From Flavobacterium sp. (GTDB lineage Bacteria; Bacteroidota; Bacteroidia; Flavobacteriales; Flavobacteriaceae), in contig JAGORP010000001.1 in assembly GCA_018062725.1 (NCBI GenBank), positions 1 through 64,000 of the forward strand: DNA of 64,000 bases. The letters run 5' to 3'. The position numbers were made by a program, and so were the translations under genes. The notes beneath the pieces were generated by a model. The model was not told the origin of the DNA and did not search any database. It saw only the letters and a list, made by a program, of their open reading frames with translations. Shown piece by piece: positions 1 to 64,000 of the stretch. How positions within the stretch are numbered: the first letter of the stretch is position 1; each line of letters starts with the position of its first letter.

Positions 1-830
1 GCTAAGAACACTCCATACATTCCAAATATAGCACCAGATGCACCAGCACTAACGGTAAAATCATGCCACCATAAACTGGTTACACTGGCTAATAACCCTG
101 CAAGTAAATAGGCTGAAATAAACTTAAGTTTGCCTAAATGTGGTTCTAATAATACTCCAATGTACATCAAAGCATACAAGTTCATCAACAAATGAAAAAT
201 TCCAATATGCAAAAAACAATTGGTAAGTAAACGCCACCATTCACCTTCTAAAGTCAAAGGTCTAAAGTTTGCGCCCCAAAGAATCAAATTTTCGGAAGTT
301 GGAGAAATGAAATCTACTCCAAATAATACCATAATAGTAAAAACAATAATATTTAGATTGATTAAGATTGGAGTAATAAAATAACCTTCTGTAGGCTTAA
401 AAATTGAAAAGAAACTTGATGCTTTTTCCGATGAAGATGGATTTAAGTTTATATCATCATCTGTACTTAATTCATCTTCGATTTCTATAAACTTTTTTGT
501 AAGTTCATCATTGGTAAATTGTTCTTTTAGATGAATTACATCTTCAATGAAATTTTCAACACACTTTTTATTTTTTCCCCAATCAAATATTTCACTGCCA
601 GTGGAAAAACTTTTTATAGTGACACATATGTTTTCAATTGTAATTGTAATCTCTGAATTCCAAGAAAAAATTCCGTTGTTTGTATACGCTATTATTCCGT
701 TTTGACTTAAATATGCAATTTCCCAATTATTTTTTTTTACACTCTCAAATAATAAAGCGAGCAATTCTTTTTGGGTTAAATTTTCAACTTCAATAAATTG
801 AGTATGATTTGGTGTAAATCCGAATGACAT
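1..830 (-). CDS. Rhomboid family intramembrane serine protease (C-terminus outside window)
   Basis: Reading leftward from the ATG at 830, an open frame runs off the window edge, giving about 276 residues. Residues 1-135 are a hydrophilic, probably cytosolic domain. From about residue 145 hydrophobic segments follow, with the rhomboid-type HxxxN region (HIGIFHLLMNLYAL) and then GASGAIFG, whose serine (Ser265, codon 36-38) is the expected nucleophile. The catalytic His of the later helix lies beyond the window. Rhomboids cleave membrane proteins within the bilayer; the substrate cannot be told here. The long N-terminal extension is not part of the core rhomboid fold. Same strand as the next lipoprotein gene, 53 bp away. 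Confidence 0.9.
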   Translation of the reverse strand, partial: MSFGFTPNHTQFIEVENLTQKELLALLFESVKKNNWEIAYLSQNGIIAYTNNGIFSWNSEITITIENICVTIKSFSTGSEIFDWGKNKKCVENFIEDVIHLKEQFTNDELTKKFIEIEDELSTDDDINLNPSSSEKASSFFSIFKPTEGYFITPILINLNIIVFTIMVLFGVDFISPTSENLILWGANFRPLTLEGEWWRLLTNCFLHIGIFHLLMNLYALMYIGVLLEPHLGKLKFISAYLLAGLLASVTSLWWHDFTVSAGASGAIFGMYGVFL

Positions 831-883
831 ATTTTATTCTTTAATCCTTTGTATGGCGTTTTTAAATCTCAACCTTTAATAAA

Positions 884-2485
884 TTACTTCCCTAAATCCA
901 CCGCTTGTTCTACATCCCAATTAGCACGTACATCAATTTCGGTCGGGAAATGGAAGACTTCTTCCGGTTGTCGTTTTTCTAAATACGAACCGGTATCACG
1001 TTCTTTGTTGTTGTTGGTGTCATAAATCACACGAATGGAGTATTTTCTCGGTTCTAGTAATAGAAATTCGACCGTTGGATTTTTTTCAGCATATTCTGTA
1101 TACAACACTTTTCCTTTGGCATCGGTTAATTCGACAATCAGTGGAAACGATTTAGCGTTTTGTAGGACTAGTTTTAAATTACCATAATCGGTTTTGTTTT
1201 TTGTATTTGCGTTAAAACGAATCAGACTATCGTTTTGCTGCCCTAAATAATCTTCCACTGCCTTGGGTTGCATGACAAAGGAATATTTTTCGTTTTCTTC
1301 TTTGTCGAAAAGAATTTCTAGATTTTGATTGAATTCATCATATTTGGTTGTAAATGCCACTTTGGAAGAATCTCTTTTAATCAAATTCATTTTTGAAACG
1401 TCCCATTTTTCCAACGGAATTGTAGCGTTAATTTTTAAAACGTCATTTAAGTCCAAAGAAGTGTTTTTCGTAGTCAATTTCAATGTGTCTAAACGTTGGT
1501 TTTTTAATTTTACAACAAAATCTTTGCTGTAATTTTCACGGGTAATATTTACTTGAATCGAGTCATTTTTAATTGGTTTAAACCAAAGTTGTAACGAATC
1601 TTTATCGGCGAATTTTGTGATTTTATGTAATAAACTAGCGCCTTTGTATTTCGGACTCACTTTACTGTTTTTTGCATTTCCTTCGTATCCAATTATAACG
1701 CGGTTTCCAGATGCTTGGATTGGTTTTTTTGCTACAAACTGCGGAATTTCTTTAAATAATTCCAGTTCAAAAATAGCTTTGTCCGGAACCGTTATCGTTT
1801 GATCGTAAAAGCCAATTCGGTCTTTTTTGGGATCAAATTTATAATTGGTTGTTGCTTCTTTTAAAGCGAATAACTTGTATTTTCCAGCTTTTACATTTTC
1901 GATCTTAAACGTTTTCGTACTGTCTAAAGTGTTGGTGATATATCTCGGTACTTCTTTGTAAATGATCGAATCGTTGTACTTTTCATCCACTTCATACAAC
2001 ATCACGTTCACAAAATTCGGAATTTCTTTTTCGTAAGAATCTTTTATAGTTCCTTCAACGGTTAACGAATCTAAAGCAGCACCCGTTGCAAAAACATATT
2101 TAAGTTGTTGCAACACATTACCTTCGTTATTGTCGACAATGCTTTGTCCAAAATTAAAACTATACGTAGTATTGGCTTTTAAGGTGTCGTTGATTTTTAT
2201 AGTCAAATATTTACTTACACCGCCTTGAGGCAACACCGTAATCGGAGTTTTCATGGGTGGCGAAACAATTAAGTTTTTTTGTAAATCTTTGACTTTAATA
2301 AATTCATTAAAGGTGATTTTAATTTCTTTTTCGTTAAAGTTTGTCGAGCCATTTTTAGGAGAACTCGAAACCACTTTAGGGGGCATAACATCTTTATCGC
2401 CACCAGTAATAGAGCCTCTTTTAGCACAACTTGCCAAAAGCAGAACTACCGTAAGAAAAAGAAGTAAGATGTTGTGTTTTTTCAT
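884..2485 (-). CDS. Lipoprotein with N-terminal bacterial Ig-like (Big_5) domain
   Basis: Predicted 533-residue lipoprotein. I chose the internal ATG at 2485 rather than 2515 because it puts a lysine-led hydrophobic stretch and the lipobox LLASC (Cys20) at the N-terminus. Residues about 35-130 match the SbsA/Big_5 Ig-like pattern (PPKVVSSSPKNGS, then ITFNEF, ending VFATG). The rest is beta-rich with repeated Ig- or CNA-like segments and no catalytic motif I recognise. It probably sits at the outer membrane or cell surface as a structural or adhesive protein. It precedes the rhomboid gene on the same strand and may be co-transcribed with it. Specific function unknown. Confidence 0.85.
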   Translation of the reverse strand: MKKHNILLLFLTVVLLLASCAKRGSITGGDKDVMPPKVVSSSPKNGSTNFNEKEIKITFNEFIKVKDLQKNLIVSPPMKTPITVLPQGGVSKYLTIKINDTLKANTTYSFNFGQSIVDNNEGNVLQQLKYVFATGAALDSLTVEGTIKDSYEKEIPNFVNVMLYEVDEKYNDSIIYKEVPRYITNTLDSTKTFKIENVKAGKYKLFALKEATTNYKFDPKKDRIGFYDQTITVPDKAIFELELFKEIPQFVAKKPIQASGNRVIIGYEGNAKNSKVSPKYKGASLLHKITKFADKDSLQLWFKPIKNDSIQVNITRENYSKDFVVKLKNQRLDTLKLTTKNTSLDLNDVLKINATIPLEKWDVSKMNLIKRDSSKVAFTTKYDEFNQNLEILFDKEENEKYSFVMQPKAVEDYLGQQNDSLIRFNANTKNKTDYGNLKLVLQNAKSFPLIVELTDAKGKVLYTEYAEKNPTVEFLLLEPRKYSIRVIYDTNNNKERDTGSYLEKRQPEEVFHFPTEIDVRANWDVEQAVDLGK

Positions 2486-2559
2486 ATGTTTTGAATAATC
2501 ACCACAAAATAACAACTATATTTAGTGGTAATGAAATATTTTTTTATTTGTTTAACCTT

Positions 2560-3243
2560 TTAAGAATGAGAAAACGCCATAGTAACGATGCTAATTTTTG
2601 CATTTGGGATTTTAAGCAAGGCTTTTCCACAAGATTCCAAAGTTGCTCCGGTAGTTAAAACATCGTCAATTAATAAAAAATGTTTGTTGTGATGTGTTTC
2701 GTTAAAAGTGACATCAAAAGTATTACTTGCGACCAAATTTCTATCAACCAGTCCTTTTTTAGATTGTGTCACGGCATATTCATTTCGATAAAGAACAGAA
2801 TTGTCTAACGGAATTTGCATTCCCTCCGAAATTCGCTCACAAAAAGTAGTCACTTGATTGTAGCCACGTTTTTTCAATCTTTTCTGATGTAACGGAACAG
2901 GAATAATGTAATCAACCGTTTTTAAAGTGTCATTTTCTTTCAGATTTTCAACATGCCAATCGCCTAAAATGGTTCCGATATTTTGTTGGCTTTTGTATTT
3001 TAAATTGTGAATTAATTGCTGTACTACTCCTTTTTTATGATAATACATCATGGCAGAAACATGTTCAATAGGTAATTTACCGTTAAATTTTTTATAAGCT
3101 TCGTTTTCTTTTTGTTGCAAATGATTGGTTAGTGGAATTTCGTGTCGACAGGTTACACAAATGCTAATTTCATTGGAATTGAGCATTTTTTGACAGCCAT
3201 TGCATACTAAAGGGAAGAATAAGTTTATCAAGTTTTTAAGCAT
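2560..3243 (-). CDS. ComF family protein (phosphoribosyltransferase-like)
   Basis: A 227-residue protein starting at the ATG at 3243; a longer frame to 3306 reaches almost to the divergent gene and lacks conserved sequence. N-terminal paired cysteines (CNGC, CVTC) form the usual small zinc-binding segment. The C-terminal half is a type I phosphoribosyltransferase fold with the PRPP loop LLIDDVLTTGAT. ComF/GntX homologues are linked to DNA uptake in naturally competent bacteria, but the biochemical role in Bacteroidetes is unsettled. Convergent neither with the lipoprotein nor operonic with 3310: it is divergent from the next gene. Confidence 0.88.
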   Translation of the reverse strand: MLKNLINLFFPLVCNGCQKMLNSNEISICVTCRHEIPLTNHLQQKENEAYKKFNGKLPIEHVSAMMYYHKKGVVQQLIHNLKYKSQQNIGTILGDWHVENLKENDTLKTVDYIIPVPLHQKRLKKRGYNQVTTFCERISEGMQIPLDNSVLYRNEYAVTQSKKGLVDRNLVASNTFDVTFNETHHNKHFLLIDDVLTTGATLESCGKALLKIPNAKISIVTMAFSHS

Positions 3244-3309
3244 TTCGTCGATTTTATTTTTTTCTCTAAAACTAATAAAATATTTTAGCAAAATATAATT
3301 ACCCAAAGA

Positions 3310-4155
3310 ATGTCTATCAAAACCACAGTAATCCTACTTAAAATATCGACTGTTACGATATTGTCGTTTGCATTTGCACTCGGGATGAAATACTATGATA
3401 GTGTTCAGAAATACGAAAAACTTCAAGAATTAAATAAAATTGATAAAGAAGCGTACACAAATGATTTAAAAGAAATTTTAAACAGGTACGATGCTGAAGT
3501 CCAAAAAAACCATCAATTAACTTTACAAAAACTTAAAAAGGAACGTGTAATTATTGAAAATCAAGTAAATAATTCGCAAAAAAATAAGGTAACTTCTTCT
3601 ACTGTTTCAAAGTCCTATCTAAAGAAAATAGATTCTTTTCAAACGGTTCTTAAAAAGAAAAATTATGAGAATTCGGAATTGAACGATCATGTAACATCTT
3701 TAAAGGAAAAAAACAGAGAATTAACGACCAAAAATTTAGCCAACGAAACAATTATTTCTACAACAAAAAATCTTACAGCTATAAATGTGGTTGCGAATGG
3801 AATCCGAATTGTAGCAAATAACATTATTGAGACCAAGCGTTTTAATACCACCGAACAAGTTAAAGTATGCTTCACCTTGCTTGAAAATAAAGCAGCAATT
3901 AAAGGATATAAAGATATTTACATACAAATTATAAACCCTAATAATAAAGTTGTAGCTAAAAAAGGGGAAGCAATAGATTCTAACGAAAGATTGCTTGATT
4001 TTAGCGCTAAAACGAATGTTTATTATGACAATGAAGACTTGGATGTTTGTGTGTTTGTCGATCCAAATAAACAAGACATGACCAAAGGTGATTATGAGAT
4101 TAATATCTATTCTGGAATTAATTTAATAGGAAGTACTGTTTTTTCTCTGAAATAA
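3310..4155 (+). CDS. Membrane-anchored coiled-coil protein, unknown function
   Basis: 281 residues. Residues 8-26 form one hydrophobic segment, 30-150 are rich in Lys/Glu/Gln with heptad-like spacing (coiled coil), and about 155-281 form a beta-rich domain containing VCFTLLEN and IYIQIINPNNKV. Members of this family in Flavobacteriaceae are sometimes labelled ParA-like, but there is no Walker motif here, so that label is not supported. Topology suggests a single-pass inner-membrane protein with a coiled-coil stalk and globular C-terminal domain in the periplasm. It ends with its own hairpin terminator at 4183-4210. Confidence 0.75.
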   Translation: MSIKTTVILLKISTVTILSFAFALGMKYYDSVQKYEKLQELNKIDKEAYTNDLKEILNRYDAEVQKNHQLTLQKLKKERVIIENQVNNSQKNKVTSSTVSKSYLKKIDSFQTVLKKKNYENSELNDHVTSLKEKNRELTTKNLANETIISTTKNLTAINVVANGIRIVANNIIETKRFNTTEQVKVCFTLLENKAAIKGYKDIYIQIINPNNKVVAKKGEAIDSNERLLDFSAKTNVYYDNEDLDVCVFVDPNKQDMTKGDYEINIYSGINLIGSTVFSLK

Positions 4156-4182
4156 GGAATAAAATATAGAATATTATACGTT

Positions 4183-4210
4183 AAAACGGATTTTTTAAGT
4201 CCGTTTTTTT
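4183..4210 (+). terminator. Intrinsic terminator after the coiled-coil gene
   Basis: Eight-bp stem AAAACGGA / TCCGTTTT (4183-4190 with 4200-4207) followed by a T run. The T run directly abuts the -7 box of glyS at 4211. Confidence 0.8.
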
Positions 4211-4218
4211 TATTTTTG
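4211..4218 (+). promoter_or_regulatory. glyS -7 promoter element
   Basis: Perfect TAnnTTTG match (TATTTTTG) ending 7 nt before the glyS ATG. The expected start point would give an almost leaderless mRNA. No clear TTG -33 element is present because the upstream terminator hairpin occupies that place. Confidence 0.55.
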
Positions 4219-4225
4219 CACCACT

Positions 4226-5770
4226 ATGGCAAAACAAGAAGATTTATTTAAGAATGTAGTTTCGCATGCAAAAGAATATGGATTCATTTTCCAGTCGAGC
4301 GAAATTTATGATGGGTTGAGCGCTGTATATGATTATGCGCAAAACGGAGTAGAATTAAAGAAAAATATTAGAGACTATTGGTGGAAATCAATGGTGCAAA
4401 TGCATGAAAACATTGTAGGGATTGACGCTGCGATTTTTATGCACCCAACGACTTGGAAAGCTTCCGGTCACGTGGATGCCTTCAACGATCCGTTGATTGA
4501 CAACAAAGACTCTAAAAAAAGATACCGTGCTGATGTTTTAATTGAGGATTATGCCGAAAAATTAAACCAAAAAGCACAAAAAGAAATCGAAAAAGCAAAA
4601 GGTCGTTTTGGCGATGCTTTTGATGAAGAGCAGTTTGTAGCTACCAACGAAAGAGTTAAAGGATATTTGGATCAAAAAACAGCAATTCTGCAACGAATGG
4701 CTAAAGGTTTAGATTCTGGTGATTTGGCTGATGTAAAAGCCTTAATCGAAGAATTGGAAATCGCTTGTCCGGATTCAGGTTCTAAAAATTGGACCGAAGT
4801 ACGTCAGTTTAACTTGATGTTCGGAACCAAATTAGGCGCCTCTGCTGATACAGCGATGGATTTGTACTTGCGTCCGGAAACGGCTCAAGGGATTTTCGTG
4901 AACTTCCTAAATGTGCAAAAAACAGGACGTATGAAAATTCCGTTCGGAATTGCTCAAACTGGAAAAGCCTTCCGTAACGAAATTGTGGCGCGTCAGTTTA
5001 TTTTCCGTATGCGTGAATTTGAACAAATGGAAATGCAGTTTTTCGTAAAACCAGGCGAAGAAATGAAGTACTACGAATATTGGAAAAATACGCGTTTGAA
5101 CTGGCATTTGTCTCTTGGATTAGGAAAAGAAAACTACCGTTTCCACGATCATGAGAAATTAGCACACTATGCGAATGCAGCTGCCGATATCGAATTCAAT
5201 TTCCCATTCGGATTCAAAGAATTGGAAGGAATTCACTCGCGTACCGATTTCGATTTGAAAGCGCACGAAGAGTTTTCAGGTAAAAAAATGCAGTATTTCG
5301 ATACGGAAGAAAATAAAAATTACACACCATACGTAGTAGAAACTTCGGTTGGTTTAGACAGAATGTTCTTAGCGGTTTTCTCGAATTCATTAAGAGAAGA
5401 AACCTTAGAAGATGGTTCCACTAGAACGGTATTGCGTTTACCAAGTGTTTTAGCACCAACCAAAGCGGCAGTTTTACCATTGGTTAAAAAAGATGGTCTT
5501 CCAGAAATTGCCAAAGAAATCATCGAAGAGTTGAAATGGGATTTCAATGTAGCCTATGATGAGAAAGATGCGGTTGGTCGTCGTTACCGTCGTCAGGATG
5601 CTTTAGGAACGCCATTCTGTATTACTGTGGATCACCAAACGTTGGAAGATAAAACCGTTACCATTCGTCACCGCGATTCTATGCAACAAGATCGTGTTTC
5701 GATTGCTGAATTGAGAGGAATTATCTCTAATGAAGTTTCAATGCGCAATTGGTTGATGAAAATGAAATAA
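4226..5770 (+). CDS. glyS: Glycine--tRNA ligase (single-chain class II type)
   Basis: 514 residues, the usual length of the dimeric single-chain glycyl-tRNA synthetase that charges tRNA-Gly in the cytoplasm. Class II motifs are visible: motif 2 in FRNEIVARQFIFRMREFEQME, motif 3 near the VETSVGLDRM segment, and a C-terminal anticodon-binding domain ending RNWLMKMK. The LYLRPETAQGIF segment is characteristic of this family. It is transcribed alone between two terminators. The ATG at 4226 fits the -7 box immediately upstream. Confidence 0.97.
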   Translation: MAKQEDLFKNVVSHAKEYGFIFQSSEIYDGLSAVYDYAQNGVELKKNIRDYWWKSMVQMHENIVGIDAAIFMHPTTWKASGHVDAFNDPLIDNKDSKKRYRADVLIEDYAEKLNQKAQKEIEKAKGRFGDAFDEEQFVATNERVKGYLDQKTAILQRMAKGLDSGDLADVKALIEELEIACPDSGSKNWTEVRQFNLMFGTKLGASADTAMDLYLRPETAQGIFVNFLNVQKTGRMKIPFGIAQTGKAFRNEIVARQFIFRMREFEQMEMQFFVKPGEEMKYYEYWKNTRLNWHLSLGLGKENYRFHDHEKLAHYANAAADIEFNFPFGFKELEGIHSRTDFDLKAHEEFSGKKMQYFDTEENKNYTPYVVETSVGLDRMFLAVFSNSLREETLEDGSTRTVLRLPSVLAPTKAAVLPLVKKDGLPEIAKEIIEELKWDFNVAYDEKDAVGRRYRRQDALGTPFCITVDHQTLEDKTVTIRHRDSMQQDRVSIAELRGIISNEVSMRNWLMKMK

Positions 5771-5811
5771 AATACTATGTACAAAGTTAAAAGTACAAAT
5801 TGTAAAATAAT

Positions 5812-5847
5812 AAAAAAATCCCAAACCGTAAGGTTTGGGATTTTTTT
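5812..5847. terminator. Bidirectional terminator between glyS and the LprI-like gene
   Basis: Perfect 11-bp stem AATCCCAAACC / GGTTTGGGATT (5817-5827 with 5832-5842), GTAA loop, with A and T runs on both sides, so it can end glyS and the convergent gene. Confidence 0.9.
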
Positions 5848-5894
5848 ATTAGGTGATACGACTTCGCTATATCGCTTTAAGCAGGAGTGTGTTT

Positions 5895-6251
5895 TTATCT
5901 CGCTTCATCTTCTAAAATTGCTTTTAAATCTTCGATTCTCTTATTTGTTTGCTCTGTCAAACAAGTAGAATAAAGAAGTGGCTGAATACTTCCTCCATCA
6001 TATTGTACAATCTCAAATTTACAATGTGAATCTCGAAATTTTAACCAGTCTTTTTGAGCTATAATCATTAATTTTTTTTCATTCTCATTCAAGATTTTCA
6101 TTACCTGCTTATAAAGCTTATTAAGCTCTGCGTCAGCTTTCTTAAAATCATTGTTTGCGATTTGATTCATTTCTGCTTGAGTTTGTGCTGTCGAATCAAA
6201 ACTTGTTAATAGTAAAATAAATAAGAGTAAAAGAGAATATTTTTTAAACAT
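5895..6251 (-). CDS. LprI-like (DUF1311) secreted protein
   Basis: 118 residues from the ATG at 6251, which opens a clean signal peptide (MFKKYSLLLLFILLL..TAQ); an upstream in-frame extension overlaps ribE and is not credible. The mature part has the DUF1311/LprI layout: a helical region with AELNKLYKQVMKIL, then the AQKDWLKFRDSHC motif and a second Cys (STCLTEQT), likely a disulphide pair. Mycobacterial LprI inhibits lysozyme; that role here is inference from family only. Its terminator is shared with glyS. Confidence 0.82.
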   Translation of the reverse strand: MFKKYSLLLLFILLLTSFDSTAQTQAEMNQIANNDFKKADAELNKLYKQVMKILNENEKKLMIIAQKDWLKFRDSHCKFEIVQYDGGSIQPLLYSTCLTEQTNKRIEDLKAILEDEAR

Positions 6252-6312
6252 AAGTATTAAGTTGCTTATTTTTTTAACATTACAGCTAACTATGCAATTT
6301 ACGAGAGCTGTT

Positions 6313-6903
6313 TTAAACTCGTATTTGATACAACCTCGCCACATACTTCCCAATCACATCAAATTCCAAATTTACTTTCGTTCCTACTTTAAACGTATGA
6401 AAATTGGTATGTTCGTGTGTATACGGAATAATCGCTACACTAAACTCATTAATTTTAGAATTCACGACAGTTAAACTCGTTCCATTAACGGTTATGGAGC
6501 CTTTTTCAATGGTAATATTGTTGAGGTTTTTGTCGTATTCAAACGTAAAATACCAACTGCCATTGGCTTCCTCAATATGTTTGCAAACAGCGGTTTGATC
6601 TACGTGACCTTGCACAATGTGTCCGTCCAAACGGTCGCCCAATTTCATAGCGCGTTCCAAATTTACTTTGTCGCCAACATTCCAGTCGCCTAAATTGGTC
6701 TTGTCAATTGTTTCTTTAATGGCGGTTACGGTGTAGGTATCGTTATCAATCGCTACCACGGTCAAACAAACCCCGTTGTGGGCCACACTTTGGTCGATTT
6801 TAAGTTCATGAGTGATGTTGGAAGCCACGCTAACGTGAATATTTTCGCCTTCTTTTCGCAATTCCTTGATAGTGCCAAGAGTTTCTATGATTCCTGTAAA
6901 CAT
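6313..6903 (-). CDS. ribE: Riboflavin synthase alpha subunit
   Basis: 196 residues with the MFTGIIETLG start typical of riboflavin synthase, which dismutates two 6,7-dimethyl-8-ribityllumazine molecules to riboflavin. Two lumazine-binding repeats are visible, each with its conserved pattern: VAHNGVCLTVV in the first and GSITVNGTSLTVV in the second, preceded by GHIVQGHVDQ. Full length for the family. It is not in a rib operon here; it stands alone, divergent from pdxA, with interlocked promoters in the 57-bp gap. Confidence 0.96.
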   Translation of the reverse strand: MFTGIIETLGTIKELRKEGENIHVSVASNITHELKIDQSVAHNGVCLTVVAIDNDTYTVTAIKETIDKTNLGDWNVGDKVNLERAMKLGDRLDGHIVQGHVDQTAVCKHIEEANGSWYFTFEYDKNLNNITIEKGSITVNGTSLTVVNSKINEFSVAIIPYTHEHTNFHTFKVGTKVNLEFDVIGKYVARLYQIRV

Positions 6904-6920
6904 TAACTGATTAATTTTAG

Positions 6921-6928
6921 TAAATTTG
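6921..6928 (+). promoter_or_regulatory. pdxA -7 promoter element
   Basis: Perfect TAnnTTTG (TAAATTTG), 32 bp before the pdxA ATG. No strong -33 TTG upstream. Only 4 bp separate it from the opposing ribE -7 box. Confidence 0.55.
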
Positions 6929-6932
6929 CATT

Positions 6933-6940
6933 CAAAATTA
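6933..6940 (-). promoter_or_regulatory. ribE -7 promoter element
   Basis: On the minus strand TAATTTTG, a perfect TAnnTTTG, 29 bp before the ribE ATG. A TTTG lies further upstream at a slightly long spacing. Confidence 0.55.
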
Positions 6941-6960
6941 GCAATAAATAATTTGTACTA

Positions 6961-8010
6961 ATGACAAAAAGACCAGAAAATATATTCGTAGGGATTTCCA
7001 TTGGAGATTTAAACGGAATTGGAAGCGAAGTAATCCTAAAATCGTTTGAAGATACTCGAATGTTAGAACTTTGTACACCTATTATTTTTGCTAATGTTAA
7101 AATCCTTTCTTTTTTAAAGAAACAACTCAGTTTGAATGTTAATTTACATGGAATTGATAAAATTGACCAAGCAATCGTTGGAAAAATCAACGTGTTAAAT
7201 GTTTGGAGAGAAGGAGTGAATCTTGAATTGGGTAAAGAAGATGAAACAGTTGGGAAATATGCCGTAAAATCATTTATCACGGCTACCAAAGCTTTAAAGG
7301 AAGGATTGGTAGATGTGTTGGTGACGGCTCCTATCAGTAAATCAAATATCCAATCGGAAGAATTTTCGTTTCCAGGTCATACTGATTATTTGAATCAGGA
7401 ATTGGAAGGTGATGCCTTAATGTTTATGGTGCAAGATAATTTGCGTGTAGGTTTGTTTACCGATCATGTGCCAATTAATGAGGTCGCTAAACATCTAACG
7501 GAAGAACTCATCCGTAGAAAAATAAAAACGATTAACCATTCTCTAATTCAGGATTTCGGAATAACAAAACCGAGAATAGCTGTGTTAGGGTTAAATCCGC
7601 ACTCGGGTGATAATGGTGTAATAGGCGATGAGGAAGAAAAAGTATTAAAACCAGTTTTGAAAAAGATTTTTGAAGAAGGGACATTGGTTTTTGGGCCTTT
7701 TTCTGCCGATGGTTTCTTCGGAAGTGGGCAATATGAGAAATATGATGCAGTAATTGCAACCTATCACGATCAGGGGCTAATTCCGTTTAAAACCTTGTCT
7801 TTTGGGAAAGGTGTAAATTATACCGCTGGATTGAATAAAATAAGAACGTCTCCCGATCACGGAACGGGGTATGATATTGCAGGAAAAGGAATTGCTGATC
7901 ATAATTCGTTTACCGAAGCTATTTATTCGGCAATCGATATTTATAAATCGAGAATGGAGTACCAAGAAATAACTGCAAAGCCTCTAAAAACAAAAGAAAG
8001 ACACTTATAA
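6961..8010 (+). CDS. pdxA: 4-hydroxythreonine-4-phosphate dehydrogenase
   Basis: 349 residues, normal for PdxA, the NAD-dependent enzyme of the DXP-dependent pyridoxal phosphate pathway. Seen: the N-terminal GISIGDLNGIGSEV, the metal-ligand region PGHTDYL, the second His in GLFTDHVP, and the third in ATYHDQGLIPFK, followed by SPDHGTGYDIAGKG. The reaction oxidises 4-phosphohydroxy-L-threonine and decarboxylates the product for ring closure by PdxJ. Single gene, divergent from ribE. Confidence 0.96.
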   Translation: MTKRPENIFVGISIGDLNGIGSEVILKSFEDTRMLELCTPIIFANVKILSFLKKQLSLNVNLHGIDKIDQAIVGKINVLNVWREGVNLELGKEDETVGKYAVKSFITATKALKEGLVDVLVTAPISKSNIQSEEFSFPGHTDYLNQELEGDALMFMVQDNLRVGLFTDHVPINEVAKHLTEELIRRKIKTINHSLIQDFGITKPRIAVLGLNPHSGDNGVIGDEEEKVLKPVLKKIFEEGTLVFGPFSADGFFGSGQYEKYDAVIATYHDQGLIPFKTLSFGKGVNYTAGLNKIRTSPDHGTGYDIAGKGIADHNSFTEAIYSAIDIYKSRMEYQEITAKPLKTKERHL

Positions 8011-8032
8011 ACAAAAAAATGTTTATAACCCT

Positions 8033-8061
8033 TTTGATTTTGTAAAATATTTATATCTTTG
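8033..8061 (+). promoter_or_regulatory. Promoter of the DUF177-rpmF(-fabH) block
   Basis: TTTG at 8033-8036, 17-bp spacer, then TATCTTTG at 8054-8061, a good Bacteroidetes promoter. It predicts an untranslated leader of about 115 nt before 8183. Confidence 0.7.
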
Positions 8062-8182
8062 CACACCCTAATTAAGGGCAAATTGTTGTTAAGATGAAAC
8101 GCAATTAAAAAATAATACTCTTTTTAAGAGATTAATTTCTAGAGCGTTCCATTTGATACCTATAAAAATATAGTTTTATCAG

Positions 8183-8707
8183 ATGAAAGTTACAAATGAA
8201 TTTTTAATCCCATTTTTAGGATTAAAGAATGGAAAACATCAGTTTGAGTATCAAATAAGTAAAGCGTTCTTTGATCACTTTGAGTATGATGAATTTGATT
8301 CGTCGAATATAAAAGTGAATCTGGTTTTAGATAAACAAAGTACGATGCTTGAGTTAAATTTTAAGCATTCGGGAATCATAAATGTTCCATGTGACGTAAC
8401 CAATGAAATGTTTGATTTGCCTGTCAAAGGAAAATTAAAATTGATTGTACGTTTTGGAGAAAAGTTTAATGATGAAAATGAGGAGTTGCTCATTTTGCCT
8501 TTCGGTGAACATCAAATAGACGTTTCGCAATACATTTATGAAATGATTGTCTTATCTATTCCCTTGAAAAGAGTGAGTCCTGGTGCGAAAGATCAAAAAG
8601 CATTGGAAAAGCTTAACTCTATTGAAGTTAAAGACGAACAAGAAGTAAAAGAAGAAGAAATTGACCCGCGTTGGGCAGCATTAAAGAAACTATTAACGGA
8701 TAAATAA
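8183..8707 (+). CDS. DUF177 (YceD-like) protein
   Basis: 174 residues. DUF177/YceD proteins nearly always lie immediately upstream of rpmF and are thought to act in 23S rRNA or large-subunit maturation; that role is inferred from family and position. Seen here: the central segment LNFKHSGIINVPCDVTNEMFDLPV and the conserved C-terminal EEIDPRWAALKKLL. rpmF starts 9 bp after its stop, so the two are co-transcribed from the promoter at 8033-8061. Confidence 0.88.
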   Translation: MKVTNEFLIPFLGLKNGKHQFEYQISKAFFDHFEYDEFDSSNIKVNLVLDKQSTMLELNFKHSGIINVPCDVTNEMFDLPVKGKLKLIVRFGEKFNDENEELLILPFGEHQIDVSQYIYEMIVLSIPLKRVSPGAKDQKALEKLNSIEVKDEQEVKEEEIDPRWAALKKLLTDK

Positions 8708-8716
8708 TTTTGTAAA

Positions 8717-8911
8717 ATGGCACATCCTAAGAGAAAAACCTCGAAAACAAGAAGAGATAAAAGAAGAACTCACTATAAAGCAACTGTTGCTCAAATTGCA
8801 ACGTGCCCTATCACTGGTGAAGCACATTTATACCACAGAGCTTACTGGCATGAAGGTAAAATGTATTACCGTGGTCAAGTAGTTATCGATAAATCGGTAG
8901 CTGTTGCTTAA
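8717..8911 (+). CDS. rpmF: 50S ribosomal protein L32
   Basis: 64 residues beginning [17 protein letters not shown], the standard L32 start, with a central CPITGE. Only one cysteine remains, so this is a form without the four-Cys zinc site found in some bacterial L32 paralogues. It follows the DUF177 gene closely and is followed by a strong terminator, so most transcripts probably end before fabH. Confidence 0.97.
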
Positions 8912-8933
8912 TACGTTTTAGTAAAAGAATCTA

Positions 8934-8958
8934 ACTCTCACCTGGTGAGAGTTTTTTT
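8934..8958 (+). terminator. Intrinsic terminator after rpmF
   Basis: Perfect inverted repeat ACTCTCACC / GGTGAGAGT (8934-8942 with 8944-8952) followed by seven T. Confidence 0.85.
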
Positions 8959-9071
8959 GTTGGAAATAACCGAAAAATAAAATTCGAAGTTATTAATTTC
9001 TATTTTAAAGATTTTTTGTAACTTCATCGTCTTTTAAAACACAGATTTTAGGACGCATTATTTTGAACTTT

Positions 9072-10073
9072 ATGAATACAATTACTGCCGCAATTACTGC
9101 CGTTGGCGCTTATGTTCCTGAGTTTGTTTTGTCTAATCAAGTATTGGAAACAATGATTGATACCAATGATGAATGGATTACCACTCGTACCGGTATCAAG
9201 GAAAGAAGAATATTGAAAGAAAAAGGAGCTGGAACTTCGTTTCTTGCTATTAAAGCGGCGCAAAACCTGATTGAAAAATCGGGGATTAATCCTGAAGAAA
9301 TAGATTTAGTGCTTTTAGCAACCGCAACTCCTGATATGCCAGTGGCTTCAACAGGAGTGTATGTTGCTACTCAAATTGGTGCCGTAAATGCTTTTGCCTA
9401 CGATTTGCAAGCCGCTTGTTCTAGTTTTCTTTACGGAATGTCAACAGCTGCTGCCTACATACAATCAGGTAGGTATAAAAAAGTCTTGTTAATTGGTGCC
9501 GATAAAATGTCATCAATTATTGATTATACCGATAGAGCCACCTGCATTATCTTTGGAGATGGTGCAGGTGCTGTGCTTTTTGAGCCTAATTATGAGGGAC
9601 TTGGATTGCAAGATGAAATTTTACGTTCCGACGGAATCGGTCGCGAATATTTAAAAATTGATGCCGGAGGTTCTATTCTTCCAGCTTCTAAAGCAACCGT
9701 TGAAAATGGTTTGCATACCGTTTTTCAAGATGGAAAAACAGTATTCAAATACGCAGTTTCAGGGATGGCAGATGTGAGCGAAAAAATTATGAAACGCAAT
9801 AATTTAACGCATGACGATGTCAATTGGTTGGTAGCGCATCAAGCCAATAAACGTATTATCGATGCTACCGCCGATAGAATGGGATTGGATGAAAAGAAAG
9901 TATTGATAAATATTCACCGATATGGAAATACCACTTCGGGTACATTACCTTTATTATTGAGTGATTTCGAAGATCAGTTAAAAAAAGGAGATAATCTTAT
10001 CTTTGCCTCTTTCGGAGGAGGATTTACTTGGGGATCAATTTATTTAAAATGGGCATATGACAAACAACGATAA
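9072..10073 (+). CDS. fabH: Beta-ketoacyl-ACP synthase III
   Basis: 333 residues from the ATG at 9072; the in-frame TTG at 9063 adds only three residues and is less likely. FabH condenses acyl-CoA with malonyl-ACP to start fatty acid synthesis. The catalytic triad is visible: Cys116 in AACSS, His256 in WLVAHQAN and Asn286 in GNTTSGT; the protein ends with GGGFTWGSIYLKW. In many Gram-negative bacteria plsX lies between rpmF and fabH; here there is no plsX. accB follows 22 bp after the stop. Confidence 0.97.
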   Translation: MNTITAAITAVGAYVPEFVLSNQVLETMIDTNDEWITTRTGIKERRILKEKGAGTSFLAIKAAQNLIEKSGINPEEIDLVLLATATPDMPVASTGVYVATQIGAVNAFAYDLQAACSSFLYGMSTAAAYIQSGRYKKVLLIGADKMSSIIDYTDRATCIIFGDGAGAVLFEPNYEGLGLQDEILRSDGIGREYLKIDAGGSILPASKATVENGLHTVFQDGKTVFKYAVSGMADVSEKIMKRNNLTHDDVNWLVAHQANKRIIDATADRMGLDEKKVLINIHRYGNTTSGTLPLLLSDFEDQLKKGDNLIFASFGGGFTWGSIYLKWAYDKQR

Positions 10074-10095
10074 AATAAACCAAAAGAAAAATATC

Positions 10096-10581
10096 ATGGA
10101 TATTAGAGAAATTCAAAACCTAATCAAATTTGTAGCAAAGTCTGGTGCTACAGAAGTAAAATTAGAGATGGATGATTTCAAAATCACTATCAAAACTACC
10201 GAAGCAGGTGCTGCAGAGCATACCTATATTCAGCAAATGCCAATGCAGGCAATGCCTCAAATGCAAGTGGCTCCAGTAGCTGCCGCTACGGCTCCAGTTG
10301 CAGGTGCGCCAGCAGTAGAAGCCGCAGAAGATAATTCAAAATATATTACCGTAAAATCTCCAATGATTGGAACTTTTTACCGTAAACCAGCTCCAGACAA
10401 ACCAATGTTTGTTGAAGTAGGAGCCTCTATCGCTAAAGGTGATACGTTATGTGTTATTGAAGCAATGAAATTATTCAATGAAATTGAAAGTGAAGTGTCA
10501 GGAAAAATTGTTAAGATTTTAGTTGATGATTCTTCTCCAGTAGAATTCGATCAACCATTATTCTTAGTAGATCCATCATAA
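10096..10581 (+). CDS. accB: Acetyl-CoA carboxylase biotin carboxyl carrier protein
   Basis: 161 residues from the ATG at 10096 (MDIREIQNL is the normal AccB start; the upstream in-frame ATG lies inside fabH). An N-terminal helix-rich part, an Ala/Pro/Met-rich linker (about residues 48-80), then the biotinyl domain with EAMKL, Lys125 being the biotin attachment site. It carries CO2 between AccC and the carboxyltransferase. A hairpin separates it from accC. Confidence 0.97.
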   Translation: MDIREIQNLIKFVAKSGATEVKLEMDDFKITIKTTEAGAAEHTYIQQMPMQAMPQMQVAPVAAATAPVAGAPAVEAAEDNSKYITVKSPMIGTFYRKPAPDKPMFVEVGASIAKGDTLCVIEAMKLFNEIESEVSGKIVKILVDDSSPVEFDQPLFLVDPS

Positions 10582-10603
10582 TTTAATAAAATTCCAAGTA
10601 ATT

Positions 10604-10640
10604 AAAATCCAAATTCCAATTTGGTTGGGATTTTGTTTTT
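10604..10640 (+). other. Hairpin between accB and accC, possible attenuator
   Basis: Outer stem AAAATCC / GGATTTT (10604-10610 with 10628-10634) and inner stem AAATT / AATTT (10611-10615 with 10618-10622), interrupted by a bulge and followed by GTTTTT. Resembles a weak intrinsic terminator inside the operon. Confidence 0.4.
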
Positions 10641-10667
10641 GGGATTTGAAATTTTATTTTAAAAGTT

Positions 10668-12017
10668 ATGTTTAAAAAAATATTAATTGCAAACAGGGGA
10701 GAAATTGCACTTCGTGTAATTAGAACTTGTAGAGAAATGGGAATCAAAACCGTTGCGGTTTATTCTACTGCTGATGCGGAAAGTTTGCACGTAAAATTTG
10801 CGGATGAAGCCGTTTGTATTGGACCTCCACCAAGTAATTTATCGTACTTGAAAATGTCTAATATTATCGCTGCTGCAGAAATTACCAATGCAGATGCGAT
10901 TCACCCAGGTTACGGTTTCTTATCTGAAAATGCTAAATTTTCAAAAATTTGTCAAGAACACGGAATCAAATTTATTGGAGCTTCTCCAGAAATGATTGAT
11001 CGTATGGGAGACAAAGCTTCGGCTAAAGCGACTATGAAAGCAGCTGGCGTACCTTGTGTACCCGGTTCAGATGGTTTGTTAGATTCATTCGAACAAGCGC
11101 AAGAATTAGCTGCCGGAATGGGTTATCCAGTAATGCTTAAAGCTACTGCCGGTGGTGGTGGAAAAGGAATGCGTGCGGTATGGAAAGCGGAAGATTTATT
11201 AAAAGCTTGGGAAGGCGCTCGTCAAGAGTCGGCTGCTGCTTTTGGTAATGACGGAATGTACATGGAAAAATTAATCGAAGAGCCCCGTCACATTGAAATT
11301 CAAGTGGTAGGAGATTCATTCGGTAAAGCCTGTCACCTTTCAGAAAGAGATTGTTCGGTACAACGTCGTCACCAAAAATTAACAGAAGAAACACCTTCTC
11401 CGTTTATGACCGACGAATTGCGTCATGCGATGGGAGAAGCTGCTGTTAAAGCTGCCGAGTTCATCAAATATGAAGGGGCTGGTACAGTTGAATTCTTGGT
11501 AGACAAACACCGTAATTTCTACTTCATGGAGATGAATACTCGTATTCAAGTAGAGCACCCAATTACAGAACAAGTTATCGATTACGATTTAATTCGTGAG
11601 CAAATATTAGTAGCGGCTGGTGTGCCAATTTCAGGTAAAAACTATTTACCACAATTACACTCGATAGAATGTCGTATTAATGCGGAAGATCCGTATAATG
11701 ATTTCCGTCCTTCGCCAGGTAAAATTACCGTTTTACATGCGCCAGGGGGTCACGGAGTGCGTTTGGATACTCACGTGTATGCTGGATATACCATTCCGCC
11801 AAATTATGACTCTATGATTGCTAAGTTAATTACTACAGCGCAAACTAGAGAAGAAGCTATCAGTAAGATGAAACGTGCCTTAGATGAGTTCGTGATCGAA
11901 GGAATTAAAACAACGATTCCTTTCCACAGACAATTAATGGACGAACCGGATTATGTTGCGGGTAATTACACTACAAAATTCATGGAATCTTTTGTAATGA
12001 AAGAACCAAGAGGTTAA
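10668..12017 (+). CDS. accC: Acetyl-CoA carboxylase biotin carboxylase subunit
   Basis: 449 residues, standard for AccC, which carboxylates the biotin of AccB using ATP and bicarbonate. Visible are the N-terminal [17 protein letters not shown], the ATP-grasp glycine loop GGGGKGMR, the catalytic [12 protein letters not shown] region and the C-terminal biotin-carboxylase domain with ECRINAEDP. Last gene of the fabH-accB-accC block, ended by a clear terminator. Confidence 0.98.
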
Positions 12018-12026
12018 TATAAAGAA

Positions 12027-12056
12027 AATCCCAATCGAAAGATTGGGATTTTTTAT
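12027..12056. terminator. Terminator between accC and the convergent S9 peptidase gene
   Basis: Perfect 10-bp stem AATCCCAATC / GATTGGGATT (12027-12036 with 12041-12050), GAAA tetraloop, T run to the right and an A-rich flank to the left. Confidence 0.9.
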
Positions 12057-12058
12057 TA

Positions 12059-13978
12059 TTATAAAGTTTCTCTTAACCATTTGAAAAATTCACGTTGCCA
12101 GATCATTGCATTTTGTGGCTTTAAAACCCAGTGGTTTTCTTCTGGGAAAAGTAAAAATCGACTTTTAATTCCTTTTAATTGTGCTGCTTGAAAAGCTTCT
12201 TGTCCTTGTCCGATTGGAACACGATAATCTTTACCTCCTTGAATAATCATAATTGGGGTATTCCAATTGTTAACCAAATTAATCGGATTGAATTCATTAT
12301 AGGTTTTTTGAGCTGTTTTGTTTTCCGTTTCCCAATAAGCGCCTCCAGAATCCCAGTTGGTAAAGAAAACTTCTTCTGTGGTTCCGTACATACTTTTGGT
12401 GTTAAATATACCGCAATGAGAAATGAACGTTTTGAATCTATTTTTATGAATCCCCGCCAATTGAAAAACAGAATAGCCGCCATAACTAGCGCCTACTGCT
12501 CCTAAACGATTTTTATCCACATAAGGTTCTTTTGCTACATCATCAATTGCTGATAAGTAATCATCCATTACTTGTCCGCCCCAGTCACCTGAAATTTGTT
12601 CATTCCATTGTACTCCATGACCCGGCATTCCTCTTCGGTTTGGAGCCACTACAACATAACCTTGTGCTGCTATGGTTTGAAAATTCCATCTAAAAGAATA
12701 ATACTGTGTTAATGCACTTTGTGGTCCACCTTGGCAATACAATAAGGTTGGGTATTTTTTTGAAGCATCAAAATTTGGAGGAAGGATTACCCAAACCAAC
12801 ATTTTTTTACCATCAGTAGTAGTTACATAATGTTTTATGGTTTTGCTTAATGCCAATTTGTTATAGGTTGATGTATTGACATTGGTAATTTGTTTCCAAG
12901 TTTTCGTTTTTAAACTATAACTGTAAATTTCGGAAGCATGATTCATATCATTTCGAGCCAGAATTATATTTCCATCTTTAGTAATAGCGATGATTTCGGT
13001 TACATCAAAATCTCCATTCGTAATTTGTTTTACTTGGATGGCTATCTTGGTCAAACCGGGAAAGTTTACTTCAAAAAGTTGTTTTGTGCCATCAATTGGT
13101 GCAATAAAATATACTTTTTTAGTATCAAAGTTCCATTTAAAACTATCAACAGTGCCATCCCAACCAGAAGTAAGATTAATGTCAATTCCTTTAAATCGAA
13201 CAATAATATCATTTTTATCTGCTTCATAGCCATCGCGTTTCATTTGCAACCAAGTTAAATCACCATTTGGAGAAAAAGCAGGATGCGTATCATATCCTAA
13301 GTTTTTTTCTGTAAGATTGATAGTTTCTTTGGTGTCAATATTGTATTGATATAAATCAGTATTGGTACTGGTTGCATAGGCAGTTCCTTCTTTTTTCTTG
13401 CAGACATAAATGATGTTTTTGCTGTCAGGAGACCAAATATAATCTTCGTCTCCACCAAATGGTTTTTGAGGTGCATCAAATGGCTCGTTTGGCATAATAT
13501 CTACAGGGGGAGCAAGTCTAACGTTTGGAGCTGGAATTCCACCAAAAAAAACATGATTGTAGGCTCCGTCTCTCCAAGTGTCCCAATGGCGGTAGTCTAA
13601 TTCATCATATATTTTTGCATCCGATTTGGATAATTCGGTATACACATCTTTTCCTAAAACATTATTTAGTTTTACTTCTTGGTGCGAAAGTAAATAGGTC
13701 CCGTCAGGGGAAATGTTTTTATCAAGTAATAGGTCTTTGGTTTCTTTAACTTCAGTTGGATTGCCACCGTTAATGGGAATGGTGAAGTATTTGGAATTCG
13801 ATTTATTTTCTTCAACAGATGGCGTAGCTACTTTATAAACAATATTTTTTCCATCTTTAGAAATTCCTAAGGCGGACACTCTGCCTAATTTCCATAATAA
13901 TTTGGGAGTCATAACTTCTTGTGCAGTTCCTGTGTGTAATCCCATAATGAGGAAGCTTAAAATCAATATTTTTTTCAT
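12059..13978 (-). CDS. S9 family prolyl-oligopeptidase-type serine peptidase, exported
   Basis: 639 residues with a signal peptide (MKKILILSFLIMGLHTGTAQ). Residues about 25-380 form a WD40-like beta-propeller (repeats such as WSPDSKNIIYV, FSPNGDLTWL). The C-terminal alpha/beta hydrolase has the nucleophile in GASYGGYS (Ser498), followed by GGKDYRVP (Asp) and ENHWVLKP (His), completing the triad. The layout fits acylaminoacyl-peptidase or dipeptidyl-peptidase relatives that act on oligopeptides in the periplasm. No sorting domain at the C-terminus, so it is probably periplasmic. Confidence 0.93.
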   Translation of the reverse strand: MKKILILSFLIMGLHTGTAQEVMTPKLLWKLGRVSALGISKDGKNIVYKVATPSVEENKSNSKYFTIPINGGNPTEVKETKDLLLDKNISPDGTYLLSHQEVKLNNVLGKDVYTELSKSDAKIYDELDYRHWDTWRDGAYNHVFFGGIPAPNVRLAPPVDIMPNEPFDAPQKPFGGDEDYIWSPDSKNIIYVCKKKEGTAYATSTNTDLYQYNIDTKETINLTEKNLGYDTHPAFSPNGDLTWLQMKRDGYEADKNDIIVRFKGIDINLTSGWDGTVDSFKWNFDTKKVYFIAPIDGTKQLFEVNFPGLTKIAIQVKQITNGDFDVTEIIAITKDGNIILARNDMNHASEIYSYSLKTKTWKQITNVNTSTYNKLALSKTIKHYVTTTDGKKMLVWVILPPNFDASKKYPTLLYCQGGPQSALTQYYSFRWNFQTIAAQGYVVVAPNRRGMPGHGVQWNEQISGDWGGQVMDDYLSAIDDVAKEPYVDKNRLGAVGASYGGYSVFQLAGIHKNRFKTFISHCGIFNTKSMYGTTEEVFFTNWDSGGAYWETENKTAQKTYNEFNPINLVNNWNTPIMIIQGGKDYRVPIGQGQEAFQAAQLKGIKSRFLLFPEENHWVLKPQNAMIWQREFFKWLRETL

Positions 13979-14022
13979 TTCTTATTCTTTTGTAGCGCTA
14001 AAATTACAATATTATTCTATAA

Positions 14023-14052
14023 AAAAAGCTACCTCCTTAGAGATAGCTTTTT
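14023..14052 (-). terminator. Intrinsic terminator of the metalloprotease gene
   Basis: Nine-bp stem AAAAAGCTA / TAGCTTTTT (14023-14031 with 14044-14052), 20 bp beyond the leftward stop codon. Confidence 0.8.
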
Positions 14053-14071
14053 GAGAATTATTTAGAGAAAA

Positions 14072-17000
14072 TTATTCTTTAATAAAACGTTTTGTAATAG
14101 TTGATTGATTATCGGTAATTTCTAAAATGTAATTACCTGTTTTGAAATTAACAACATCAATAGTTCCATTTGAAATTTTTCCTTCTTTAATCGTTTGTCC
14201 AAATAAGTTGTAAATTCGGTATGTAGCATTTTCTGAAACAGAACTGATGTTTAAAATAGAACTTACTGGATTCGGATACAATTTGATTTCTGCGATTTCG
14301 GTACTTTCTTTTGCTAATTCCTTTGCCGCCGAAGTAATGTTAATCGTATAATCTTCTACTTGACCATAAGAAAGCGTTTCGCAAGAAGTTGGAACTCCAT
14401 TGTATTTCATAGAAACTCTCATTCTTGTTGCTCCTAAAGTGGCTGTAGCGGGCACTGTGAATGAACCTGTAGCAGGAGTTACTGTTGAGGTTGCTTTAGT
14501 AAAGACGGTTTCCCCAGCATCTGTAAATACACCATTTTGGTTGTAGTCAATAAATACAGCGTATCCTTCGCTATACACTGTTGAAGTCCAAGCAGGCGTA
14601 ATGGTAATGGTTTGAGCTGTTCCTCTAACGGCGTTAGTCGAAATTGCTGTGAAGTTTTCATAACCAGCAGTTCCAGTAGAGGCATTATTAATGGTGCCAA
14701 TTTGAACTCTACCAATTTTTTCATCAGCTGTGTTATTACTTGTAGAAGCACAGTAAGTGATTGTTGTAGAGGAAGTAGTAACGTTTACGGTGTTGCTTGA
14801 AGCTGAAACATTTCCAGCAGCATCTTTCGCTTTTACAGAAAAAGTATAAGCTGTCGCTGCCGTTAATCCAGTTACAGTATAAGAGGTTGTGGTTACCGTT
14901 GCTTTCAAGGTTGCGCCTTGGTATACCTCATATCCAGTTACACCCACATTGTCTGTAGAAGCGGTCCAAGATAAATTAGTTGAAGCTGCGGTTGTTCCAG
15001 AAGCGGTTAAGCTTGTTGGAGCCGTTGGAGCAGTTGTATCTGCTGATCCAGCAACCAAGTTAACGGTGTAATCTTCTACTTGTCCGTAAGAGAACGCTTC
15101 ACAAGCCGTTGGAATTCCGTTGTATTTCATCGAAACTCTCATTCTGGTTGGTCCTGTTAAAGCAGATGCAGAAACGGTAAACGAACCTGTGGCAGGAGTG
15201 GTTGTAGCAGCTGCTTTTGTCCAAACAGTTTCCCCAGCATCTGTAAACACACCATTTTGGTTATAGTCGATAAATACCGCATATCCTTCAGGATAAGCAG
15301 AGCCTGTCCATGTTGGTGTAATTGTAATAGTAGTCGATGCTCCTTTGGTAAGGTTAGTTGAAATCGAAGTGAAATCCGTATAACCCGTTCCTCCAGTTGA
15401 AGCATTGTTGATGGTTCCAATTTGAACTCTTCCAATTAATTCATCCGCAACACTACCGCCTTGAGAAGCGCAATATGAAATAGTTACAGCTGAAGTAGTT
15501 ACGTTTACAACATTACTAGAAGCAGAAATATTTCCGGCCGCATCTTTTGCTTTTACAGAGAAACTATAGGCAGTTGAAGCAGTTAAACCAGTCACATTAT
15601 AACTTGTTGAAGCTGTTGAGCCTAATAAAGTTGCGCCTTGGTATACATCATATCCTGTGACTCCTATATTATCAGTAGCAGCTGTCCAAGATAAGTTGGT
15701 TGTAGATGATGTTGTTCCTGAAGCAGTCAAAGCTGTTGGTGCTGTTGGTGCTGTGGTGTCTGCAACAGGTGCTAAAGTAGTTATATTTACTACATTACTA
15801 GCAGCGGATACATTACCAGCAGCATCTTTCGCTTTTACAGAAAAGGTATACGCTGTGGAAGCAGTTAATCCTGTAGCAGTATAAGTGGTGCTGGTTACTG
15901 TAGTCAATAAAGTGGCATCTCTATAAATCTCATATCCAGTTACACCTACATTATCAGTAGCAGCTGTCCAAGATAAATTAGTAGTAGTTTGAGTCGTTCC
16001 TGAGGCAACCAAGTTTGTTGGAGCCGATGGAGCTAACGTATCAGAAGAACCAGCTGTAATAGTAAAGTTGGTATTAGAAACGTCAAAGAAAATATGATTG
16101 GTTCCTTTTACCATGATTCTGTTTATGGTACCGGCAGTATTCGGAATCGTAACATTTTCAGAACCGTCATTTGGAGTAGCCGCTAATAAAGTAGTCCAAG
16201 TTGTACCTCCATTAGTAGAAATTAAAATATCTACATTAGCACAGTTTACGCCATTTGCCGTAGTTCCACCCACTACCCATGTAACGGTTTGTGAACTGCC
16301 ACCAACATAAGAAACAGCTGTATTTGGAGAAGAAACAGAGAACGGACCAGCAGTACCATTAACGGTTACAATCATGTCATCAGAATTGTTTGCTGAACCA
16401 CCAGCTCGGTTATCTCTGGTAGTGAATCTAAAGTTGATCGTTCTAGCGACAGAAGGCAATGCTTCTACGGTAATTTCGGATCCTGCTGTGGTTGTAGCTC
16501 CTGTTAAAATAGAACTCATCTTAGGGAAATAGCGTACCGTCGAAGTGCTAGGAGGATAAGATCTAAAAATTGGCCCCGTAGTTTTGGTAGCACTTGCTGC
16601 CGAACTGGCTCCTGTTTGTGAGCTAGAAGCACTGTCAAACTGCTCCCAAACATAGGTTAAGGCATCTCCGTTTGCATCAGTGCCTGTTCCTGTTAACATG
16701 AACGGAGTGCTTTTTGGAATAGTATAATCAAGACCTGCATTGGCAGTTGGAATGGCATTTCCAGTAGCTGTATTAGTTTGACAGGTTTTGTTTTTAATAT
16801 TATTGGTAACTTGTTGGATACTTGCGGCATGAAAATAAGCGTCAGAGTGTGGTTGTACGTCTTGAGGTGTAATACCTGCATAACTCATGATTGTTGAACC
16901 AGAACCCGTTTCCATGTTTACACCCGTTCCTTCATTACTGTGTGAAAAAGTATGGTTGGCTCCAAATTGGTGTCCTAATTCGTGTGCTACATAATCGATA

Positions 17001-17998
17001 TCGAAATTATCTCCAGACGGAATTCCATCACCAGGAGAAGTATAGCCACTTCCTTTTTGACCGTTGGTACATACACAACCAATACAACCCGCATTTCCAC
17101 CACCTCCTGAAGCACCAAATAAGTGACCTACGTCATAATTGGCTTCTCCAATCACAGAAGTTAAAGTTGATTGTAGTTCCGAATTCCAGTTAGACATATT
17201 TGCGGCAGCCGAATAAGGATCGGTAGAAGCCGAAGTATAAATAACCGCATCGTTATTGGCAATAAGAACCATACGAACAGCAAAGTCTTTTTCAAAAACG
17301 CCATTTACACGCGTCATAGAAGCGTTAATTGCAGCTAGTGCTTGTGCTTTTGTGCCTCCAAAATATACCGTATATTCACCTGTAACCGACATGGCTAAGC
17401 GGAAAGTACGCAACGTTGCATCATCTGCGTTTGGACGTAACGTGGCGCCGTTTAAGTCTCCTAATTTAGGCTCAATTTTGTCGATTACTTTACACTCAAA
17501 TGGAGTAAGGTTTTGATTTTTGTCGGCCTTTTTATAAACAGAATATGTTTTTAAGTCGGTGGAAATAGGCTCAATAAATACAGCCGATTTGTCAGCACTC
17601 AAAACCATCGATTTGAATCCAAGTGGTGACATGCTAAAGTAGGCGGTAGCAGTCGGGTTGTCAATTCCAATTCCAATGTAAGATTTAATGTCTGGATATC
17701 TTGCTGCTAAAGCAGGATCCATAGTTGGGTTTTCGTAAATACGGAAGTTTTCTAATACTCCGTCAGCATTTGGTAAAGCAATCGAAACACTGGAAGATCT
17801 AGCGTTTCGTGTCGGTGAATTTTTTAATTGCGCTTTTAAATGAGTAACATCTAAATCGAAAATGTTTTTTTCTGGCAATTGCATTCTGCTTTCCAGGGCA
17901 GGTTTTTTGGAAGCACTAACCTTCTTCCATAAACCGTCTTGGGCGAATGTCAAACTCGTGACCGCTAGCATTGCTAGCGAAAGTAGTCTAATTTTCAT
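14072..17998 (-). CDS. Secreted reprolysin-type zinc metalloprotease with FN3, GEVED and T9SS sorting domains
   Basis: 1308 residues. Signal peptide (cleavage after LTFAQ), a propeptide-like region to about 190, then a metzincin catalytic domain with HELGHQFGANH at 339-349 and a downstream Met-turn (STIMSYAG). After a linker and an Ig-like region come three FN3 domains (about 655-740, 748-835, 988-1075), two GEVED domains (about 841-980 and 1083-1219), and a C-terminal T9SS type A sorting domain (about 1228-1308, LYPNPVSSILNIS). It should be exported by Sec, then secreted or surface-anchored by T9SS as a protein-degrading enzyme. The FN3+GEVED pair is present twice with high similarity, pointing to an internal duplication. 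Confidence 0.95.
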   Translation of the reverse strand: MKIRLLSLAMLAVTSLTFAQDGLWKKVSASKKPALESRMQLPEKNIFDLDVTHLKAQLKNSPTRNARSSSVSIALPNADGVLENFRIYENPTMDPALAARYPDIKSYIGIGIDNPTATAYFSMSPLGFKSMVLSADKSAVFIEPISTDLKTYSVYKKADKNQNLTPFECKVIDKIEPKLGDLNGATLRPNADDATLRTFRLAMSVTGEYTVYFGGTKAQALAAINASMTRVNGVFEKDFAVRMVLIANNDAVIYTSASTDPYSAAANMSNWNSELQSTLTSVIGEANYDVGHLFGASGGGGNAGCIGCVCTNGQKGSGYTSPGDGIPSGDNFDIDYVAHELGHQFGANHTFSHSNEGTGVNMETGSGSTIMSYAGITPQDVQPHSDAYFHAASIQQVTNNIKNKTCQTNTATGNAIPTANAGLDYTIPKSTPFMLTGTGTDANGDALTYVWEQFDSASSSQTGASSAASATKTTGPIFRSYPPSTSTVRYFPKMSSILTGATTTAGSEITVEALPSVARTINFRFTTRDNRAGGSANNSDDMIVTVNGTAGPFSVSSPNTAVSYVGGSSQTVTWVVGGTTANGVNCANVDILISTNGGTTWTTLLAATPNDGSENVTIPNTAGTINRIMVKGTNHIFFDVSNTNFTITAGSSDTLAPSAPTNLVASGTTQTTTNLSWTAATDNVGVTGYEIYRDATLLTTVTSTTYTATGLTASTAYTFSVKAKDAAGNVSAASNVVNITTLAPVADTTAPTAPTALTASGTTSSTTNLSWTAATDNIGVTGYDVYQGATLLGSTASTSYNVTGLTASTAYSFSVKAKDAAGNISASSNVVNVTTSAVTISYCASQGGSVADELIGRVQIGTINNASTGGTGYTDFTSISTNLTKGASTTITITPTWTGSAYPEGYAVFIDYNQNGVFTDAGETVWTKAAATTTPATGSFTVSASALTGPTRMRVSMKYNGIPTACEAFSYGQVEDYTVNLVAGSADTTAPTAPTSLTASGTTAASTNLSWTASTDNVGVTGYEVYQGATLKATVTTTSYTVTGLTAATAYTFSVKAKDAAGNVSASSNTVNVTTSSTTITYCASTSNNTADEKIGRVQIGTINNASTGTAGYENFTAISTNAVRGTAQTITITPAWTSTVYSEGYAVFIDYNQNGVFTDAGETVFTKATSTVTPATGSFTVPATATLGATRMRVSMKYNGVPTSCETLSYGQVEDYTINITSAAKELAKESTEIAEIKLYPNPVSSILNISSVSENATYRIYNLFGQTIKEGKISNGTIDVVNFKTGNYILEITDNQSTITKRFIKE

Positions 17999-18112
17999 AA
18001 TTTGGTTGGTTTTTTAGTTTATCGGTTGCGAATATATCAATATATTTCTTTAAAAAATGAATATATGACAAAAAATTAAACGTTAAAATGTGTAGTTCAT
18101 CGATTTTAACAA

Positions 18113-18146
18113 AAAAAGAGCTATTCTGGGGAGAATAGCTCTTTTT
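18113..18146 (-). terminator. Intrinsic terminator of tyrS
   Basis: Perfect 15-bp stem AAAAAGAGCTATTCT / AGAATAGCTCTTTTT with a GGGG loop. Confidence 0.9.
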
Positions 18147-18163
18147 CAATGCGTTGCGAAAAA

Positions 18164-19474
18164 TTATTTCACATTTACCACAAAGTAATTTTTCTTTCCT
18201 CGTTGTAGGAGTATGAATTGATTGTTTATCAAATCGGTAGTTGAAATTTGATAATCTTCGGTCACTTTTTCTTTATTTACGGAGATAGAATTTTCGGTTA
18301 AAGCGCGACGGGCTTCTCCATTTGATTTTAAAAAACCTGTTTTGGTGTTTAAAACATCAACAATATTAATTCCAGCTTCTACTTCTTCTTTTGCAATTTC
18401 TGCTTGAGGAACGCCTTCAAAAATTTCCAAAAAGGTTTCAGAATCTAATCCTTTTAAATCATCGGAAGTAGAATTTCCAAATAAAATATTACTCGCCGAA
18501 ATAGCTTTTTCTAAAGCTGCTGCACTGTGCACAAAAGTAGTTACTTCTTCGGCTAATTTGCGTTGTAACACACGTAAATGAGGTGCTTGTTTATGCTCTT
18601 CAATTAAGGCTTCCACGGTTTGTTTGTCTAAGAAAGTGAAAATTTTGATGTATTTTTCGGCATCTTCATCGGTAGTGTTTAACCAAAATTGGTAGAATTT
18701 ATATACCGAAGTTTTATCAGCTGTTAACCAAACATTTCCGCCTTCTGATTTTCCAAATTTAGAACCATCAGCTTTTGTGATTAATGGCGTAGTTAAAGCA
18801 AATGCTTTGGCACTTTCTCCTGAGCCGTCCACATTTAAACGACGGACCAATTCGGTACCTGTAGTGATATTTCCCCATTGGTCACTTCCACCCATCTGAA
18901 GCAAGCAATGGTATTCTTTATGCAAATGGTAAAAATCGTATCCTTGAATTAATTGATAAGTAAACTCTGTAAAAGACATTCCGTCGCCAGCTTCTCCGGA
19001 TAAACGTTTCTTTACCGAGTCTTTGGCCATCATGTAATTTACGGTGATTCTTTTTCCAACTTCACGAGCAAAATCGATAAACGAAAACGTTTTCATCCAA
19101 TCGTAGTTGTTCACTAAAACAGGAGCATTAGGATCGGTACTGTTGAAATCTAAAAATTTAGATAAAACAGCTTTTATTCCGTTTACGTTTTTTGCTAAAG
19201 TGGCTTCATCTAGCAAATTACGTTCGTCACTTTTGCCGGAAGGATCGCCAATCATTCCGGTAGCGCCACCTACTAAAGCGATTGGCTTATGTCCAAAATT
19301 TTTAAGATGAACCAAAAGAATAATTTGCACCATGCTTCCAATATGTAAGGAATCGGCTGTAGGATCAAACCCAATATAAGCAGTAGTTGCTTCTTTTAGT
19401 AATTGTTCCTCAGTTCCAGGCATACTATCGTGGTATAAACCTCTCCATTTTAATTCTTCAACTAAATTTTTCAT
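18164..19474 (-). CDS. tyrS: Tyrosine--tRNA ligase
   Basis: 436 residues, typical bacterial TyrRS. Class I signatures: HIGS (in [10 protein letters not shown]) and [12 protein letters not shown] as the KMSKS-type loop. The C-terminus (about 370-436) is an S4-like RNA-binding domain containing [15 protein letters not shown]. It charges tRNA-Tyr in the cytosol. Monocistronic with its own terminator. Confidence 0.97.
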
Positions 19475-19511
19475 TTTTTCATACTAATTTGGCGCAAAGA
19501 TAAAATTTAAA

Positions 19512-19559
19512 GTTGATTTGGTTATTTGTTGATTTGGTTATTTGTTAGTTTTGGTATTT
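19512..19559. repeat. 16-bp tandem repeat, three copies
   Basis: GTTGATTTGGTTATTT occurs twice exactly (19512-19527, 19528-19543) and once degenerate (19544-19559), between tyrS and the epimerase gene, just upstream of the epimerase promoter. Confidence 0.85.
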
Positions 19560-19585
19560 GATTTTTTAATTATTCAATCATTCAA

Positions 19586-19593
19586 TATCTTTG
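19586..19593 (+). promoter_or_regulatory. -7 element placed 4 nt before the epimerase ATG
   Basis: TATCTTTG, perfect TAnnTTTG; the ATG is at 19598. The expected start point coincides with the A of ATG, predicting a leaderless mRNA. A TTTG at 19557-19560 could be the -33 element but the spacing (25 bp) is long. Confidence 0.55.
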
Positions 19594-19597
19594 AAGT

Positions 19598-20578
19598 ATG
19601 ATTTTAGTAACGGGTGCTACAGGATTAGTAGGTTCGCATATTGTTTTACAATTGGTTTCTCAAAACAAAAAGGTAAGGGCATTATACAAAACCGAAGCTT
19701 CCAAAAACAAGGTGTTAACCTTATTTAAATACTATCAGAAAGAACATTTGTATGCCAATATTCATTGGTTTGAAGCTGATATTTTAGATATTCCGCAGCT
19801 AGAAAAAGCATTTCAAAATATAGATTTTGTCTACCATTGTGTAGCTGTTATTTCCTTTAGTCCTAAAGATGAAGTCCTTTTGCGAAAAGTAAATATTGAA
19901 GGTACTGCGAATGTGGTGAATTTGTGTTTGGATTTTGGCGTTAAAAAAGTATGCCATCTTAGTTCTATTGCTACTTTAGGGGATCCTAAGATAGGTGAAA
20001 CAAAAATTACAGAAAAATCCGATTGGAATCCTGAGTCCTATCATAGCGATTATGCGATTACTAAATTTGGTGCCGAAATGGAAGTTTGGCGTGCACATCA
20101 AGAAGGTTTAAAAGTGGTGGTTGTAAATCCAGGGGTAATTTTAGGACCTTTGTTTTGGACAGAGGGCAGTGGCGATATTTATCAAAAAGTAAAAAATGGT
20201 TTTCCTTTTTATACCACTGGAGGAACCGGTTTTGTGTCGGTTATAGATGTGGCATCATGTGCTATTAAAGTACTTGAAAGTGAAAGGGAAGGAGAACGAT
20301 TTATTTTAGTGTCTGAAACACTAACTTTTGAAAATATCTTTAAAATTATTGCAGAAAAATTAAAAGTAAAGCCCGCAAAAACAGAAGCTAAAAAATGGAT
20401 GACCCTTTTGGCTTGGCGGGTAGATGTCTTTTTAGGGTTTTTTGGTAAAAAAAGATTTTTAACGAAAGAAATGGTTCACACGCTTCATCATACCGATTAT
20501 TTTGATACTTCAAAAATGGAGAATGCGTTTGACTTTAGGTTCGAAAAAATTCAGAATTATATACAAAAGCAAGATTAG
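19598..20578 (+). CDS. NAD-dependent epimerase/dehydratase family protein (extended SDR)
   Basis: 326 residues. Rossmann nucleotide-binding loop TGATGLVGSH at 5-14, active-site YAITK (YxxxK) after a Ser-rich strand (CHLSSIATLG), and a substrate-binding C-terminal third. The sequence resembles extended SDR proteins related to dihydroflavonol reductases and UDP-sugar epimerases; the substrate cannot be assigned. Its stop codon overlaps by 3 bases the stop of the convergent DUF4296 gene. Confidence 0.9.
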   Translation: MILVTGATGLVGSHIVLQLVSQNKKVRALYKTEASKNKVLTLFKYYQKEHLYANIHWFEADILDIPQLEKAFQNIDFVYHCVAVISFSPKDEVLLRKVNIEGTANVVNLCLDFGVKKVCHLSSIATLGDPKIGETKITEKSDWNPESYHSDYAITKFGAEMEVWRAHQEGLKVVVVNPGVILGPLFWTEGSGDIYQKVKNGFPFYTTGGTGFVSVIDVASCAIKVLESEREGERFILVSETLTFENIFKIIAEKLKVKPAKTEAKKWMTLLAWRVDVFLGFFGKKRFLTKEMVHTLHHTDYFDTSKMENAFDFRFEKIQNYIQKQD

Positions 20579-21006
20579 CCTTTGGCAATAATATTTGTTT
20601 TTCGGGTTTTATTTGCTTTCTCGGTAGAATCTAATTGTCTTTTGTATTGAGCGTCAATTTCTTTTTTTACTTTTTTGTCAACTTCCTTTTTTTCCAAAGC
20701 AATTTTTGCGATAACATTGTCAAACATTTTTTTGTATAAAGTAATGTTGGACGAATAATAGTTGTTGCTTTGAGCAAATTGAGTACTGTCTATCTGGTAT
20801 TTTTGATAGATGTAGGTTTTGGGATTGATACTGTTTTTAGGCAATAATGATGCGTCATGTCCTTTTATCGCTTGTATCATAGATATATCATAGATGATTT
20901 TCTCCATGGTTTCTTGATCGATAAGTTTTTCAGGTTTTTCGGCAGTGTTGTTTGTGCACGAAACTACCGCAAACGATACCGCAATAAGTATGATTTTAGG
21001 TCTCAT
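20575..21006 (-). CDS. DUF4296 lipoprotein
   Basis: 143 residues with a lipoprotein signal ending in VVSC (Cys17). The segment LIDQETMEKIIYDISMIQAIKG matches DUF4296, a Bacteroidetes family of unknown function. The C-terminal 50 residues are Lys/Glu/Gln-rich and helical. The start overlaps the stop of the dihydroorotase gene by one base, so the two are translationally coupled. Often found beside pyrC in Flavobacteriaceae; no known link between the functions. Confidence 0.85.
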   Translation of the reverse strand: MRPKIILIAVSFAVVSCTNNTAEKPEKLIDQETMEKIIYDISMIQAIKGHDASLLPKNSINPKTYIYQKYQIDSTQFAQSNNYYSSNITLYKKMFDNVIAKIALEKKEVDKKVKKEIDAQYKRQLDSTEKANKTRKTNIIAKG

Positions 21007-22343
21007 TATCTATTAAATTCTAATCGTTTTCCGTTGTGGATTTCTTTGACTTGGTCATTTTCATAGACCAACATTCCATTGACAAAGGTATGGGTTATTT
21101 TTGAACTGAAAGTGGTTTTTTCAAAAGGCGACCAACCGCAATGGTATAGGATGTTTTCTTTATTGACGGTCCATTCTTTATTTGGATTCACAAGAGCCAA
21201 ATCGGCATAAAAGCCTTCCTTAATAAAACCACGACGATCCATTTTGAATATTTTGGCAGGATTGTGCGCCATTTTTTCCACTATTTTTTCGATGGAAATT
21301 TTACCTTGTTTGTGTGCTTCAAACATTGCAATTACAGCATGTTGTACTAAAGGTCCTCCCGAAGGTGCTGTTGTGTAAGGGTTTTGTTTTTCTTCTAAAG
21401 TATGAGGCGCATGATCGGTAGCAATAACGTCAATTTTATCGTTTAACAAAGCTTTCCATAAACCGTCTTTATCTTTTTGGGTTTTTACAGCGGGGTTCCA
21501 TTTAATTAAGGTGCCTTTTGTTTGGTAATCTTCATTGGTAAACCAAAGATGATGTACGCAAACTTCGGCGGTAATTTGTTTTTCTTCTAGCGGAATATCA
21601 TTGCGGAACAATTCGGTTTCTTTTGCGGTGGAAATGTGAAAAATATGCAAGCGAGCACCTGTTTTTTTGGCGAGTTCAACGGCTTTAGAAGAAGATAGAT
21701 AACATGCTTCTTCGCTTCTAATCAAATGATGAAATTCCATTGGGATATCATCGCCATATTTTTCTTTGTATTCGGCTAAATTATTTTTAATGGTCGTTTC
21801 GTCTTCGCAATGTACGGCGATTAACATTTTGGTATTCGAGAATATTTTTTCTAATACTTCTTCTTTGTTAACCAACATATTTCCGGTAGAAGACCCTAGA
21901 AAAATTTTTATACCGGCTACGTTCTTCGGGTTGGTTTTTAAAACTTCTTCCAAATTATCATTGGTTGCTCCCATCATGAACGAATAATTAGCATACGATG
22001 TTAGAGCGGCAATTTGATATTTTTCTTCTAAAAGTTCTTGAGTAACTGCATTAGGAACCGTGTTGGGTTGTTCGATAAAAGAAGTAATTCCGCCAGCTAC
22101 GGCTGCTCTTGATTCGGATGCAATGTTGCCTTTGTGTGTTAATCCGGGTTCGCGGAAATGCACTTGGTCGTCAATAGCGCCGGGAATAAGGTAGTTTCCT
22201 TCTGCATTGATGATGTGGTAATTTTCTTGGGCAGCAATAGTTTGGGCAATCGCTACGATGAATTCATTTTCAATTAAAACGTCACCTTTTATTATTTTTC
22301 CTTCGTTAACAATTTGGGCATTTTTAATTAAAATAAATGACAT
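21006..22343 (-). CDS. pyrC: Dihydroorotase
   Basis: 445 residues, amidohydrolase superfamily. Seen: the metal-binding entrance DDQVHFREPG (DxHxR type as in type I dihydroorotases), the His-containing VHCEDE and LHIFHISTAKE segments, and the catalytic Asp in ATDHAPHTLEEK. It cyclises carbamoyl aspartate to dihydroorotate in pyrimidine synthesis. Sits between the glycosyltransferase and DUF4296 genes in one leftward operon (12-bp gap upstream, 1-base overlap downstream). Confidence 0.95.
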   Translation of the reverse strand: MSFILIKNAQIVNEGKIIKGDVLIENEFIVAIAQTIAAQENYHIINAEGNYLIPGAIDDQVHFREPGLTHKGNIASESRAAVAGGITSFIEQPNTVPNAVTQELLEEKYQIAALTSYANYSFMMGATNDNLEEVLKTNPKNVAGIKIFLGSSTGNMLVNKEEVLEKIFSNTKMLIAVHCEDETTIKNNLAEYKEKYGDDIPMEFHHLIRSEEACYLSSSKAVELAKKTGARLHIFHISTAKETELFRNDIPLEEKQITAEVCVHHLWFTNEDYQTKGTLIKWNPAVKTQKDKDGLWKALLNDKIDVIATDHAPHTLEEKQNPYTTAPSGGPLVQHAVIAMFEAHKQGKISIEKIVEKMAHNPAKIFKMDRRGFIKEGFYADLALVNPNKEWTVNKENILYHCGWSPFEKTTFSSKITHTFVNGMLVYENDQVKEIHNGKRLEFNR

Positions 22344-22355
22344 AGTGTTGTTTTT

Positions 22356-23081
22356 TTATAGTCGGTTGAATATTTTTCGAATGCGAAGCATAATGACACC
22401 TAAAACGGCTTCTCTAATAATCGCACCGCTCATTTTAGATTCGCCTTTGGTTCTGTCTGTAAAAATGATAGGAACTTCAATGATTTTGAAATGATTGACA
22501 AAAGTTCGGTATTTCATTTCAATTTGAAAGGCATAGCCCGTAAATTTTAATCGGTCCAAATTGATCTTTTCTAAAACTTGTCTTTGGTAGCAAATAAAAC
22601 CAGCGGTAGCATCATGAATTTCCATTCCGGTAATTAATCTCACATAGACGGAAGCAAAATACGACATCAATACGCGGTTTAAAGGCCAGTTTACCACGTT
22701 TACGCCTGTGATGTAACGGGAGCCAATTGCCATTCCGGCATTTTCGGTTTTACAGGCATTGTAAAGTCTTTCTAAATCGTTGGGGTTATGAGAAAAATCG
22801 GCATCCATTTCAAAAATGTATTCATAATGATGTTGAATTGCCCATTTAAATCCGTGAACATAAGCGGTACCTAAGCCTGCTTTTCCTTTTCTTTTTTCCA
22901 AATGTAAGGAGTCAGGAAATTCTTCTTGCAATGCAATTACCTTATCGGAAGTACCATCAGGAGAGTTGTCATCAACCACCAATACATCAAATTTTTTGGG
23001 TAAGGCAAACACGGCACGAAGTATTGCTTCGATGTTTTCGATTTCGTTATAAGTGGGTATAATGACAATAGAGTCCTGCAT
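22356..23081 (-). CDS. Polyprenol monophosphomannose synthase-like glycosyltransferase family 2
   Basis: 241 residues from the ATG at 23081 (MQDSIVIIPTYNE is the usual family start). GT2 motifs: IIPTYNE, VVDDNSPDGTS and MDADFSHNP (DxD). The family includes soluble dolichol/polyprenol-phosphate mannose synthases, which transfer a sugar from a nucleotide donor to a lipid phosphate at the inner membrane face. No C-terminal membrane segment. First gene of the operon with dihydroorotase and DUF4296. Confidence 0.9.
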   Translation of the reverse strand: MQDSIVIIPTYNEIENIEAILRAVFALPKKFDVLVVDDNSPDGTSDKVIALQEEFPDSLHLEKRKGKAGLGTAYVHGFKWAIQHHYEYIFEMDADFSHNPNDLERLYNACKTENAGMAIGSRYITGVNVVNWPLNRVLMSYFASVYVRLITGMEIHDATAGFICYQRQVLEKINLDRLKFTGYAFQIEMKYRTFVNHFKIIEVPIIFTDRTKGESKMSGAIIREAVLGVIMLRIRKIFNRL

Positions 23082-23168
23082 AATGATAAAATCTGATGCA
23101 AAAATAAACTTTTTACACAATGTGTTTCTTAAATTCTTTATAATTAAATGATGCGATTAAAAAATTTG

Positions 23169-23176
23169 TAATTTTG
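23169..23176 (+). promoter_or_regulatory. -7 element placed 4 nt before the DUF4271 ATG
   Basis: TAATTTTG ends at 23176 and the ATG is at 23181, the same geometry as at 19586-19598; predicts a leaderless mRNA. No obvious -33 TTG. Confidence 0.5.
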
Positions 23177-23180
23177 CAGG

Positions 23181-23846
23181 ATGAAATCATACGAACTCAT
23201 TCCAAGGATTGTTGAAAATAAAGATTGGATCACCATAGTTTTTATTGTGGCTCTTCTGGTTGTGGTGATTGCAAAAGCGAGTTTCGAGAATCGATTTAAT
23301 GATTTCATGAACTTAATTGTAAACAATAAGTATTTGAAAATTTACAAGGATCCAAGTAACTTATTGAGTTGGTTTACTATTTTATTGTTTTTTGTACAAC
23401 TAATTTCTTTTTCTTTTTTTGTGCAATTGGTTTTGAGCTTTTGGGGCTATACAACAAAAACCAACTGGATTTCTTTTATTCAGGTTATTACTTTTTTAAG
23501 TTTTTTTGTGTTATCGAAGTACTTGATTGAGAAAATTATCGCGACTTCTTTTAACATGGAATCGTTCATCGAGCAGTTCAATTTGTTCAAAGTGAGCTAT
23601 AGAACCTATATAGGATTGTTGCTGCTGCCTGTGAATATATTTTTATATTATACTGATTATGTGAATAAATACGTGATAATTAGTATTTTGGTTATATTAT
23701 TGATAATTAACGCGCTAACTTATTTAGTTTCGTTAAGGAATTATCAAAAATTACTTTTCGGTAAGTTGTTTTATTTTATTTTATATATTTGCGCACTTGA
23801 AATTGCACCGTATTATTTTATGTATTATTTCATTTCAAGTAAATAG
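23181..23846 (+). CDS. DUF4271 membrane protein
   Basis: 221 residues, mostly hydrophobic, about five to six membrane segments after a short charged N-terminus. Matches the Bacteroidetes DUF4271 family, typically encoded just before hemD as it is here. Function unknown; the position suggests co-transcription with, not necessarily a role in, heme synthesis. Confidence 0.85.
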   Translation: MKSYELIPRIVENKDWITIVFIVALLVVVIAKASFENRFNDFMNLIVNNKYLKIYKDPSNLLSWFTILLFFVQLISFSFFVQLVLSFWGYTTKTNWISFIQVITFLSFFVLSKYLIEKIIATSFNMESFIEQFNLFKVSYRTYIGLLLLPVNIFLYYTDYVNKYVIISILVILLIINALTYLVSLRNYQKLLFGKLFYFILYICALEIAPYYFMYYFISSK

Positions 23847-23870
23847 TATACAGAAGAATACTCAAGAACA

Positions 23871-24629
23871 ATGTTGAATATGAGAGTGAAAACAATTTTA
23901 GTATCACAGCCAGAACCGAAGGTGGAAAATTCGCCTTATTTTGAATTACAAAATAAGCATAAGGTAAAAATTGATTTCAGATCATTTATTCATGTCGAAG
24001 GAGTAGAAGCGAAAGAAGTTCGTTCTCAAAAGATAGATTTGAATAATTTTACTGCCATTATTTTAACCAGTAAAAATTCGGTGGACCACTTTTTTAGAGT
24101 GGCTGAAGAAATGCGATACAAAGTGCCAGAAGATTTACGATACTTCTGTCAATCTGAAGCGGTTGCGTTTTATTTGCAAAAATATGTAGTTTACAGAAAA
24201 CGTAAAATTTATGTAGGACAAAAAGACTTTGCAGATATGTCTTCCCTTTTTAAAAAATACAAGGACGAAAAGTTTTTATTGCCAGCTTCAGATAAATTAA
24301 ATGCAGATATTCCTCAAACGTTGAATAATCTTAAAATTGATTGGACGCCAGGTATTTTTTACAAAACGGTCATGAGTGATTTGTCGGATTTGAAAGATGT
24401 ATACTACGACGTATTGGCCTTTTTTAGTCCAACTGGAATTCAGTCATTATTTAAAAATTTTCCTGATTTCGAACAAAACAATACCCGTATCGCTGTTTTT
24501 GGAAGCACCACTCAGAAAGAAGCGTTAGAACACGGTTTACGAATTGATATATTGGCACCAACGCCAGAAACCCCTTCAATGACTATGGCACTTGAAAAAT
24601 ATGTTGCCGAAGCCAACAAAGGAAAGTAA
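23871..24629 (+). CDS. hemD: Uroporphyrinogen-III synthase
   Basis: 252 residues (or 249 from the second ATG at 23880, MRVKTILVSQPEP, which is equally plausible). Two-domain HemD fold: the pattern AIILTSKNSVDHFF in the first domain and VLAFFSPTGIQSLF and RIAVFGSTTQKEA in the second. It closes the linear tetrapyrrole to uroporphyrinogen III with ring D inversion. 24 bp after DUF4271; followed by a terminator. Confidence 0.92.
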   Translation: MLNMRVKTILVSQPEPKVENSPYFELQNKHKVKIDFRSFIHVEGVEAKEVRSQKIDLNNFTAIILTSKNSVDHFFRVAEEMRYKVPEDLRYFCQSEAVAFYLQKYVVYRKRKIYVGQKDFADMSSLFKKYKDEKFLLPASDKLNADIPQTLNNLKIDWTPGIFYKTVMSDLSDLKDVYYDVLAFFSPTGIQSLFKNFPDFEQNNTRIAVFGSTTQKEALEHGLRIDILAPTPETPSMTMALEKYVAEANKGK

Positions 24630-24633
24630 TAGG

Positions 24634-24658
24634 AATCCCGATTTTATCGGGATTTTTT
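24634..24658 (+). terminator. Intrinsic terminator after hemD
   Basis: Perfect stem AATCCCGAT / ATCGGGATT (24634-24642 with 24646-24654), TTT loop, T run. Confidence 0.85.
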
Positions 24659-24696
24659 ATGTTTTTTACTTAAATTTGTCTTACAAATCTATCACT

Positions 24697-25458
24697 ATGA
24701 GCACTTCAAACGGAACCATTCAAACTGTTGTAGAACATAAAATCGCCACGATTACTTTTAGCCATCCTGCTAGTAATTCTTTTCCCAGCAATCAGTTGTC
24801 GGCTTTGACAGATGAACTTAACCGATTAAGTAATGATGAAGCGGTTTCTGTGATTGTTTTAAAAAGTACTGGAGAAGGTGCTTTTTGCGCAGGTGCTTCT
24901 TTTGATGAGTTGCTTGCTGTTTCTAATTTGGAAGAAGGGAAAGCTTTTTTTAGCGGATTTGCCAATGTGATCAACGCGATGCGTTCGTGTTCTAAATTGA
25001 TTATTGGACGTGTTCAAGGAAAAGCTGTTGGAGGTGGCGTTGGGCTAGCAGCGGCTTGTGATTATGTTTTTGCAACCGATTTTGCTTCTGTAAAACTTTC
25101 TGAAATTGCGATTGGAATTGGTCCTTTTGTTATTGAGCCTGCTGTTTCTAGAAAAATTGGAAAAACGGCTTTGTCACAACTTACACTTGAGGCACATGAT
25201 TGGAAAAATGCCGATTGGGCCTTCGAAAAAGGGTTGTATACAAATCTTTTTCCTTCCATTTCCGATATGGATTCTGCTTTAAACGGTTTTGCAACAATTT
25301 TAGCGGGGTATAATCCTGAAGCGTTGTTAGAAATGAAGAAAGTTTTTTGGGAAGGCACTGAACATTGGAGTGAATTATTATATGAAAGAGCTGCCATTTC
25401 GGGTAAATTGGTGTTGAGTGACTTTACGAAAAAGGCCTTACATCAGTTTAAGAAATAG
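24697..25458 (+). CDS. Enoyl-CoA hydratase/isomerase family protein
   Basis: 253 residues from the ATG at 24697 (MSTSNGTIQT); the upstream extension overlaps hemD and the terminator. Crotonase-fold signatures: FCAGASFDELL (first oxyanion-hole strand) and GKAVGGGVGLAAACDYVFATD (second). The pair of glutamates of true hydratases is not obvious, so substrate and reaction (hydration, isomerisation or other CoA-ester chemistry) are open. Its stop is 3 bp from the stop of the convergent arfB. Confidence 0.88.
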   Translation: MSTSNGTIQTVVEHKIATITFSHPASNSFPSNQLSALTDELNRLSNDEAVSVIVLKSTGEGAFCAGASFDELLAVSNLEEGKAFFSGFANVINAMRSCSKLIIGRVQGKAVGGGVGLAAACDYVFATDFASVKLSEIAIGIGPFVIEPAVSRKIGKTALSQLTLEAHDWKNADWAFEKGLYTNLFPSISDMDSALNGFATILAGYNPEALLEMKKVFWEGTEHWSELLYERAAISGKLVLSDFTKKALHQFKK

Positions 25459-25461
25459 TCT

Positions 25462-25866
25462 TTACTCTAAATTCGGTTTTTTTCGATTTTTCTTGACTTC
25501 AGAAATGTTTTTCTTGTCCTTAATACGTTTTCGAATCACTGATTTTGGAATTTTTGTCGCTTTTCTAATTTTCGGAACAATCAAATTTTTTTCGAGTACT
25601 TCAAATAGTTTTTTGGTGACAATTTCTTTATTCTTTAATTGACTTCTGTCTTCTTCAGCAGTTAAAATAAGCAAGCCTTCTTGACTTAACTTTTTAGCCA
25701 GTTTAGTAATTAATAATTTCTTTTCTTCTTCCGAAAAGCCATTGGAACTTTCCAAATGAAAGGTTGCTACCACTTTGGAAGCCACTTTGTTTACATTTTG
25801 ACCCCCAGCGCCACTACTTCGTACCGCTTTGTAGGTGACTTCCGATTGAATGATGTCTTTATTCAT
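25462..25866 (-). CDS. arfB: Alternative ribosome-rescue peptidyl-tRNA hydrolase ArfB
   Basis: 134 residues: a release-factor catalytic domain with GGQ at 21-23 (SSGAGGQNVNK), and a Lys/Arg-rich C-terminal tail, without the codon-recognition domain of RF1/RF2. This is the ArfB/YaeJ layout, which releases nascent chains from stalled, codon-free ribosomes by inserting its basic tail in the mRNA channel. It overlaps the end of the DUF4301 gene by 8 bases, last in a five-gene operon. Confidence 0.93.
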   Translation of the reverse strand: MNKDIIQSEVTYKAVRSSGAGGQNVNKVASKVVATFHLESSNGFSEEEKKLLITKLAKKLSQEGLLILTAEEDRSQLKNKEIVTKKLFEVLEKNLIVPKIRKATKIPKSVIRKRIKDKKNISEVKKNRKKPNLE

Positions 25867-27391
25867 GACTGGCTTGGTGAGCAGGTTTTAACAAATCATT
25901 GACTGTTTTTACGGGATTGAAAGTAGATAAAGGTACTTCAATAAAAATAGTACTCCATTTTGCCATTGCTCCATTCCAAAGCCCGGGTAATTCGAAGGCC
26001 TTGATAGGTTTGCCTAATTTATTTTTTTCGGTAATAAAAGCCGCATCAGGATCCACAAAATGATTCAAATCAAATTTATTTCCTTGAAAATCTTTTACAC
26101 CACACACAATGTCTACCGGATTAAAATGTGTTGCTTCATTTAGAATTTTTTTCTGTGTTTTATCGCTTAAATTTACTTGAGAAGATTCTACAATTTGTAA
26201 CGATAATCGGCCTTTGTCATCTTTTGTCCAAAAAGGGCCACCTCCAGGTTCACCTTCATTTCTTACCATGCCACACACGCGTATGGGACGGTTTAAAATT
26301 TTTATTAAGTATTCTTTTTGATAATTCTGTTGAAACATCTCGAAGTCTTCGGTTAAGGGGAAGGATAACGTGTTTTCGACAAATCTTTTGATTTCGGTAA
26401 TTTGGTCAGTGGAGCAATCTTCTTGTAAAAGATTTAAATATTTAAAAACTTGAAATTGTGTGTGAAGTAATATTCCGCCCAGTACTTTTTTGTTATCGAT
26501 CAAACTGGTCATTTCAATTTGTGATACATTGTCTATATTTTTGATGAAAATAACATCTGCTGTCAATTGATTGAGATTTTCTATTAATGCGCCGTGTCCT
26601 CCAGGTCTGAAAAATAGCGTATTGTCTTCTAATCTAAATGGGGTATTGTGTGCGTCTACAGCAATAGTGTCACTACTTTGATCTTGATAGGAAAAGGTGG
26701 CTTCGATGTTGGGGTATTTGCTTAAGATGCGCTCAAAATCTTTTTGAAATTCTTCTGTGACGGTAAAATGAATTTTGGTTTTGGTGTCTTTCTTTGCGTA
26801 AAAAGTAGCTTCCCACACATGTTCATCTATAGGTGTTTCTACGAGTTCTTCTTTTATATGAAAGGGTAGAATACCTTTAGGTTTATTAGCGAAATCTAGT
26901 CCTTTTTTATCTAAAAGAGTAAAAATAATGGCGTGAACTTTTTTGTCTGTACTAAAGTTGGCGTAATCGGGAAATAAAGTTTTTGTTTTTTCTTTTAACT
27001 CGGTATAAAAAGGGAAATTTCGAATCCCTACAATGAAGACCGAAAGATTTGTGTCGTTATATTTATTGATATAACTGTTTATTGTGTCGGTTTCGGGATT
27101 AAAACGATTTAAAAACTCATTCAAAAACTGAAACATTCGTGTCGCTGCACCAGAAGCGGGAACAAATTTTTGAATGTCATATTTTGATTTGTGTTGGTCA
27201 AAGTATGCGATCCACTGTGCTTTTTCTTCAGGCGAAGGAGATGTAATGCCATCGCCAATTGTGGCCGATTTAAATAAATTAATTTTAGGAATACCATTTT
27301 TGAAATAATGCAATTGCTGCATAATTTTGTCTAATGAATTTCCTCTTTGGGCGATATAGTCTAAATCTTTTTGGCTAAATGTTTTTTCCAT
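25859..27391 (-). CDS. DUF4301 family protein
   Basis: 510 residues, full length for DUF4301, a Bacteroidetes family of unknown function. Seen: PASGAATRMFQFL near residue 100, FRPGGHGALIENLN near 270, VCGMVRNEGEPGGGPFW near 370 and a C-terminal PLSTFNPVKTV. The glycine- and arginine-rich motifs are compatible with nucleotide or phosphosugar binding, but no activity is established to my knowledge. Its start overlaps the end of pnuC by 31 bases and its end overlaps arfB by 8, so coupled translation is likely. Confidence 0.85.
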   Translation of the reverse strand: MEKTFSQKDLDYIAQRGNSLDKIMQQLHYFKNGIPKINLFKSATIGDGITSPSPEEKAQWIAYFDQHKSKYDIQKFVPASGAATRMFQFLNEFLNRFNPETDTINSYINKYNDTNLSVFIVGIRNFPFYTELKEKTKTLFPDYANFSTDKKVHAIIFTLLDKKGLDFANKPKGILPFHIKEELVETPIDEHVWEATFYAKKDTKTKIHFTVTEEFQKDFERILSKYPNIEATFSYQDQSSDTIAVDAHNTPFRLEDNTLFFRPGGHGALIENLNQLTADVIFIKNIDNVSQIEMTSLIDNKKVLGGILLHTQFQVFKYLNLLQEDCSTDQITEIKRFVENTLSFPLTEDFEMFQQNYQKEYLIKILNRPIRVCGMVRNEGEPGGGPFWTKDDKGRLSLQIVESSQVNLSDKTQKKILNEATHFNPVDIVCGVKDFQGNKFDLNHFVDPDAAFITEKNKLGKPIKAFELPGLWNGAMAKWSTIFIEVPLSTFNPVKTVNDLLKPAHQASHE

Positions 27392-27975
27392 TCTAAATAA
27401 GCAGCAATAGCTACAATTGTAAACACAATATATTGAATACTTGTAAAGGTATATCCTTTTGCAAAATATAGCGGAATAGAGATGAGGTCACCAATAATCC
27501 ACAAAATCCAGTTTTCGATTTTTCGTTTGGCCATCAGCCACATTCCGACAAAGAAAATGCCAGTAATGAAGGTGTCTACATAAGACGCCCAACTCGTAAA
27601 TTTATCGAAATAAAGATAAACAATAATAACAAAAACCTCGGTTAATACAAAAATAATAACAGCGTTTGTTTGTTCTTTGGGTGTAATTTTTGAAATGGGA
27701 AATTCGATAACTTCTCCTTTTTTTCGCGTCCAATGATACCAACCATAAATGCTCATAATAAAATAGTACATATTAATCATAGAATCCCCCAAAAGAGACC
27801 ATGTCCATAACAAATAAGCGTAAATTAAAGTGCTAATTATTCCAGTAGGGAAAACTAAAATGTTGTCTTTTTTAGCACACCAAACACTCCACAAGCCAAA
27901 AAATATGGCAGTAAGTTCTAAAATTATTTGTTGGGTTGGATAGCCTTGATATTGCGAAAATAAATAATCGATCAT
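27361..27975 (-). CDS. pnuC: PnuC-type nicotinamide riboside transporter
   Basis: 204 residues with about seven membrane segments. PnuC features: the N-terminal ELTAIFFGLWSVWCAKKDNILVFPTGI, then YYFIMSIYGWYHW. PnuC proteins move uncharged vitamin nucleosides (nicotinamide riboside; relatives carry thiamine or riboflavin) by facilitated diffusion, with trapping by a kinase. No NadR/NRK-type kinase is in this operon, so the substrate stays uncertain. Located 2 bp after GGGP synthase. Confidence 0.92.
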   Translation of the reverse strand: MIDYLFSQYQGYPTQQIILELTAIFFGLWSVWCAKKDNILVFPTGIISTLIYAYLLWTWSLLGDSMINMYYFIMSIYGWYHWTRKKGEVIEFPISKITPKEQTNAVIIFVLTEVFVIIVYLYFDKFTSWASYVDTFITGIFFVGMWLMAKRKIENWILWIIGDLISIPLYFAKGYTFTSIQYIVFTIVAIAAYLEWKKHLAKKI

Positions 27976-27977
27976 TT

Positions 27978-28694
27978 TTAGGAATTAAAAAAATTTGCAT
28001 CGTTTTCAAAAGCGGTACCAATCACAACCAAATCGGCTCCGGCTGAAAAGGCTTCTTCAATAGCTTCTTTGGTACGAATACCGCCACCAACTATTAGGGG
28101 AATAGTGATGTTTTGAGCAATTTTCTGAATCATTTCCAGAGGGATAGCTTTTTCAGCACCACTTCCTGCTTCCAGGTAAACGAGTTTGTTACCGATATAT
28201 TCCCCGGCTTGTGCGGTTTGCAGGACATAATCGAAATTGTCTCGGCTTAATGGAGTGGTTTGACTCACCCGCTCTACAGCTGTTTGTTTGCCACTTTCAA
28301 TTAGGATGTAACCGGTTGAGATTACTTCTAAATGGGTTTTTTTTAAAAAAGGGACGGCATTCACCTGATGTTCAATCAAGTAATCGGGATTTCGACCCGA
28401 TAATAATGTCAAAAATAAAATTCCGTCGGCTTTATTAGAGATTTGAGATGGATTTCCAGGAAAAAGCAAAATAGGCAGCTGCGTGTGACGTTTTAATATC
28501 AAAATTAATTCGTCAATGATAGTATTTTTTACAATGCTTCCGCCAACAAAAATATGCGTGGCTGGCGATTGATTGATTTTTTCGGATAATTGCTTAACCG
28601 CATTTAAATCAGCTTTGTCTGGGTCGATGAGTATCGCTAAAAGTCTTTTGTTTTCTTTTTTGGCAAGCAATATGTCTTGGTAAATTGTTTTCAT
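27978..28694 (-). CDS. Geranylgeranylglyceryl/heptaprenylglyceryl phosphate synthase family
   Basis: 238 residues from the ATG at 28694 (MKTIYQDILLAKKENKRL). A TIM-barrel prenyltransferase of the GGGPS/PcrB family: LIDPDK near the N-terminus binds glycerol-1-phosphate and Mg, and the phosphate-gripping IVGGGIRTKEAIEEAF and ADLVVIGTAFE lie at the C-terminus. In Archaea the enzyme makes the first ether bond of membrane lipids; Bacteroidetes homologues are known, but their lipid product in the cell is unclear. Starts 2 bp after the phosphopantetheinyl transferase stop. Confidence 0.93.
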   Translation of the reverse strand: MKTIYQDILLAKKENKRLLAILIDPDKADLNAVKQLSEKINQSPATHIFVGGSIVKNTIIDELILILKRHTQLPILLFPGNPSQISNKADGILFLTLLSGRNPDYLIEHQVNAVPFLKKTHLEVISTGYILIESGKQTAVERVSQTTPLSRDNFDYVLQTAQAGEYIGNKLVYLEAGSGAEKAIPLEMIQKIAQNITIPLIVGGGIRTKEAIEEAFSAGADLVVIGTAFENDANFFNS

Positions 28695-28696
28695 TG

Positions 28697-29323
28697 TTAT
28701 TTTGGAAAGGCACAAACATAGGCATAGTCGTCAACGATGTCAAAATGAATGGCAAAGTTTTCCGATGCGTCATTAAATTGAAGCTGTGCCTCACATGTGT
28801 TTTGAGCGAGTTGAAATTCATTTTCAAAAATATGATCAGGAAAACTGATGCCTTTTTCATTTTTTATTTTGAAAATAGATTCTTTGATACCCCAAATAAC
28901 GGTTGCTTTTTGAATTTGTTGTTGGTGAGAAAGATTTTCAAGATGGGCTATATCCATAAAACGAGAAGCAATTCGAAGTACTTTTTCTTTACATTGTTCA
29001 ATGTCGATGCCTACGTTTTGTGTGCCAATAGCAATTGCAGAAAAATCAAACGAATGCGAAATAGAAATATGTTTGCCATCTTTCAAATGAGGTTTGCCGT
29101 TTTCATCATAAAACAGATCAAAATCACTATAGCCGCAATGCTTTAGTAACATTCGTACCGATAAAAAGCCCTTTTGATGACTTTCAGATTTCATGGTGTT
29201 GAGACGAATAGAATTAAAGTCTGTTAGGACAACGGCATTCGATAAATCTTCAAAAGATTCTTCAATTTTCCAAAGAAAAAGAGTAGTTGAATCGTTGATT
29301 TTTATGGTTTTATATAGCGGCAT
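28697..29323 (-). CDS. 4'-phosphopantetheinyl transferase superfamily protein
   Basis: 208 residues, Sfp-like two-lobed layout. Motifs: HISISHSFDFSAIAI (pantetheine side), VGIDIEQ (Mg ligand) and WGIKESIFK (Mg ligand and catalytic Glu/Lys). Moves phosphopantetheine from CoA to a Ser of a carrier protein. No polyketide or peptide synthase lies in the window, so the target could be ACP or a carrier elsewhere. First gene of the leftward operon with GGGPS, pnuC, DUF4301 and arfB. Confidence 0.9.
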   Translation of the reverse strand: MPLYKTIKINDSTTLFLWKIEESFEDLSNAVVLTDFNSIRLNTMKSESHQKGFLSVRMLLKHCGYSDFDLFYDENGKPHLKDGKHISISHSFDFSAIAIGTQNVGIDIEQCKEKVLRIASRFMDIAHLENLSHQQQIQKATVIWGIKESIFKIKNEKGISFPDHIFENEFQLAQNTCEAQLQFNDASENFAIHFDIVDDYAYVCAFPK

Positions 29324-29399
29324 TCGAGATGTTTGGTTTCATTTGCTTGAAAATTAGTAAATTAGAATTCTTAAACAATTATTAATTATCACTAATAAA

Positions 29400-29430
29400 T
29401 TGGGAAATCGAAAACTAATCTGTAATTTTG
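29400..29430 (+). promoter_or_regulatory. ahcY promoter
   Basis: TTG at 29400-29402, 20-bp spacer, TAATTTTG at 29423-29430. Close to the Bacteroidetes consensus; leader about 40 nt. Confidence 0.75.
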
Positions 29431-29474
29431 CAGTCCGAAATATGGGACATTTATAATAACAAATATACAAATAG

Positions 29475-30791
29475 ATGAGTACAACAACAATGCCTTTTGT
29501 GGCTTATAAAGTAAAAGATATCAATCTTGCCGCTTGGGGAAGAAAAGAAATTGAATTGGCTGAAGCTGAAATGCCTGGTTTAATGGCGCTTCGTGCAGAA
29601 TATGGTGCTTCTCAACCTTTAAAAGGAGCGCGTATCGCGGGATGTTTACACATGACCATTCAAACTGCGGTTTTAATCGAAACGTTAATTGCTTTAGGAG
29701 CTGAGGTAACTTGGTCATCATGTAATATTTTCTCGACTCAGGACCAAGCTGCTGCTGCTATTGCTGCTGCGGGAATTCAAGTATATGCTTGGAAAGGTTT
29801 AGATGAAGAGTCGTTTGACTGGTGTATCGAGCAAACGTTATTCTTTGGTGAAGACAGAAAACCATTGAACATGATTTTAGATGACGGTGGCGATTTAACT
29901 AATATGGTTTTTGACCGTTACCCAGAATTAATCCCTGGAATCAAAGGTTTATCTGAAGAAACAACTACAGGTGTTCACCGTTTATACGAAAGAATGAAAA
30001 ACGGTACATTATTCATGCCTGCCATCAACGTTAATGATTCGGTTACAAAATCGAAATTTGATAACAAATACGGATGTAAAGAATCGGCTGTAGATGCTAT
30101 TCGTCGTGCTACTGACGTAATGTTAGCAGGAAAAAGAGTGGTGGTTTGTGGATACGGAGATGTAGGTAAAGGTACTGCGGCTTCTTTCCGTGGCGCTGGT
30201 TCTATTGTAACAGTTACTGAAATTGATCCAATTTGTGCTTTACAAGCAGCTATGGACGGTTTCGAAGTTAAAAAATTAGACACTGTTGTTGGAAACGCTG
30301 ATATTGTTATCACTACAACTGGTAATAAAGATATCGTTGTGGGAAGACATTTTGAAGCCATGAAAGACAAAACGATCGTTTGTAACATTGGTCACTTCGA
30401 TAACGAAATTGATATGGCTTGGTTGAACAAAAACCATGGTGCTTCAAAAGTAGAAATCAAACCTCAAGTAGATAAATATACGATTGCTGGCAAAGATATT
30501 CTTATCCTTGCTGAAGGGCGTTTAGTAAACTTAGGTTGTGCTACAGGTCATCCGTCATTCGTAATGTCGAACTCGTTTACAAACCAAACATTGGCTCAAA
30601 TTGAGTTATGGACAAATTCTGCAGCGTATAAAAATGAAGTGTATATGTTACCAAAACATTTAGATGAAAAAGTAGCAGCGTTACACTTGGCTAAATTAGG
30701 TGTGGAGTTAGAAACTTTAAATGCGGAGCAAGCAGCATATATTGGTGTGGAAGTGCAAGGACCATTCAAACCAGAATACTACAGATATTAG
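29475..30791 (+). CDS. ahcY: Adenosylhomocysteinase
   Basis: 438 residues. Splits S-adenosylhomocysteine to homocysteine and adenosine, recycling the methyl cycle. Seen: [15 protein letters not shown], the NAD-binding [11 protein letters not shown], and the conserved C-terminal PFKPEYYRY that completes the partner subunit's NAD site. Monocistronic, with its own promoter and a shared terminator. Confidence 0.98.
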
Positions 30792-30827
30792 TTGTCATTC
30801 CGAGGAGGAACAACGAAGGAATCTTAT
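30792..30827. repeat. Dispersed intergenic repeat of the GTCATTCCGAGG type
   Basis: Between ahcY and its terminator is a 36-bp element containing ATTCC...GGAAT arms. From general knowledge, close relatives of this sequence recur between genes in many Bacteroidetes genomes. Only one copy is in this window. Confidence 0.55.
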
Positions 30828-30831
30828 AAAT

Positions 30832-30865
30832 AAAAAAAGCCGCTCCAATTGGAACGGCTTTTTTT
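30832..30865. terminator. Bidirectional terminator between ahcY and the anti-sigma-like gene
   Basis: AAAAAAAGCCG / CGGCTTTTTTT (30832-30842 with 30855-30865) around a TCCAATTGGA core, near-palindromic with A and T runs on the two sides. Confidence 0.9.
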
Positions 30866-30879
30866 ATTTATAAGATTTA

Positions 30880-31284
30880 TTAGACTTCAAATTTACTGTC
30901 GTAGTAATTTTTTAACAATGGAATTTGTATGCACAACATTATCGCCATCAGTACAATAGTATACGTAGTTATTGTAGAAAAATGTAGGGTTTTTACTGGG
31001 TTATAATTGGATAATAAATTGTAATTAAACTGTACAAGCCTATTACTTGAGTTTAGATCTCCACTTGCTAACACGTAGGCAATTAAAACGGTTAAACCCC
31101 CGAAAATTAGAAGGAATGCTTGTTTGGAAATCAAGGGTTTGTAAGTCGTAACATGGCTAGTTTTTGTAGCCAATACTTGCGACATGACTTTTGATGTAAA
31201 ATCAAAGGAAGGAGATGCTAATGTCGTATCCTTCATCAATTGATCAATCAGTTTTTCTATATTTTTATCTTCGCTCGCTTTCAT
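30880..31284 (-). CDS. Small membrane protein, putative anti-sigma factor
   Basis: 134 residues with two membrane segments (about 50-70 and 103-123) and a 45-residue charged N-terminus. Its start overlaps the end of the ECF sigma factor gene by 20 bases. Size, topology and coupling fit a membrane anti-sigma factor, but there is no HxxxCxxC zinc motif, so this is inferred from position rather than from a recognised domain. Confidence 0.6.
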   Translation of the reverse strand: MKASEDKNIEKLIDQLMKDTTLASPSFDFTSKVMSQVLATKTSHVTTYKPLISKQAFLLIFGGLTVLIAYVLASGDLNSSNRLVQFNYNLLSNYNPVKTLHFSTITTYTIVLMAIMLCIQIPLLKNYYDSKFEV

Positions 31285-31855
31285 AATAATCTAGTATTTC
31301 AGGTTCTAATCGTTCTTTTAAAATGGAAGCCAATTTTTTTCGGGTTCTAAAAAGTTTTACTTTAATGTTGCCAACACTGTTGTTCATGACTTTGGAAATT
31401 TCATCCACAGATTGACCATCAAAATAATATAATGTTAGCAAGAAGGCTTCGTCGCTTGGTAATTTTTCTAAACATTCTTGAATTACTTGATTTCTTTCTT
31501 TTTCATCAATTGCATCAAAAGCACTTTCTATTTCTTTGGTTTGATGTTCGCTAAAATCTTTAATGTAGGTAACCTTTTTTTCTTTCTTGTTTTTCTTTAA
31601 ATAGTCCAGACAAGTATTATAGGTGATTTTATATACCCAAGTTGAAAACTTAGATTCACCTTTAAATTTAGACAACGAGTTGTAAATTTTAATAAATGTG
31701 TCTTGGGCAATTTCTTCTGCTTCTTCTTTATTGGTGACCATTTTTAGTGCCAAAGTATACACCATGTCTTTATAACGGTCGACCAAAGTAGCAAACGCAC
31801 TCGGGTTTCCATTTAAAACTAATGTGATATAATGTTGGTTTTCTAAATTGGCCAT
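31265..31855 (-). CDS. ECF-type RNA polymerase sigma factor
   Basis: 196 residues from the ATG at 31855 (MANLENQHYIT); the longer frame to 31972 adds a Lys/Phe-rich stretch untypical of the family. Region 2: FATLVDRYKDMVYTLALKM and AEEIAQDTFIKIYNSL; region 4: LPSDEAFLLTLYYFDGQSVDEISKVMNNSVGNIKVKLFRTRKKL. It directs core polymerase to a dedicated promoter set, probably an envelope or stress response. Coupled to the downstream membrane protein. Confidence 0.93.
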   Translation of the reverse strand: MANLENQHYITLVLNGNPSAFATLVDRYKDMVYTLALKMVTNKEEAEEIAQDTFIKIYNSLSKFKGESKFSTWVYKITYNTCLDYLKKNKKEKKVTYIKDFSEHQTKEIESAFDAIDEKERNQVIQECLEKLPSDEAFLLTLYYFDGQSVDEISKVMNNSVGNIKVKLFRTRKKLASILKERLEPEILDYYESERR

Positions 31856-31999
31856 ATAAACATAAGACGATAAAACATTGTTTTCGGTTACATCTTTAGA
31901 TGAAAAAAAATTTTTTTTCTTTTTTTGTAACCAAATTGAAACTCTTGTCGTCATAGTTTGGGAATAGATCAATCAATATTAATTTAAAATCAATCAATC

Positions 32000-32344
32000 A
32001 TGTTAGGAGACATTTTAATTCCAATTAGTTTTTTTACTGCTGTTTTTGGAGTAGTATATCTTTATTTATCAACTCGAAATAGAGAGCGTTTAGCCCTTAT
32101 CGAAAAAGGAGTAGACGCCAGTATTTTCATGCCAGGCGCAAAAAGTAAATCGCCTTTTTATAAGGTAATCCTTTTGAATCTAGCGTTGTTGTTAATGGGG
32201 ATTGGTATAGGGGCTTTTGTAGCTTTATTATTAACCACTTACACATCATTAAATGAAAATGGAGTCTATCCGGCTACAATCTTTACAATGGCAGGTGCTG
32301 CATTGTTTATTGGATTCAATATGACAAAAAAGCTAGATGAATAA
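32000..32344 (+). CDS. DUF6249 small membrane protein
   Basis: 114 residues, three hydrophobic segments (about 5-22, 52-75, 88-105) and a conserved RNRERLALIEKGVDASIF between the first two. This matches DUF6249, unknown function, usually next to sigma/anti-sigma genes in Flavobacteriaceae. Divergent from the ECF sigma factor; 36 bp ahead of the M1 peptidase and probably in its operon. Confidence 0.8.
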   Translation: MLGDILIPISFFTAVFGVVYLYLSTRNRERLALIEKGVDASIFMPGAKSKSPFYKVILLNLALLLMGIGIGAFVALLLTTYTSLNENGVYPATIFTMAGAALFIGFNMTKKLDE

Positions 32345-32380
32345 AATCTAATCATCAATCAAATAAACATCAATCAAATT

Positions 32381-34639
32381 ATGAACAAACAATTTATTAT
32401 TGGAGTATCTCTATTGGCTTTTGCCCTAGGAGGTTCAACACTGCAGGCTCAAGAGCAATCTGCGAAAACAACATCGAAGTATAATTATCATGATGCTTTT
32501 GCACCAAATTTTTATACGAAGAATGCAACCGAAACCCGCTCGGTAAGTGGGCAGCCCGGAGCAAAATATTGGCAAAATAAAGCCGATTATCAATTGACAG
32601 CAACCTTAAATGAGAAAAAGAATGAGATTGTCGGCACAGAAATTTTAACCTATACCAACAATAGCCCAGATAGAATTTCTTTTTTATGGATGAATGTCGA
32701 TCAGAATTTGTTTCAAAAAGATTCCCGTGGAAAATCGATAATTCCAGTTTCAGGAAGTAGAAATGGTGATAAAGGACAGGTTTTTGACGGCGGACATAAA
32801 ATAAAATCGATTGCAATTGTTTCGAATCAAAATGGAAAGACTGTTGAAAGAGAAGCCAAATTTGAAATCATTGATACTAGAATGCAGGTTTTTTTGCCAC
32901 AAGAATTGCAAGCCAATGGAGGAAAAGTAACACTTAAAATCGATTTTTCGTTTATTTCTCCAGATTATGGTTCCAACAGAATGGGAGTTTTAGAAACCAA
33001 AAACGGAAAAATATTTACCATGGCACAATGGTATCCAAGAATGTGTGTGTATGATGATGTAAAAGGTTGGAATTCATTACCTTATCTGGGCGCGGGAGAA
33101 TTTTACTTGGAATATGGTGATTTTGATGTTACCATTACTGCGCCGTCTAATCATATTGTAGTGTGCTCGGGGGAATTGCTTAATCCAAAGGAAGTCTATA
33201 CTGTTGAACAACAAAAAAGATGGAATCTGGCCGCTCAAAGTGAAAAAGCGGTGACTATTCGTTCGGTGGAAGAAGTAGTAAACCCAAATTCAAGACCTTC
33301 AGGCAAAGCAACTTTGAATTGGCATTTTAAAATCAAAAATGCACGAGACATTTCTTGGTCTTCCTCAGCAGCATTTGTGGTTGATGCTTCCAAAATTGAT
33401 TTACCAAGTGGAAAAAAATCGTTGGCTATTTCTGCCTACCCAGTTGAAAGTGCCGGTCCAGAAGCTTGGGGAAGATCTACCGAATATACCAAAGCCTCAA
33501 TCGAAAATTATTCTAGAAGATGGTTGGAATATCCGTATCCAACAGCCATAAATGTGGCAGGAAACGTAGGCGGAATGGAATATCCTAGTATCGTTTTTTG
33601 TGATTGGAAAGCAACTGGAGAAGACTTATGGAGGGTGACCGATCATGAGTTTGGTCATACTTGGTTTCCAATGATAGTAGGGTCAAACGAACGTTTATTC
33701 GCTTGGATGGATGAAGGATTGAATACGTTTATCAATTCATTAAGCTCCGTTGATTTTAATAAAGGCGAATACAAGTCGAGACCAAGAAACATGCATCGTG
33801 GAGCTAATTTTTTAACCAGCCCAGATCTAGAACCGATCATGACAACACCTGACGGAATGAAAGAACAAAATTTAGGAACATTAGCCTATGAAAAGCCGTC
33901 ATTGGGATTGGTAATACTACGGGAGCAAGTATTGGGTGCAGAACGATTTGATAGAGCTTTTAGAATCTATACGGAACGTTGGGCGTTTAAACATCCTACA
34001 CCAGATGATTTTTTCAGAACGATGGAAAATGTTTCCGGAGAAGATTTGAATTGGTTTTGGAGAGCTTGGTTCATCAACAATTGGCGATTGGATCAAGGTG
34101 TTACTAAAATTAAATATGTAAAAGATAATCCAAAAAATGGCGTTTTGGTTTCCATTGAAAATTTAGAAAAAATGGCCATGCCTGTTGTTTTGGAAGTAAA
34201 AACAAAATCAGGAGTGGTGAGTCGATTGAAACTACCAGTTGAAGTTTGGCAACGCAATGCCGACTGGAAATTCAAAGTAAATACAACGGAAGAAATTGCA
34301 ACGATAACAATAGACCCTGATCGTGTTTTTCCTGATGTGAATCCGAGCAATAATGTGTGGGAAGCTGGAAAAAGTGAATTGGAAAAAGAACCAGTTTTGG
34401 ATGCATACCTAGGAGAGTTTTCGAGCAAACAGATTCCAATTAAACTTACCTTTACAAATGAAGATGGAATGCTTGTAGGGACACCTCAGGATGGTCAAGG
34501 TCCACCACTTTCCTTTGAAGCGGTTGCCAAAGACAAATTCAAATCGGAAGAAGCAGGAGTGGAACTTCAATTTAATGAAGCTAAAAATGAATTTGCCATC
34601 CATATGGGTGGACAAAGTTTTGTGTTTACGAGAGGATAA
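32381..34639 (+). CDS. M1 family zinc metallopeptidase, exported
   Basis: 752 residues with a signal peptide (LQAQ). Catalytic gluzincin site: HEFGH at 422-426 and the third zinc ligand Glu445 (WMDEGLN), exact HEXXH-X18-E spacing; an upstream GGMEYP is the M1 exopeptidase motif (GxMEN-like). M1 enzymes remove N-terminal residues; this one is probably periplasmic. The last 100 residues form a small beta domain with no sorting signature. Followed by a terminator. Confidence 0.94.
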
Positions 34640-34660
34640 TTTTTGAAATATAGATTTACA

Positions 34661-34688
34661 AACCCTTGCAGCAATGTGAGGGTTTTTT
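34661..34688 (+). terminator. Intrinsic terminator after the M1 peptidase
   Basis: Stem AACCCT / AGGGTT (34661-34666 with 34679-34684) followed by T run; moderate strength. Confidence 0.6.
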
Positions 34689-34695
34689 GTTGATG

Positions 34696-35676
34696 TTACA
34701 TCACCATCAAATTGCAACCACGAATATCCGAATTATCGAAACGACCTAAAACCTCGAAGGCATTATTGCCTACAATTTTTCCTAAATCCTGAGTGGCAAT
34801 AAAAGAGCAAGAATTGATATTGGCCAAATCAATGATGTTAATTCCACCTGTTTTGCCGTCGGTAATATAAGTTAAGGCATCTTCTGTGTCTCTAATTAAA
34901 ATTTGCATCCAATTGGGGCATTCAAATACGCCGTCGCCTAAAGAATAGGCTTGCGAAAGTAATTCGGTCATACCGTATTCGGAGTGGATTTTAGAAACAC
35001 CAAACCCATCACAGAGTAGTTTGTGTAATTCTTCTCGAATAATTTCTTTACGTCGACCTTTCATGCCTCCAGTTTCCATAATGATAGTATTCTTCAAATT
35101 GAATTGGTGTTTTTCAATCAAATCCAATAACGCATAGGTCACGCCAATTAAAATCACATTTTGTCCATCAGTATCTAATCGAATAAGTTTTTCAATTAAA
35201 GCATCATAATCGTTGAGGTAAAAACCACTTTCTGGATTATTGGAAAGTTGAATTAAATCGTCAACCATATGAATCAAGGAAGAGCCTTCTCTTTCCAAAT
35301 ACGAGGGAAGCAAAGCCAAAACAACATAATCCTCGATATTGCCATAAAATTGTCTAAAAGCCAATCGATAGCTTTCTTCATAAAATGCTAAATCCGTCAC
35401 ATGATGTTTGCTGGTGCTCATTCCTGTGGTACCACTACTGGTGAATGTAGCTTGAATAGGTTCGGCTGAACTGATTACTTTGTGACTTTTAAAAAACTGA
35501 ATGGGTAAAAAGGGAATGTCTTCTATTCGTTTGACATTGGATTTGTCTTTTTTAAGCAACCGACAAAATTCTTGGTATACCAAGTTGTTGTCATATTGAA
35601 ATCGGAAAACCTTTAAGGTGGTTTTTTCGAATTCTTTTTTGGAGCCAATGTGAAATATGTCGGAAGTTAAAAGCAT
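34696..35676 (-). CDS. LuxE/PaaK-like acyl-adenylating protein
   Basis: 326 residues. The segment TFTSSGTTGMSTSKH is the ATP/AMP-binding signature of the ANL and LuxE families; IMETGGMKGRRKEI and HSEYGMTELLSQAY follow in the expected order. LuxE-type proteins activate fatty acids as acyl-AMP and transfer them to a protein or thiol. In Flavobacteriaceae such proteins are often labelled acyltransferase; the acceptor is unknown. Stands alone. Confidence 0.85.
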   Translation of the reverse strand: MLLTSDIFHIGSKKEFEKTTLKVFRFQYDNNLVYQEFCRLLKKDKSNVKRIEDIPFLPIQFFKSHKVISSAEPIQATFTSSGTTGMSTSKHHVTDLAFYEESYRLAFRQFYGNIEDYVVLALLPSYLEREGSSLIHMVDDLIQLSNNPESGFYLNDYDALIEKLIRLDTDGQNVILIGVTYALLDLIEKHQFNLKNTIIMETGGMKGRRKEIIREELHKLLCDGFGVSKIHSEYGMTELLSQAYSLGDGVFECPNWMQILIRDTEDALTYITDGKTGGINIIDLANINSCSFIATQDLGKIVGNNAFEVLGRFDNSDIRGCNLMVM

Positions 35677-35701
35677 AGTTCAAAAGTACACAAAATAAAA
35701 A

Positions 35702-35723
35702 GTCCCGCAAAAAAGCAGGACCT
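35702..35723 (-). terminator. Intrinsic terminator of the 108-residue protein gene
   Basis: On the minus strand GTCCTGC / GCGGGAC with one G-U pair, loop of T, followed by TTTTT. Confidence 0.7.
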
Positions 35724-35749
35724 CAAAAAGTATTTATGTTTGTGTGTAA

Positions 35750-36076
35750 TTATTCTACTGTAAATTCTTTAATTTCTTGTTTTTTTCCTTCCACGATTTT
35801 TACCGTATAGGTTCCTTTTTTGAATTGGGAAAGATAAATTGCTGATCCAATCGTTTTGGTGGAGAATACTTTATCCCCTTCATTATTATAAAAAGTAATT
35901 TTCTTTTTGGTGTACAAATCAGAAATGACATAGATGTGTTTTCCGTTTTTTTGAGAATCGTAAGAAACAATTTTCAATCCCGAAATGTTGTTTTTTGTGG
36001 GTTTAGGATTTTCATTTTTAGGGTTGTTGGCAAAGGTTGCAAAACTTACTAGTAAAAATAAATAAATAGTTTTCAT
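35750..36076 (-). CDS. Small exported beta-sandwich protein, resembles an isolated sorting-type domain
   Basis: 108 residues: signal peptide (FATFANN) then one small beta domain ending ITFYNNEGDKVF...YLSQFKKGTYTVKIVEG. The last 70 residues have the strand pattern of T9SS type A or DUF3244 domains but lack the YPNP motif and the basic end (KLIVE/K), so secretion by T9SS is doubtful. Function unknown. Own terminator. Confidence 0.7.
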   Translation of the reverse strand: MKTIYLFLLVSFATFANNPKNENPKPTKNNISGLKIVSYDSQKNGKHIYVISDLYTKKKITFYNNEGDKVFSTKTIGSAIYLSQFKKGTYTVKIVEGKKQEIKEFTVE

Positions 36077-36254
36077 ATCTTGATGTGTTTGTTTATCATT
36101 TATTAACAGGACAAATGTATAGTGGGATTGTCAGTTAAAATAATATTTTCGATGAGATAAGGTTATTTCCGTTAAAAGCCAGTTTTGCAGTTTTTAGGGT
36201 TAGAAAAAACTCACTAATATTAGTGATTTTGAGTTGAGCATATAGGGTAAATAA

Positions 36255-36287
36255 AAAATTCCGTCCTTTTTTAGAAGACGGAATTTT
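36255..36287 (-). terminator. Intrinsic terminator of the LTD-T9SS gene
   Basis: AAAATTCCGTC / GACGGAATTTT (36255-36265 with 36277-36287), 23 bp beyond the stop codon. Confidence 0.85.
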
Positions 36288-36309
36288 GTAAATATTTGGT
36301 GGGAATAGG

Positions 36310-37131
36310 TTATTCAATAACTAATTTACGAGTAGCTGTTTTACCTTCTTCAGTAACTTTTACCATATAAATACCAGTTGTTAAACCAGCAACATTTACA
36401 GGGGAGTTTGTTACTTGAGTAGTTAATACTTTAGCGCCTACTACATTGTAGATTTCTACATTTTTAGTAGCAAAACTATTTGAAGTAATGTTTAATACAG
36501 TATTAGCAGGGTTAGGATATACTCTTAAACCAGCGATAGCATCGAAACTGTTTCTTGATAGAGCTCCTTCGGTTAAATCACCAGGAGTGTCATCTGAGCT
36601 TAAATACCAAGTTTGTGTTGTATTGTTATATTCTAGAGAAAACCCTAATAAATCTCCAATTGTAGCAGTTGGTGCTTCTGCAACTCCTATGTTAACTGAG
36701 TTTAATCCTGCAGCTGGCCCATCTATTGCCACAGCTGTCATTACTCCTTCATAACTTAAATATTGTATATTTGTGCTTCCTGTTCCTGTTTTTGATAGAG
36801 CAATTGCATCAGGAGCGCCATTTTGAATTCCTCCGCCGAATAAAAAACTCACCGCTCCTGAACCAGTTCCTTCATCATCAATTGTACCTGTAAGTGGTAA
36901 TGTGAAATATAAAGTATTGGTTGAGCCATTGTACAAAGTAATTGTATATTCAGATAAGTCAGTTCCTGCTGGACCAGCTACTTCTACGAATTCACCGATA
37001 TCAGTTCCTTGATTATCATAGTGAAACTCATTAATGTATACGCCGCCTACTGTGCCAGTAATTCCTACATTGGTTTGTCCAAAAGACATTGCATTAACCA
37101 AAGTTAAAGCTAATAAGTAAATTTTTTTCAT
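36310..37131 (-). CDS. T9SS type A sorting-domain protein with lamin-tail-like domain
   Basis: 273 residues. Signal peptide (MKKIYLLALTLVNAMSFGQ), then a lamin-tail-like domain (about 28-185; VYINEFHYDNQGTDIGEFVEVAGP is the typical LTD opening), then a C-terminal T9SS type A domain (about 200-273; LRVYPNPANTVLNI to TRKLVIE). LTDs are beta-sandwiches found beside surface nucleases and other enzymes; here it is alone, so a binding or surface role is more likely than catalysis. Expected at the cell surface or in the medium. Confidence 0.88.
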   Translation of the reverse strand: MKKIYLLALTLVNAMSFGQTNVGITGTVGGVYINEFHYDNQGTDIGEFVEVAGPAGTDLSEYTITLYNGSTNTLYFTLPLTGTIDDEGTGSGAVSFLFGGGIQNGAPDAIALSKTGTGSTNIQYLSYEGVMTAVAIDGPAAGLNSVNIGVAEAPTATIGDLLGFSLEYNNTTQTWYLSSDDTPGDLTEGALSRNSFDAIAGLRVYPNPANTVLNITSNSFATKNVEIYNVVGAKVLTTQVTNSPVNVAGLTTGIYMVKVTEEGKTATRKLVIE

Positions 37132-37239
37132 TTGAATTTTGTTTAAAAATTGGACTACAAATATAACAAGTAATTTCGTTTGTAAGAAAAAAACAATGTG
37201 AAATTATTGTAAATAAATTAATGAGTGTAAAGCGGTTAA

Positions 37240-37578
37240 CTACTTTACAATCAATTTTCTAGTAGCGCGTTGGTCTCCTTCTTTTATTTTTATGATGTAA
37301 ACACCTGGGTTTAATGCGGTAATGTTTAATTCTTTGGTAGACAAAGTAGTTTGCATTACGCGTTTTCCCAATACATCGTATATTTCAACATCTTTTGGGG
37401 CTGATGATTTGGAGCTAATGTAAATCTTCCCATTCGCCACAGGATTAGGATATACATTTAAATTTTCAAAGGGTTGTTCTTGTTTAGAATTCAATGCGCC
37501 ATCCTTACTCTCCTGAGCCTGAGTACTCAAGGAAAATAAAATAAAAAGGAATGTGCTATAAAAGTAATTTTTCTTCAT
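37240..37578 (-). CDS. Minimal T9SS type A sorting-domain protein
   Basis: 112 residues: signal peptide (STQA-Q), a 20-residue linker, and a complete T9SS type A sorting domain (about 40-112; LNVYPNPVANGKIYISS to TRKLIVK). There is no cargo domain. It could be a remnant of a larger secreted protein or a small protein secreted in its own right. No frameshift remnant is evident upstream. Confidence 0.85.
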   Translation of the reverse strand: MKKNYFYSTFLFILFSLSTQAQESKDGALNSKQEQPFENLNVYPNPVANGKIYISSKSSAPKDVEIYDVLGKRVMQTTLSTKELNITALNPGVYIIKIKEGDQRATRKLIVK

Positions 37579-37630
37579 TGATTTCTATAATAGTGTAAAG
37601 TTATAAAATAATTTCAAATACTATACCAAA

Positions 37631-37662
37631 AAAAAGCCAGAAATATGATTTTCTGGCTTTTT
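37631..37662 (-). terminator. Intrinsic terminator of the 405-residue lipoprotein gene
   Basis: Perfect 13-bp stem AAAAAGCCAGAAA / TTTCTGGCTTTTT. Confidence 0.9.
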
Positions 37663-37684
37663 AACAATATTTTGTAATAACTAA

Positions 37685-38902
37685 CTACAAATTACTTAAT
37701 AAATTTACTCCATTTACTGTTGTCCATGTTCCACCAGTTAATGATGCTCCAGTACTACTTCCAGATGTTGTCCAGTTTGTTGTTGGGTTAAAACTAGAAG
37801 CTTGTAACGTAAAAGTTATGGCTCCTGAGATGAAAGTATTGTCAGTATTCGAGATTTTTACATTGTTCATTTTAATTTTACCTCCTGCAATTTGGTTATT
37901 GTACGTGTTTAAATCTAACACTTGTACTGCACCGCCATTTCTAGAAGAAGGTGATGTTTGGTTTTTATAGCCATCGATTACAATGTTGCTAAAATCACCA
38001 TTTCCTTCTTTTTTGAACTGGAAAGCATCCAATTGTATTTCACTTTGTGCCTCAGTAACGGTCCCAGCTGCTCTTTTTAATGTAATGTTAGTAACTACTG
38101 GCCAGAAAGCATTGTTTACTCCTTTTGCTTCTGCTTCAATTCCATAGTTTGCAGTACCTACTTGGTAAGCGTACCAGTTGGTGTTTAATTGACCTCTCCA
38201 TCCGTCTTGCCAGTCGAAAGCATCGTCTTTGTTTCCGTAAGAAATTAGGTTTTTACCACTAACCGTTCCTCCGTAAAATTCGAAGCCATCATCATTACCC
38301 ATATACGAAACTAGGTTTTCTAAAATGGTTCCTGATCCTACTGAATAGAATGAAAAACCATTGTGTTCTTTATTATTAGTAGTAATTACTTGTCCAGCAT
38401 ATTCTACACGAACATATTTTAAAGTACCACCATTATGTCCTGGGTTAGATCCACCATAAACAAGTGATAAACCATCTTCTGAAGTAGATGTTTGAGGTGC
38501 TGGGTTTACTGCAGAATTCACAATTGGGGCATCACCATACATGATGATACCAGCCCAAGAACCAGCAGTTTTAGATTTTTCAGTAAATACAATTGGAGCA
38601 TCGGCAGTTCCAACAGCAATTAATTTACCACCATTTAAAACGATTAATCCATTCTCTCCAGTCGAATTGTCACAAGTAATAGTTGATCCTGCTTCAAAAG
38701 TAACAGTTACTCCGTTTTGAATTTTAACCATTCCTTTTAAAGTGTAGTTTCCGTATGCAAATGTTTTATTTGCAGTAAAATCACCCGAAATTTCTCCAGA
38801 AGCGGGTACTTTAATTGTTGGGATTGATGTTTCTTCGTCATCGCTTGAGCATCCAGTGAATATTGATGCTAAAATTGCTAAACCTAAAGCAAATTTTTTC
38901 AT
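37685..38902 (-). CDS. Outer-membrane lipoprotein with right-handed beta-helix-like repeats, partner of the TonB receptor
   Basis: 405 residues from the ATG at 38902; lipobox FTGC (Cys18 or so) followed by SSDDEE, a typical surface-exposure tail. The body has repeated strands such as GMVKIQNGVTVTFEAGSTI, GGKLIAVGTADAPIVFT, LKYVRVEYAGQ, NLVSYMGNDDGFEFYGG, suggesting a parallel beta-helix. No catalytic motif recognised. It lies directly downstream of a TonB-dependent receptor on the same strand, but has its own -7 box and terminator; both genes share 11-bp phased GTTA arrays upstream. Probably a substrate-binding or processing partner of that receptor. Confidence 0.8.
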   Translation of the reverse strand: MKKFALGLAILASIFTGCSSDDEETSIPTIKVPASGEISGDFTANKTFAYGNYTLKGMVKIQNGVTVTFEAGSTITCDNSTGENGLIVLNGGKLIAVGTADAPIVFTEKSKTAGSWAGIIMYGDAPIVNSAVNPAPQTSTSEDGLSLVYGGSNPGHNGGTLKYVRVEYAGQVITTNNKEHNGFSFYSVGSGTILENLVSYMGNDDGFEFYGGTVSGKNLISYGNKDDAFDWQDGWRGQLNTNWYAYQVGTANYGIEAEAKGVNNAFWPVVTNITLKRAAGTVTEAQSEIQLDAFQFKKEGNGDFSNIVIDGYKNQTSPSSRNGGAVQVLDLNTYNNQIAGGKIKMNNVKISNTDNTFISGAITFTLQASSFNPTTNWTTSGSSTGASLTGGTWTTVNGVNLLSNL

Positions 38903-38929
38903 AGTGTTGTTGTTTTTATTTTTGATACA

Positions 38930-38937
38930 CAAAACTA
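38930..38937 (-). promoter_or_regulatory. -7 element of the lipoprotein gene
   Basis: Minus strand TAGTTTTG, perfect TAnnTTTG, 27 bp before the ATG. No TTG -33 element; that position is taken by the first GTTA unit at 38959, 22 bp away. Confidence 0.65.
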
Positions 38938-38958
38938 TTTTTTTGTATTGGAAAAGGT

Positions 38959-39024
38959 GTTATCTAAAAATTATATAAACGTTATCATAATCCTCAAAAA
39001 AAGTAAATTTAATGTTAATAAAAA
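38959..39024. promoter_or_regulatory. Phased 11-bp repeat array upstream of the lipoprotein gene (candidate response-regulator sites)
   Basis: Units begin at 38959 (GTTA), 38970 (ATTA), 38981 (GTTA), 39003 (GTAA) and 39014 (GTTA), all in 11-bp phase; the 38992 slot does not match. The block at 39003-39017 is identical to 41928-41942 except for one base. The last unit runs into the receptor gene's terminator. Confidence 0.5.
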
Positions 39025-39049
39025 AAGCACTCCGACAAGAGTGCTTTTT
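39022..39049 (-). terminator. Intrinsic terminator of the TonB receptor gene
   Basis: Perfect 11-bp stem AAAAAGCACTC / GAGTGCTTTTT (39022-39032 with 39039-39049). Confidence 0.9.
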
Positions 39050-39070
39050 GATTGTTATGCTTTTGAATCT

Positions 39071-41887
39071 TTAGAAAGTATAGGCTAAGTTGAATGAAAA
39101 ACCAACTCCTTTTTTATAGTCTTTTATGGTTAAATCACTTTCGTTAATTTTTACACGACTTTGATCTCCCATTTCAATTTTGTATTTAGGGTTTAGGATA
39201 TTATCTACAGAGAATTTCACGTCCCATTTTTCTCCTAATTTATTGCCCCAAACAAAGTCTAATTTATCAAATGGCATTTCGTAGTAGTGGTCTAATTTGT
39301 TAGTTCCTACGGCATAGATTCTTTTGCTGTATCGGTTGTAGACGAATGTCATCGTATTTTTCCAGTTTTTACTAAATTCTGATTCGTATTTTAAATCAGA
39401 ATTGATAATCCAAGACGATGCACCTTGTAGCTTTCTTGTTGGATTGGCATCAGCTGCAATGGTTTCTTGTGTTGTTTTATTGTCTTTCGTTTTGTAGATT
39501 TCTACTTTAGAATCCAAATAAGAGACATTGGTTCCTATAGAGAAATTTTTAAGTACGTTTGAAATTTTATCCAATTGGAAAATGGCTTCTAATTCAGCTC
39601 CATAAAGCGTTGCCTTTTTAGAGTTGTCATAAGTAATAATTTGACCACCACTTCCAGCAGATGGTGTAAATAATCGTTCAATTGGATTTTGGATTATTTT
39701 AGAAAAAGCCGTTACCGATAATAACTCTTTGTTGGTTGGAAATAATTCATATTTTAAATCCACATTATAATTATCACTGTTTTTAACTTTTATGTTTCCT
39801 AGTTCTAACGTTCCGTCAGGATTTACGAATTCCGATGGAAGTGCTTCCATAGTCACCGGTCTTGTAATGGTTTTAGAGGCTGCTAAACGGATATTTGAAT
39901 TTTCAGTTAATTTATACTTTCCATTAACAGAAGGTAAAAAGTCAAGTTTTTCAGTCGTAACAACCGTGTAGGGGTCATCAAAACTTCCAGTTGGTCGGTA
40001 TTTAATTTCTTTGGTGGTTTGCTCGGCTCTTACTCCAGCGTTTACGTCTACTTTATCGCCAAATTTTAAGGCTAGGTCAAGATATCCAGCGTTTACAAAT
40101 TCAAAAAGTTTCGATTTGTAACTTGAAGTGGAGCCATCTTTATAAGTAACATTACCACTTTGTATTTCTGATGCTAATTGTGAATCGGGAGTATTAGTGT
40201 TAAAAACACCATCAGAAGCAGCTGCACCACTAATAGGTTGTGAGATTACAAATCTAAATTTAGAATTCATTTTGTTGATATAACCGTTGTATCCAATAGT
40301 TAATTTGTTTGATTCTTCAATTTCTTTTTTGCCGAAATTCCAGCTGTATTCTCCTAAACCAGAAATGTGATATTTTCCGTCATAATCATAATATTGTCTA
40401 GAAATACTGTTTCCACCATAACTAATAGCCGTATGCTGATCATCGATTTTAATTCCTTTAAACGATTTTCTATCGGGTAATTCCATATTGGTTTTGGTAT
40501 AGGAAACACCTGCTTTTACATTATGTCTTTCGTTGCTAGTCAGTTTGTATTTAGCAAAAAGTTGTGTATTTAAGTACTTGGTTTGTTGTAATTCGTTTAA
40601 TCGAATAAATGTATTTTTCTGTGTCGAATTTCCATTGGTAAAACCCAACTGATCTTGAATCGTGTTTTCGGTCGAATTTAAAAAGAACGTATTTGACGTT
40701 ACATTTAAACGTTTCGATTTGAAATTCAAGGCTCCTAAAAGTGAAGAATTCGTAGTGTATTTGTACTTGGTCGTAACTAAGTTATTGTCATAATTTCCAA
40801 GGTTACTTGGGTCAAAAAAACGATCAACCCCTTTTCTCACTTGGTATTTGTTGTCAAAATTAGCCGATAGTAAATATTGAAAACTGTTTTGTTTTTCGCC
40901 TATATTAAATTTTTGAGTGTGAGTAACTCCGAAATTTGTATTCAAAGGCGATTTATCTTCTTCTACATCAAATCCAGAACCAAATCCGTTTATAGCTTCC
41001 TCTTTTGTGAAAATATGATTCGATGGGATAGACTTTCCAATTACTTTAGGAATATCTCTTTCATTTCCTGAAAATCCGAAGAAATCACTAGTAGAAGAAG
41101 CGTCTTTAGAACGTAAAAAACTACTCAAATTATTACCTGTAGTATAACCGGCTCCAAAATTAACTTTCGTTTGACTTTTTCCTGAATTTGCCGTGACAAT
41201 GTTAAAGGTGCCACCTGCAAAATCTCCATAAATATTGGTGTTAAAAGTTTTATAAGTTTCGATAATACTTACAATATCGGTTGGGAAAATATCTAATGGA
41301 AGGATTTTCTTGAACGGATTATTTGAAGGAACGGCCAAATCATTTATTAATAAATTATTATATCGATCTTCCAATCCACGTACAAACAAACCACGAGATT
41401 CCACTTTAGAAATCCCTGTAATCTTGGTTAAACCTTCTTCTACATCGCTTACGCCTTTGCGTGACATTTCTTGTGCACCAATACTTTGTTTGATTTCGAC
41501 AGCTTTCTTTTGTTCTAATAATAAAGCGGTTTCTTTTTCTTTACTGGCAGTTGCTTTTACCACTACATCTTGTAATGATACACTTCCAGAGCCAAGCGTT
41601 TGATTAATTGTTTTGGTTTCGCCTTCAGCAATGGTAAGAGTTAGTTCTTTCGATTCGTACCCTAAAAAGCTAAACACTAAAGTATGGGTTCCGGCTGTAG
41701 TTTCAATGGCATATTTTCCTTCAATATCGGTAGTTGCGCCATTTGTAGTACCTTTGACAACAATGTTTGCAAAAGCCAAAGGTTCGTTGTTTAAATCTTT
41801 GTCTGTAATGACTCCCGAAATAGTTGCTTTTTGCCCGAAAGTACAAAGTGACAATAAAAGGAATACAATAGATAAATTAAGTTTCAT
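39071..41887 (-). CDS. TonB-dependent outer-membrane receptor with carboxypeptidase-regulatory-like domain
   Basis: 938 residues. Signal peptide (SLCTFG-Q), carboxypeptidase-D regulatory-like domain (about 20-105; ISGVITDKDLNNEPLAFANIVVKGT), plug domain (about 115-240; EGLTKITGISKVESRGLFVRGLEDRYNNLLIND), then a large beta-barrel ending in aromatic FSFNLAYTF as outer-membrane proteins do. No SusD-like partner is next to it; instead a lipoprotein gene follows. It imports an unknown ligand using TonB-ExbBD energy. Divergent from a PhoB-like regulator and preceded by six in-phase GTTA-type sites, so its ligand may be phosphate-related; that is inference. Confidence 0.93.
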   Translation of the reverse strand: MKLNLSIVFLLLSLCTFGQKATISGVITDKDLNNEPLAFANIVVKGTTNGATTDIEGKYAIETTAGTHTLVFSFLGYESKELTLTIAEGETKTINQTLGSGSVSLQDVVVKATASKEKETALLLEQKKAVEIKQSIGAQEMSRKGVSDVEEGLTKITGISKVESRGLFVRGLEDRYNNLLINDLAVPSNNPFKKILPLDIFPTDIVSIIETYKTFNTNIYGDFAGGTFNIVTANSGKSQTKVNFGAGYTTGNNLSSFLRSKDASSTSDFFGFSGNERDIPKVIGKSIPSNHIFTKEEAINGFGSGFDVEEDKSPLNTNFGVTHTQKFNIGEKQNSFQYLLSANFDNKYQVRKGVDRFFDPSNLGNYDNNLVTTKYKYTTNSSLLGALNFKSKRLNVTSNTFFLNSTENTIQDQLGFTNGNSTQKNTFIRLNELQQTKYLNTQLFAKYKLTSNERHNVKAGVSYTKTNMELPDRKSFKGIKIDDQHTAISYGGNSISRQYYDYDGKYHISGLGEYSWNFGKKEIEESNKLTIGYNGYINKMNSKFRFVISQPISGAAASDGVFNTNTPDSQLASEIQSGNVTYKDGSTSSYKSKLFEFVNAGYLDLALKFGDKVDVNAGVRAEQTTKEIKYRPTGSFDDPYTVVTTEKLDFLPSVNGKYKLTENSNIRLAASKTITRPVTMEALPSEFVNPDGTLELGNIKVKNSDNYNVDLKYELFPTNKELLSVTAFSKIIQNPIERLFTPSAGSGGQIITYDNSKKATLYGAELEAIFQLDKISNVLKNFSIGTNVSYLDSKVEIYKTKDNKTTQETIAADANPTRKLQGASSWIINSDLKYESEFSKNWKNTMTFVYNRYSKRIYAVGTNKLDHYYEMPFDKLDFVWGNKLGEKWDVKFSVDNILNPKYKIEMGDQSRVKINESDLTIKDYKKGVGFSFNLAYTF

Positions 41888-41909
41888 TCGTTGTGTGTTT
41901 AATTTGGTG

Positions 41910-41917
41910 CAAAGGAA
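41910..41917 (-). promoter_or_regulatory. Candidate -7 element of the TonB receptor gene
   Basis: Minus strand TTCCTTTG, one mismatch to TAnnTTTG, 22 bp from the GTTA unit at 41939, the same spacing as for the lipoprotein gene. It predicts a short leader. Confidence 0.5.
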
Positions 41918-41927
41918 TGTGCTTCAT

Positions 41928-41993
41928 GTAAATTTGATGTTAGTTCAAGGTTACATTTAAGTTTTGCAGATGTTACCAAAAAGTTAACAGGTT
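41928..41993. promoter_or_regulatory. Six-unit 11-bp GTTA array between the TonB receptor and the response regulator
   Basis: Half-sites start at 41928 (GTAA), 41939 (GTTA), 41950 (GTTA), 41961 (GTTT), 41972 (GTTA) and 41983 (GTTA), each exactly 11 bp apart. The strongest pair, 41971-41988, has the form TGTTACC-AAAA-AGTTAAC: two 7-bp direct half-sites with a 4-bp A-rich spacer, the architecture of PhoB boxes. Confidence 0.6.
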
Positions 41994-42154
41994 AAATTTT
42001 TGTAATGCGGTTATTTTTCTTTCAAATATTGGTTACTTTTACGCCAAACAACAACTATTTTTTATGAATTCGCCACTACCAATAAGTTTAAGTAATTCGA
42101 AACCAAATATATAGGCGAAACCATATTTGACCGCTATAAATAAATTTTACAAAT

Positions 42155-42838
42155 ATGAAAAAGAAAGATATCAAGATACTTTTAGTAGATGATGAAGTCG
42201 ATATTTTAGAAATTGTAGGCTACAATCTAACACAAGAGGGATATCAAATTTTTACGGCTGAAAACGGTAAAAAAGCAGTCGAAAAAGCCAAAAAACATGT
42301 GCCGCATCTTATTATTATGGATGTAATGATGCCAGAGATGGATGGTATGGAAGCTTGTGAAATTATCAGAAGAACGCCCGAACTTTCCAATACAATTATC
42401 ACTTTTCTAACCGCCAGAAATGAAGATTACTCGCAAGTAGCTGGTTTTGATGCAGGCGCCGATGATTATATCACAAAACCTATAAAACCGAAAGTATTGG
42501 TCAGTAAAGTGAAAGCGTTATTGCGTCGCTTTAAAGAAGAGGAAGCGGCTTCGGATAGTTTAAATGTTGGAGGAATTGAAATTAATCGCGAAGAATATAA
42601 AATTGTCAAAGAAGGACAAGAAATCGTATTGCCTAGAAAAGAATTCGAATTGTTTTATTTACTAGCTTCCAAGCCCGGAAAAGTATTTAAACGCGAAGAA
42701 ATCCTAGACAAAGTTTGGGGCAACGAAGTGGTAGTAGGTGGCAGGACTATTGATGTTCATATCCGGAAATTACGTGAAAAAATTGGAGATGATTTTTTTA
42801 AAACCATTAAAGGTGTTGGCTATAAATTTGAAATTTAA
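42155..42838 (+). CDS. PhoB/OmpR-family response regulator
   Basis: 227 residues. Receiver domain with acidic pocket Asp12-Asp13, phospho-acceptor Asp56 (IIMDVMMPEMDG) and the Lys of DYITKPIKP; then a winged-helix C-terminal domain (about 130-227; PRKEFELFYLLASKPGKVFKREEILDKVWG, GRTIDVHIRKLREKIG). It binds DNA as tandem dimers at 11-bp direct repeats, matching the array just upstream. Bacteroidetes homologues are commonly labelled PhoB/PhoP. The kinase gene starts at the base after its stop. Confidence 0.93.
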   Translation: MKKKDIKILLVDDEVDILEIVGYNLTQEGYQIFTAENGKKAVEKAKKHVPHLIIMDVMMPEMDGMEACEIIRRTPELSNTIITFLTARNEDYSQVAGFDAGADDYITKPIKPKVLVSKVKALLRRFKEEEAASDSLNVGGIEINREEYKIVKEGQEIVLPRKEFELFYLLASKPGKVFKREEILDKVWGNEVVVGGRTIDVHIRKLREKIGDDFFKTIKGVGYKFEI

Positions 42839-43879
42839 ATGAGTGTTAATTTAAAAAAGACGTATAAGTTTGCTGTTAAATCTTCAGCATATGTAACCAT
42901 ATTTTCAACAGGGTTAGTAGCAATACTAACCTCTTTGTTTTATACATTGTCTTTTCCTTTTCTGCTTATTTTTGCTGTTTCCGTATTGCTTTTTTCCTTT
43001 TTTATGCTGCAGTATCGCGTAGAACGTTTTATTTACCGTCGCGTTAAAAAAATCTATGATGAAATTTCTTTTTTAGATACGGTCGATTTTAAAAATCAAG
43101 CCATCACGACCGACATGGCTACGTTGACTAAACAGGTTAAAAAATTCGCCACCGATAAAAAATTAGAAATTGAAATGCTAAAAGATCGGGAAGAATACCG
43201 TCGTGAATTTTTAGGGAATGTTTCTCATGAACTCAAAACACCTTTGTTTACTGTTCAAGGGTATATTTCAACACTATTGGATGGCGCCCATAAAGACAAA
43301 ACTCTTCGAAAAAAATATTTAGAACGTGCCGAAAAAGGAGTCGAACGCTTGGCCTATATCATTGAAGATCTAGACATGATTGGAAAACTCGAAATGGGAG
43401 ACGAAAGTCTCGAAGTCAAAGAATTTGATATTGTCGAACTTTCTCAGGGTATTATGGATTTGCTGGAAATGAAAGCCAATAAAAAAGAAATTTCTTTGCA
43501 TTTTGACGAAAAATATTACCGTCCGATAATGGTGATTGCTGATTATGAAAAAATCCAACAAGTCATGATGAATTTGGTCATGAATTCTATCAAATATGGT
43601 AAGGTAGGTGGCTCTACCGAAATTAGTATTGAAGATTTAACCAACCATAAAGTTATCGTTCGTGTGATTGATAACGGTGAAGGAATCGAAAAACATAACA
43701 TACCGCGTTTGTTTGAACGATTCTTTCGTGTTGATAAAAGTGGTGCGCGTTCGGAAGGAGGTTCTGGCTTAGGACTCTCTATTGTGAAACACATTATCGA
43801 AGCCCATGACGAGAAAATTTACGTTGAAAGTACCTTTGGTAAAGGGTCTGAGTTTTCTTTTACACTCGAAAAAGCCTGA
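42839..43879 (+). CDS. Sensor histidine kinase without large sensor domain (PhoR-like)
   Basis: 346 residues. Two membrane helices (about 15-33 and 38-56) joined by only a few residues, so there is almost no periplasmic domain. Then a helical linker, the H-box FLGNVSHELKTPLF (His130), N-box MMNLVMNSIKYGK, and ATP-binding GSGLGLSIVKHI. This layout suggests sensing within the membrane or through a partner protein. It phosphorylates the response regulator encoded immediately upstream. No PAS domain is seen, unlike E. coli PhoR. Confidence 0.93.
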   Translation: MSVNLKKTYKFAVKSSAYVTIFSTGLVAILTSLFYTLSFPFLLIFAVSVLLFSFFMLQYRVERFIYRRVKKIYDEISFLDTVDFKNQAITTDMATLTKQVKKFATDKKLEIEMLKDREEYRREFLGNVSHELKTPLFTVQGYISTLLDGAHKDKTLRKKYLERAEKGVERLAYIIEDLDMIGKLEMGDESLEVKEFDIVELSQGIMDLLEMKANKKEISLHFDEKYYRPIMVIADYEKIQQVMMNLVMNSIKYGKVGGSTEISIEDLTNHKVIVRVIDNGEGIEKHNIPRLFERFFRVDKSGARSEGGSGLGLSIVKHIIEAHDEKIYVESTFGKGSEFSFTLEKA

Positions 43880-43905
43880 TTTCCAATGTTAAGTTTTCAT
43901 CCAAT

Positions 43906-43938
43906 GTTACCAAATTGTTAAGCAAAAGTTTTTTTATT
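43906..43938. promoter_or_regulatory. Three-unit 11-bp GTTA array upstream of the MORN-repeat gene
   Basis: GTTA at 43906 and 43917 and GTTT at 43928, exact 11-bp phase. The first pair (TGTTACC-AAAT-TGTTAAG) closely matches the pair at 41971-41988. It lies just upstream of the -7 box at 43952. Confidence 0.5.
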
Positions 43939-43951
43939 GTAAATTATTGAT

Positions 43952-43959
43952 TACATTTG
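43952..43959 (+). promoter_or_regulatory. -7 element of the MORN-repeat gene
   Basis: TACATTTG, perfect TAnnTTTG, 32 bp before the ATG; no TTG -33, its place is occupied by the GTTT unit at 43928. Confidence 0.65.
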
Positions 43960-43991
43960 AATTGTAATATTCATCCTTAAATCACATTACC

Positions 43992-44342
43992 ATGAAAAAC
44001 TTTTTAATAGCATGTGCTTTTTTAATGACAGGAGTTGTTGTAGCACAAGGAGTGGAACCTACTTTTGAAGTGCAAGGAAATCTTGTAAAAGCAACATATT
44101 ACCATGATAATGGGAAAATTAAGCAAGAAGGTTTTTATAAAGATGGTAAAGTACATGGGAAATGGATTTCCTATGCCGAAAATGGTAAAAAACTTTCTTT
44201 AGGAGAATATAAAAACGGACAAAAATCAGGAAAATGGTTTTTTTGGGATGCCACAACCCTAAGCGAAGTGGATTATTCGGATAGCCGAGTAGCTACTGTT
44301 AGCAAATGGGAAAAAGGAATGGTAGCCTACAATAAAAAATAA
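43992..44342 (+). CDS. Exported YwqK/MORN-repeat protein
   Basis: 116 residues with a signal peptide (TGVVVAQG). The mature part has MORN-like repeats: ATYYHDNGKIKQEGFYKDGKVHGKW, YAENGKKLSLGEYKNGQKSGKW. Such proteins are often labelled YwqK-family antitoxins, but a signal peptide and no toxin neighbour argue against a toxin-antitoxin role here. The upstream phased GTTA sites suggest control by the adjacent response regulator. Function unknown. Confidence 0.8.
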   Translation: MKNFLIACAFLMTGVVVAQGVEPTFEVQGNLVKATYYHDNGKIKQEGFYKDGKVHGKWISYAENGKKLSLGEYKNGQKSGKWFFWDATTLSEVDYSDSRVATVSKWEKGMVAYNKK

Positions 44343-44367
44343 AACGACTACTTATTTATATGGAATA

Positions 44368-44392
44368 GCTGGCTGTAAAGCCAGCTTTTTTT
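44368..44392 (+). terminator. Intrinsic terminator after the MORN-repeat gene
   Basis: AGCTGGC / GCCAGCT (44368-44374 with 44380-44386) and a seven-T tail reaching the stop of the convergent glycosyltransferase gene. Confidence 0.85.
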
Positions 44393-45458
44393 ATTGAAAT
44401 ACCGCAAACAAATCTTTCCATTTTAAGGCCGACGAACTGTTGGAAAAACCGCGATATAGCGCTACTTTGTTTAATTTAGAAAGCTTGAATTTTTCTTGTT
44501 TGCAACTTGGGGCAATCCCTTCTTCCTTAAACTTTTTGGCTAAATATTCTTGTTCGTATTGTCCTGGCGTAGGAATAAGAAACGCCTTTTTGCCCAAATA
44601 CGCCAAATCCATAATGGTTGTATAACCCGAACGACAGAGAATAAGTTCACTTTCGTTAAAAGCTCTTTCCAATTGCCCAGAATTCATATAATTATAAAAA
44701 GTAAACTGATTTTTCTCAGTTACCATTTGCTTTGGCTCAATTTTTCCTTTTATAAAAAGAATACTGCCTTGATAATTGTCTAATTCTAGTGTCAATTTTT
44801 CTTCCAATAAAGTACGCTGCGGTTCTGGCCCCGAAAGGATCACCATAAGATTGTATTTGGAAGTTGCTTTTCGCTTTTGTAATCGGCTTAATGGGCCAAT
44901 ATATTTAACATTTTTAGGGTCTTTTTCTAAGTGTCCTAATTTGCCAGATAAATTCGGAATGGTGTTAACATCAGGAACCCAGCATTCATCAAATTGATTG
45001 ATGATATATTGGTGCATTTTTGTGCTTAACCAAGTGGTATTTCCTGTTAAAACTTTCAATTGATGTGTGATAAATACAGAAGGAACTTTACGACTTCGAA
45101 CTCCCAATCGGTTATCGGAAATAATGCCGTCAATGTTATGTAATGCCACTACTTTACGTACTAACTTTCGTTCTCTTAGAATGGCACTAATCATTCTTGG
45201 ACTGTTAAGTAGCATTTTCAATTTGAAATACTTGCCATTTTTTGGATATTCAATGTGATACGAAGGAAATTCGAGGGTTTGTAACTCCGGAAATTCTTTT
45301 TGTAATAAGGCTAAAGCCACACCATCAGAAGCTAAAATGGGATTGTAATGACTGTCTATAAGGGCTTTTATAATGGGAATACAACGTGTAGCATGACCCA
45401 ATCCCCAATTCAGTGGTGCGACTAAAATATTTTTCTTTGTGCGTTCAGAATCTTGCAT
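44391..45458 (-). CDS. MurG-like GT-B glycosyltransferase
   Basis: 355 residues, GT-B fold. The N-terminal APLNWGLGHATRCIPIIKAL is the glycine-rich acceptor-side motif of MurG/MGDG-synthase-like enzymes; the C-terminal half has ESELILCRSGYTTIMDLAYLGKKAFLIPTPGQYEQEYLA, the nucleotide-sugar site. No signal peptide: acts at the cytosolic membrane face. Begins 2 bp after the stop of the LpxH-like gene, so the two are co-transcribed and may work on the same glycolipid or envelope glycan. Substrate unknown. Confidence 0.85.
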   Translation of the reverse strand: MQDSERTKKNILVAPLNWGLGHATRCIPIIKALIDSHYNPILASDGVALALLQKEFPELQTLEFPSYHIEYPKNGKYFKLKMLLNSPRMISAILRERKLVRKVVALHNIDGIISDNRLGVRSRKVPSVFITHQLKVLTGNTTWLSTKMHQYIINQFDECWVPDVNTIPNLSGKLGHLEKDPKNVKYIGPLSRLQKRKATSKYNLMVILSGPEPQRTLLEEKLTLELDNYQGSILFIKGKIEPKQMVTEKNQFTFYNYMNSGQLERAFNESELILCRSGYTTIMDLAYLGKKAFLIPTPGQYEQEYLAKKFKEEGIAPSCKQEKFKLSKLNKVALYRGFSNSSSALKWKDLFAVFQ

Positions 45459-45460
45459 AA

Positions 45461-46300
45461 TTAGTTGTCAATAATACTAATAAATTGATGTAATAATTGT
45501 GTTTCGTACTCGAAGTTTTCTTCTTCTGTTTCAAAAGTAGGGCTTTCTTTTTTATGTTCATACAGTCGCCATTTCTTCTTGTTGTATTCTAAAGCAGTCA
45601 GATTTTCAATCCAATCTCCTGAATTTAAATACGTAGTTTTTCCGTAGTCGTTTTCAATGTGCTCAATTTTTGGCTCATGAATATGACCACAAATAACATA
45701 ATCGTATTTTTTTTCGATGGCCAATTCGATACATACTTTTTCAAAATTAGAAATAAACTTCACCGCCGATTTTACACTCGATTTAATTTTCTTCGAAAGC
45801 GAATACGGTTCTTTGTTGCATTTTACCAATACCCAATTGACCATTCGATTGAATACAATTAGAAAATCATAACCCCAACCTCCTAACTTGGCTAACCATT
45901 TGGCATGAGTAATGGAAGAATCGAAAACATCACCGTGAAAAATCCATGCTTTTTTGCCATCCAAATCTAAAGTTAGCTTATTGATTAAACTAAAATTGCC
46001 CAAATGAATGTCAGTAAATTTCCGAAGTAATTCGTCGTGGTTACCTGTCAAATAATACACTTTAGTTCCTTTAGAACTCATCGAGATGATTTTTTTGAGT
46101 ACCTTTAAATGACTCGAAGGGAAATAGGATTTCCTAAATTGCCAAATATCTATGATGTCTCCATTTAGAATTAGAATTTTAGGCTTTATCGAAGACAAAT
46201 ACCCTAATACTTCTTTGGCATGACAACCATAGGTTCCAAGATGAACATCGGAAATGACGGCAACTTCAATTTTTCTTTTTTTCAAATCTTTTTCTTTCAA
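45461..46300 (-). CDS. LpxH-like metallophosphoesterase (UDP-2,3-diacylglucosamine diphosphatase family)
   Basis: 279 residues. Calcineurin-like metal motifs in order: SDVHLG, LNGDIID, LTGNHDELL, FHGDVFD and ICGHIHEP. Resembles LpxH, which cleaves UDP-diacylglucosamine to lipid X in lipid A synthesis, but is longer by about 40 residues, with an insert around 165-205. Coupled with a glycosyltransferase gene. Whether it is the lipid A enzyme or a paralogue cannot be settled here. Confidence 0.85.
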   Translation of the reverse strand: MKEKDLKKRKIEVAVISDVHLGTYGCHAKEVLGYLSSIKPKILILNGDIIDIWQFRKSYFPSSHLKVLKKIISMSSKGTKVYYLTGNHDELLRKFTDIHLGNFSLINKLTLDLDGKKAWIFHGDVFDSSITHAKWLAKLGGWGYDFLIVFNRMVNWVLVKCNKEPYSLSKKIKSSVKSAVKFISNFEKVCIELAIEKKYDYVICGHIHEPKIEHIENDYGKTTYLNSGDWIENLTALEYNKKKWRLYEHKKESPTFETEEENFEYETQLLHQFISIIDN

Positions 46301-46378
46301 AGTAAGTGTACCAATGTTTTAGGAATGTTAGGCTAGCGTTATAAAATATTTATGATTTTTAATAAGAATTTAATTGAG

Positions 46379-46386
46379 TACTTTTG
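46379..46386 (+). promoter_or_regulatory. trmB -7 element
   Basis: TACTTTTG, perfect TAnnTTTG, 17 nt before the GTG at 46404. It lies after an in-frame TTG (46374), which rules that TTG out as start. Confidence 0.6.
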
Positions 46387-46403
46387 TCAAAATTTTGAAC
46401 GTA

Positions 46404-47078
46404 GTGGGAAGTAAGAATAAATTAAAGAGGTTTAAGGAAAACGAAACGTTTACGAATGTTTTTCAACCAACAAGAGAAGAAGTGGTGTCGGGGAATTTTC
46501 CGTTGAAAGGAAAATGGAATAGCGATTTTTTTAAAAATGAAAATCCAATTATTGTTGAATTAGGTTGTGGAAAAGGCGAATATACCATTGGTTTAGCCGA
46601 AAGAAATCCAAATGCTAATTATGTTGGAATTGATGTAAAAGGTGCTCGTTTTTGGCGTGGAGCGAAAACAGCTGTAGAAAACGGCATGAAAAATACTGCT
46701 TTTGTGCGTACGCAAATCGAATTAATTGAAGATATTTTTGCAGCCCATGAAGTGAGCGAAATCTGGATAACTTTTCCGGATCCACAAATCAAATACAAAC
46801 GGACCAAACATAGAATGACCAATTCGGAATTCTTGAAATTATACAAAAGAATTTTAAAACCCGATGGAGTCATGAATCTCAAAACCGATTCAGAATTTAT
46901 GCACGGCTATACTTTAGGATTGCTTCATGGAGAAGGACACGAAGTATTATATGCCAATCACAACGTTTATAAAAATGAAGGTTCACCAGCTGAAGTGCTC
47001 GATATTCAAACCTTTTATGAGAAACAATATTTGGAGATAAACAAAGCAATTACGTATATTCGATTTAAAATAAAATAG
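46404..47078 (+). CDS. trmB: tRNA (guanine-N7-)-methyltransferase
   Basis: 224 residues from the GTG at 46404, giving the family's usual start (GSKNKLKRF). SAM-binding loop VELGCGKGEYT, the acidic WITFPDPQIKYKRTKHRM motif characteristic of TrmB, and a C-terminal FYEKQYLEINKAITYIRFK. Methylates G46 in the variable loop of tRNAs. Its TAG stop shares the G with the GTG start of the next gene. Confidence 0.93.
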   Translation: MGSKNKLKRFKENETFTNVFQPTREEVVSGNFPLKGKWNSDFFKNENPIIVELGCGKGEYTIGLAERNPNANYVGIDVKGARFWRGAKTAVENGMKNTAFVRTQIELIEDIFAAHEVSEIWITFPDPQIKYKRTKHRMTNSEFLKLYKRILKPDGVMNLKTDSEFMHGYTLGLLHGEGHEVLYANHNVYKNEGSPAEVLDIQTFYEKQYLEINKAITYIRFKIK

Positions 47079-47710
47079 TGTCGTACTTATTATCTTTTGT
47101 ATTAGCAGTTTTGTTTTCATTCGTAGGTGTTTTGCCTCCCGGAATTGTAAACATGACCGTAGCCAATTATAGTGCTAAAAAAACCCTTAAAAAATCAAAA
47201 AGATTTATTTACGGCGCAACTTTAGTGGTGCTAATTCAAAGTGCTTTGGCTTATTTTTTTGCTACTTTTTTACAAGATCATCCTGCCATTATTCACAATT
47301 TAAAATTGTTGGGAAGTGTTGTTTTTATTTTACTGACTATCTTTTTCTTAGGAAAAGGCATTCAAGGATATTTGCAATCAAAAGAAGAAATTAAAAGGAA
47401 ACCCGCTAAAAGCAAGCTCAAGCCTTTTTATCACGGAGTATTTATTTCGGCATTAAATGTGTTTCCAATTCCGTATTATGCTTTTGTAAGTTTGTATTTG
47501 TCCGCCTTTATTCCTGACTTCTTCAATTATTCTGTTGGTTTGCTTTTTGTAATAGGAGCAACCGTTGGAACTTTTTTAGTCTTTATAGGATATGCTTATT
47601 TGTTCAAAAAAATTAAGCACAAAGTTTCTTTTTTTATCAATAATATCAATTTTATCATTGCTACAATCACGGCTCTAATTGCCATTTTTACGATTTATAA
47701 TTTTATCTAA
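47078..47710 (+). CDS. LysE/RhtB-type transporter
   Basis: 210 residues beginning with GTG that overlaps the trmB stop (TAGTG). About six membrane segments; the N-terminal FVGVLPPGIVNMTVANYSAKK is a LysE-family style first helix with its conserved Pro-Pro-Gly. LysE/RhtB proteins export amino acids; the substrate here is not indicated. A gap of two bases separates its stop from the start of the next gene, so trmB, this gene and the alkyltransferase-like gene form an operon. Confidence 0.8.
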   Translation: MSYLLSFVLAVLFSFVGVLPPGIVNMTVANYSAKKTLKKSKRFIYGATLVVLIQSALAYFFATFLQDHPAIIHNLKLLGSVVFILLTIFFLGKGIQGYLQSKEEIKRKPAKSKLKPFYHGVFISALNVFPIPYYAFVSLYLSAFIPDFFNYSVGLLFVIGATVGTFLVFIGYAYLFKKIKHKVSFFINNINFIIATITALIAIFTIYNFI

Positions 47711-47712
47711 AG

Positions 47713-48045
47713 ATGTCTATGAAAGAAGACAATTTCTTCGAAAGAGTGTATGAAATTGCACGGCAAATTCCCGAAGGCAAAGTCACTTCCTATGGCGCTA
47801 TTGCCAAAGCTTTGGGAACAGCTCGTTCGGCCAGAATGGTTGGTTGGGCCATGAATGCCAGCCACAATCGTGAGGATGTTCCTGCGCATCGTGTGGTCAA
47901 TAGAAACGGATTATTATCGGGTAAGCATCATTTTGAGGGGACAAATCTAATGCAACAATTGTTGGAAAGCGAAGGAATACAAGTGGTAAACAATCAAATC
48001 ATCGATTTTGAAAAGCATTTCTGGCAACCTGAGGTTGTTTCTTAA
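47713..48045 (+). CDS. Alkyltransferase-like (ATL) MGMT-family protein
   Basis: 110 residues. Matches the DNA-binding half of O6-alkylguanine transferases: FFERVYEIARQIPEGKVTSYGAIAKALG (helix-turn-helix) and ARMVGWAMNA. The acceptor site normally PCHRV reads PAHRVVNRNG here, so the reactive Cys is Ala (about residue 73). ATL proteins bind O6-alkylguanine and hand the lesion to nucleotide excision repair. Last gene of the trmB operon. Confidence 0.9.
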   Translation: MSMKEDNFFERVYEIARQIPEGKVTSYGAIAKALGTARSARMVGWAMNASHNREDVPAHRVVNRNGLLSGKHHFEGTNLMQQLLESEGIQVVNNQIIDFEKHFWQPEVVS

Positions 48046-48133
48046 GGTTTCGTTTTTTATTTTTTTAGCAGAAACACACTATTTTTAGCAAACTTTCGTT
48101 ATTCTTATAAGTCAAACTTTAAAAAAGTAAGTT

Positions 48134-48541
48134 ATGAAAGCGATTTGTAGTATGACCATAATAAGCTTGATGTTTTTTTCATGCCAGAATTCCAAAGAAA
48201 AAGAAATTCAAGCGGCAAAACAGGCAACTGTCGATTCGATGAAAGTAGCGTTAGAAAAACAAAGAGTAATCGATTCTATGCAAACTGAAATCGATAAAAA
48301 AGAAGCCTTAAATCAGAAAAAAGAAGTCACTGTAATTCATCAAACTGCAACCGAACAACCGAAACGAAAAAAATGGAGTAACACGGCTAAAGGGGCTGTG
48401 ATTGGAGCGGGTGTTGGTGCTGTGACAGGAGCAATTATCAGTAAGAAAAAAGGAGAAGGGGCTATTATTGGTGGCGTAGCAGGGGCTGGTGTAGGTGCCG
48501 GAACTGGTGCTATAATTGATGAAACTAAAAAGAATCCATAA
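48134..48541 (+). CDS. Gly-zipper lipoprotein
   Basis: 135 residues. Lipobox FFSC, then a helical Lys/Glu/Gln stretch (about 20-70), then the glycine-zipper AKGAVIGAGVGAVTGAIISKKKGEGAIIGGVAGAGVGAGTGAII (YMGG type), two Gly-rich hairpin helices that can pack in membranes. Function unknown; such proteins are associated with the outer membrane. Own terminator. Confidence 0.85.
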   Translation: MKAICSMTIISLMFFSCQNSKEKEIQAAKQATVDSMKVALEKQRVIDSMQTEIDKKEALNQKKEVTVIHQTATEQPKRKKWSNTAKGAVIGAGVGAVTGAIISKKKGEGAIIGGVAGAGVGAGTGAIIDETKKNP

Positions 48542-48557
48542 AAGACAAAATAATTTT

Positions 48558-48596
48558 AAAAAGGGCTTATTCCCATTCGGAATTAAGCCCTTTTTT
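48558..48596 (+). terminator. Intrinsic terminator after the Gly-zipper gene
   Basis: AAAAAGGGCTTA pairs with TAAGCCCTTTTT around a 14-nt loop; six T at the end. Confidence 0.85.
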
Positions 48597-48678
48597 ATGG
48601 TTTTTTTCTTGCGGGTTTATGACTTACGGTAAAGCTTTTGAAGTTATTTCGATACTAAACCTTATTTTTTACAAAGTA

Positions 48679-49068
48679 TCAAGTGATTATTTTTTTGAAT
48701 TTTTGAATTGGAAACGGTTTACTCAATAATTTTTTTACATGTTTGTTGTTTTTGGCTTTTTGAATGTCATTGTGGTCCAATGTAGAAGAAAGCATGTAAA
48801 TTTGAGTCCTTTTTTTGGTCTCTTCGGGTAGTTTTTCATATTCTAATAGAAATTCAAATCCATCCATTTCAGGCATTCGGATATCTAAAAGGATGATTAA
48901 TTGTTTATCGATAAGGTTGTGAAAATTTGTAAGCCATTGTATGCCTTCTTTACCATTGTTCACTATATTGATTTCAGGAATGTCCAGGATTTTTTTTAGT
49001 AATTTACTAGTAACTAGCTGGTCTATTACATTATCGTCGACTAATAAAAAGGTGTAATTAGTTGGCAT
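48679..49068 (-). CDS. Single-domain response regulator
   Basis: 129 residues, receiver domain only: Asp11-Asp12, phospho-Asp62 (LLDIRMPEMDG) and Lys in LLSKPF. With no output domain it must act by protein contact, as in phosphorelays. Its start overlaps the end of the kinase gene by 11 bases, so the pair is coupled. Confidence 0.92.
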   Translation of the reverse strand: MPTNYTFLLVDDNVIDQLVTSKLLKKILDIPEINIVNNGKEGIQWLTNFHNLIDKQLIILLDIRMPEMDGFEFLLEYEKLPEETKKRTQIYMLSSTLDHNDIQKAKNNKHVKKLLSKPFPIQKFKKIIT

Positions 49069-50482
49069 ATGAATTAGGTATAGTTACGGTAAAGATTGTT
49101 CCTTGATTTATTTTGGATTGTGCGGCAATTGTTCCGTTTAAATTTTGAACGGCTTCTTTTACGATGTAAAGACCCAATCCAGATCCGGTATTGCTATTGG
49201 TTACGAAAAACATTTCAAAAATTCGATCGAGATATTCTTCTTTTATGCCAATGCCATTATCTTTGATTTCTATAGTACAATTATTCTCATTCTTAGAAGT
49301 TGAAATAGCGATATAAGGCTCTTGTTTATTGCTGTCGGCATATTTCATAGCGTTGGAAACAAGATTGTTTAAAATGATTTTTAATCGCAAACTGTCGGAC
49401 TGAATAAAGTCGGCTGAAATGTTTTTTTGAATGACAATATTGCGTGATTCATTCATATATTGATGTTGTTCCAACGATTCGTCAATGAGTTTGCTCAAAC
49501 TTACTGGTTCCAGAATGACATCTTTTCTTTTGTTTCGAGAATAATCAATAATATCACTGATAAATTTGTCTTGTAGGGTTAAGCTTTGGTGCATTAAAGC
49601 TAAGTATTCTTTTATTTGAGTTAGATCGTCTTCTATTTCGGCGATTTCAATCAATCCTTTTAGCGAAGTAATCGGGGAGCGTAAATCATGAGAAGCACTG
49701 TAAACAAATTTGTCCAATTCCTGATTGGCTAACACTAAATTCCTATTTTGAAGTTCGATTTCCAGTTTCGATACTTCTATTTTTCGAAGCATCATCGAAT
49801 AGTAAAAAGTAACGCTGCCAATTATTATCAGAATAAAAAAAACATTGGTATAAATTAGATAACTTTCAATTTTTCGGGTTCCGTCACTAAGTGAATTGGA
49901 ATAATTTCTTTCGGCAACAGATAATTTATCGCTTAGCGTGCTTATGCGAGAGAGAAATGATTTTTTTGCTTCGGAATCCAATCCTTTTGTTATGACTTGT
50001 TCATGAACTTCATTTCCAAGAGTTTCCAGTTGTACAATCAAATGATCACCTATTTCCCATTCTTTAATAGCTTTTGCAAAAAAAGGAATGTGGTGAAAGT
50101 TCTTAAATTGCCAAATCATGCCGTCTAAATCTTTTTCATTATTTCCGCCAGCGCGTAAGCCTTTTTTAATCAGGGCAATATCTCCGTTATTTGTCAAGTT
50201 AACTCGGGCAATACCGTCTCCTTTTGGAGTTTTTAATTCTTCTTTAAAGGCAAGCCATTGTTTTTTATTTTGAGTATAAAGATAAGTAATGAGCTGACGA
50301 GTAGCGTCTTTTTGTCCTTTCGAATAATGGGATTCTCCATTAAGATAAGCTCTGTTGGTCGACAGAATTTTAATGGTAAAAAAGTTGATGAAAATTAGCA
50401 AGCCACAAGCCAAAAATATGATCAATAGAAGTGTGAATCCATTTGGAGACTTCAATTTGTCAATAATTTTAAACTGCTTCAT
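49058..50482 (-). CDS. Sensor histidine kinase with extracytoplasmic domain
   Basis: 474 residues. TM1 about 15-36, a 170-residue mainly helical periplasmic domain, TM2 about 210-230, a coiled-coil linker, then His265 in YSASHDLRSPITSL, N-box ILNNLVSNAMKYAD, and GSGLGLYIVKEAV. The periplasmic part is helical, CHASE3-like in size, but I do not recognise a specific family. Works with the downstream single-domain regulator. Confidence 0.92.
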   Translation of the reverse strand: MKQFKIIDKLKSPNGFTLLLIIFLACGLLIFINFFTIKILSTNRAYLNGESHYSKGQKDATRQLITYLYTQNKKQWLAFKEELKTPKGDGIARVNLTNNGDIALIKKGLRAGGNNEKDLDGMIWQFKNFHHIPFFAKAIKEWEIGDHLIVQLETLGNEVHEQVITKGLDSEAKKSFLSRISTLSDKLSVAERNYSNSLSDGTRKIESYLIYTNVFFILIIIGSVTFYYSMMLRKIEVSKLEIELQNRNLVLANQELDKFVYSASHDLRSPITSLKGLIEIAEIEDDLTQIKEYLALMHQSLTLQDKFISDIIDYSRNKRKDVILEPVSLSKLIDESLEQHQYMNESRNIVIQKNISADFIQSDSLRLKIILNNLVSNAMKYADSNKQEPYIAISTSKNENNCTIEIKDNGIGIKEEYLDRIFEMFFVTNSNTGSGLGLYIVKEAVQNLNGTIAAQSKINQGTIFTVTIPNSYAN

Positions 50483-50804
50483 AGCTTTTTCGCTTGCTTG
50501 GAGTTGAATTACAAGTGTTTCAAGTTAAGATTTTTTTTTAAAAGATTCAAATAATAAAAGTAAGAAATTTAATACTTTTTATTGTTTCTCAATAGATTAG
50601 GTTTTTTTACGCCTTCTGTATCTAAAAGTGTGAGGCGTTTTTGTGGGATTTCGAAGCATCAAATTTTTCTATACCGTCATTACACTTTGCTTTTGATAAA
50701 CGTTGTCTCTTTGTAACTACTTCACTATCTTTGCAATCTAAAATCAGTCTTAATAAGTTTAACCTTTTTGCTGATTCATAAATTATTCAAAACGATTCAA
50801 CAGA
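50483..50804. other. 322-bp intergenic region with an orphan terminator-like hairpin
   Basis: No credible ORF. It holds the upstream regions of the divergent kinase and Mrp genes, the Mrp promoter (50703-50733), and a rightward hairpin ACGCCT / AGGCGT (50609-50614 with 50633-50638) followed by TTTTT. No rightward gene precedes that hairpin, so it could end a small RNA started near 50580 (TACTTTTT is a -7-like sequence there). Confidence 0.5.
50703..50733 (+). promoter_or_regulatory. Promoter of the Mrp-type gene
   Basis: TTG at 50703-50705, 20-bp spacer, TATCTTTG at 50726-50733; leader about 70 nt. Confidence 0.75.
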
Positions 50805-51938
50805 ATGAAACTAGATAGAAAAGAAATCCTTAAAGCATTAGAAACCATTACTATTGCAGGCGAAGGGAAAAACATGGTCGAAAGTGGTGCGGTACAAAAT
50901 GTCATTACTTTTGGTAACGAAGTGGTGGTCGATTTAACTTTGTCAACACCTGCGATGCATATTAAAAAACGTGCAGAAGACGATATTCGCAAATTAATTC
51001 ACGAAACATTTTCTGATGAGGTTGTAGTCAAAGTGAATATAAAGGTAGAAGCCAAAGAAAATTCAAATGAAATTAAAGGAAAATCTATTCCTGGAATCAA
51101 AAATATTATAGCAGTTGCTTCGGGTAAAGGAGGCGTAGGAAAGTCTACGGTAACGGCTAATTTAGCTGTAACTTTGGCCAAAATGGGATTCAAAGTGGGT
51201 GTTTTGGATGCCGATATCTACGGACCTTCAATGCCAATTATGTTCGACGTAGAAAACGAAAAACCAATTTCTATTGAAGTGGATGGCAAATCAAAAATGA
51301 AGCCTATTGAAAGTTTTGAAGTAAAATTACTTTCTATCGGATTTTTCACAGCGCCAAGTCAAGCGGTTATTTGGAGAGGACCAATGGCTGCAAAAGCTTT
51401 AAATCAAATGATTTTTGATGCCGCTTGGGGAGAATTAGATTTTATGTTAATCGATTTACCTCCAGGAACAGGCGATATCCATCTTTCGATCATGCAATCA
51501 TTGCCGATAACAGGAGCAGTAGTGGTGAGTACGCCGCAAGCCGTGGCATTAGCCGATGCCAAAAAAGGAGTGTCGATGTTTTTGTCCGACAGTATTAAAG
51601 TTCCGGTGTTAGGAATTATAGAAAATATGGCGTATTTCACTCCAGAAGAATTACCAAATAATAAATACTACATTTTCGGAAAAGAAGGTGCTAAAAACCT
51701 GGCAGCAGATTTGCAAGTGCCATTTTTAGGAGAAGTACCATTGGTTCAGAGCATACGTGAAGCTGGCGATTATGGTCGTCCGGCAGCTTTGCAAACGGCT
51801 TCTCCATTAGAAGGGATTTTCGAAAACATAACCAGAAATGTGGTTCAAGAAGTGGTAAATCGTAATGAAAACTTAGCACCAACCGAAGCTATTAAAATAA
51901 CCACAATGGCGGGATGTTCGGCAGTAAATAAAAAATAG
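50805..51938 (+). CDS. apbC: Mrp/NBP35-family P-loop ATPase (iron-sulfur carrier family)
   Basis: 377 residues. N-terminal MIP18/DUF59 domain (about 1-85), then a deviant Walker A GKGGVGKST near 107-115, DADIYGPSMP switch I, and DLPPGTGD. Family members carry Fe-S clusters on a dimer-bridging CxxC. That motif is missing: after IIENMAYF comes TPEELPNNKYYIFGKEGAKN. It is followed by a NifU-domain gene, which keeps the Fe-S context, and by a ferredoxin-NADP reductase. Confidence 0.88.
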   Translation: MKLDRKEILKALETITIAGEGKNMVESGAVQNVITFGNEVVVDLTLSTPAMHIKKRAEDDIRKLIHETFSDEVVVKVNIKVEAKENSNEIKGKSIPGIKNIIAVASGKGGVGKSTVTANLAVTLAKMGFKVGVLDADIYGPSMPIMFDVENEKPISIEVDGKSKMKPIESFEVKLLSIGFFTAPSQAVIWRGPMAAKALNQMIFDAAWGELDFMLIDLPPGTGDIHLSIMQSLPITGAVVVSTPQAVALADAKKGVSMFLSDSIKVPVLGIIENMAYFTPEELPNNKYYIFGKEGAKNLAADLQVPFLGEVPLVQSIREAGDYGRPAALQTASPLEGIFENITRNVVQEVVNRNENLAPTEAIKITTMAGCSAVNKK

Positions 51939-51949
51939 AACGTTAGAAA

Positions 51950-51996
51950 TTTAGACTCCCTTAGACTTCATAGAAATGAAAGTCTAAAAGTCTAAA
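51950..51996 (+). repeat. Imperfect inverted repeat between apbC and the NifU-domain gene
   Basis: Left arm 51950-51971 (TTTAGACT...TTAGACTTCAT) and right arm 51976-51996 (ATGAAAGTCTAAAAGTCTAAA) are complementary apart from a small bulge, loop about 4 nt. No T run follows, so it is not a classic terminator; it may influence mRNA processing between the two genes. Confidence 0.65.
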
Positions 51997-52018
51997 AATC
52001 TAAGAAGTCTAAAATCTA
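51981..52018. repeat. Degenerate AGTCTAAA tandem repeat
   Basis: About five copies of an 8-9 bp unit (AGTCTAAA, AGTCTAAA, AATCTAAG, AAGTCTAAA, ATCTAAAG) directly before the NifU-domain gene; forms the right arm of the hairpin. Confidence 0.75.
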
Positions 52019-52024
52019 AAGAAA

Positions 52025-52264
52025 ATGACAAATCAAGAATTAGAACAAAACATATTAAAAGCTCTTGACGAAATCCGTCCTTTTTTAAATTCAGATGGGG
52101 GTGATATTTCTTTGGTTTCCATCGAAGATGAAAAACACGTGAAAGTTCGTTTGGAAGGTGCCTGTACGAGTTGTAACTTAAGTATAAGTACACTTAAAGC
52201 AGGGGTGGAAACGACTATCAAGAAATATGCACCACAAATTGAGAGCGTTATTAATGTAGCTTAA
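52025..52264 (+). CDS. NifU C-terminal domain protein (Nfu-type Fe-S scaffold)
   Basis: 79 residues, a single Nfu domain: LDEIRPFLNSDGGDISLVSIE and the cluster-binding CTSC (CxxC), followed by STLKAGVETTIKKYAP. Such proteins hold a labile [4Fe-4S] cluster bridged between two subunits and pass it to target enzymes. Downstream of the Mrp-type gene, with which it probably shares a transcript. Confidence 0.93.
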   Translation: MTNQELEQNILKALDEIRPFLNSDGGDISLVSIEDEKHVKVRLEGACTSCNLSISTLKAGVETTIKKYAPQIESVINVA

Positions 52265-52342
52265 TTTCTACTGATAAAAATCATAGTATTTAAGTTGAGG
52301 TTTTTAAAACTTTACAACTTGAAACCATGTAACTTTTAAAAA

Positions 52343-53401
52343 ATGATTGAAACTGATATACTTATCATCGGGGCTGGACCGACAGGCCTTTTTGCTGTTT
52401 TTGAAGCAGGATTATTAAAACTTAAATGCCATTTAATTGATGGTTTGCCGCAACCTGGTGGACAATTAACAGAATTGTATCCAAAGAAACCTATTTTTGA
52501 TATTCCAGGTTATCCATCTGTAAATGCAGGCGATTTAGTAGATAACTTGATGGAACAAATCAAGCAATTTCAACCTGGTTTCACTTTAAATGAAGTGGCT
52601 GAAAAAATTCAGAAATTAGACGACGGAAGTTTTATTGTTACCACTAACAAAGGAACAGAACACAAAGCAAAAGCAGTTGCAATTGCTGGCGGATTAGGAA
52701 TTTTCGAGCCTAGAAAACCAGTCTTGAAAGATATTGAGTTTTACGAACAAGACGATCGTGGTATCGAATATTTTGTAAAAGATCCAGAAAAGTTTCGTAA
52801 TAAGAAGATTGTTATTTCCGGAGGAGGTGACTCTGCCTTAGATTGGAGTGTGTTTTTATCCAATGTAGCTTCTGAAGTAACATTAGTACACCGTAGAAAT
52901 GAATTTAGAGGTGCTCTAGATTCAGTAGAAAAAGTGCAAGAACTAAAAGCACAAGGGAAAATTAAATTAATTACTCCAGGTGAAGTTATCGGATTTAGTG
53001 GTTCGGAAAGAATTCATTCTGTCGACATACAAGTCGGAACGGCTCGTACTACCGTAGCTTGCGACTATTTTATTCCGCTTTTCGGATTAACACCTAAATT
53101 GGGACCAATCGCTAATTGGGGGTTGGAAATCGAAAAAAATGCCATAAAAGTGAACAATGCTCTAGATTATCAAACGAATATCGAAGGAATTTATGCCATT
53201 GGCGATGTTAATACATACCCAGGGAAATTGAAATTAATTCTTTGTGGGTTTCATGAAGCCACCTTGATGTGTCAGAGTGTTTTCAATAAATTGAATCCAG
53301 GCAAAAAGTATGTGTTAAAATATACTACCGTTTCTGGGATTGATGGTTTTGATGGCACTCGGAAAGAAGCCGAAAAAGCAGTGGTTAAAGCGATTGAATA
53401 A
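52343..53401 (+). CDS. Ferredoxin--NADP(+) reductase, thioredoxin-reductase-like type
   Basis: 352 residues. FAD loop DILIIGAGPTGLFAVFEAG, then DGLPQPGGQLTELYPKKPIFDIPGYP, the NADPH loop VISGGGDSALDWSV and the C-terminal FAD motif GIYAIGDVNTYPGK. There is no redox CxxC, which separates it from thioredoxin reductase and places it with FNR type 2. Transfers electrons between NADPH and ferredoxin or flavodoxin. Sits after the two Fe-S genes, with a 78-bp gap. Confidence 0.92.
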   Translation: MIETDILIIGAGPTGLFAVFEAGLLKLKCHLIDGLPQPGGQLTELYPKKPIFDIPGYPSVNAGDLVDNLMEQIKQFQPGFTLNEVAEKIQKLDDGSFIVTTNKGTEHKAKAVAIAGGLGIFEPRKPVLKDIEFYEQDDRGIEYFVKDPEKFRNKKIVISGGGDSALDWSVFLSNVASEVTLVHRRNEFRGALDSVEKVQELKAQGKIKLITPGEVIGFSGSERIHSVDIQVGTARTTVACDYFIPLFGLTPKLGPIANWGLEIEKNAIKVNNALDYQTNIEGIYAIGDVNTYPGKLKLILCGFHEATLMCQSVFNKLNPGKKYVLKYTTVSGIDGFDGTRKEAEKAVVKAIE

Positions 53402-53402
53402 T

Positions 53403-53432
53403 AAAAAAAGGCACTTTTAAGTGTCTTTTTTT
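53403..53432. terminator. Terminator between FNR and the convergent DMT exporter gene
   Basis: AAAAAGGCACTT pairs with AAGTGTCTTTTT (one G-U pair), short loop, A and T runs on both sides. Confidence 0.8.
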
Positions 53433-54297
53433 ATTTCTTACTCGCCAAATACACACCACTCAAAATAATTCCCGCACCAACGAGTTGCATAAAATTCAAG
53501 CTTTCACCATCTAAAAAGCCCCAACCCATCGCGATAATTGGGATGAAATACGTCACAGACGAGGCAAATAAAGGCGAGGTAATTTGGATGAGCTGATAAT
53601 ACAAAATATTAGCAATTCCAGTACCAATCATTCCAAGGATGATAATGAATAATGTCGAATGAATGACTTCGGGTTGTGTCATTACTTTTCCATATCCATT
53701 TGCAAATAAAATGATTATGGCAGGAACTAACAAAGTTAAGAAGTTTCCAGTAGTAATGGCAATTGGACTCACATCGGAAAGGTATTTCTTAATCAAATTC
53801 ACATTCAAAGCATAACAAACAGTAGCAATTACAACCAAAAAGGCACAGAAATAGTTCGTTTCACTGTTAGCCGTTTTCCCAAATAATACCAATAAAAAGC
53901 AACCGGTTAATCCCAACACAACGCCCATGACTTGACTTCTCGCAAAACTGAGTCCGAAGGCTAATACACCTATTAGTAAGGTATATAAAGGAGTCAACGA
54001 GTTTAAAATACCAGTTACCGAGCTTTTCATCCCGGTTTGGGCATATGCAAATAGAAACACTGGTAATCCATTTCCGAAAATAGAAGTGATGGCAACATAT
54101 TTCCATTTGGTAAGTGGGATGGTTGATAAACTTCTAAACCCAACGACCAACATAAAAAGGCAAGCAAAAATAATTCGCAAGGCTCCCAATTGAAAAGGAT
54201 CAAGTCCTACCAATCCGCGTTTAATCAAGATAAAAGAACTCCCCCAAATTAGCGAAAGCAAGAGAAGTAAAAGCCATTTGTTGTTTTTAGTTAGCAT
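53431..54297 (-). CDS. DMT/EamA-family transporter
   Basis: 288 residues from the ATG at 54297 (a start at 54318 is possible). Ten membrane segments in two EamA repeats; the N-terminal LIWGSSFILIKRGL motif is typical of the family. Exports small metabolites; substrate unknown. Convergent with FNR, divergent from the HMA lipoprotein gene. Confidence 0.88.
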   Translation of the reverse strand: MLTKNNKWLLLLLLSLIWGSSFILIKRGLVGLDPFQLGALRIIFACLFMLVVGFRSLSTIPLTKWKYVAITSIFGNGLPVFLFAYAQTGMKSSVTGILNSLTPLYTLLIGVLAFGLSFARSQVMGVVLGLTGCFLLVLFGKTANSETNYFCAFLVVIATVCYALNVNLIKKYLSDVSPIAITTGNFLTLLVPAIIILFANGYGKVMTQPEVIHSTLFIIILGMIGTGIANILYYQLIQITSPLFASSVTYFIPIIAMGWGFLDGESLNFMQLVGAGIILSGVYLASKK

Positions 54298-54389
54298 GTA
54301 TTGGATTTGATTTGTCAAAATTCTGTTATTTTTTTCAAACTAAAGGTTGATTTGTCTAATTTTGTTTCACATTTTAAAAGAAATTAGTG

Positions 54390-54749
54390 ATGAAAAAAAT
54401 AATGATACTTGCAGTTGCCATTTTAGCCTTGGTAAGTTGTAAAAAAGAAGGAGAAGTGAACGCTGGAAACGCTGCTTCAACCGAAGTTAAACAAAACAAA
54501 CCAGTAGCCGAAGCCAAAAAAGCAACGATGACAATTGAAGGAATGACTTGCGCTATGGGTTGTGCCAAAGTGATTGAAAATAAATTAGGAGGTCTTGACG
54601 GAGTTCAAAAAGCAACCGTTGATTTTGATAAAAAAGAAGCAACTATTGAATATGATGCCCAAGTGCAAACGATTGAAACGCTTTCAAAAACAGTTGAAGA
54701 AGTTGCCGACGGGAAAACGTATAAAGTAAAGGACGCGAAGAATATTTAA
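54390..54749 (+). CDS. Lipoprotein with heavy-metal-associated (HMA) domain
   Basis: 119 residues from the ATG at 54390 (an overlapping GTG lies 3 bases upstream). Lipobox VSC (Cys17), a short Ala/Lys linker, then an HMA domain with GMTCAMGCAKVIENKLGGLDGVQKATVDFDKKEATIEYD. The MTCxxGC loop binds Cu(I), Zn or similar ions. Likely a periplasmic metal-binding protein. A -7 box TAATTTTG lies at 54357-54364. Confidence 0.88.
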   Translation: MKKIMILAVAILALVSCKKEGEVNAGNAASTEVKQNKPVAEAKKATMTIEGMTCAMGCAKVIENKLGGLDGVQKATVDFDKKEATIEYDAQVQTIETLSKTVEEVADGKTYKVKDAKNI

Positions 54750-54763
54750 TTGATTCTTTTTCT

Positions 54764-54802
54764 AAAAAAAAAGGCTTACTTTAATAAGGTAAGCCTTTTT
54801 TT
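54764..54802 (+). terminator. Intrinsic terminator after the HMA lipoprotein
   Basis: AAAAAAAGGCTTAC / GTAAGCCTTTTTTT, perfect 14-bp stem. Confidence 0.9.
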
Positions 54803-54943
54803 GTTCTTTATTATGTCTCGGTCTAAATGAGGTTGCTTACAAAAAATTAAAATTTGAGGGTAAAAATTATGTTTTCGTAAAGTACGGGTTACGGTCTAGT
54901 AATGTTGTAGGAATAGCTTCGCACAAACAAATCAAAACTACTA

Positions 54944-55534
54944 ATGAAAACTAAAATGATTACTTTATTGGCTTTTTTAAGTATATATTCAAGCCTTTTC
55001 TCAAAAACGATTGATGACGAAATAATGTTGAAAGATGGAAGTAAAGCGGTTATTCAATCCAATTCTTTTAAAGTTGATTTTGAAAGTAAAACAATTTCTT
55101 ATAAGGGGCTAAATAACGCACAAATCAAAATAGGATTTAAAGATTTTATTTCCGTTGAATTTGGGGCCAATAAATTTCAAACCTTTCAGCTTAACGGTGA
55201 AAATCAAATTGAGGGGTATTTTGTAATTGCAGAAACCGACACAAAAAAATTAGTTTTACACACTTTACCTCAAGAAGAAGAAGGCGTTGTTACCTATGAG
55301 TTTCATATTATTGAAAATGATAAGATAGTATTAGATACACATGTGTTTGATAATAAGAAGAATCAGAAAAGTGCTAACCTAAGATCGGAAATTTATGGTA
55401 AAATAAAATTTTACTTCCCTAATAATATTCAATTATTGCACCGACTTCAATTGTTTGATAAAAATTCATTTTCGATTGATAACACCAAAATTCTTGGTTT
55501 TTTTAATAACCCGGTGTATTGCAAAAACGAATAA
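54944..55534 (+). CDS. Exported protein of unknown function
   Basis: 196 residues with a signal peptide (SLFSK). The rest is strand-rich with no cysteine pair or catalytic motif; IIENDKIVLDTHVFDNKKNQK near the middle is not a motif I recognise. Stop is 3 bp from the stop of the convergent gldD. Likely a periplasmic or surface protein specific to a narrow group. Confidence 0.7.
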   Translation: MKTKMITLLAFLSIYSSLFSKTIDDEIMLKDGSKAVIQSNSFKVDFESKTISYKGLNNAQIKIGFKDFISVEFGANKFQTFQLNGENQIEGYFVIAETDTKKLVLHTLPQEEEGVVTYEFHIIENDKIVLDTHVFDNKKNQKSANLRSEIYGKIKFYFPNNIQLLHRLQLFDKNSFSIDNTKILGFFNNPVYCKNE

Positions 55535-55537
55535 ATC

Positions 55538-56101
55538 TTATTTCCATTTCAAGGATTCCATTAACATACGTAAATCATTTTTGATGTAATGTGCAGCAGG
55601 TAAAACCGAATCGAAATTGGGTTTAGCATAAAAATAAATCGATCCCATTAAGAAATGTTTGGTGCTGTCGGTTACATAAAATTGCGATTGTGAAGCGGCA
55701 TTTCCACCTACTTCATAAAACATTCCATAGGTTTTGTGTTTTTCGTTTACAAATGGTTGTTCGGTGATTCCGTCTGCTTTTATCACATGTTCATAGGTTA
55801 ATTTTTGGGCATCACGTAATAAAATATCAATGTTTTTATTTACCGGACGGTAGTTTAAATATACCGTAGCTTTCAGTTTTGGATATACAATGTGAAAATT
55901 ACAATCGCCTTTATCTTCAATTTTTCCAATAGAATTATATTCGAAGGAATATCCACAGGTCTTGTCAAACGTAATGTATTTTGGTTCAGGATAATTGAGG
56001 CTCAAATATCCTTTAGGTTTTGGCAACACCTCGTCTTTACAACTCACAATGCTTATTAAAATGGTTGCGAAAAGTAAAAAAATAATAGAATTCTTAATCA
56101 T
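55538..56101 (-). CDS. gldD: Gliding motility lipoprotein GldD
   Basis: 187 residues. Lipobox SIVSC (Cys21), then GYLSLNYPEPKY and FDKTCGYSFEYN typical of GldD, and the C-terminal SIYFYAKPNFDSVLPAAHYIKNDLRMLMESLKWK. GldD is required for gliding in Flavobacterium johnsoniae and is linked to the T9SS machinery. Known gldD loci have gldE immediately upstream; here ssb ends only 6 bp upstream, so gldE is absent from this place. Confidence 0.93.
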   Translation of the reverse strand: MIKNSIIFLLFATILISIVSCKDEVLPKPKGYLSLNYPEPKYITFDKTCGYSFEYNSIGKIEDKGDCNFHIVYPKLKATVYLNYRPVNKNIDILLRDAQKLTYEHVIKADGITEQPFVNEKHKTYGMFYEVGGNAASQSQFYVTDSTKHFLMGSIYFYAKPNFDSVLPAAHYIKNDLRMLMESLKWK

Positions 56102-56107
56102 TGTTTT

Positions 56108-56527
56108 TTAAAAAGGTAAATCATTTTCGACAGTATTGTCAAAATTTGTGTTTTTTGGTGGTTCAGGTTGTTTTACGTTTTCAGCATCTTTTTTAGTAGT
56201 TAAAAACGTAAATTCTGTCACCTGAATTTCAGTAGTATATTTAGTAGTGCCATCTTCGGCTTGCCATTGACGCGATTTTATACGGCCTTCAACATAAATT
56301 TTATCACCTTTCGATAAGTACTTTTCGCATATTTCGGCAGCTTTGTTTCGAACGACAACATTATGCCATTCGGTCGAAGTGATTTTTTCTCCCGTAGTTT
56401 TATTGATGTATATATCGTTGGTGGCTAATGGAAATCTTCCGATGCAGTTTCCTCCATCAAAATAATGCATTTTTACTTCATCGCCCAAGTGACCTATTAA
56501 GATCACTTTATTCAAAGTTCCGTTCAT
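56108..56527 (-). CDS. ssb: Single-stranded DNA-binding protein
   Basis: 139 residues from the ATG at 56527 (MNGTLNKVILIGHLG). OB-fold with TEWHNVVVRNKAAEICEKYLSKGDKIYVEGRIKSRQW and an acidic C-terminal tip (NDLPF) that recruits repair and replication proteins. Between mutY and gldD on the same strand. Confidence 0.96.
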   Translation of the reverse strand: MNGTLNKVILIGHLGDEVKMHYFDGGNCIGRFPLATNDIYINKTTGEKITSTEWHNVVVRNKAAEICEKYLSKGDKIYVEGRIKSRQWQAEDGTTKYTTEIQVTEFTFLTTKKDAENVKQPEPPKNTNFDNTVENDLPF

Positions 56528-56564
56528 GGCTTGTAATTTTGGTTTATTCAAAGATAGACATTTT

Positions 56565-57596
56565 TTAGAAACTATTGCGTTCTATAAAATTGTGTATGAC
56601 GATAGGTACGGGTAACTGTAATATTTCATTATAAAGTAATCCGTTTTTATGGATTGATTTGGTGTGTATTTTCCAGAAATTGATGTGTAAATGCTGATGT
56701 GACAACTTATGAAGTACGGTTTCCGAGTCTAAATGAATGATGTTTTCTATTTCTGAAAATTGGGTTTGTATTACTTCGGAAATGAACGATGTCGACTCGT
56801 GTTGCTCTGTTTCAATCACGGGGAATTCATATAAATTGTGCCAAATCCCTTTTTGTGTTCTTTTCTGAACAATTGTTTTCTGTTGGTTGTCTAATATTAA
56901 TAAGTAATTAAAATAGCGATTCGTAACTTTTGTTTTTTTAATTTTTACAGGTAAAGCGTCTACTTTTTTGTTAGCCAATGCCCAACATGAATCGTTTAGT
57001 GGACAGATTTCACAGTTCGGATTTTTGGGTACACATTGCAAAGCGCCAAACTCCATAATGGCTTGGTTGAATAGGGCCGGTTGCTTCTTGTCTATTAATT
57101 CGAAAGCTAAGGTTGTAAACTCTTTTTTTGCTCTGGGAGAAGAAATATCGGTTTCAATTCCAAAATACCTTGATAATACTCGGTACACATTTCCATCCAC
57201 CACCGGTACAATTTCGTTATATGAAAAAGAAGCAATAGCGGCGGCAGTATATTCGCCCACTCCTTTTAATTGTAATAAGGTGTTATAATTCTCTGGAAAT
57301 TTTCCTTTTAACGCGTTGGCAATGTATTTTGCTGTATGATGTAAGTTTCGTGCTCTGGAATAATAACCCAATCCTTGCCAAAGTTTTAGAACTTCTTCTT
57401 CATCGGCATTGGCCAAATCAAAAACCGTTGGAAAAGCCTTAGTAAAGGATAAAAAATAAGGCAATCCTTGTGCTACTCTGGTTTGCTGAAGCATTATTTC
57501 CGACAGCCAAATAAGGTACGGATTGGTCGTTTTGCGCCAAGGTAAATCTCGTTTGTTTTGTAAGTACCACGTTGTTAATAGATTGCTAAAATTCAT
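56565..57596 (-). CDS. mutY: A/G-specific adenine DNA glycosylase
   Basis: 343 residues. HhH-GPD domain with LPWRKTTNPYLIWLSEIMLQQTRV and the helix-hairpin-helix LKGVGEYTAAAIASF followed by catalytic Asp in VPVVDGNVYRV; the [4Fe-4S] site CVPKNPNCEICPLNDSC has the correct C-x6-C-x2-C-x5-C spacing; a C-terminal NUDIX-like domain recognises 8-oxoG. Removes adenine paired with 8-oxoguanine. Heads the mutY-ssb-gldD operon. Confidence 0.96.
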   Translation of the reverse strand: MNFSNLLTTWYLQNKRDLPWRKTTNPYLIWLSEIMLQQTRVAQGLPYFLSFTKAFPTVFDLANADEEEVLKLWQGLGYYSRARNLHHTAKYIANALKGKFPENYNTLLQLKGVGEYTAAAIASFSYNEIVPVVDGNVYRVLSRYFGIETDISSPRAKKEFTTLAFELIDKKQPALFNQAIMEFGALQCVPKNPNCEICPLNDSCWALANKKVDALPVKIKKTKVTNRYFNYLLILDNQQKTIVQKRTQKGIWHNLYEFPVIETEQHESTSFISEVIQTQFSEIENIIHLDSETVLHKLSHQHLHINFWKIHTKSIHKNGLLYNEILQLPVPIVIHNFIERNSF

Positions 57597-57655
57597 GCGG
57601 AAATATTGTTCGGCAAAAATAATTCTTTATGTGGTTAAATTTTAATCATTTATAC

Positions 57656-57687
57656 TTGAATTATTCTTTTTTTAATTTATATATTTG
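57656..57687 (+). promoter_or_regulatory. Promoter of the HU gene
   Basis: TTG at 57656-57658, 21-bp spacer, TATATTTG at 57680-57687; leader about 35 nt. Confidence 0.75.
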
Positions 57688-57727
57688 CAACCTCAAAAAA
57701 TTACATAAACTTAATTATATAATTAAA

Positions 57728-58018
57728 ATGACAAAAGCAGATATCGTAGCTAAAATTGCTGACAAATTAGGCTTAGAAAAGGGAGATGTTCAAGCTACAG
57801 TAGAGTCTTTTATGGACGAAGTAAAAAATTCACTAGAAACAGGGGATAATGTTTACTTAAGAGGTTTCGGAAGTTTTATCGTTAAAACAAGAGCGGAGAA
57901 AACAGGAAGAAACATTTCTAAAAATACTACTATTAAAATTCCTGCTCACAATATTCCAGCTTTCAAACCTGCTAAAGTGTTTGTAGAAGGAGTGAAAACA
58001 AATAACGAAACAAAATAA
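57728..58018 (+). CDS. HU/IHF-family DNA-binding protein
   Basis: 96 residues from the ATG at 57728 (MTKADIVAKIADKLGL); the frame upstream is spanned by the promoter. The HU/IHF signature GFGSFIVKTRAEKTGRNISKN is present, with Pro in the DNA-inserting arm (PAHNIPAFKP). Bends and compacts DNA. The 30-residue basic protein follows 29 bp downstream. Confidence 0.95.
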   Translation: MTKADIVAKIADKLGLEKGDVQATVESFMDEVKNSLETGDNVYLRGFGSFIVKTRAEKTGRNISKNTTIKIPAHNIPAFKPAKVFVEGVKTNNETK

Positions 58019-58047
58019 TATTTACTAATCAATAAAACTACAAAGTT

Positions 58048-58140
58048 ATGCCAAGTGGTAAAAAAAGAAAAAGACATAAGGTAGCTACTCACAAACGTAA
58101 GAAAAGAGCGAGAGCTAACCGTCACAAAAAGAAAAAGTAG
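58048..58140 (+). CDS. 30-residue Lys/Arg-rich protein, probable ribosomal protein
   Basis: An ORF of 30 codons (ATG 58048, TAG 58138-58140) encodes MPSGKKRKRHKVATHKRKK followed by RARANRHKKKK: 19 of 30 residues are Lys, Arg or His-like basic. The sequence is highly conserved in Bacteroidetes between HU and rng, in my recollection. Composition and size fit a ribosomal protein such as the phylum-specific bL38 reported from the F. johnsoniae ribosome, but I cannot confirm identity. Its stop codon forms part of the following terminator. Confidence 0.75.
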   Translation: MPSGKKRKRHKVATHKRKKRARANRHKKKK

Positions 58141-58157
58141 TTCTAAACTACTTTTTT
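58132..58157 (+). terminator. Intrinsic terminator overlapping the end of the basic-protein gene
   Basis: AAAAAGTAG (58132-58140, including the stop codon) pairs with CTACTTTTT (58148-58156). Confidence 0.8.
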
Positions 58158-58311
58158 CTTTTTAAACGTTCATTGAAATCGGGAATTAGTAAACAGTATT
58201 CAGTTTTCAGAAAGCAGTTTCTACTGCAATCTTCAAATCTGCAATCTAAAGACTAAAAATCCCATCGGGTGTAAACCTGTAACAAAATGTTTAATCCATC
58301 TGTAAAATAAA

Positions 58312-58339
58312 GCTGGAGGCTGGAGGCTGGAGGCTGGAA
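58312..58339. repeat. GCTGGAG heptamer, four tandem copies
   Basis: GCTGGAG three times exactly and GCTGGAA once, period 7 bp, in the gap before rng. Confidence 0.9.
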
Positions 58340-58351
58340 GATTTTATCTGA

Positions 58352-58379
58352 CATCCATCATCCATCATCTAACATCAAA
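58352..58379. repeat. CATCCAT heptamer repeat, four copies
   Basis: CATCCAT, CATCCAT, CATCTAA, CATCAAA, again period 7 bp, 12 bp after the previous array and ending 14 bp before the rng ATG. Confidence 0.85.
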
Positions 58380-58393
58380 CATTACAGATAAAA

Positions 58394-59947
58394 ATGTATA
58401 GTGTGAATAAAGAACTTATTATTAGATCAAGTCAAGACGCTGTAGATTTTGCCTTATTAAAAGATGGAAAACTAGTTGAATTACACAAAGAAGAAGAAAC
58501 CAGCAACTTTCAGGTTGGGGATATTTTTATCGCCAAAATCAGAAAACCGGTGGCAGGACTTAATGCGGCTTTTGTAAACGTCGGACATGAAAAAGATGCC
58601 TTTTTACATTACCATGATTTGGGTCCGAATTTAGCTTCTCAGTTGAAATTCATCAAACAAGTAAGCGCAGGTAAATTAAAAGATTTTTCCCTAAAAACAT
58701 TTTCTTTTGAACCAGAAATAGATAAAGACGGAACCATAGCCGATGTGCTAAGTGCCAATCAATCTATACTGGTGCAAGTCGTTAAAGAACCAATATCAAC
58801 CAAGGGCCCAAGAATAAGTTCAGAACTTTCTTTGGCTGGTCGATATATCGTCTTGGTTCCTTTTTCTGAAAGAGTCTCGATTTCTCAAAAAATTGAATCC
58901 AAAGAAGAAAAAGATCGACTTAAAAGATTGGTACAATCAATCAAACCAAAAGGATTTGGGGTTATTGTTCGCACAGTAGCCGAAGGCAAAAAAGTAGCCG
59001 AAATTGACAAAGATTTACAAAATTTGATGGACAAATGGATATCAATGAGTAAACGACTTCCGACAGCACATCATCCATCCAAGATTTTAGGAGAACTCAA
59101 TCGAGCTTCCTCTATTTTAAGAGATGTTTTTAACGACACATTTAGTGCTGTTATTTTAGATGATAAAGAGTTGCTGGACGAAACAAAGGAGTATTTGCAG
59201 GAAATAGCTCCAGGAAAAGAATCAATCGTCAAATTCTATCATTCTAAAGAAGTACCGCTTTTTGAAAAGTACAATATAGAAAGACAAATCAAAACTTCCT
59301 TTGGCCGAACGGTTTCTATGAGTAAAGGGGCTTACCTTATCATAGAACACACAGAAGCCATGCATGTTATCGATGTAAACAGCGGTAACCGCTCCAATAA
59401 AGCAGCTTCGCAAGAAGATACTGCTTTGGAAGTAAATCTAATTGCAGCAGCTGAGGTTGCGCGACAATTACGTTTACGAGATATGGGAGGAATTATTGTT
59501 GTCGATTTTATTGATATGCAAAATCCGGATAACCGAAAAGTGTTATACGACTTCTTAAAAGAAGAAATGAGTGACGATAAAGCAAAACACAAAATATTGC
59601 CTCCAAGTAAATTTGGATTAGTTCAAATTACGCGACAACGAGTCCGTCCAGAGGTAAATATTAAAACCCGTGAAGAAGATCCGAATAATGAAAATGGCGA
59701 AATTGACGCGCCAATTCAAATTATTCCTAAAATCGCTTCCGATATCGAAAGAATTATCAAACAGCATAAAAAAGTACGTTTAAATGTACATCCGTTTATC
59801 GCTGCCTACCTTACCAAAGGTTTTCCATCAATACGTTCAAAATGGTTTTTTGAACATAAAAAATGGGTTAAAATCATACCGCGTGACGCTTACACGTATT
59901 TAGAATATAAGTTTTTTGACGAAAACGGAAATTCTATACAAGATTAA
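58394..59947 (+). CDS. rng: Ribonuclease E/G family protein
   Basis: 517 residues, RNase G length. N-terminal S1 domain (about 35-125; VGDIFIAKIRKPVAGLNAAFVNVGHEKDAFLH), then the catalytic DNase-I-like part with DVNSGNRSNKAASQEDTALEVN and GGIIVVDFIDM (Mg-binding Asp). Endonuclease that matures rRNA and starts mRNA decay. The zinc-link Cys pair (CPxC) is not visible. The 253-bp upstream gap holds a terminator and heptamer repeats; no good promoter box was seen there. Confidence 0.95.
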   Translation: MYSVNKELIIRSSQDAVDFALLKDGKLVELHKEEETSNFQVGDIFIAKIRKPVAGLNAAFVNVGHEKDAFLHYHDLGPNLASQLKFIKQVSAGKLKDFSLKTFSFEPEIDKDGTIADVLSANQSILVQVVKEPISTKGPRISSELSLAGRYIVLVPFSERVSISQKIESKEEKDRLKRLVQSIKPKGFGVIVRTVAEGKKVAEIDKDLQNLMDKWISMSKRLPTAHHPSKILGELNRASSILRDVFNDTFSAVILDDKELLDETKEYLQEIAPGKESIVKFYHSKEVPLFEKYNIERQIKTSFGRTVSMSKGAYLIIEHTEAMHVIDVNSGNRSNKAASQEDTALEVNLIAAAEVARQLRLRDMGGIIVVDFIDMQNPDNRKVLYDFLKEEMSDDKAKHKILPPSKFGLVQITRQRVRPEVNIKTREEDPNNENGEIDAPIQIIPKIASDIERIIKQHKKVRLNVHPFIAAYLTKGFPSIRSKWFFEHKKWVKIIPRDAYTYLEYKFFDENGNSIQD

Positions 59948-59950
59948 AAA

Positions 59951-59983
59951 AAAACCGCCTTGAGAAATCTTGGCGGTTTTTTT
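59951..59983 (+). terminator. Intrinsic terminator after rng
   Basis: AAAACCGCC / GGCGGTTTT with a 12-nt loop and seven T. Confidence 0.85.
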
Positions 59984-60152
59984 GTTTTTAAAGTTTTGTA
60001 TTTGCTTAATACAAACGATTTTGTTGATAGGATCGTAAAAAGAGTAATTTATATTCTATACTTTAGTGGCTTGAAAAAATATTTTATAATGTGTACTTAG
60101 TTTATACCCATTGTGAGTATTCAGATTTATTAAAAGAATAAAAATAGTTAGA

Positions 60153-61121
60153 ATGAAATACATTACTTTGGTTTTGCTAATTGCTGCCCAGATGACTTTT
60201 TTTGCTCAAAATACAGAGCCGGAAAACACTTCAAACAAAGATCTTTTACTTGGGAAATGGATTAATAGGAACATAACCTATAGAAAAGATGGGACAAAAT
60301 CTCAACAGGTTATGGAGCATCCAAAGCTTAATAATTATTTTTATGAATTTACGGATGATAATGGTTTTACTGCTAATCTTTTTGAAGGAAGAAAATCAGG
60401 AACTTGGATAATATCCGAAGATTTAAAAAAAATAACGTTTAATGTTTTTGATCCTAAAGATAAAAACAAAATAAAAAAATCGTATTCGTATACCGTTGTT
60501 AAGCTTACAGAGAGTGAGCTAAGAATACTAATTCCGAATAGTGAAGGGTCAACGGAACATTTATATACAAAGTTTGATCCAAATAGAAAGCATAAAACTG
60601 TAGCGTTAAAATTTTACAATTCATTCCATGATTTTTCGGATGATAAATTTGTCAAAAGTTATGATGTTACGCAATGGTCAGACAGTGATTTTTCAAGTGA
60701 ATATATAAAATATATTACTGAGGAGGGGCAGGAAGAGAAATTAAAAACAGCTGATTTTCCTACAGATTTTTATATGTATGGAGAGAATACTCTATATAGA
60801 AGGTACAAAAATGAAAGTTATAAAATTATTGTAGGTGGTGAGTTTTGCTATTACAGTGTTAATTTTCCTTCGCAAGACCCAGAGCGCTATTCAGAAACAA
60901 TTTCGGGTCCCATTAAAAAATTCAATGATGGTGTGCTAAAAGATAAATTAAAAGACCATAACCTTTTAGAAGCATACAAAAGAGATAAGCCTAGAAGGGA
61001 ATTTAAAGATAATGTTCAAGATTATTTTGATAAGGAAGTTGCAAGAACGATAAAGTATGTGCGATTACTGAATGCTAAATTAGCAAAACAACAAGGGGTA
61101 AATAAAAGTAAAGGCAAATAG
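60153..61121 (+). CDS. Exported protein with lipocalin-like N-terminal domain
   Basis: 322 residues, signal peptide (MTFFAQ). Residues about 28-145 have a lipocalin-like opening (LLLGKWINRN) and repeating strands (GTWIISEDLKKITFNV, SYSYTVVKLTESELRIL) as in Bacteroidetes lipocalin-family proteins. The C-terminal 170 residues are unassigned and charged, ending in a Lys-rich helix. Function unknown. Lies alone between two terminators. Confidence 0.72.
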   Translation: MKYITLVLLIAAQMTFFAQNTEPENTSNKDLLLGKWINRNITYRKDGTKSQQVMEHPKLNNYFYEFTDDNGFTANLFEGRKSGTWIISEDLKKITFNVFDPKDKNKIKKSYSYTVVKLTESELRILIPNSEGSTEHLYTKFDPNRKHKTVALKFYNSFHDFSDDKFVKSYDVTQWSDSDFSSEYIKYITEEGQEEKLKTADFPTDFYMYGENTLYRRYKNESYKIIVGGEFCYYSVNFPSQDPERYSETISGPIKKFNDGVLKDKLKDHNLLEAYKRDKPRREFKDNVQDYFDKEVARTIKYVRLLNAKLAKQQGVNKSKGK

Positions 61122-61178
61122 TTCTTAATTGTAATGAGCGCATATTTCTAAAGTTAAATATTTGTTTTACCTCCCTAC

Positions 61179-61216
61179 AAAAAGAGGCTTTCTTATATTT
61201 GAGAAAGCCTCTTTTT
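61179..61216 (+). terminator. Intrinsic terminator after the lipocalin-like gene
   Basis: Perfect 15-bp stem AAAAAGAGGCTTTCT / AGAAAGCCTCTTTTT. Confidence 0.9.
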
Positions 61217-61308
61217 GTTTTTGCTTTTCATCTTTTGGGTAAGATGCAGGATTATTGTTTAGAATGAATAAAAATAACATTTAGTTGGTCGATTTTTCTT
61301 TATTATAA

Positions 61309-61339
61309 TTGAAATTTAATTCCAGCCAATTATCTTTGT
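61309..61339 (+). promoter_or_regulatory. nuo operon promoter
   Basis: TTG at 61309-61311, 20-bp spacer, TATCTTTG at 61332-61339, 25 bp before nuoA. Confidence 0.8.
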
Positions 61340-61364
61340 AGTTCGGATAAAACTATTCAAATTT

Positions 61365-61730
61365 ATGCAAACAAATCAGTTAGATTTCATACCTATCCTA
61401 ATGCAAGTTGGTTTGGCCGTAGGTTTTGTTGGGGCTACCATCTTTATTTCAGGATTGTTAGGGCCTAAACGTCATTCGGCAAATAAAGACAAGAACTTTG
61501 AATGTGGTATCGAATCGGTTGGAAATGCACGTATTCCTTTTTCGGTAAAATATTTCTTAGTAGCCATTCTTTTTGTGTTGTTTGATGTCGAGGTGATTTT
61601 TATGTATCCTTGGGCGGTAAACTTTCGCGAAATGGGAATAGAAGGATTGCTTAAAATGGGGCTTTTCATGTCGCTTTTAGTAATTGGTTTCTATTATGTG
61701 ATTAAGAAAAAGGGATTAGAGTGGGAATAA
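61365..61730 (+). CDS. nuoA: NADH-quinone oxidoreductase subunit A
   Basis: 121 residues, three membrane helices. Conserved KNFECGIESVGNARIPFSVKYFLVAILFVLFDVEVIFMYPWA, the loop and helix near the quinone site of complex I. First gene of the nuo operon, with a clear promoter. A 70-bp gap containing a dispersed repeat separates it from nuoB. Confidence 0.97.
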   Translation: MQTNQLDFIPILMQVGLAVGFVGATIFISGLLGPKRHSANKDKNFECGIESVGNARIPFSVKYFLVAILFVLFDVEVIFMYPWAVNFREMGIEGLLKMGLFMSLLVIGFYYVIKKKGLEWE

Positions 61731-61754
61731 AGATTTCAAAAATAAAAATCTAAA

Positions 61755-61780
61755 GTTGTCACGCTGAGCTTGTCGAAGCG
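61755..61780. repeat. Dispersed repeat of the GTCACGCTGAGCTTGTCGAAGCG type between nuoA and nuoB
   Basis: The element has CGCT...AGCG arms around GAGCTTGTCGA. From general knowledge, near-identical sequences are scattered between genes in many Bacteroidetes and other bacteria, in the manner of REP elements. One copy here, inside an operon. Confidence 0.6.
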
Positions 61781-61800
61781 CAAAATTCAAAATAATTCAA

Positions 61801-62352
61801 ATGAGTGATTCTTCAAAATATACAATGGCTGATGCACCTGCAGGTTATGCTGGAGAAGGTTTCTTTGCTACAAAATTAAGTGACGTGGTAGGATTGGCTC
61901 GCGCCAATTCACTTTGGCCATTACCATTCGCAACGTCTTGTTGTGGAATTGAGTTTATGGCAACCATGGCATCGCATTATGATGTGGCACGTTTCGGTTC
62001 TGAACGTATGAGTTTTTCTCCTCGTCAGGCCGATATGCTTTTAGTAATGGGTACAATCGCTAAAAAAATGGCGCCTATTTTACGTCAAGTATACGAACAA
62101 ATGGCTGAACCTAAATGGGTAATCGCTGTTGGTGCTTGTGCTTCTTCAGGTGGTGTTTTTGATACGTATTCTGTCTTGCAAGGAATTGATAAAGTGATTC
62201 CAGTAGATGTTTACGTGCCCGGTTGCCCGCCAAGACCTGAGCAAATTTTAGACGGTGTGATGCGTTTGCAAGAAATTGTGAAAAACGAATCGGTTCGCCG
62301 CCGTAGTTCAGACGAGTATCAAGATTTATTAGGTTCTTATAACATCAAATAA
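61801..62352 (+). CDS. nuoB: NADH-quinone oxidoreductase subunit B
   Basis: 183 residues. Holds the N2 [4Fe-4S] cluster next to quinone: the tandem Cys in [17 protein letters not shown] and PGCPPRPE supply the ligands. Peripheral arm subunit of complex I. nuoC starts 2 bp after its stop. Confidence 0.98.
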
Positions 62353-62354
62353 GT

Positions 62355-62876
62355 ATGGCATTAGAGAGCGCTGTAATTCAACAAAAAGTAATTGACCAAT
62401 TCGGACTAAAAGTTGCCGATTTTGTGCAATTACACGATGTCTTAACTTTTGAAGTAGCACCTGAAGCTATTTTAGAAGTGATGAAATACCTTAAAGAAGA
62501 CGAGACGCTTCGTTTTAATTTTCTAACCGACATTTGTGGTGTGCATTATCCTGAATATGCTGAAGAGCGCCAATTCGCTGTAGTGTACCACATGCACAAT
62601 TGGGTAGATAATGTTCGTATCAGAATAAAATGTTTCCTTCCGGCATCTAACCCTGAAATCGATTCGGTTGTTTCTTTGTTTTTAGGAGCCAACTGGATGG
62701 AGCGTGAAACGTATGATTTCTTCGGAATCATTTTCAAAGGTCATCCGCAATTAAAACGTATTTTGAATATGGATGAAATGACCGTATTCCCAATGCGAAG
62801 AGAATTTCCTTTGGAAGATGGAGGACGTACCGACAAAGACGACCGTTTCTTCGGAAGAACACAACAAAATTGTTAA
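62355..62876 (+). CDS. nuoC: NADH-quinone oxidoreductase subunit C
   Basis: 173 residues. The 30-kDa subunit signature ERETYDFFGIIFKGHPQLKRIL followed by MRREFPLED is present. Separate nuoC and nuoD genes, not the fused NuoCD of E. coli. Peripheral arm, no cofactor. Confidence 0.96.
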   Translation: MALESAVIQQKVIDQFGLKVADFVQLHDVLTFEVAPEAILEVMKYLKEDETLRFNFLTDICGVHYPEYAEERQFAVVYHMHNWVDNVRIRIKCFLPASNPEIDSVVSLFLGANWMERETYDFFGIIFKGHPQLKRILNMDEMTVFPMRREFPLEDGGRTDKDDRFFGRTQQNC

Positions 62877-62897
62877 TAAACCTGAAATACACAATAC

Positions 62898-64000
62898 ATG
62901 TCAGAGTTATTATTACCACCAGAACAACGTTACGCTAGCGTCATCAATCAAAGAAGAAATGAAGACGGAAGCGAACTTTCTATATTAAACTTAGGACCTA
63001 CGCACCCAGCGACGCACGGAATCTTTCAAAACATTCTTTTAATGGATGGAGAACGAATTCTAGATGGCGAGAGTACTGTTGGATACATTCACAGGGCTTT
63101 TGAAAAAATTGCCGAAAACCGTCCGTTTTACCAAATTACCGTATTGACCGATCGTTTGAACTATTGTTCGGCGCCGATTAACAATATGGGTTGGTGGATG
63201 ACTATCGAAAAAGCGTTAGGGATTGAAGTGCCAAAACGTGTACAATACATGCGTGTTATCGTGATGGAATTGGCTCGTATTGCCGATCATATTATTTGTA
63301 ATTCGGTATTAGGAGTAGATACGGGAGCTTTAACCGGTTTCTTGTATGTGTTCCAATTCCGTGAAAAAATATACGAAATCTACGAAGAAATTTGTGGAGC
63401 TCGTTTAACAACCAACATGGGACGTATTGGTGGTTTCGAAAGAGATTGGTCACCAGCTGTTTGGGCAAAAATTGAGGCTTTCTTGGAAGAATTTCCTGGA
63501 GTATGGCAAGAATTTGAAAACCTATTGGTGCGTAACCGAATTTTTATGGACAGAACCATCAACGTAGGAGCAATTTCTGCCGAAAAAGCCATGAGTTACG
63601 GTTTTACAGGTCCAAATCTTCGAGCTGCGGGAATCGATTATGATATCCGTGTGGCGCAACCGTATTCGTCGTATGAAGATTTCGAATTCGATATTCCTGT
63701 AGGAAAATCGGGTGATACTTACGATCGTTTTTGTGTTCGTAATGCCGAAATTTGGGAAAGTTTGAAAATCATCAAACAAGCGTTAGCTAAAATGCCGGAA
63801 GGTAATTTCCATGCTGATGTTCCTGAATATTACCTGCCTCCAAAAGAAGATGTATATACCACAATGGAATCTCTAATTTATCACTTTAAAATTGTGATGG
63901 GTGAAATTCCAGTGCCGTTAACAGAAGTATATCATCCCGTAGAAGGCGGAAATGGAGAGTTAGGTTTCTATTTGATTACAGATGGTAGCCGAACGCCGTA
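62898..64000 (+). CDS. nuoD: NADH-quinone oxidoreductase subunit D (C-terminus outside window)
   Basis: Open frame from the ATG at 62898 to the window end, 367 codons. The 49-kDa subunit hallmarks LGPTHPATHGIFQ, EKIAENRPFYQITVLTDRLNY, GRIGGFERDW and GFTGPNLRAAGIDYDIRVAQPY are present. Forms the quinone pocket with NuoB. 21 bp after nuoC. The rest of the nuo operon presumably follows outside the window. Confidence 0.97.
   Translation, partial: MSELLLPPEQRYASVINQRRNEDGSELSILNLGPTHPATHGIFQNILLMDGERILDGESTVGYIHRAFEKIAENRPFYQITVLTDRLNYCSAPINNMGWWMTIEKALGIEVPKRVQYMRVIVMELARIADHIICNSVLGVDTGALTGFLYVFQFREKIYEIYEEICGARLTTNMGRIGGFERDWSPAVWAKIEAFLEEFPGVWQEFENLLVRNRIFMDRTINVGAISAEKAMSYGFTGPNLRAAGIDYDIRVAQPYSSYEDFEFDIPVGKSGDTYDRFCVRNAEIWESLKIIKQALAKMPEGNFHADVPEYYLPPKEDVYTTMESLIYHFKIVMGEIPVPLTEVYHPVEGGNGELGFYLITDGSRTP

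Follow-up and report, generated by a model that had tools for sequence, protein, structure and literature searches.

A putative PHO-box-like operator common to a TonB-dependent receptor and a PhoB-like regulator in Flavobacteriaceae

Results and Discussion

Genes at the locus

The window (i.e. the whole stretch of 64,000 nucleotides of Flavobacterium sp. DNA that was analysed) carries a TonB-dependent receptor gene on the reverse strand (39071..41887; domains CarbopepD_reg_2, Plug and OMP_b-brl_3) and, divergent from it, a gene for a PhoB-like OmpR-family response regulator on the forward strand (42155..42838; receiver and Trans_reg_C domains). A PhoR-like histidine kinase gene (42839..43879, forward strand; HisKA and HATPase_c) starts directly after the regulator; a receiver, a C-terminal DNA-binding domain and an adjoining HisKA/HATPase kinase gene were the features by which a PhoB-like regulator was recognised. 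The two best NCBIfam models for the regulator were TIGR02154 (PhoB) and NF053854, and since it scored below the curated cut-off of each (212.8 vs 296.2 bits and 208.2 vs 270 bits) though both models ranked best, it is called PhoB-like only. The kinase likewise fell below the cut-offs of its best models, PnpS (236.1 vs 400 bits) and phoR_proteo (225.2 vs 334.2 bits).

The surrounding cluster includes a lipoprotein named FII for its place in the cluster (37685..38932, reverse strand), whose listed TTG start sits inside a -7 box, an ATG at 38902 being the likelier start. On the far side of the kinase lie a MORN-repeat protein gene (43992..44342, forward strand) and a reverse-strand pair, namely a PlcP-like metallophosphoesterase (45461..46300), named by likeness to published PlcP-glycosyltransferase pairs and probably starting at the TTG at 46285, followed by a glycosyltransferase (PF04101; 44391..45458). 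The labels FII, FIII-like, Flip2 and Flip3 were coined in the present analysis, as was pstS-like for PBP_like_2 proteins. By gene kind and Pfam content, not by sequence, the cluster resembles the ‘PhoBR operon’ (PUSIV) of F. johnsoniae, and the Pfam set of the receptor is that listed for Fjoh_0545, which is induced on phosphate (Pi) depletion (PMC8115612).

Two further reading frames in this part of the window were noted in passing. That at 34696-35676 resembles by eye the LuxE-type gene (by Pfam) of one relative, L062, and it is this L062 gene whose BLAST cluster has at least 55 members in these neighbourhoods. That at 37240-37578 encodes a small protein sorted by the type IX secretion system (T9SS), and among the matches listed 19/66 promoters of its relatives carry a matrix pair (defined below); such promoters may share the site of phoB, as T9SS genes may adjoin phoB divergently where the receptor is missing.

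The array at 41928..42005

Between the receptor start (41887) and the regulator start (42155), as the initial annotation had placed it, lies a series of half-sites with a step of exactly 11 bp: GTAA at 41928, GTTA at 41939 and 41950, GTTT at 41961, and GTTA at 41972 and 41983. Re-reading gave the same six units, period and positions as first described, and the pair singled out as the best, 41971-41988, does consist of 7-bp halves around a 4-bp spacer (TGTTACC-AAAA-AGTTAAC). The array continues beyond these six units with a GTTA at 41991, 8 bp on from 41983, and a GTAA at 42002, 19 bp on from 41983 and hence one more 11-bp step away; the two make up an additional pair. The putative shared operator therefore spans 41928..42005 on the forward strand, with eight half-sites in a single orientation, one 8-bp step and two weak units (GTAA at 41928 and GTTT at 41961); two or more direct repeats with 11-nt spacing are a mark of PHO boxes.

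Half-sites were scored with G = 1 and T, T and A = 2 each, giving a six-unit maximum of 42, and the array reaches 38. Of 2000 dinucleotide shuffles of the 267 bp between the two genes, not one attained 38, whether the period was fixed at 11 or allowed to range from 7 to 16; with four units only, 0/2000 shuffles equalled the array at period 11 and 9/2000 at any period. The array is also the best six-unit series of the window (both strands, periods 9-13), the runners-up scoring 34 at 43895/43906 (period 11, a related array) and at 9033 (period 12).

The Bacteroidetes -7 box has the consensus TAnnTTTG, and the -33 element is expected ∼21 nt before it. The candidate -7 box of the receptor promoter (41910..41917, reverse strand) reads TTCCTTTG and is imperfect, as had been proposed, and the imperfection is conserved (see below). 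The start of half-site 41939 is 29 nt away from the C of CAAAGGAA; seen from the gene, this leaves 21 nt between the end of the unit and the box, which fits the earlier placement of the array at the -33 position. For phoBR, a candidate -7-like box (TACTTTTA, 42034..42041, forward strand) lies 32 nt after half-site 42002; this is a weaker assignment, as the leader holds four TAnnTTT matches.

Conservation upstream of phoB

Relatives of the locus were found at at least 80 loci, nearly all labelled Flavobacteriaceae among the matches listed, with genera including Flavobacterium, Maribacter, Zobellia, Flagellimonas, Kordia, Cellulophaga, Myroides and Salegentibacter. Two loci (L032 and L063) were dropped, their upstream sequence being too short. 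Regions with a divergent receptor numbered 38 (37 loci plus the window); they were assigned partly by eye, and two of them, L047 and L065, were counted as receptor regions by the array itself and are not independent.

The initial annotation had named, as one outcome that would speak against it, a GTTA phase that is not conserved between orthologous regions. Instead, the phase was kept: among the matches listed, exact TTA stands at all four strong half-sites in 34/38 receptor regions, a figure that leans towards the model since each region was placed so as to match these four half-sites best. The box-anchored and GTTA-pair counts that follow are free of this lean. The distance from CAAA to the unit is 29 nt in 33/38 receptor regions (among the matches listed).

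When rows were anchored on the GCAAA box of the receptor only (n = 32, automatic anchoring having failed for 6/38 regions), TTA stood at offsets 31 (30 rows), 42 (30), 64 (29), 75 (28), 83 (25) and 94 (20), and no other offset had more than 15 of 32. These offsets correspond to window half-sites 41939, 41950, 41972, 41983, 41991 and 42002, respectively. The weak units are partly conserved in the same 32 rows (offset 19: G 22, T 27, last A 27; offset 52: G 20, T 31), the 8-bp step is kept in 25/32, and column 7 of the box is A, i.e. TTnnTTTG instead of TAnnTTTG, in 29/32. One mis-anchored region (L018) was kept in the 32 rows and excluded from a set of 31, which also served to train the matrix described below and in which the modal base stood at 91% in the core and 52% in the spacer.

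A search of the 330 bp upstream of phoB (forward strand) found exact GTTA pairs at 11 bp in 34/38 regions with the receptor and in 25/41 without a recognised receptor (among the matches listed), and no exact pairs at 10, 12 or 13 bp in any of the 79 regions listed; pairs at 7, 8, 9, 14, 15 or 16 bp occurred in at most 5/38 and 3/41 regions, respectively. Loci that lack the receptor mostly retain one pair, and a few (e.g. L014, L029 and L052) retain the four-unit phoB half. The 22-bp gap from 41950 to 41972 is kept, while the matched phoB start lies anywhere between 58 and 199 bp beyond the last unit. In the window, the stretch after the array (42042-42154) contributes to a distance of 153 bp from the last unit to phoB, 86 bp longer than the 67 bp of the closest listed relative (L001).

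A period of 11 bp is near one turn of the helix and the DNA here is rich in A and T; phased A/T runs could in principle bend the promoter, with GTTA as a by-product of AT-rich phased DNA. We regard this as extremely improbable, given that the GTTA letters themselves are kept, with the contrast between core and spacer noted above, that the units share one direction, that the 8-bp step is conserved and that shuffles fail to reproduce the array. Chance, low complexity and DNA bending were rejected on the shuffles, the box-anchored phase, the core/spacer contrast and the prevalence of the 11-bp spacing among exact GTTA pairs.

Beyond the family, across the phylum, only 1/30 upstream regions of genes matching NF053854 (a Bacteroides PhoB model) scored at least 12 at 11 bp with the matrix described below, compared with three at 10 bp and two at 13 bp; these matches are of mixed orthology. 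For three of the more distant Bacteroidota matches of this model (L216, L224 and L228), scores of 12-14 were seen upstream of the response regulator with units 10 bp apart, the first GTTACC-like and the second TTTTAAC-like; the site there may be inverted or have another spacing.

Arrays before other genes

A matrix was built solely from the receptor-phoB region (93 unit pairs from 31 rows) and used at a threshold of 12. The best 11-bp sites of the window were 41972 (19.4), 43906 (18.7), 38970 (13.4), 41991 (12.3) and 41939 (11.8), of which 41972, 41991 and 41939 belong to the training region and 43906 and 38970 lie outside it; the best score at control spacings was 14.5. Three forward-strand half-sites precede FII (38959..38984: GTTA 38959, ATTA 38970, GTTA 38981), the score of 13.4 falling at 38970 and the first half-site lying 29 nt from the FII box CAAAACTA (38930-38937). 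Before the MORN gene, five forward-strand half-sites (43906..43953: 43906, 43917, GTTT 43928, GTAA 43939, ATTA 43950) include the second-best site of the window and run into the box TACATTTG (43952-43959). The series before plcP (46316..46352, forward strand: GTTT 46316, GTTA 46327, GTTA 46338, TTTA 46349), with a box CAAAGTAA (46298-46305) 29 nt from 46327, scores 10.7, under the threshold. A distance of 29 nt between a GTTA unit and the C of the CAAA box is thus common to three promoters of the window, those of the receptor, FII and plcP.

To count matches away from the locus, we scored 534 promoters whose genes do not resemble any of ten reference proteins from the window; this count replaces an earlier one in which neighbours that are phosphate genes had been treated as negatives. 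The threshold was reached at 11 bp by 24/534 promoters, compared with 1, 1, 3 and 3 at 9, 10, 12 and 13 bp, respectively. By Pfam or BLAST cluster, 17 of the 24 belong to porin O/P, pstS-like, Pit or PhoU-like genes. A Pfam scan of 20 of them gave 6 Porin_O_P, 3 PBP_like_2, 3 PHO4 and 1 PhoU_div, one more without a family sharing a BLAST cluster with a Porin_O_P protein; the 6 others were two Poly_export proteins, a chromate transporter, a TonB-type receptor, a LuxE and an exonuclease, and the remaining 4 of the 24 fall in the main porin BLAST cluster. Within gene groups, the pair precedes 9/9 porin-cluster genes (one also at 9 bp), 3/5 pstS-like genes and 3/4 PHO4 genes. The pair thus recurs before phosphate-starvation genes specifically at 11 bp, as PHO boxes do. 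The link to phosphate, at first a guess from the type of regulator, is now supported because other phosphate genes carry the same pair.

Among other classes of promoter in relatives, scores of at least 12 were obtained for 6/6 phytase receptor, 5/5 MORN, 3/4 FIII-like, 17/29 FII and 4/44 glycosyltransferase promoters, and the MORN-repeat protein is on this basis a predicted regulon member. No pair at this threshold was found for two other lipoprotein groups, Flip2 (0/6) and Flip3 (0/2), or for the PhoR kinase (0/25) or TrmB (0/23). The signal at plcP is weak, with 5/19 promoters of relatives in one set and 0/5 in another (19 of 24 plcP regions were matrix-scored), and in the 24 regions TAA pairs were as frequent at 20 bp as at 11 bp (30 each). 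It is also weak at PhoX, where 1/8 strong loci has a pair, several starts being uncertain and 9 weaker loci having been left out. Scores above 13 at control spacings included FIII-like L208 and L210 at 9 bp, plcP L114 (14.1 at 9 bp) and PhoX L088 (17.2 at 8 bp), and plcP L120 scored 13.0 at spacing 12. The LpxH paralogues, used as a negative set, gave few pairs at 7 loci. Counts for the receptor and PhoB promoter classes overlap the training region, and small T9SS proteins and L071 may share the phoB upstream region, so that these classes are not proof.

These matches bear on whether the array could instead serve a different member of the OmpR family, one with joint control of cell-envelope genes, its nearness to phoB being incidental. 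Units are alike within the family (ArcA too uses 11-bp direct repeats; PMC3798270), the PhoP motif of Riemerella was called ArcA-like (PMC9603813), and 6 of the 20 Pfam-scanned matches precede genes of other kinds. Against this, the 11-bp GTTA pair remains before phoB in 25/41 listed regions without the receptor, and the 17 of 24 matches outside the region are phosphate genes. We therefore judge control by another regulator to be quite unlikely.

Promoter geometry

From 747 promoters, 59 were picked as ‘Pho-like’ by matrix score (at least 12 and above control spacings) without regard to the box. T[AT]nnTTTG is present in 46/59, and unit-to-box distances peak at 40 (12), 29 (10), 51 (7) and 18 (7) nt. 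Of 139 such distances, 43 fall in class 7 mod 11 (18, 29, 40, 51, 62), the other classes holding 6-15, and box-to-unit distances thus stay in helical phase; the remaining 688 promoters lean to class 7 too (89/636). The best site is directed away from the gene in 49/59 promoters. At the position in the sequence expected of a PHO box, this geometry fits an activator that would replace the upstream promoter element.

An alternative is that these are real PhoB operators acting chiefly in a repressor or dual role, with the receptor repressed when phosphate is plentiful. In another genus, pstS is up in a Riemerella phoPR deletion (PMC5399024), as a repressor would predict. However, the fixed 29-nt placement at -33 and the conserved poor -7 box fit activation, and the receptor, FII and PhoB of F. 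johnsoniae rise on Pi depletion (log2 8.0, 9.9 and 3.1, respectively; PMC8115612). Mainly repressive action consequently seems unlikely, if somewhat less so than control by a different regulator.

Relation to known systems

PHO boxes are built of 11-nt direct units whose core differs between species (PMC4415409). The array resembles those of E. coli, Bacillus and Streptomyces in having at least two direct 11-nt units with seven conserved positions and four less conserved; known boxes precede phosphate-starvation genes and are bound by an OmpR/PhoB-family regulator (PMC4415409), and the array is placed likewise with a putative binder. It differs in its core, about TGTTAAC rather than CTGTCAT (E. 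coli) or GTTCACC (Streptomyces). The array lacks the E. coli core CTGTCAT, which we did not count as defining across phyla because the core varies by species according to the same review. It also differs in its position at -33 before a Bacteroidetes TAnnTTTG-type box, in the eight units with an 8-bp step common to two divergent promoters, and in the prevailing direction of the best site away from the gene. PHO boxes as a kind are thus already known, and most unusual here is the two-promoter layout with its 8-bp step.

Riemerella is another member of the Flavobacteriales. The DAP-seq motif of R. anatipestifer PhoP was reported as ArcA-like with the core TTTAACA, near the reverse complement of the TGTTAA of the array; PhoP occupies a 35-nt stretch (-156 to -121) ahead of the operon that encodes it, and its 583 peaks were discussed with redox and virulence, with no unit spacing given in the available text (PMC9603813). 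PhoP is a response regulator like the neighbour of the array, compared here by published description, not by sequence. The ArcA box of E. coli has direct repeats 11 bp centre to centre, mostly three to five units of unequal strength; it belongs to a different regulator that answers a different signal, in the context of anaerobic carbon oxidation and mostly as a repressor (PMC3798270).

The suggestion that the array may be undescribed holds in part: a related motif has been published for Riemerella PhoP (PMC9603813), and no flavobacterial PHO-box consensus was found in the literature searched, which was mostly without subscription papers. Putative Pho boxes have been marked in plcP clusters of marine bacteria including Flavobacteria, with no consensus given in the available text of PMC4796936. 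PhoB of B. fragilis binds the pstC promoter; ‘consensus’ and ‘binding motif’ are absent from the text of that report (PMC3547664). The main text of the F. johnsoniae paper, as far as available, names no promoter, motif or binding site and proposes no operator (PMC8115612).

Proposed role of the array

We conclude that the array is very probably the operator of the adjacent PhoB-like regulator, a flavobacterial PHO box common to the receptor and phoBR promoters, built of repeats that approximate TGTTAAC and recur every 11 bp. The analysis shows where the sites lie, the phase that they keep across relatives, their constant spacing from the receptor box and their reappearance ahead of phosphate genes; the identity of the binding protein, its dependence on phosphorylation, activation and the pairing of dimers are inferred. 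When phosphate runs short, phosphorylation by the PhoR-like kinase would lead the regulator to bind in tandem, as dimers arranged head to tail. A dimer on 41939+41950, at -33 of a promoter with a poor box, could recruit polymerase and turn on the receptor, with FII driven from its own array. The phoBR promoter would be controlled from 41972+41983 and 41991+42002, each bound by a dimer (autoregulation). The weak units 41928 and 41961 might be filled by cooperativity when the level of regulator is high.

Several findings count against a PhoB operator. In F. johnsoniae depleted of Pi, the porin OprP (Fjoh_0542; log2 -1.3, FDR 0.245) showed no induction, though 9/9 porin promoters of relatives carry the pair; PhoR (0.76) did not change significantly either (PMC8115612). 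The rise of pstS in the Riemerella phoPR deletion was 8-fold (PMC5399024). To these are added the missed PhoB and PhoR cut-offs, the Flip2, Flip3, PhoX, plcP and PhoR promoters that lack the pair, the scores at control spacings, the 1/30 beyond the family and two genome-wide patterns without enrichment over backward controls (see below).

More tentatively, the 78-bp element might be one cooperative bidirectional switch, with PhoB units end to end from the receptor -33 and the conserved 8-bp step turning the last dimer to another face of the DNA for the phoBR promoter. If so, receptor expression would be coupled to autoamplification of the regulator.

For Flavobacteriaceae, this yields an explicit PHO-box model in which units resembling TGTTAAC repeat every 11 bp and, at the receptor, lie 29 nt from the -7 box. 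With such a model, the phosphate regulon could be read from sequence in soil and water bacteria of the F. johnsoniae type. Pi-induced receptors and lipoproteins of unassigned control could be placed by it, and it predicts new regulon members, e.g. the MORN-repeat gene.

Genome-wide patterns

As a genome-wide finder, a CAAAG-anchored pattern fell under its backward control in 7/8 genomes, the count in the eighth being inflated by a tandem repeat. This 16-bp repeat, CAAAGTGACAGAGTTA, lies in genome G005, contig 1, at 2727041-2727280. A looser box-plus-pair pattern was under its control in 4/4 genomes (among the matches listed). Five places of one genome drawn from the box-plus-pair matches (L275 left out) comprised three with no evident phosphate link, one TonB-type receptor and one PhoU_div-PHO4 operon, the last with a pair and a box 28 nt apart.
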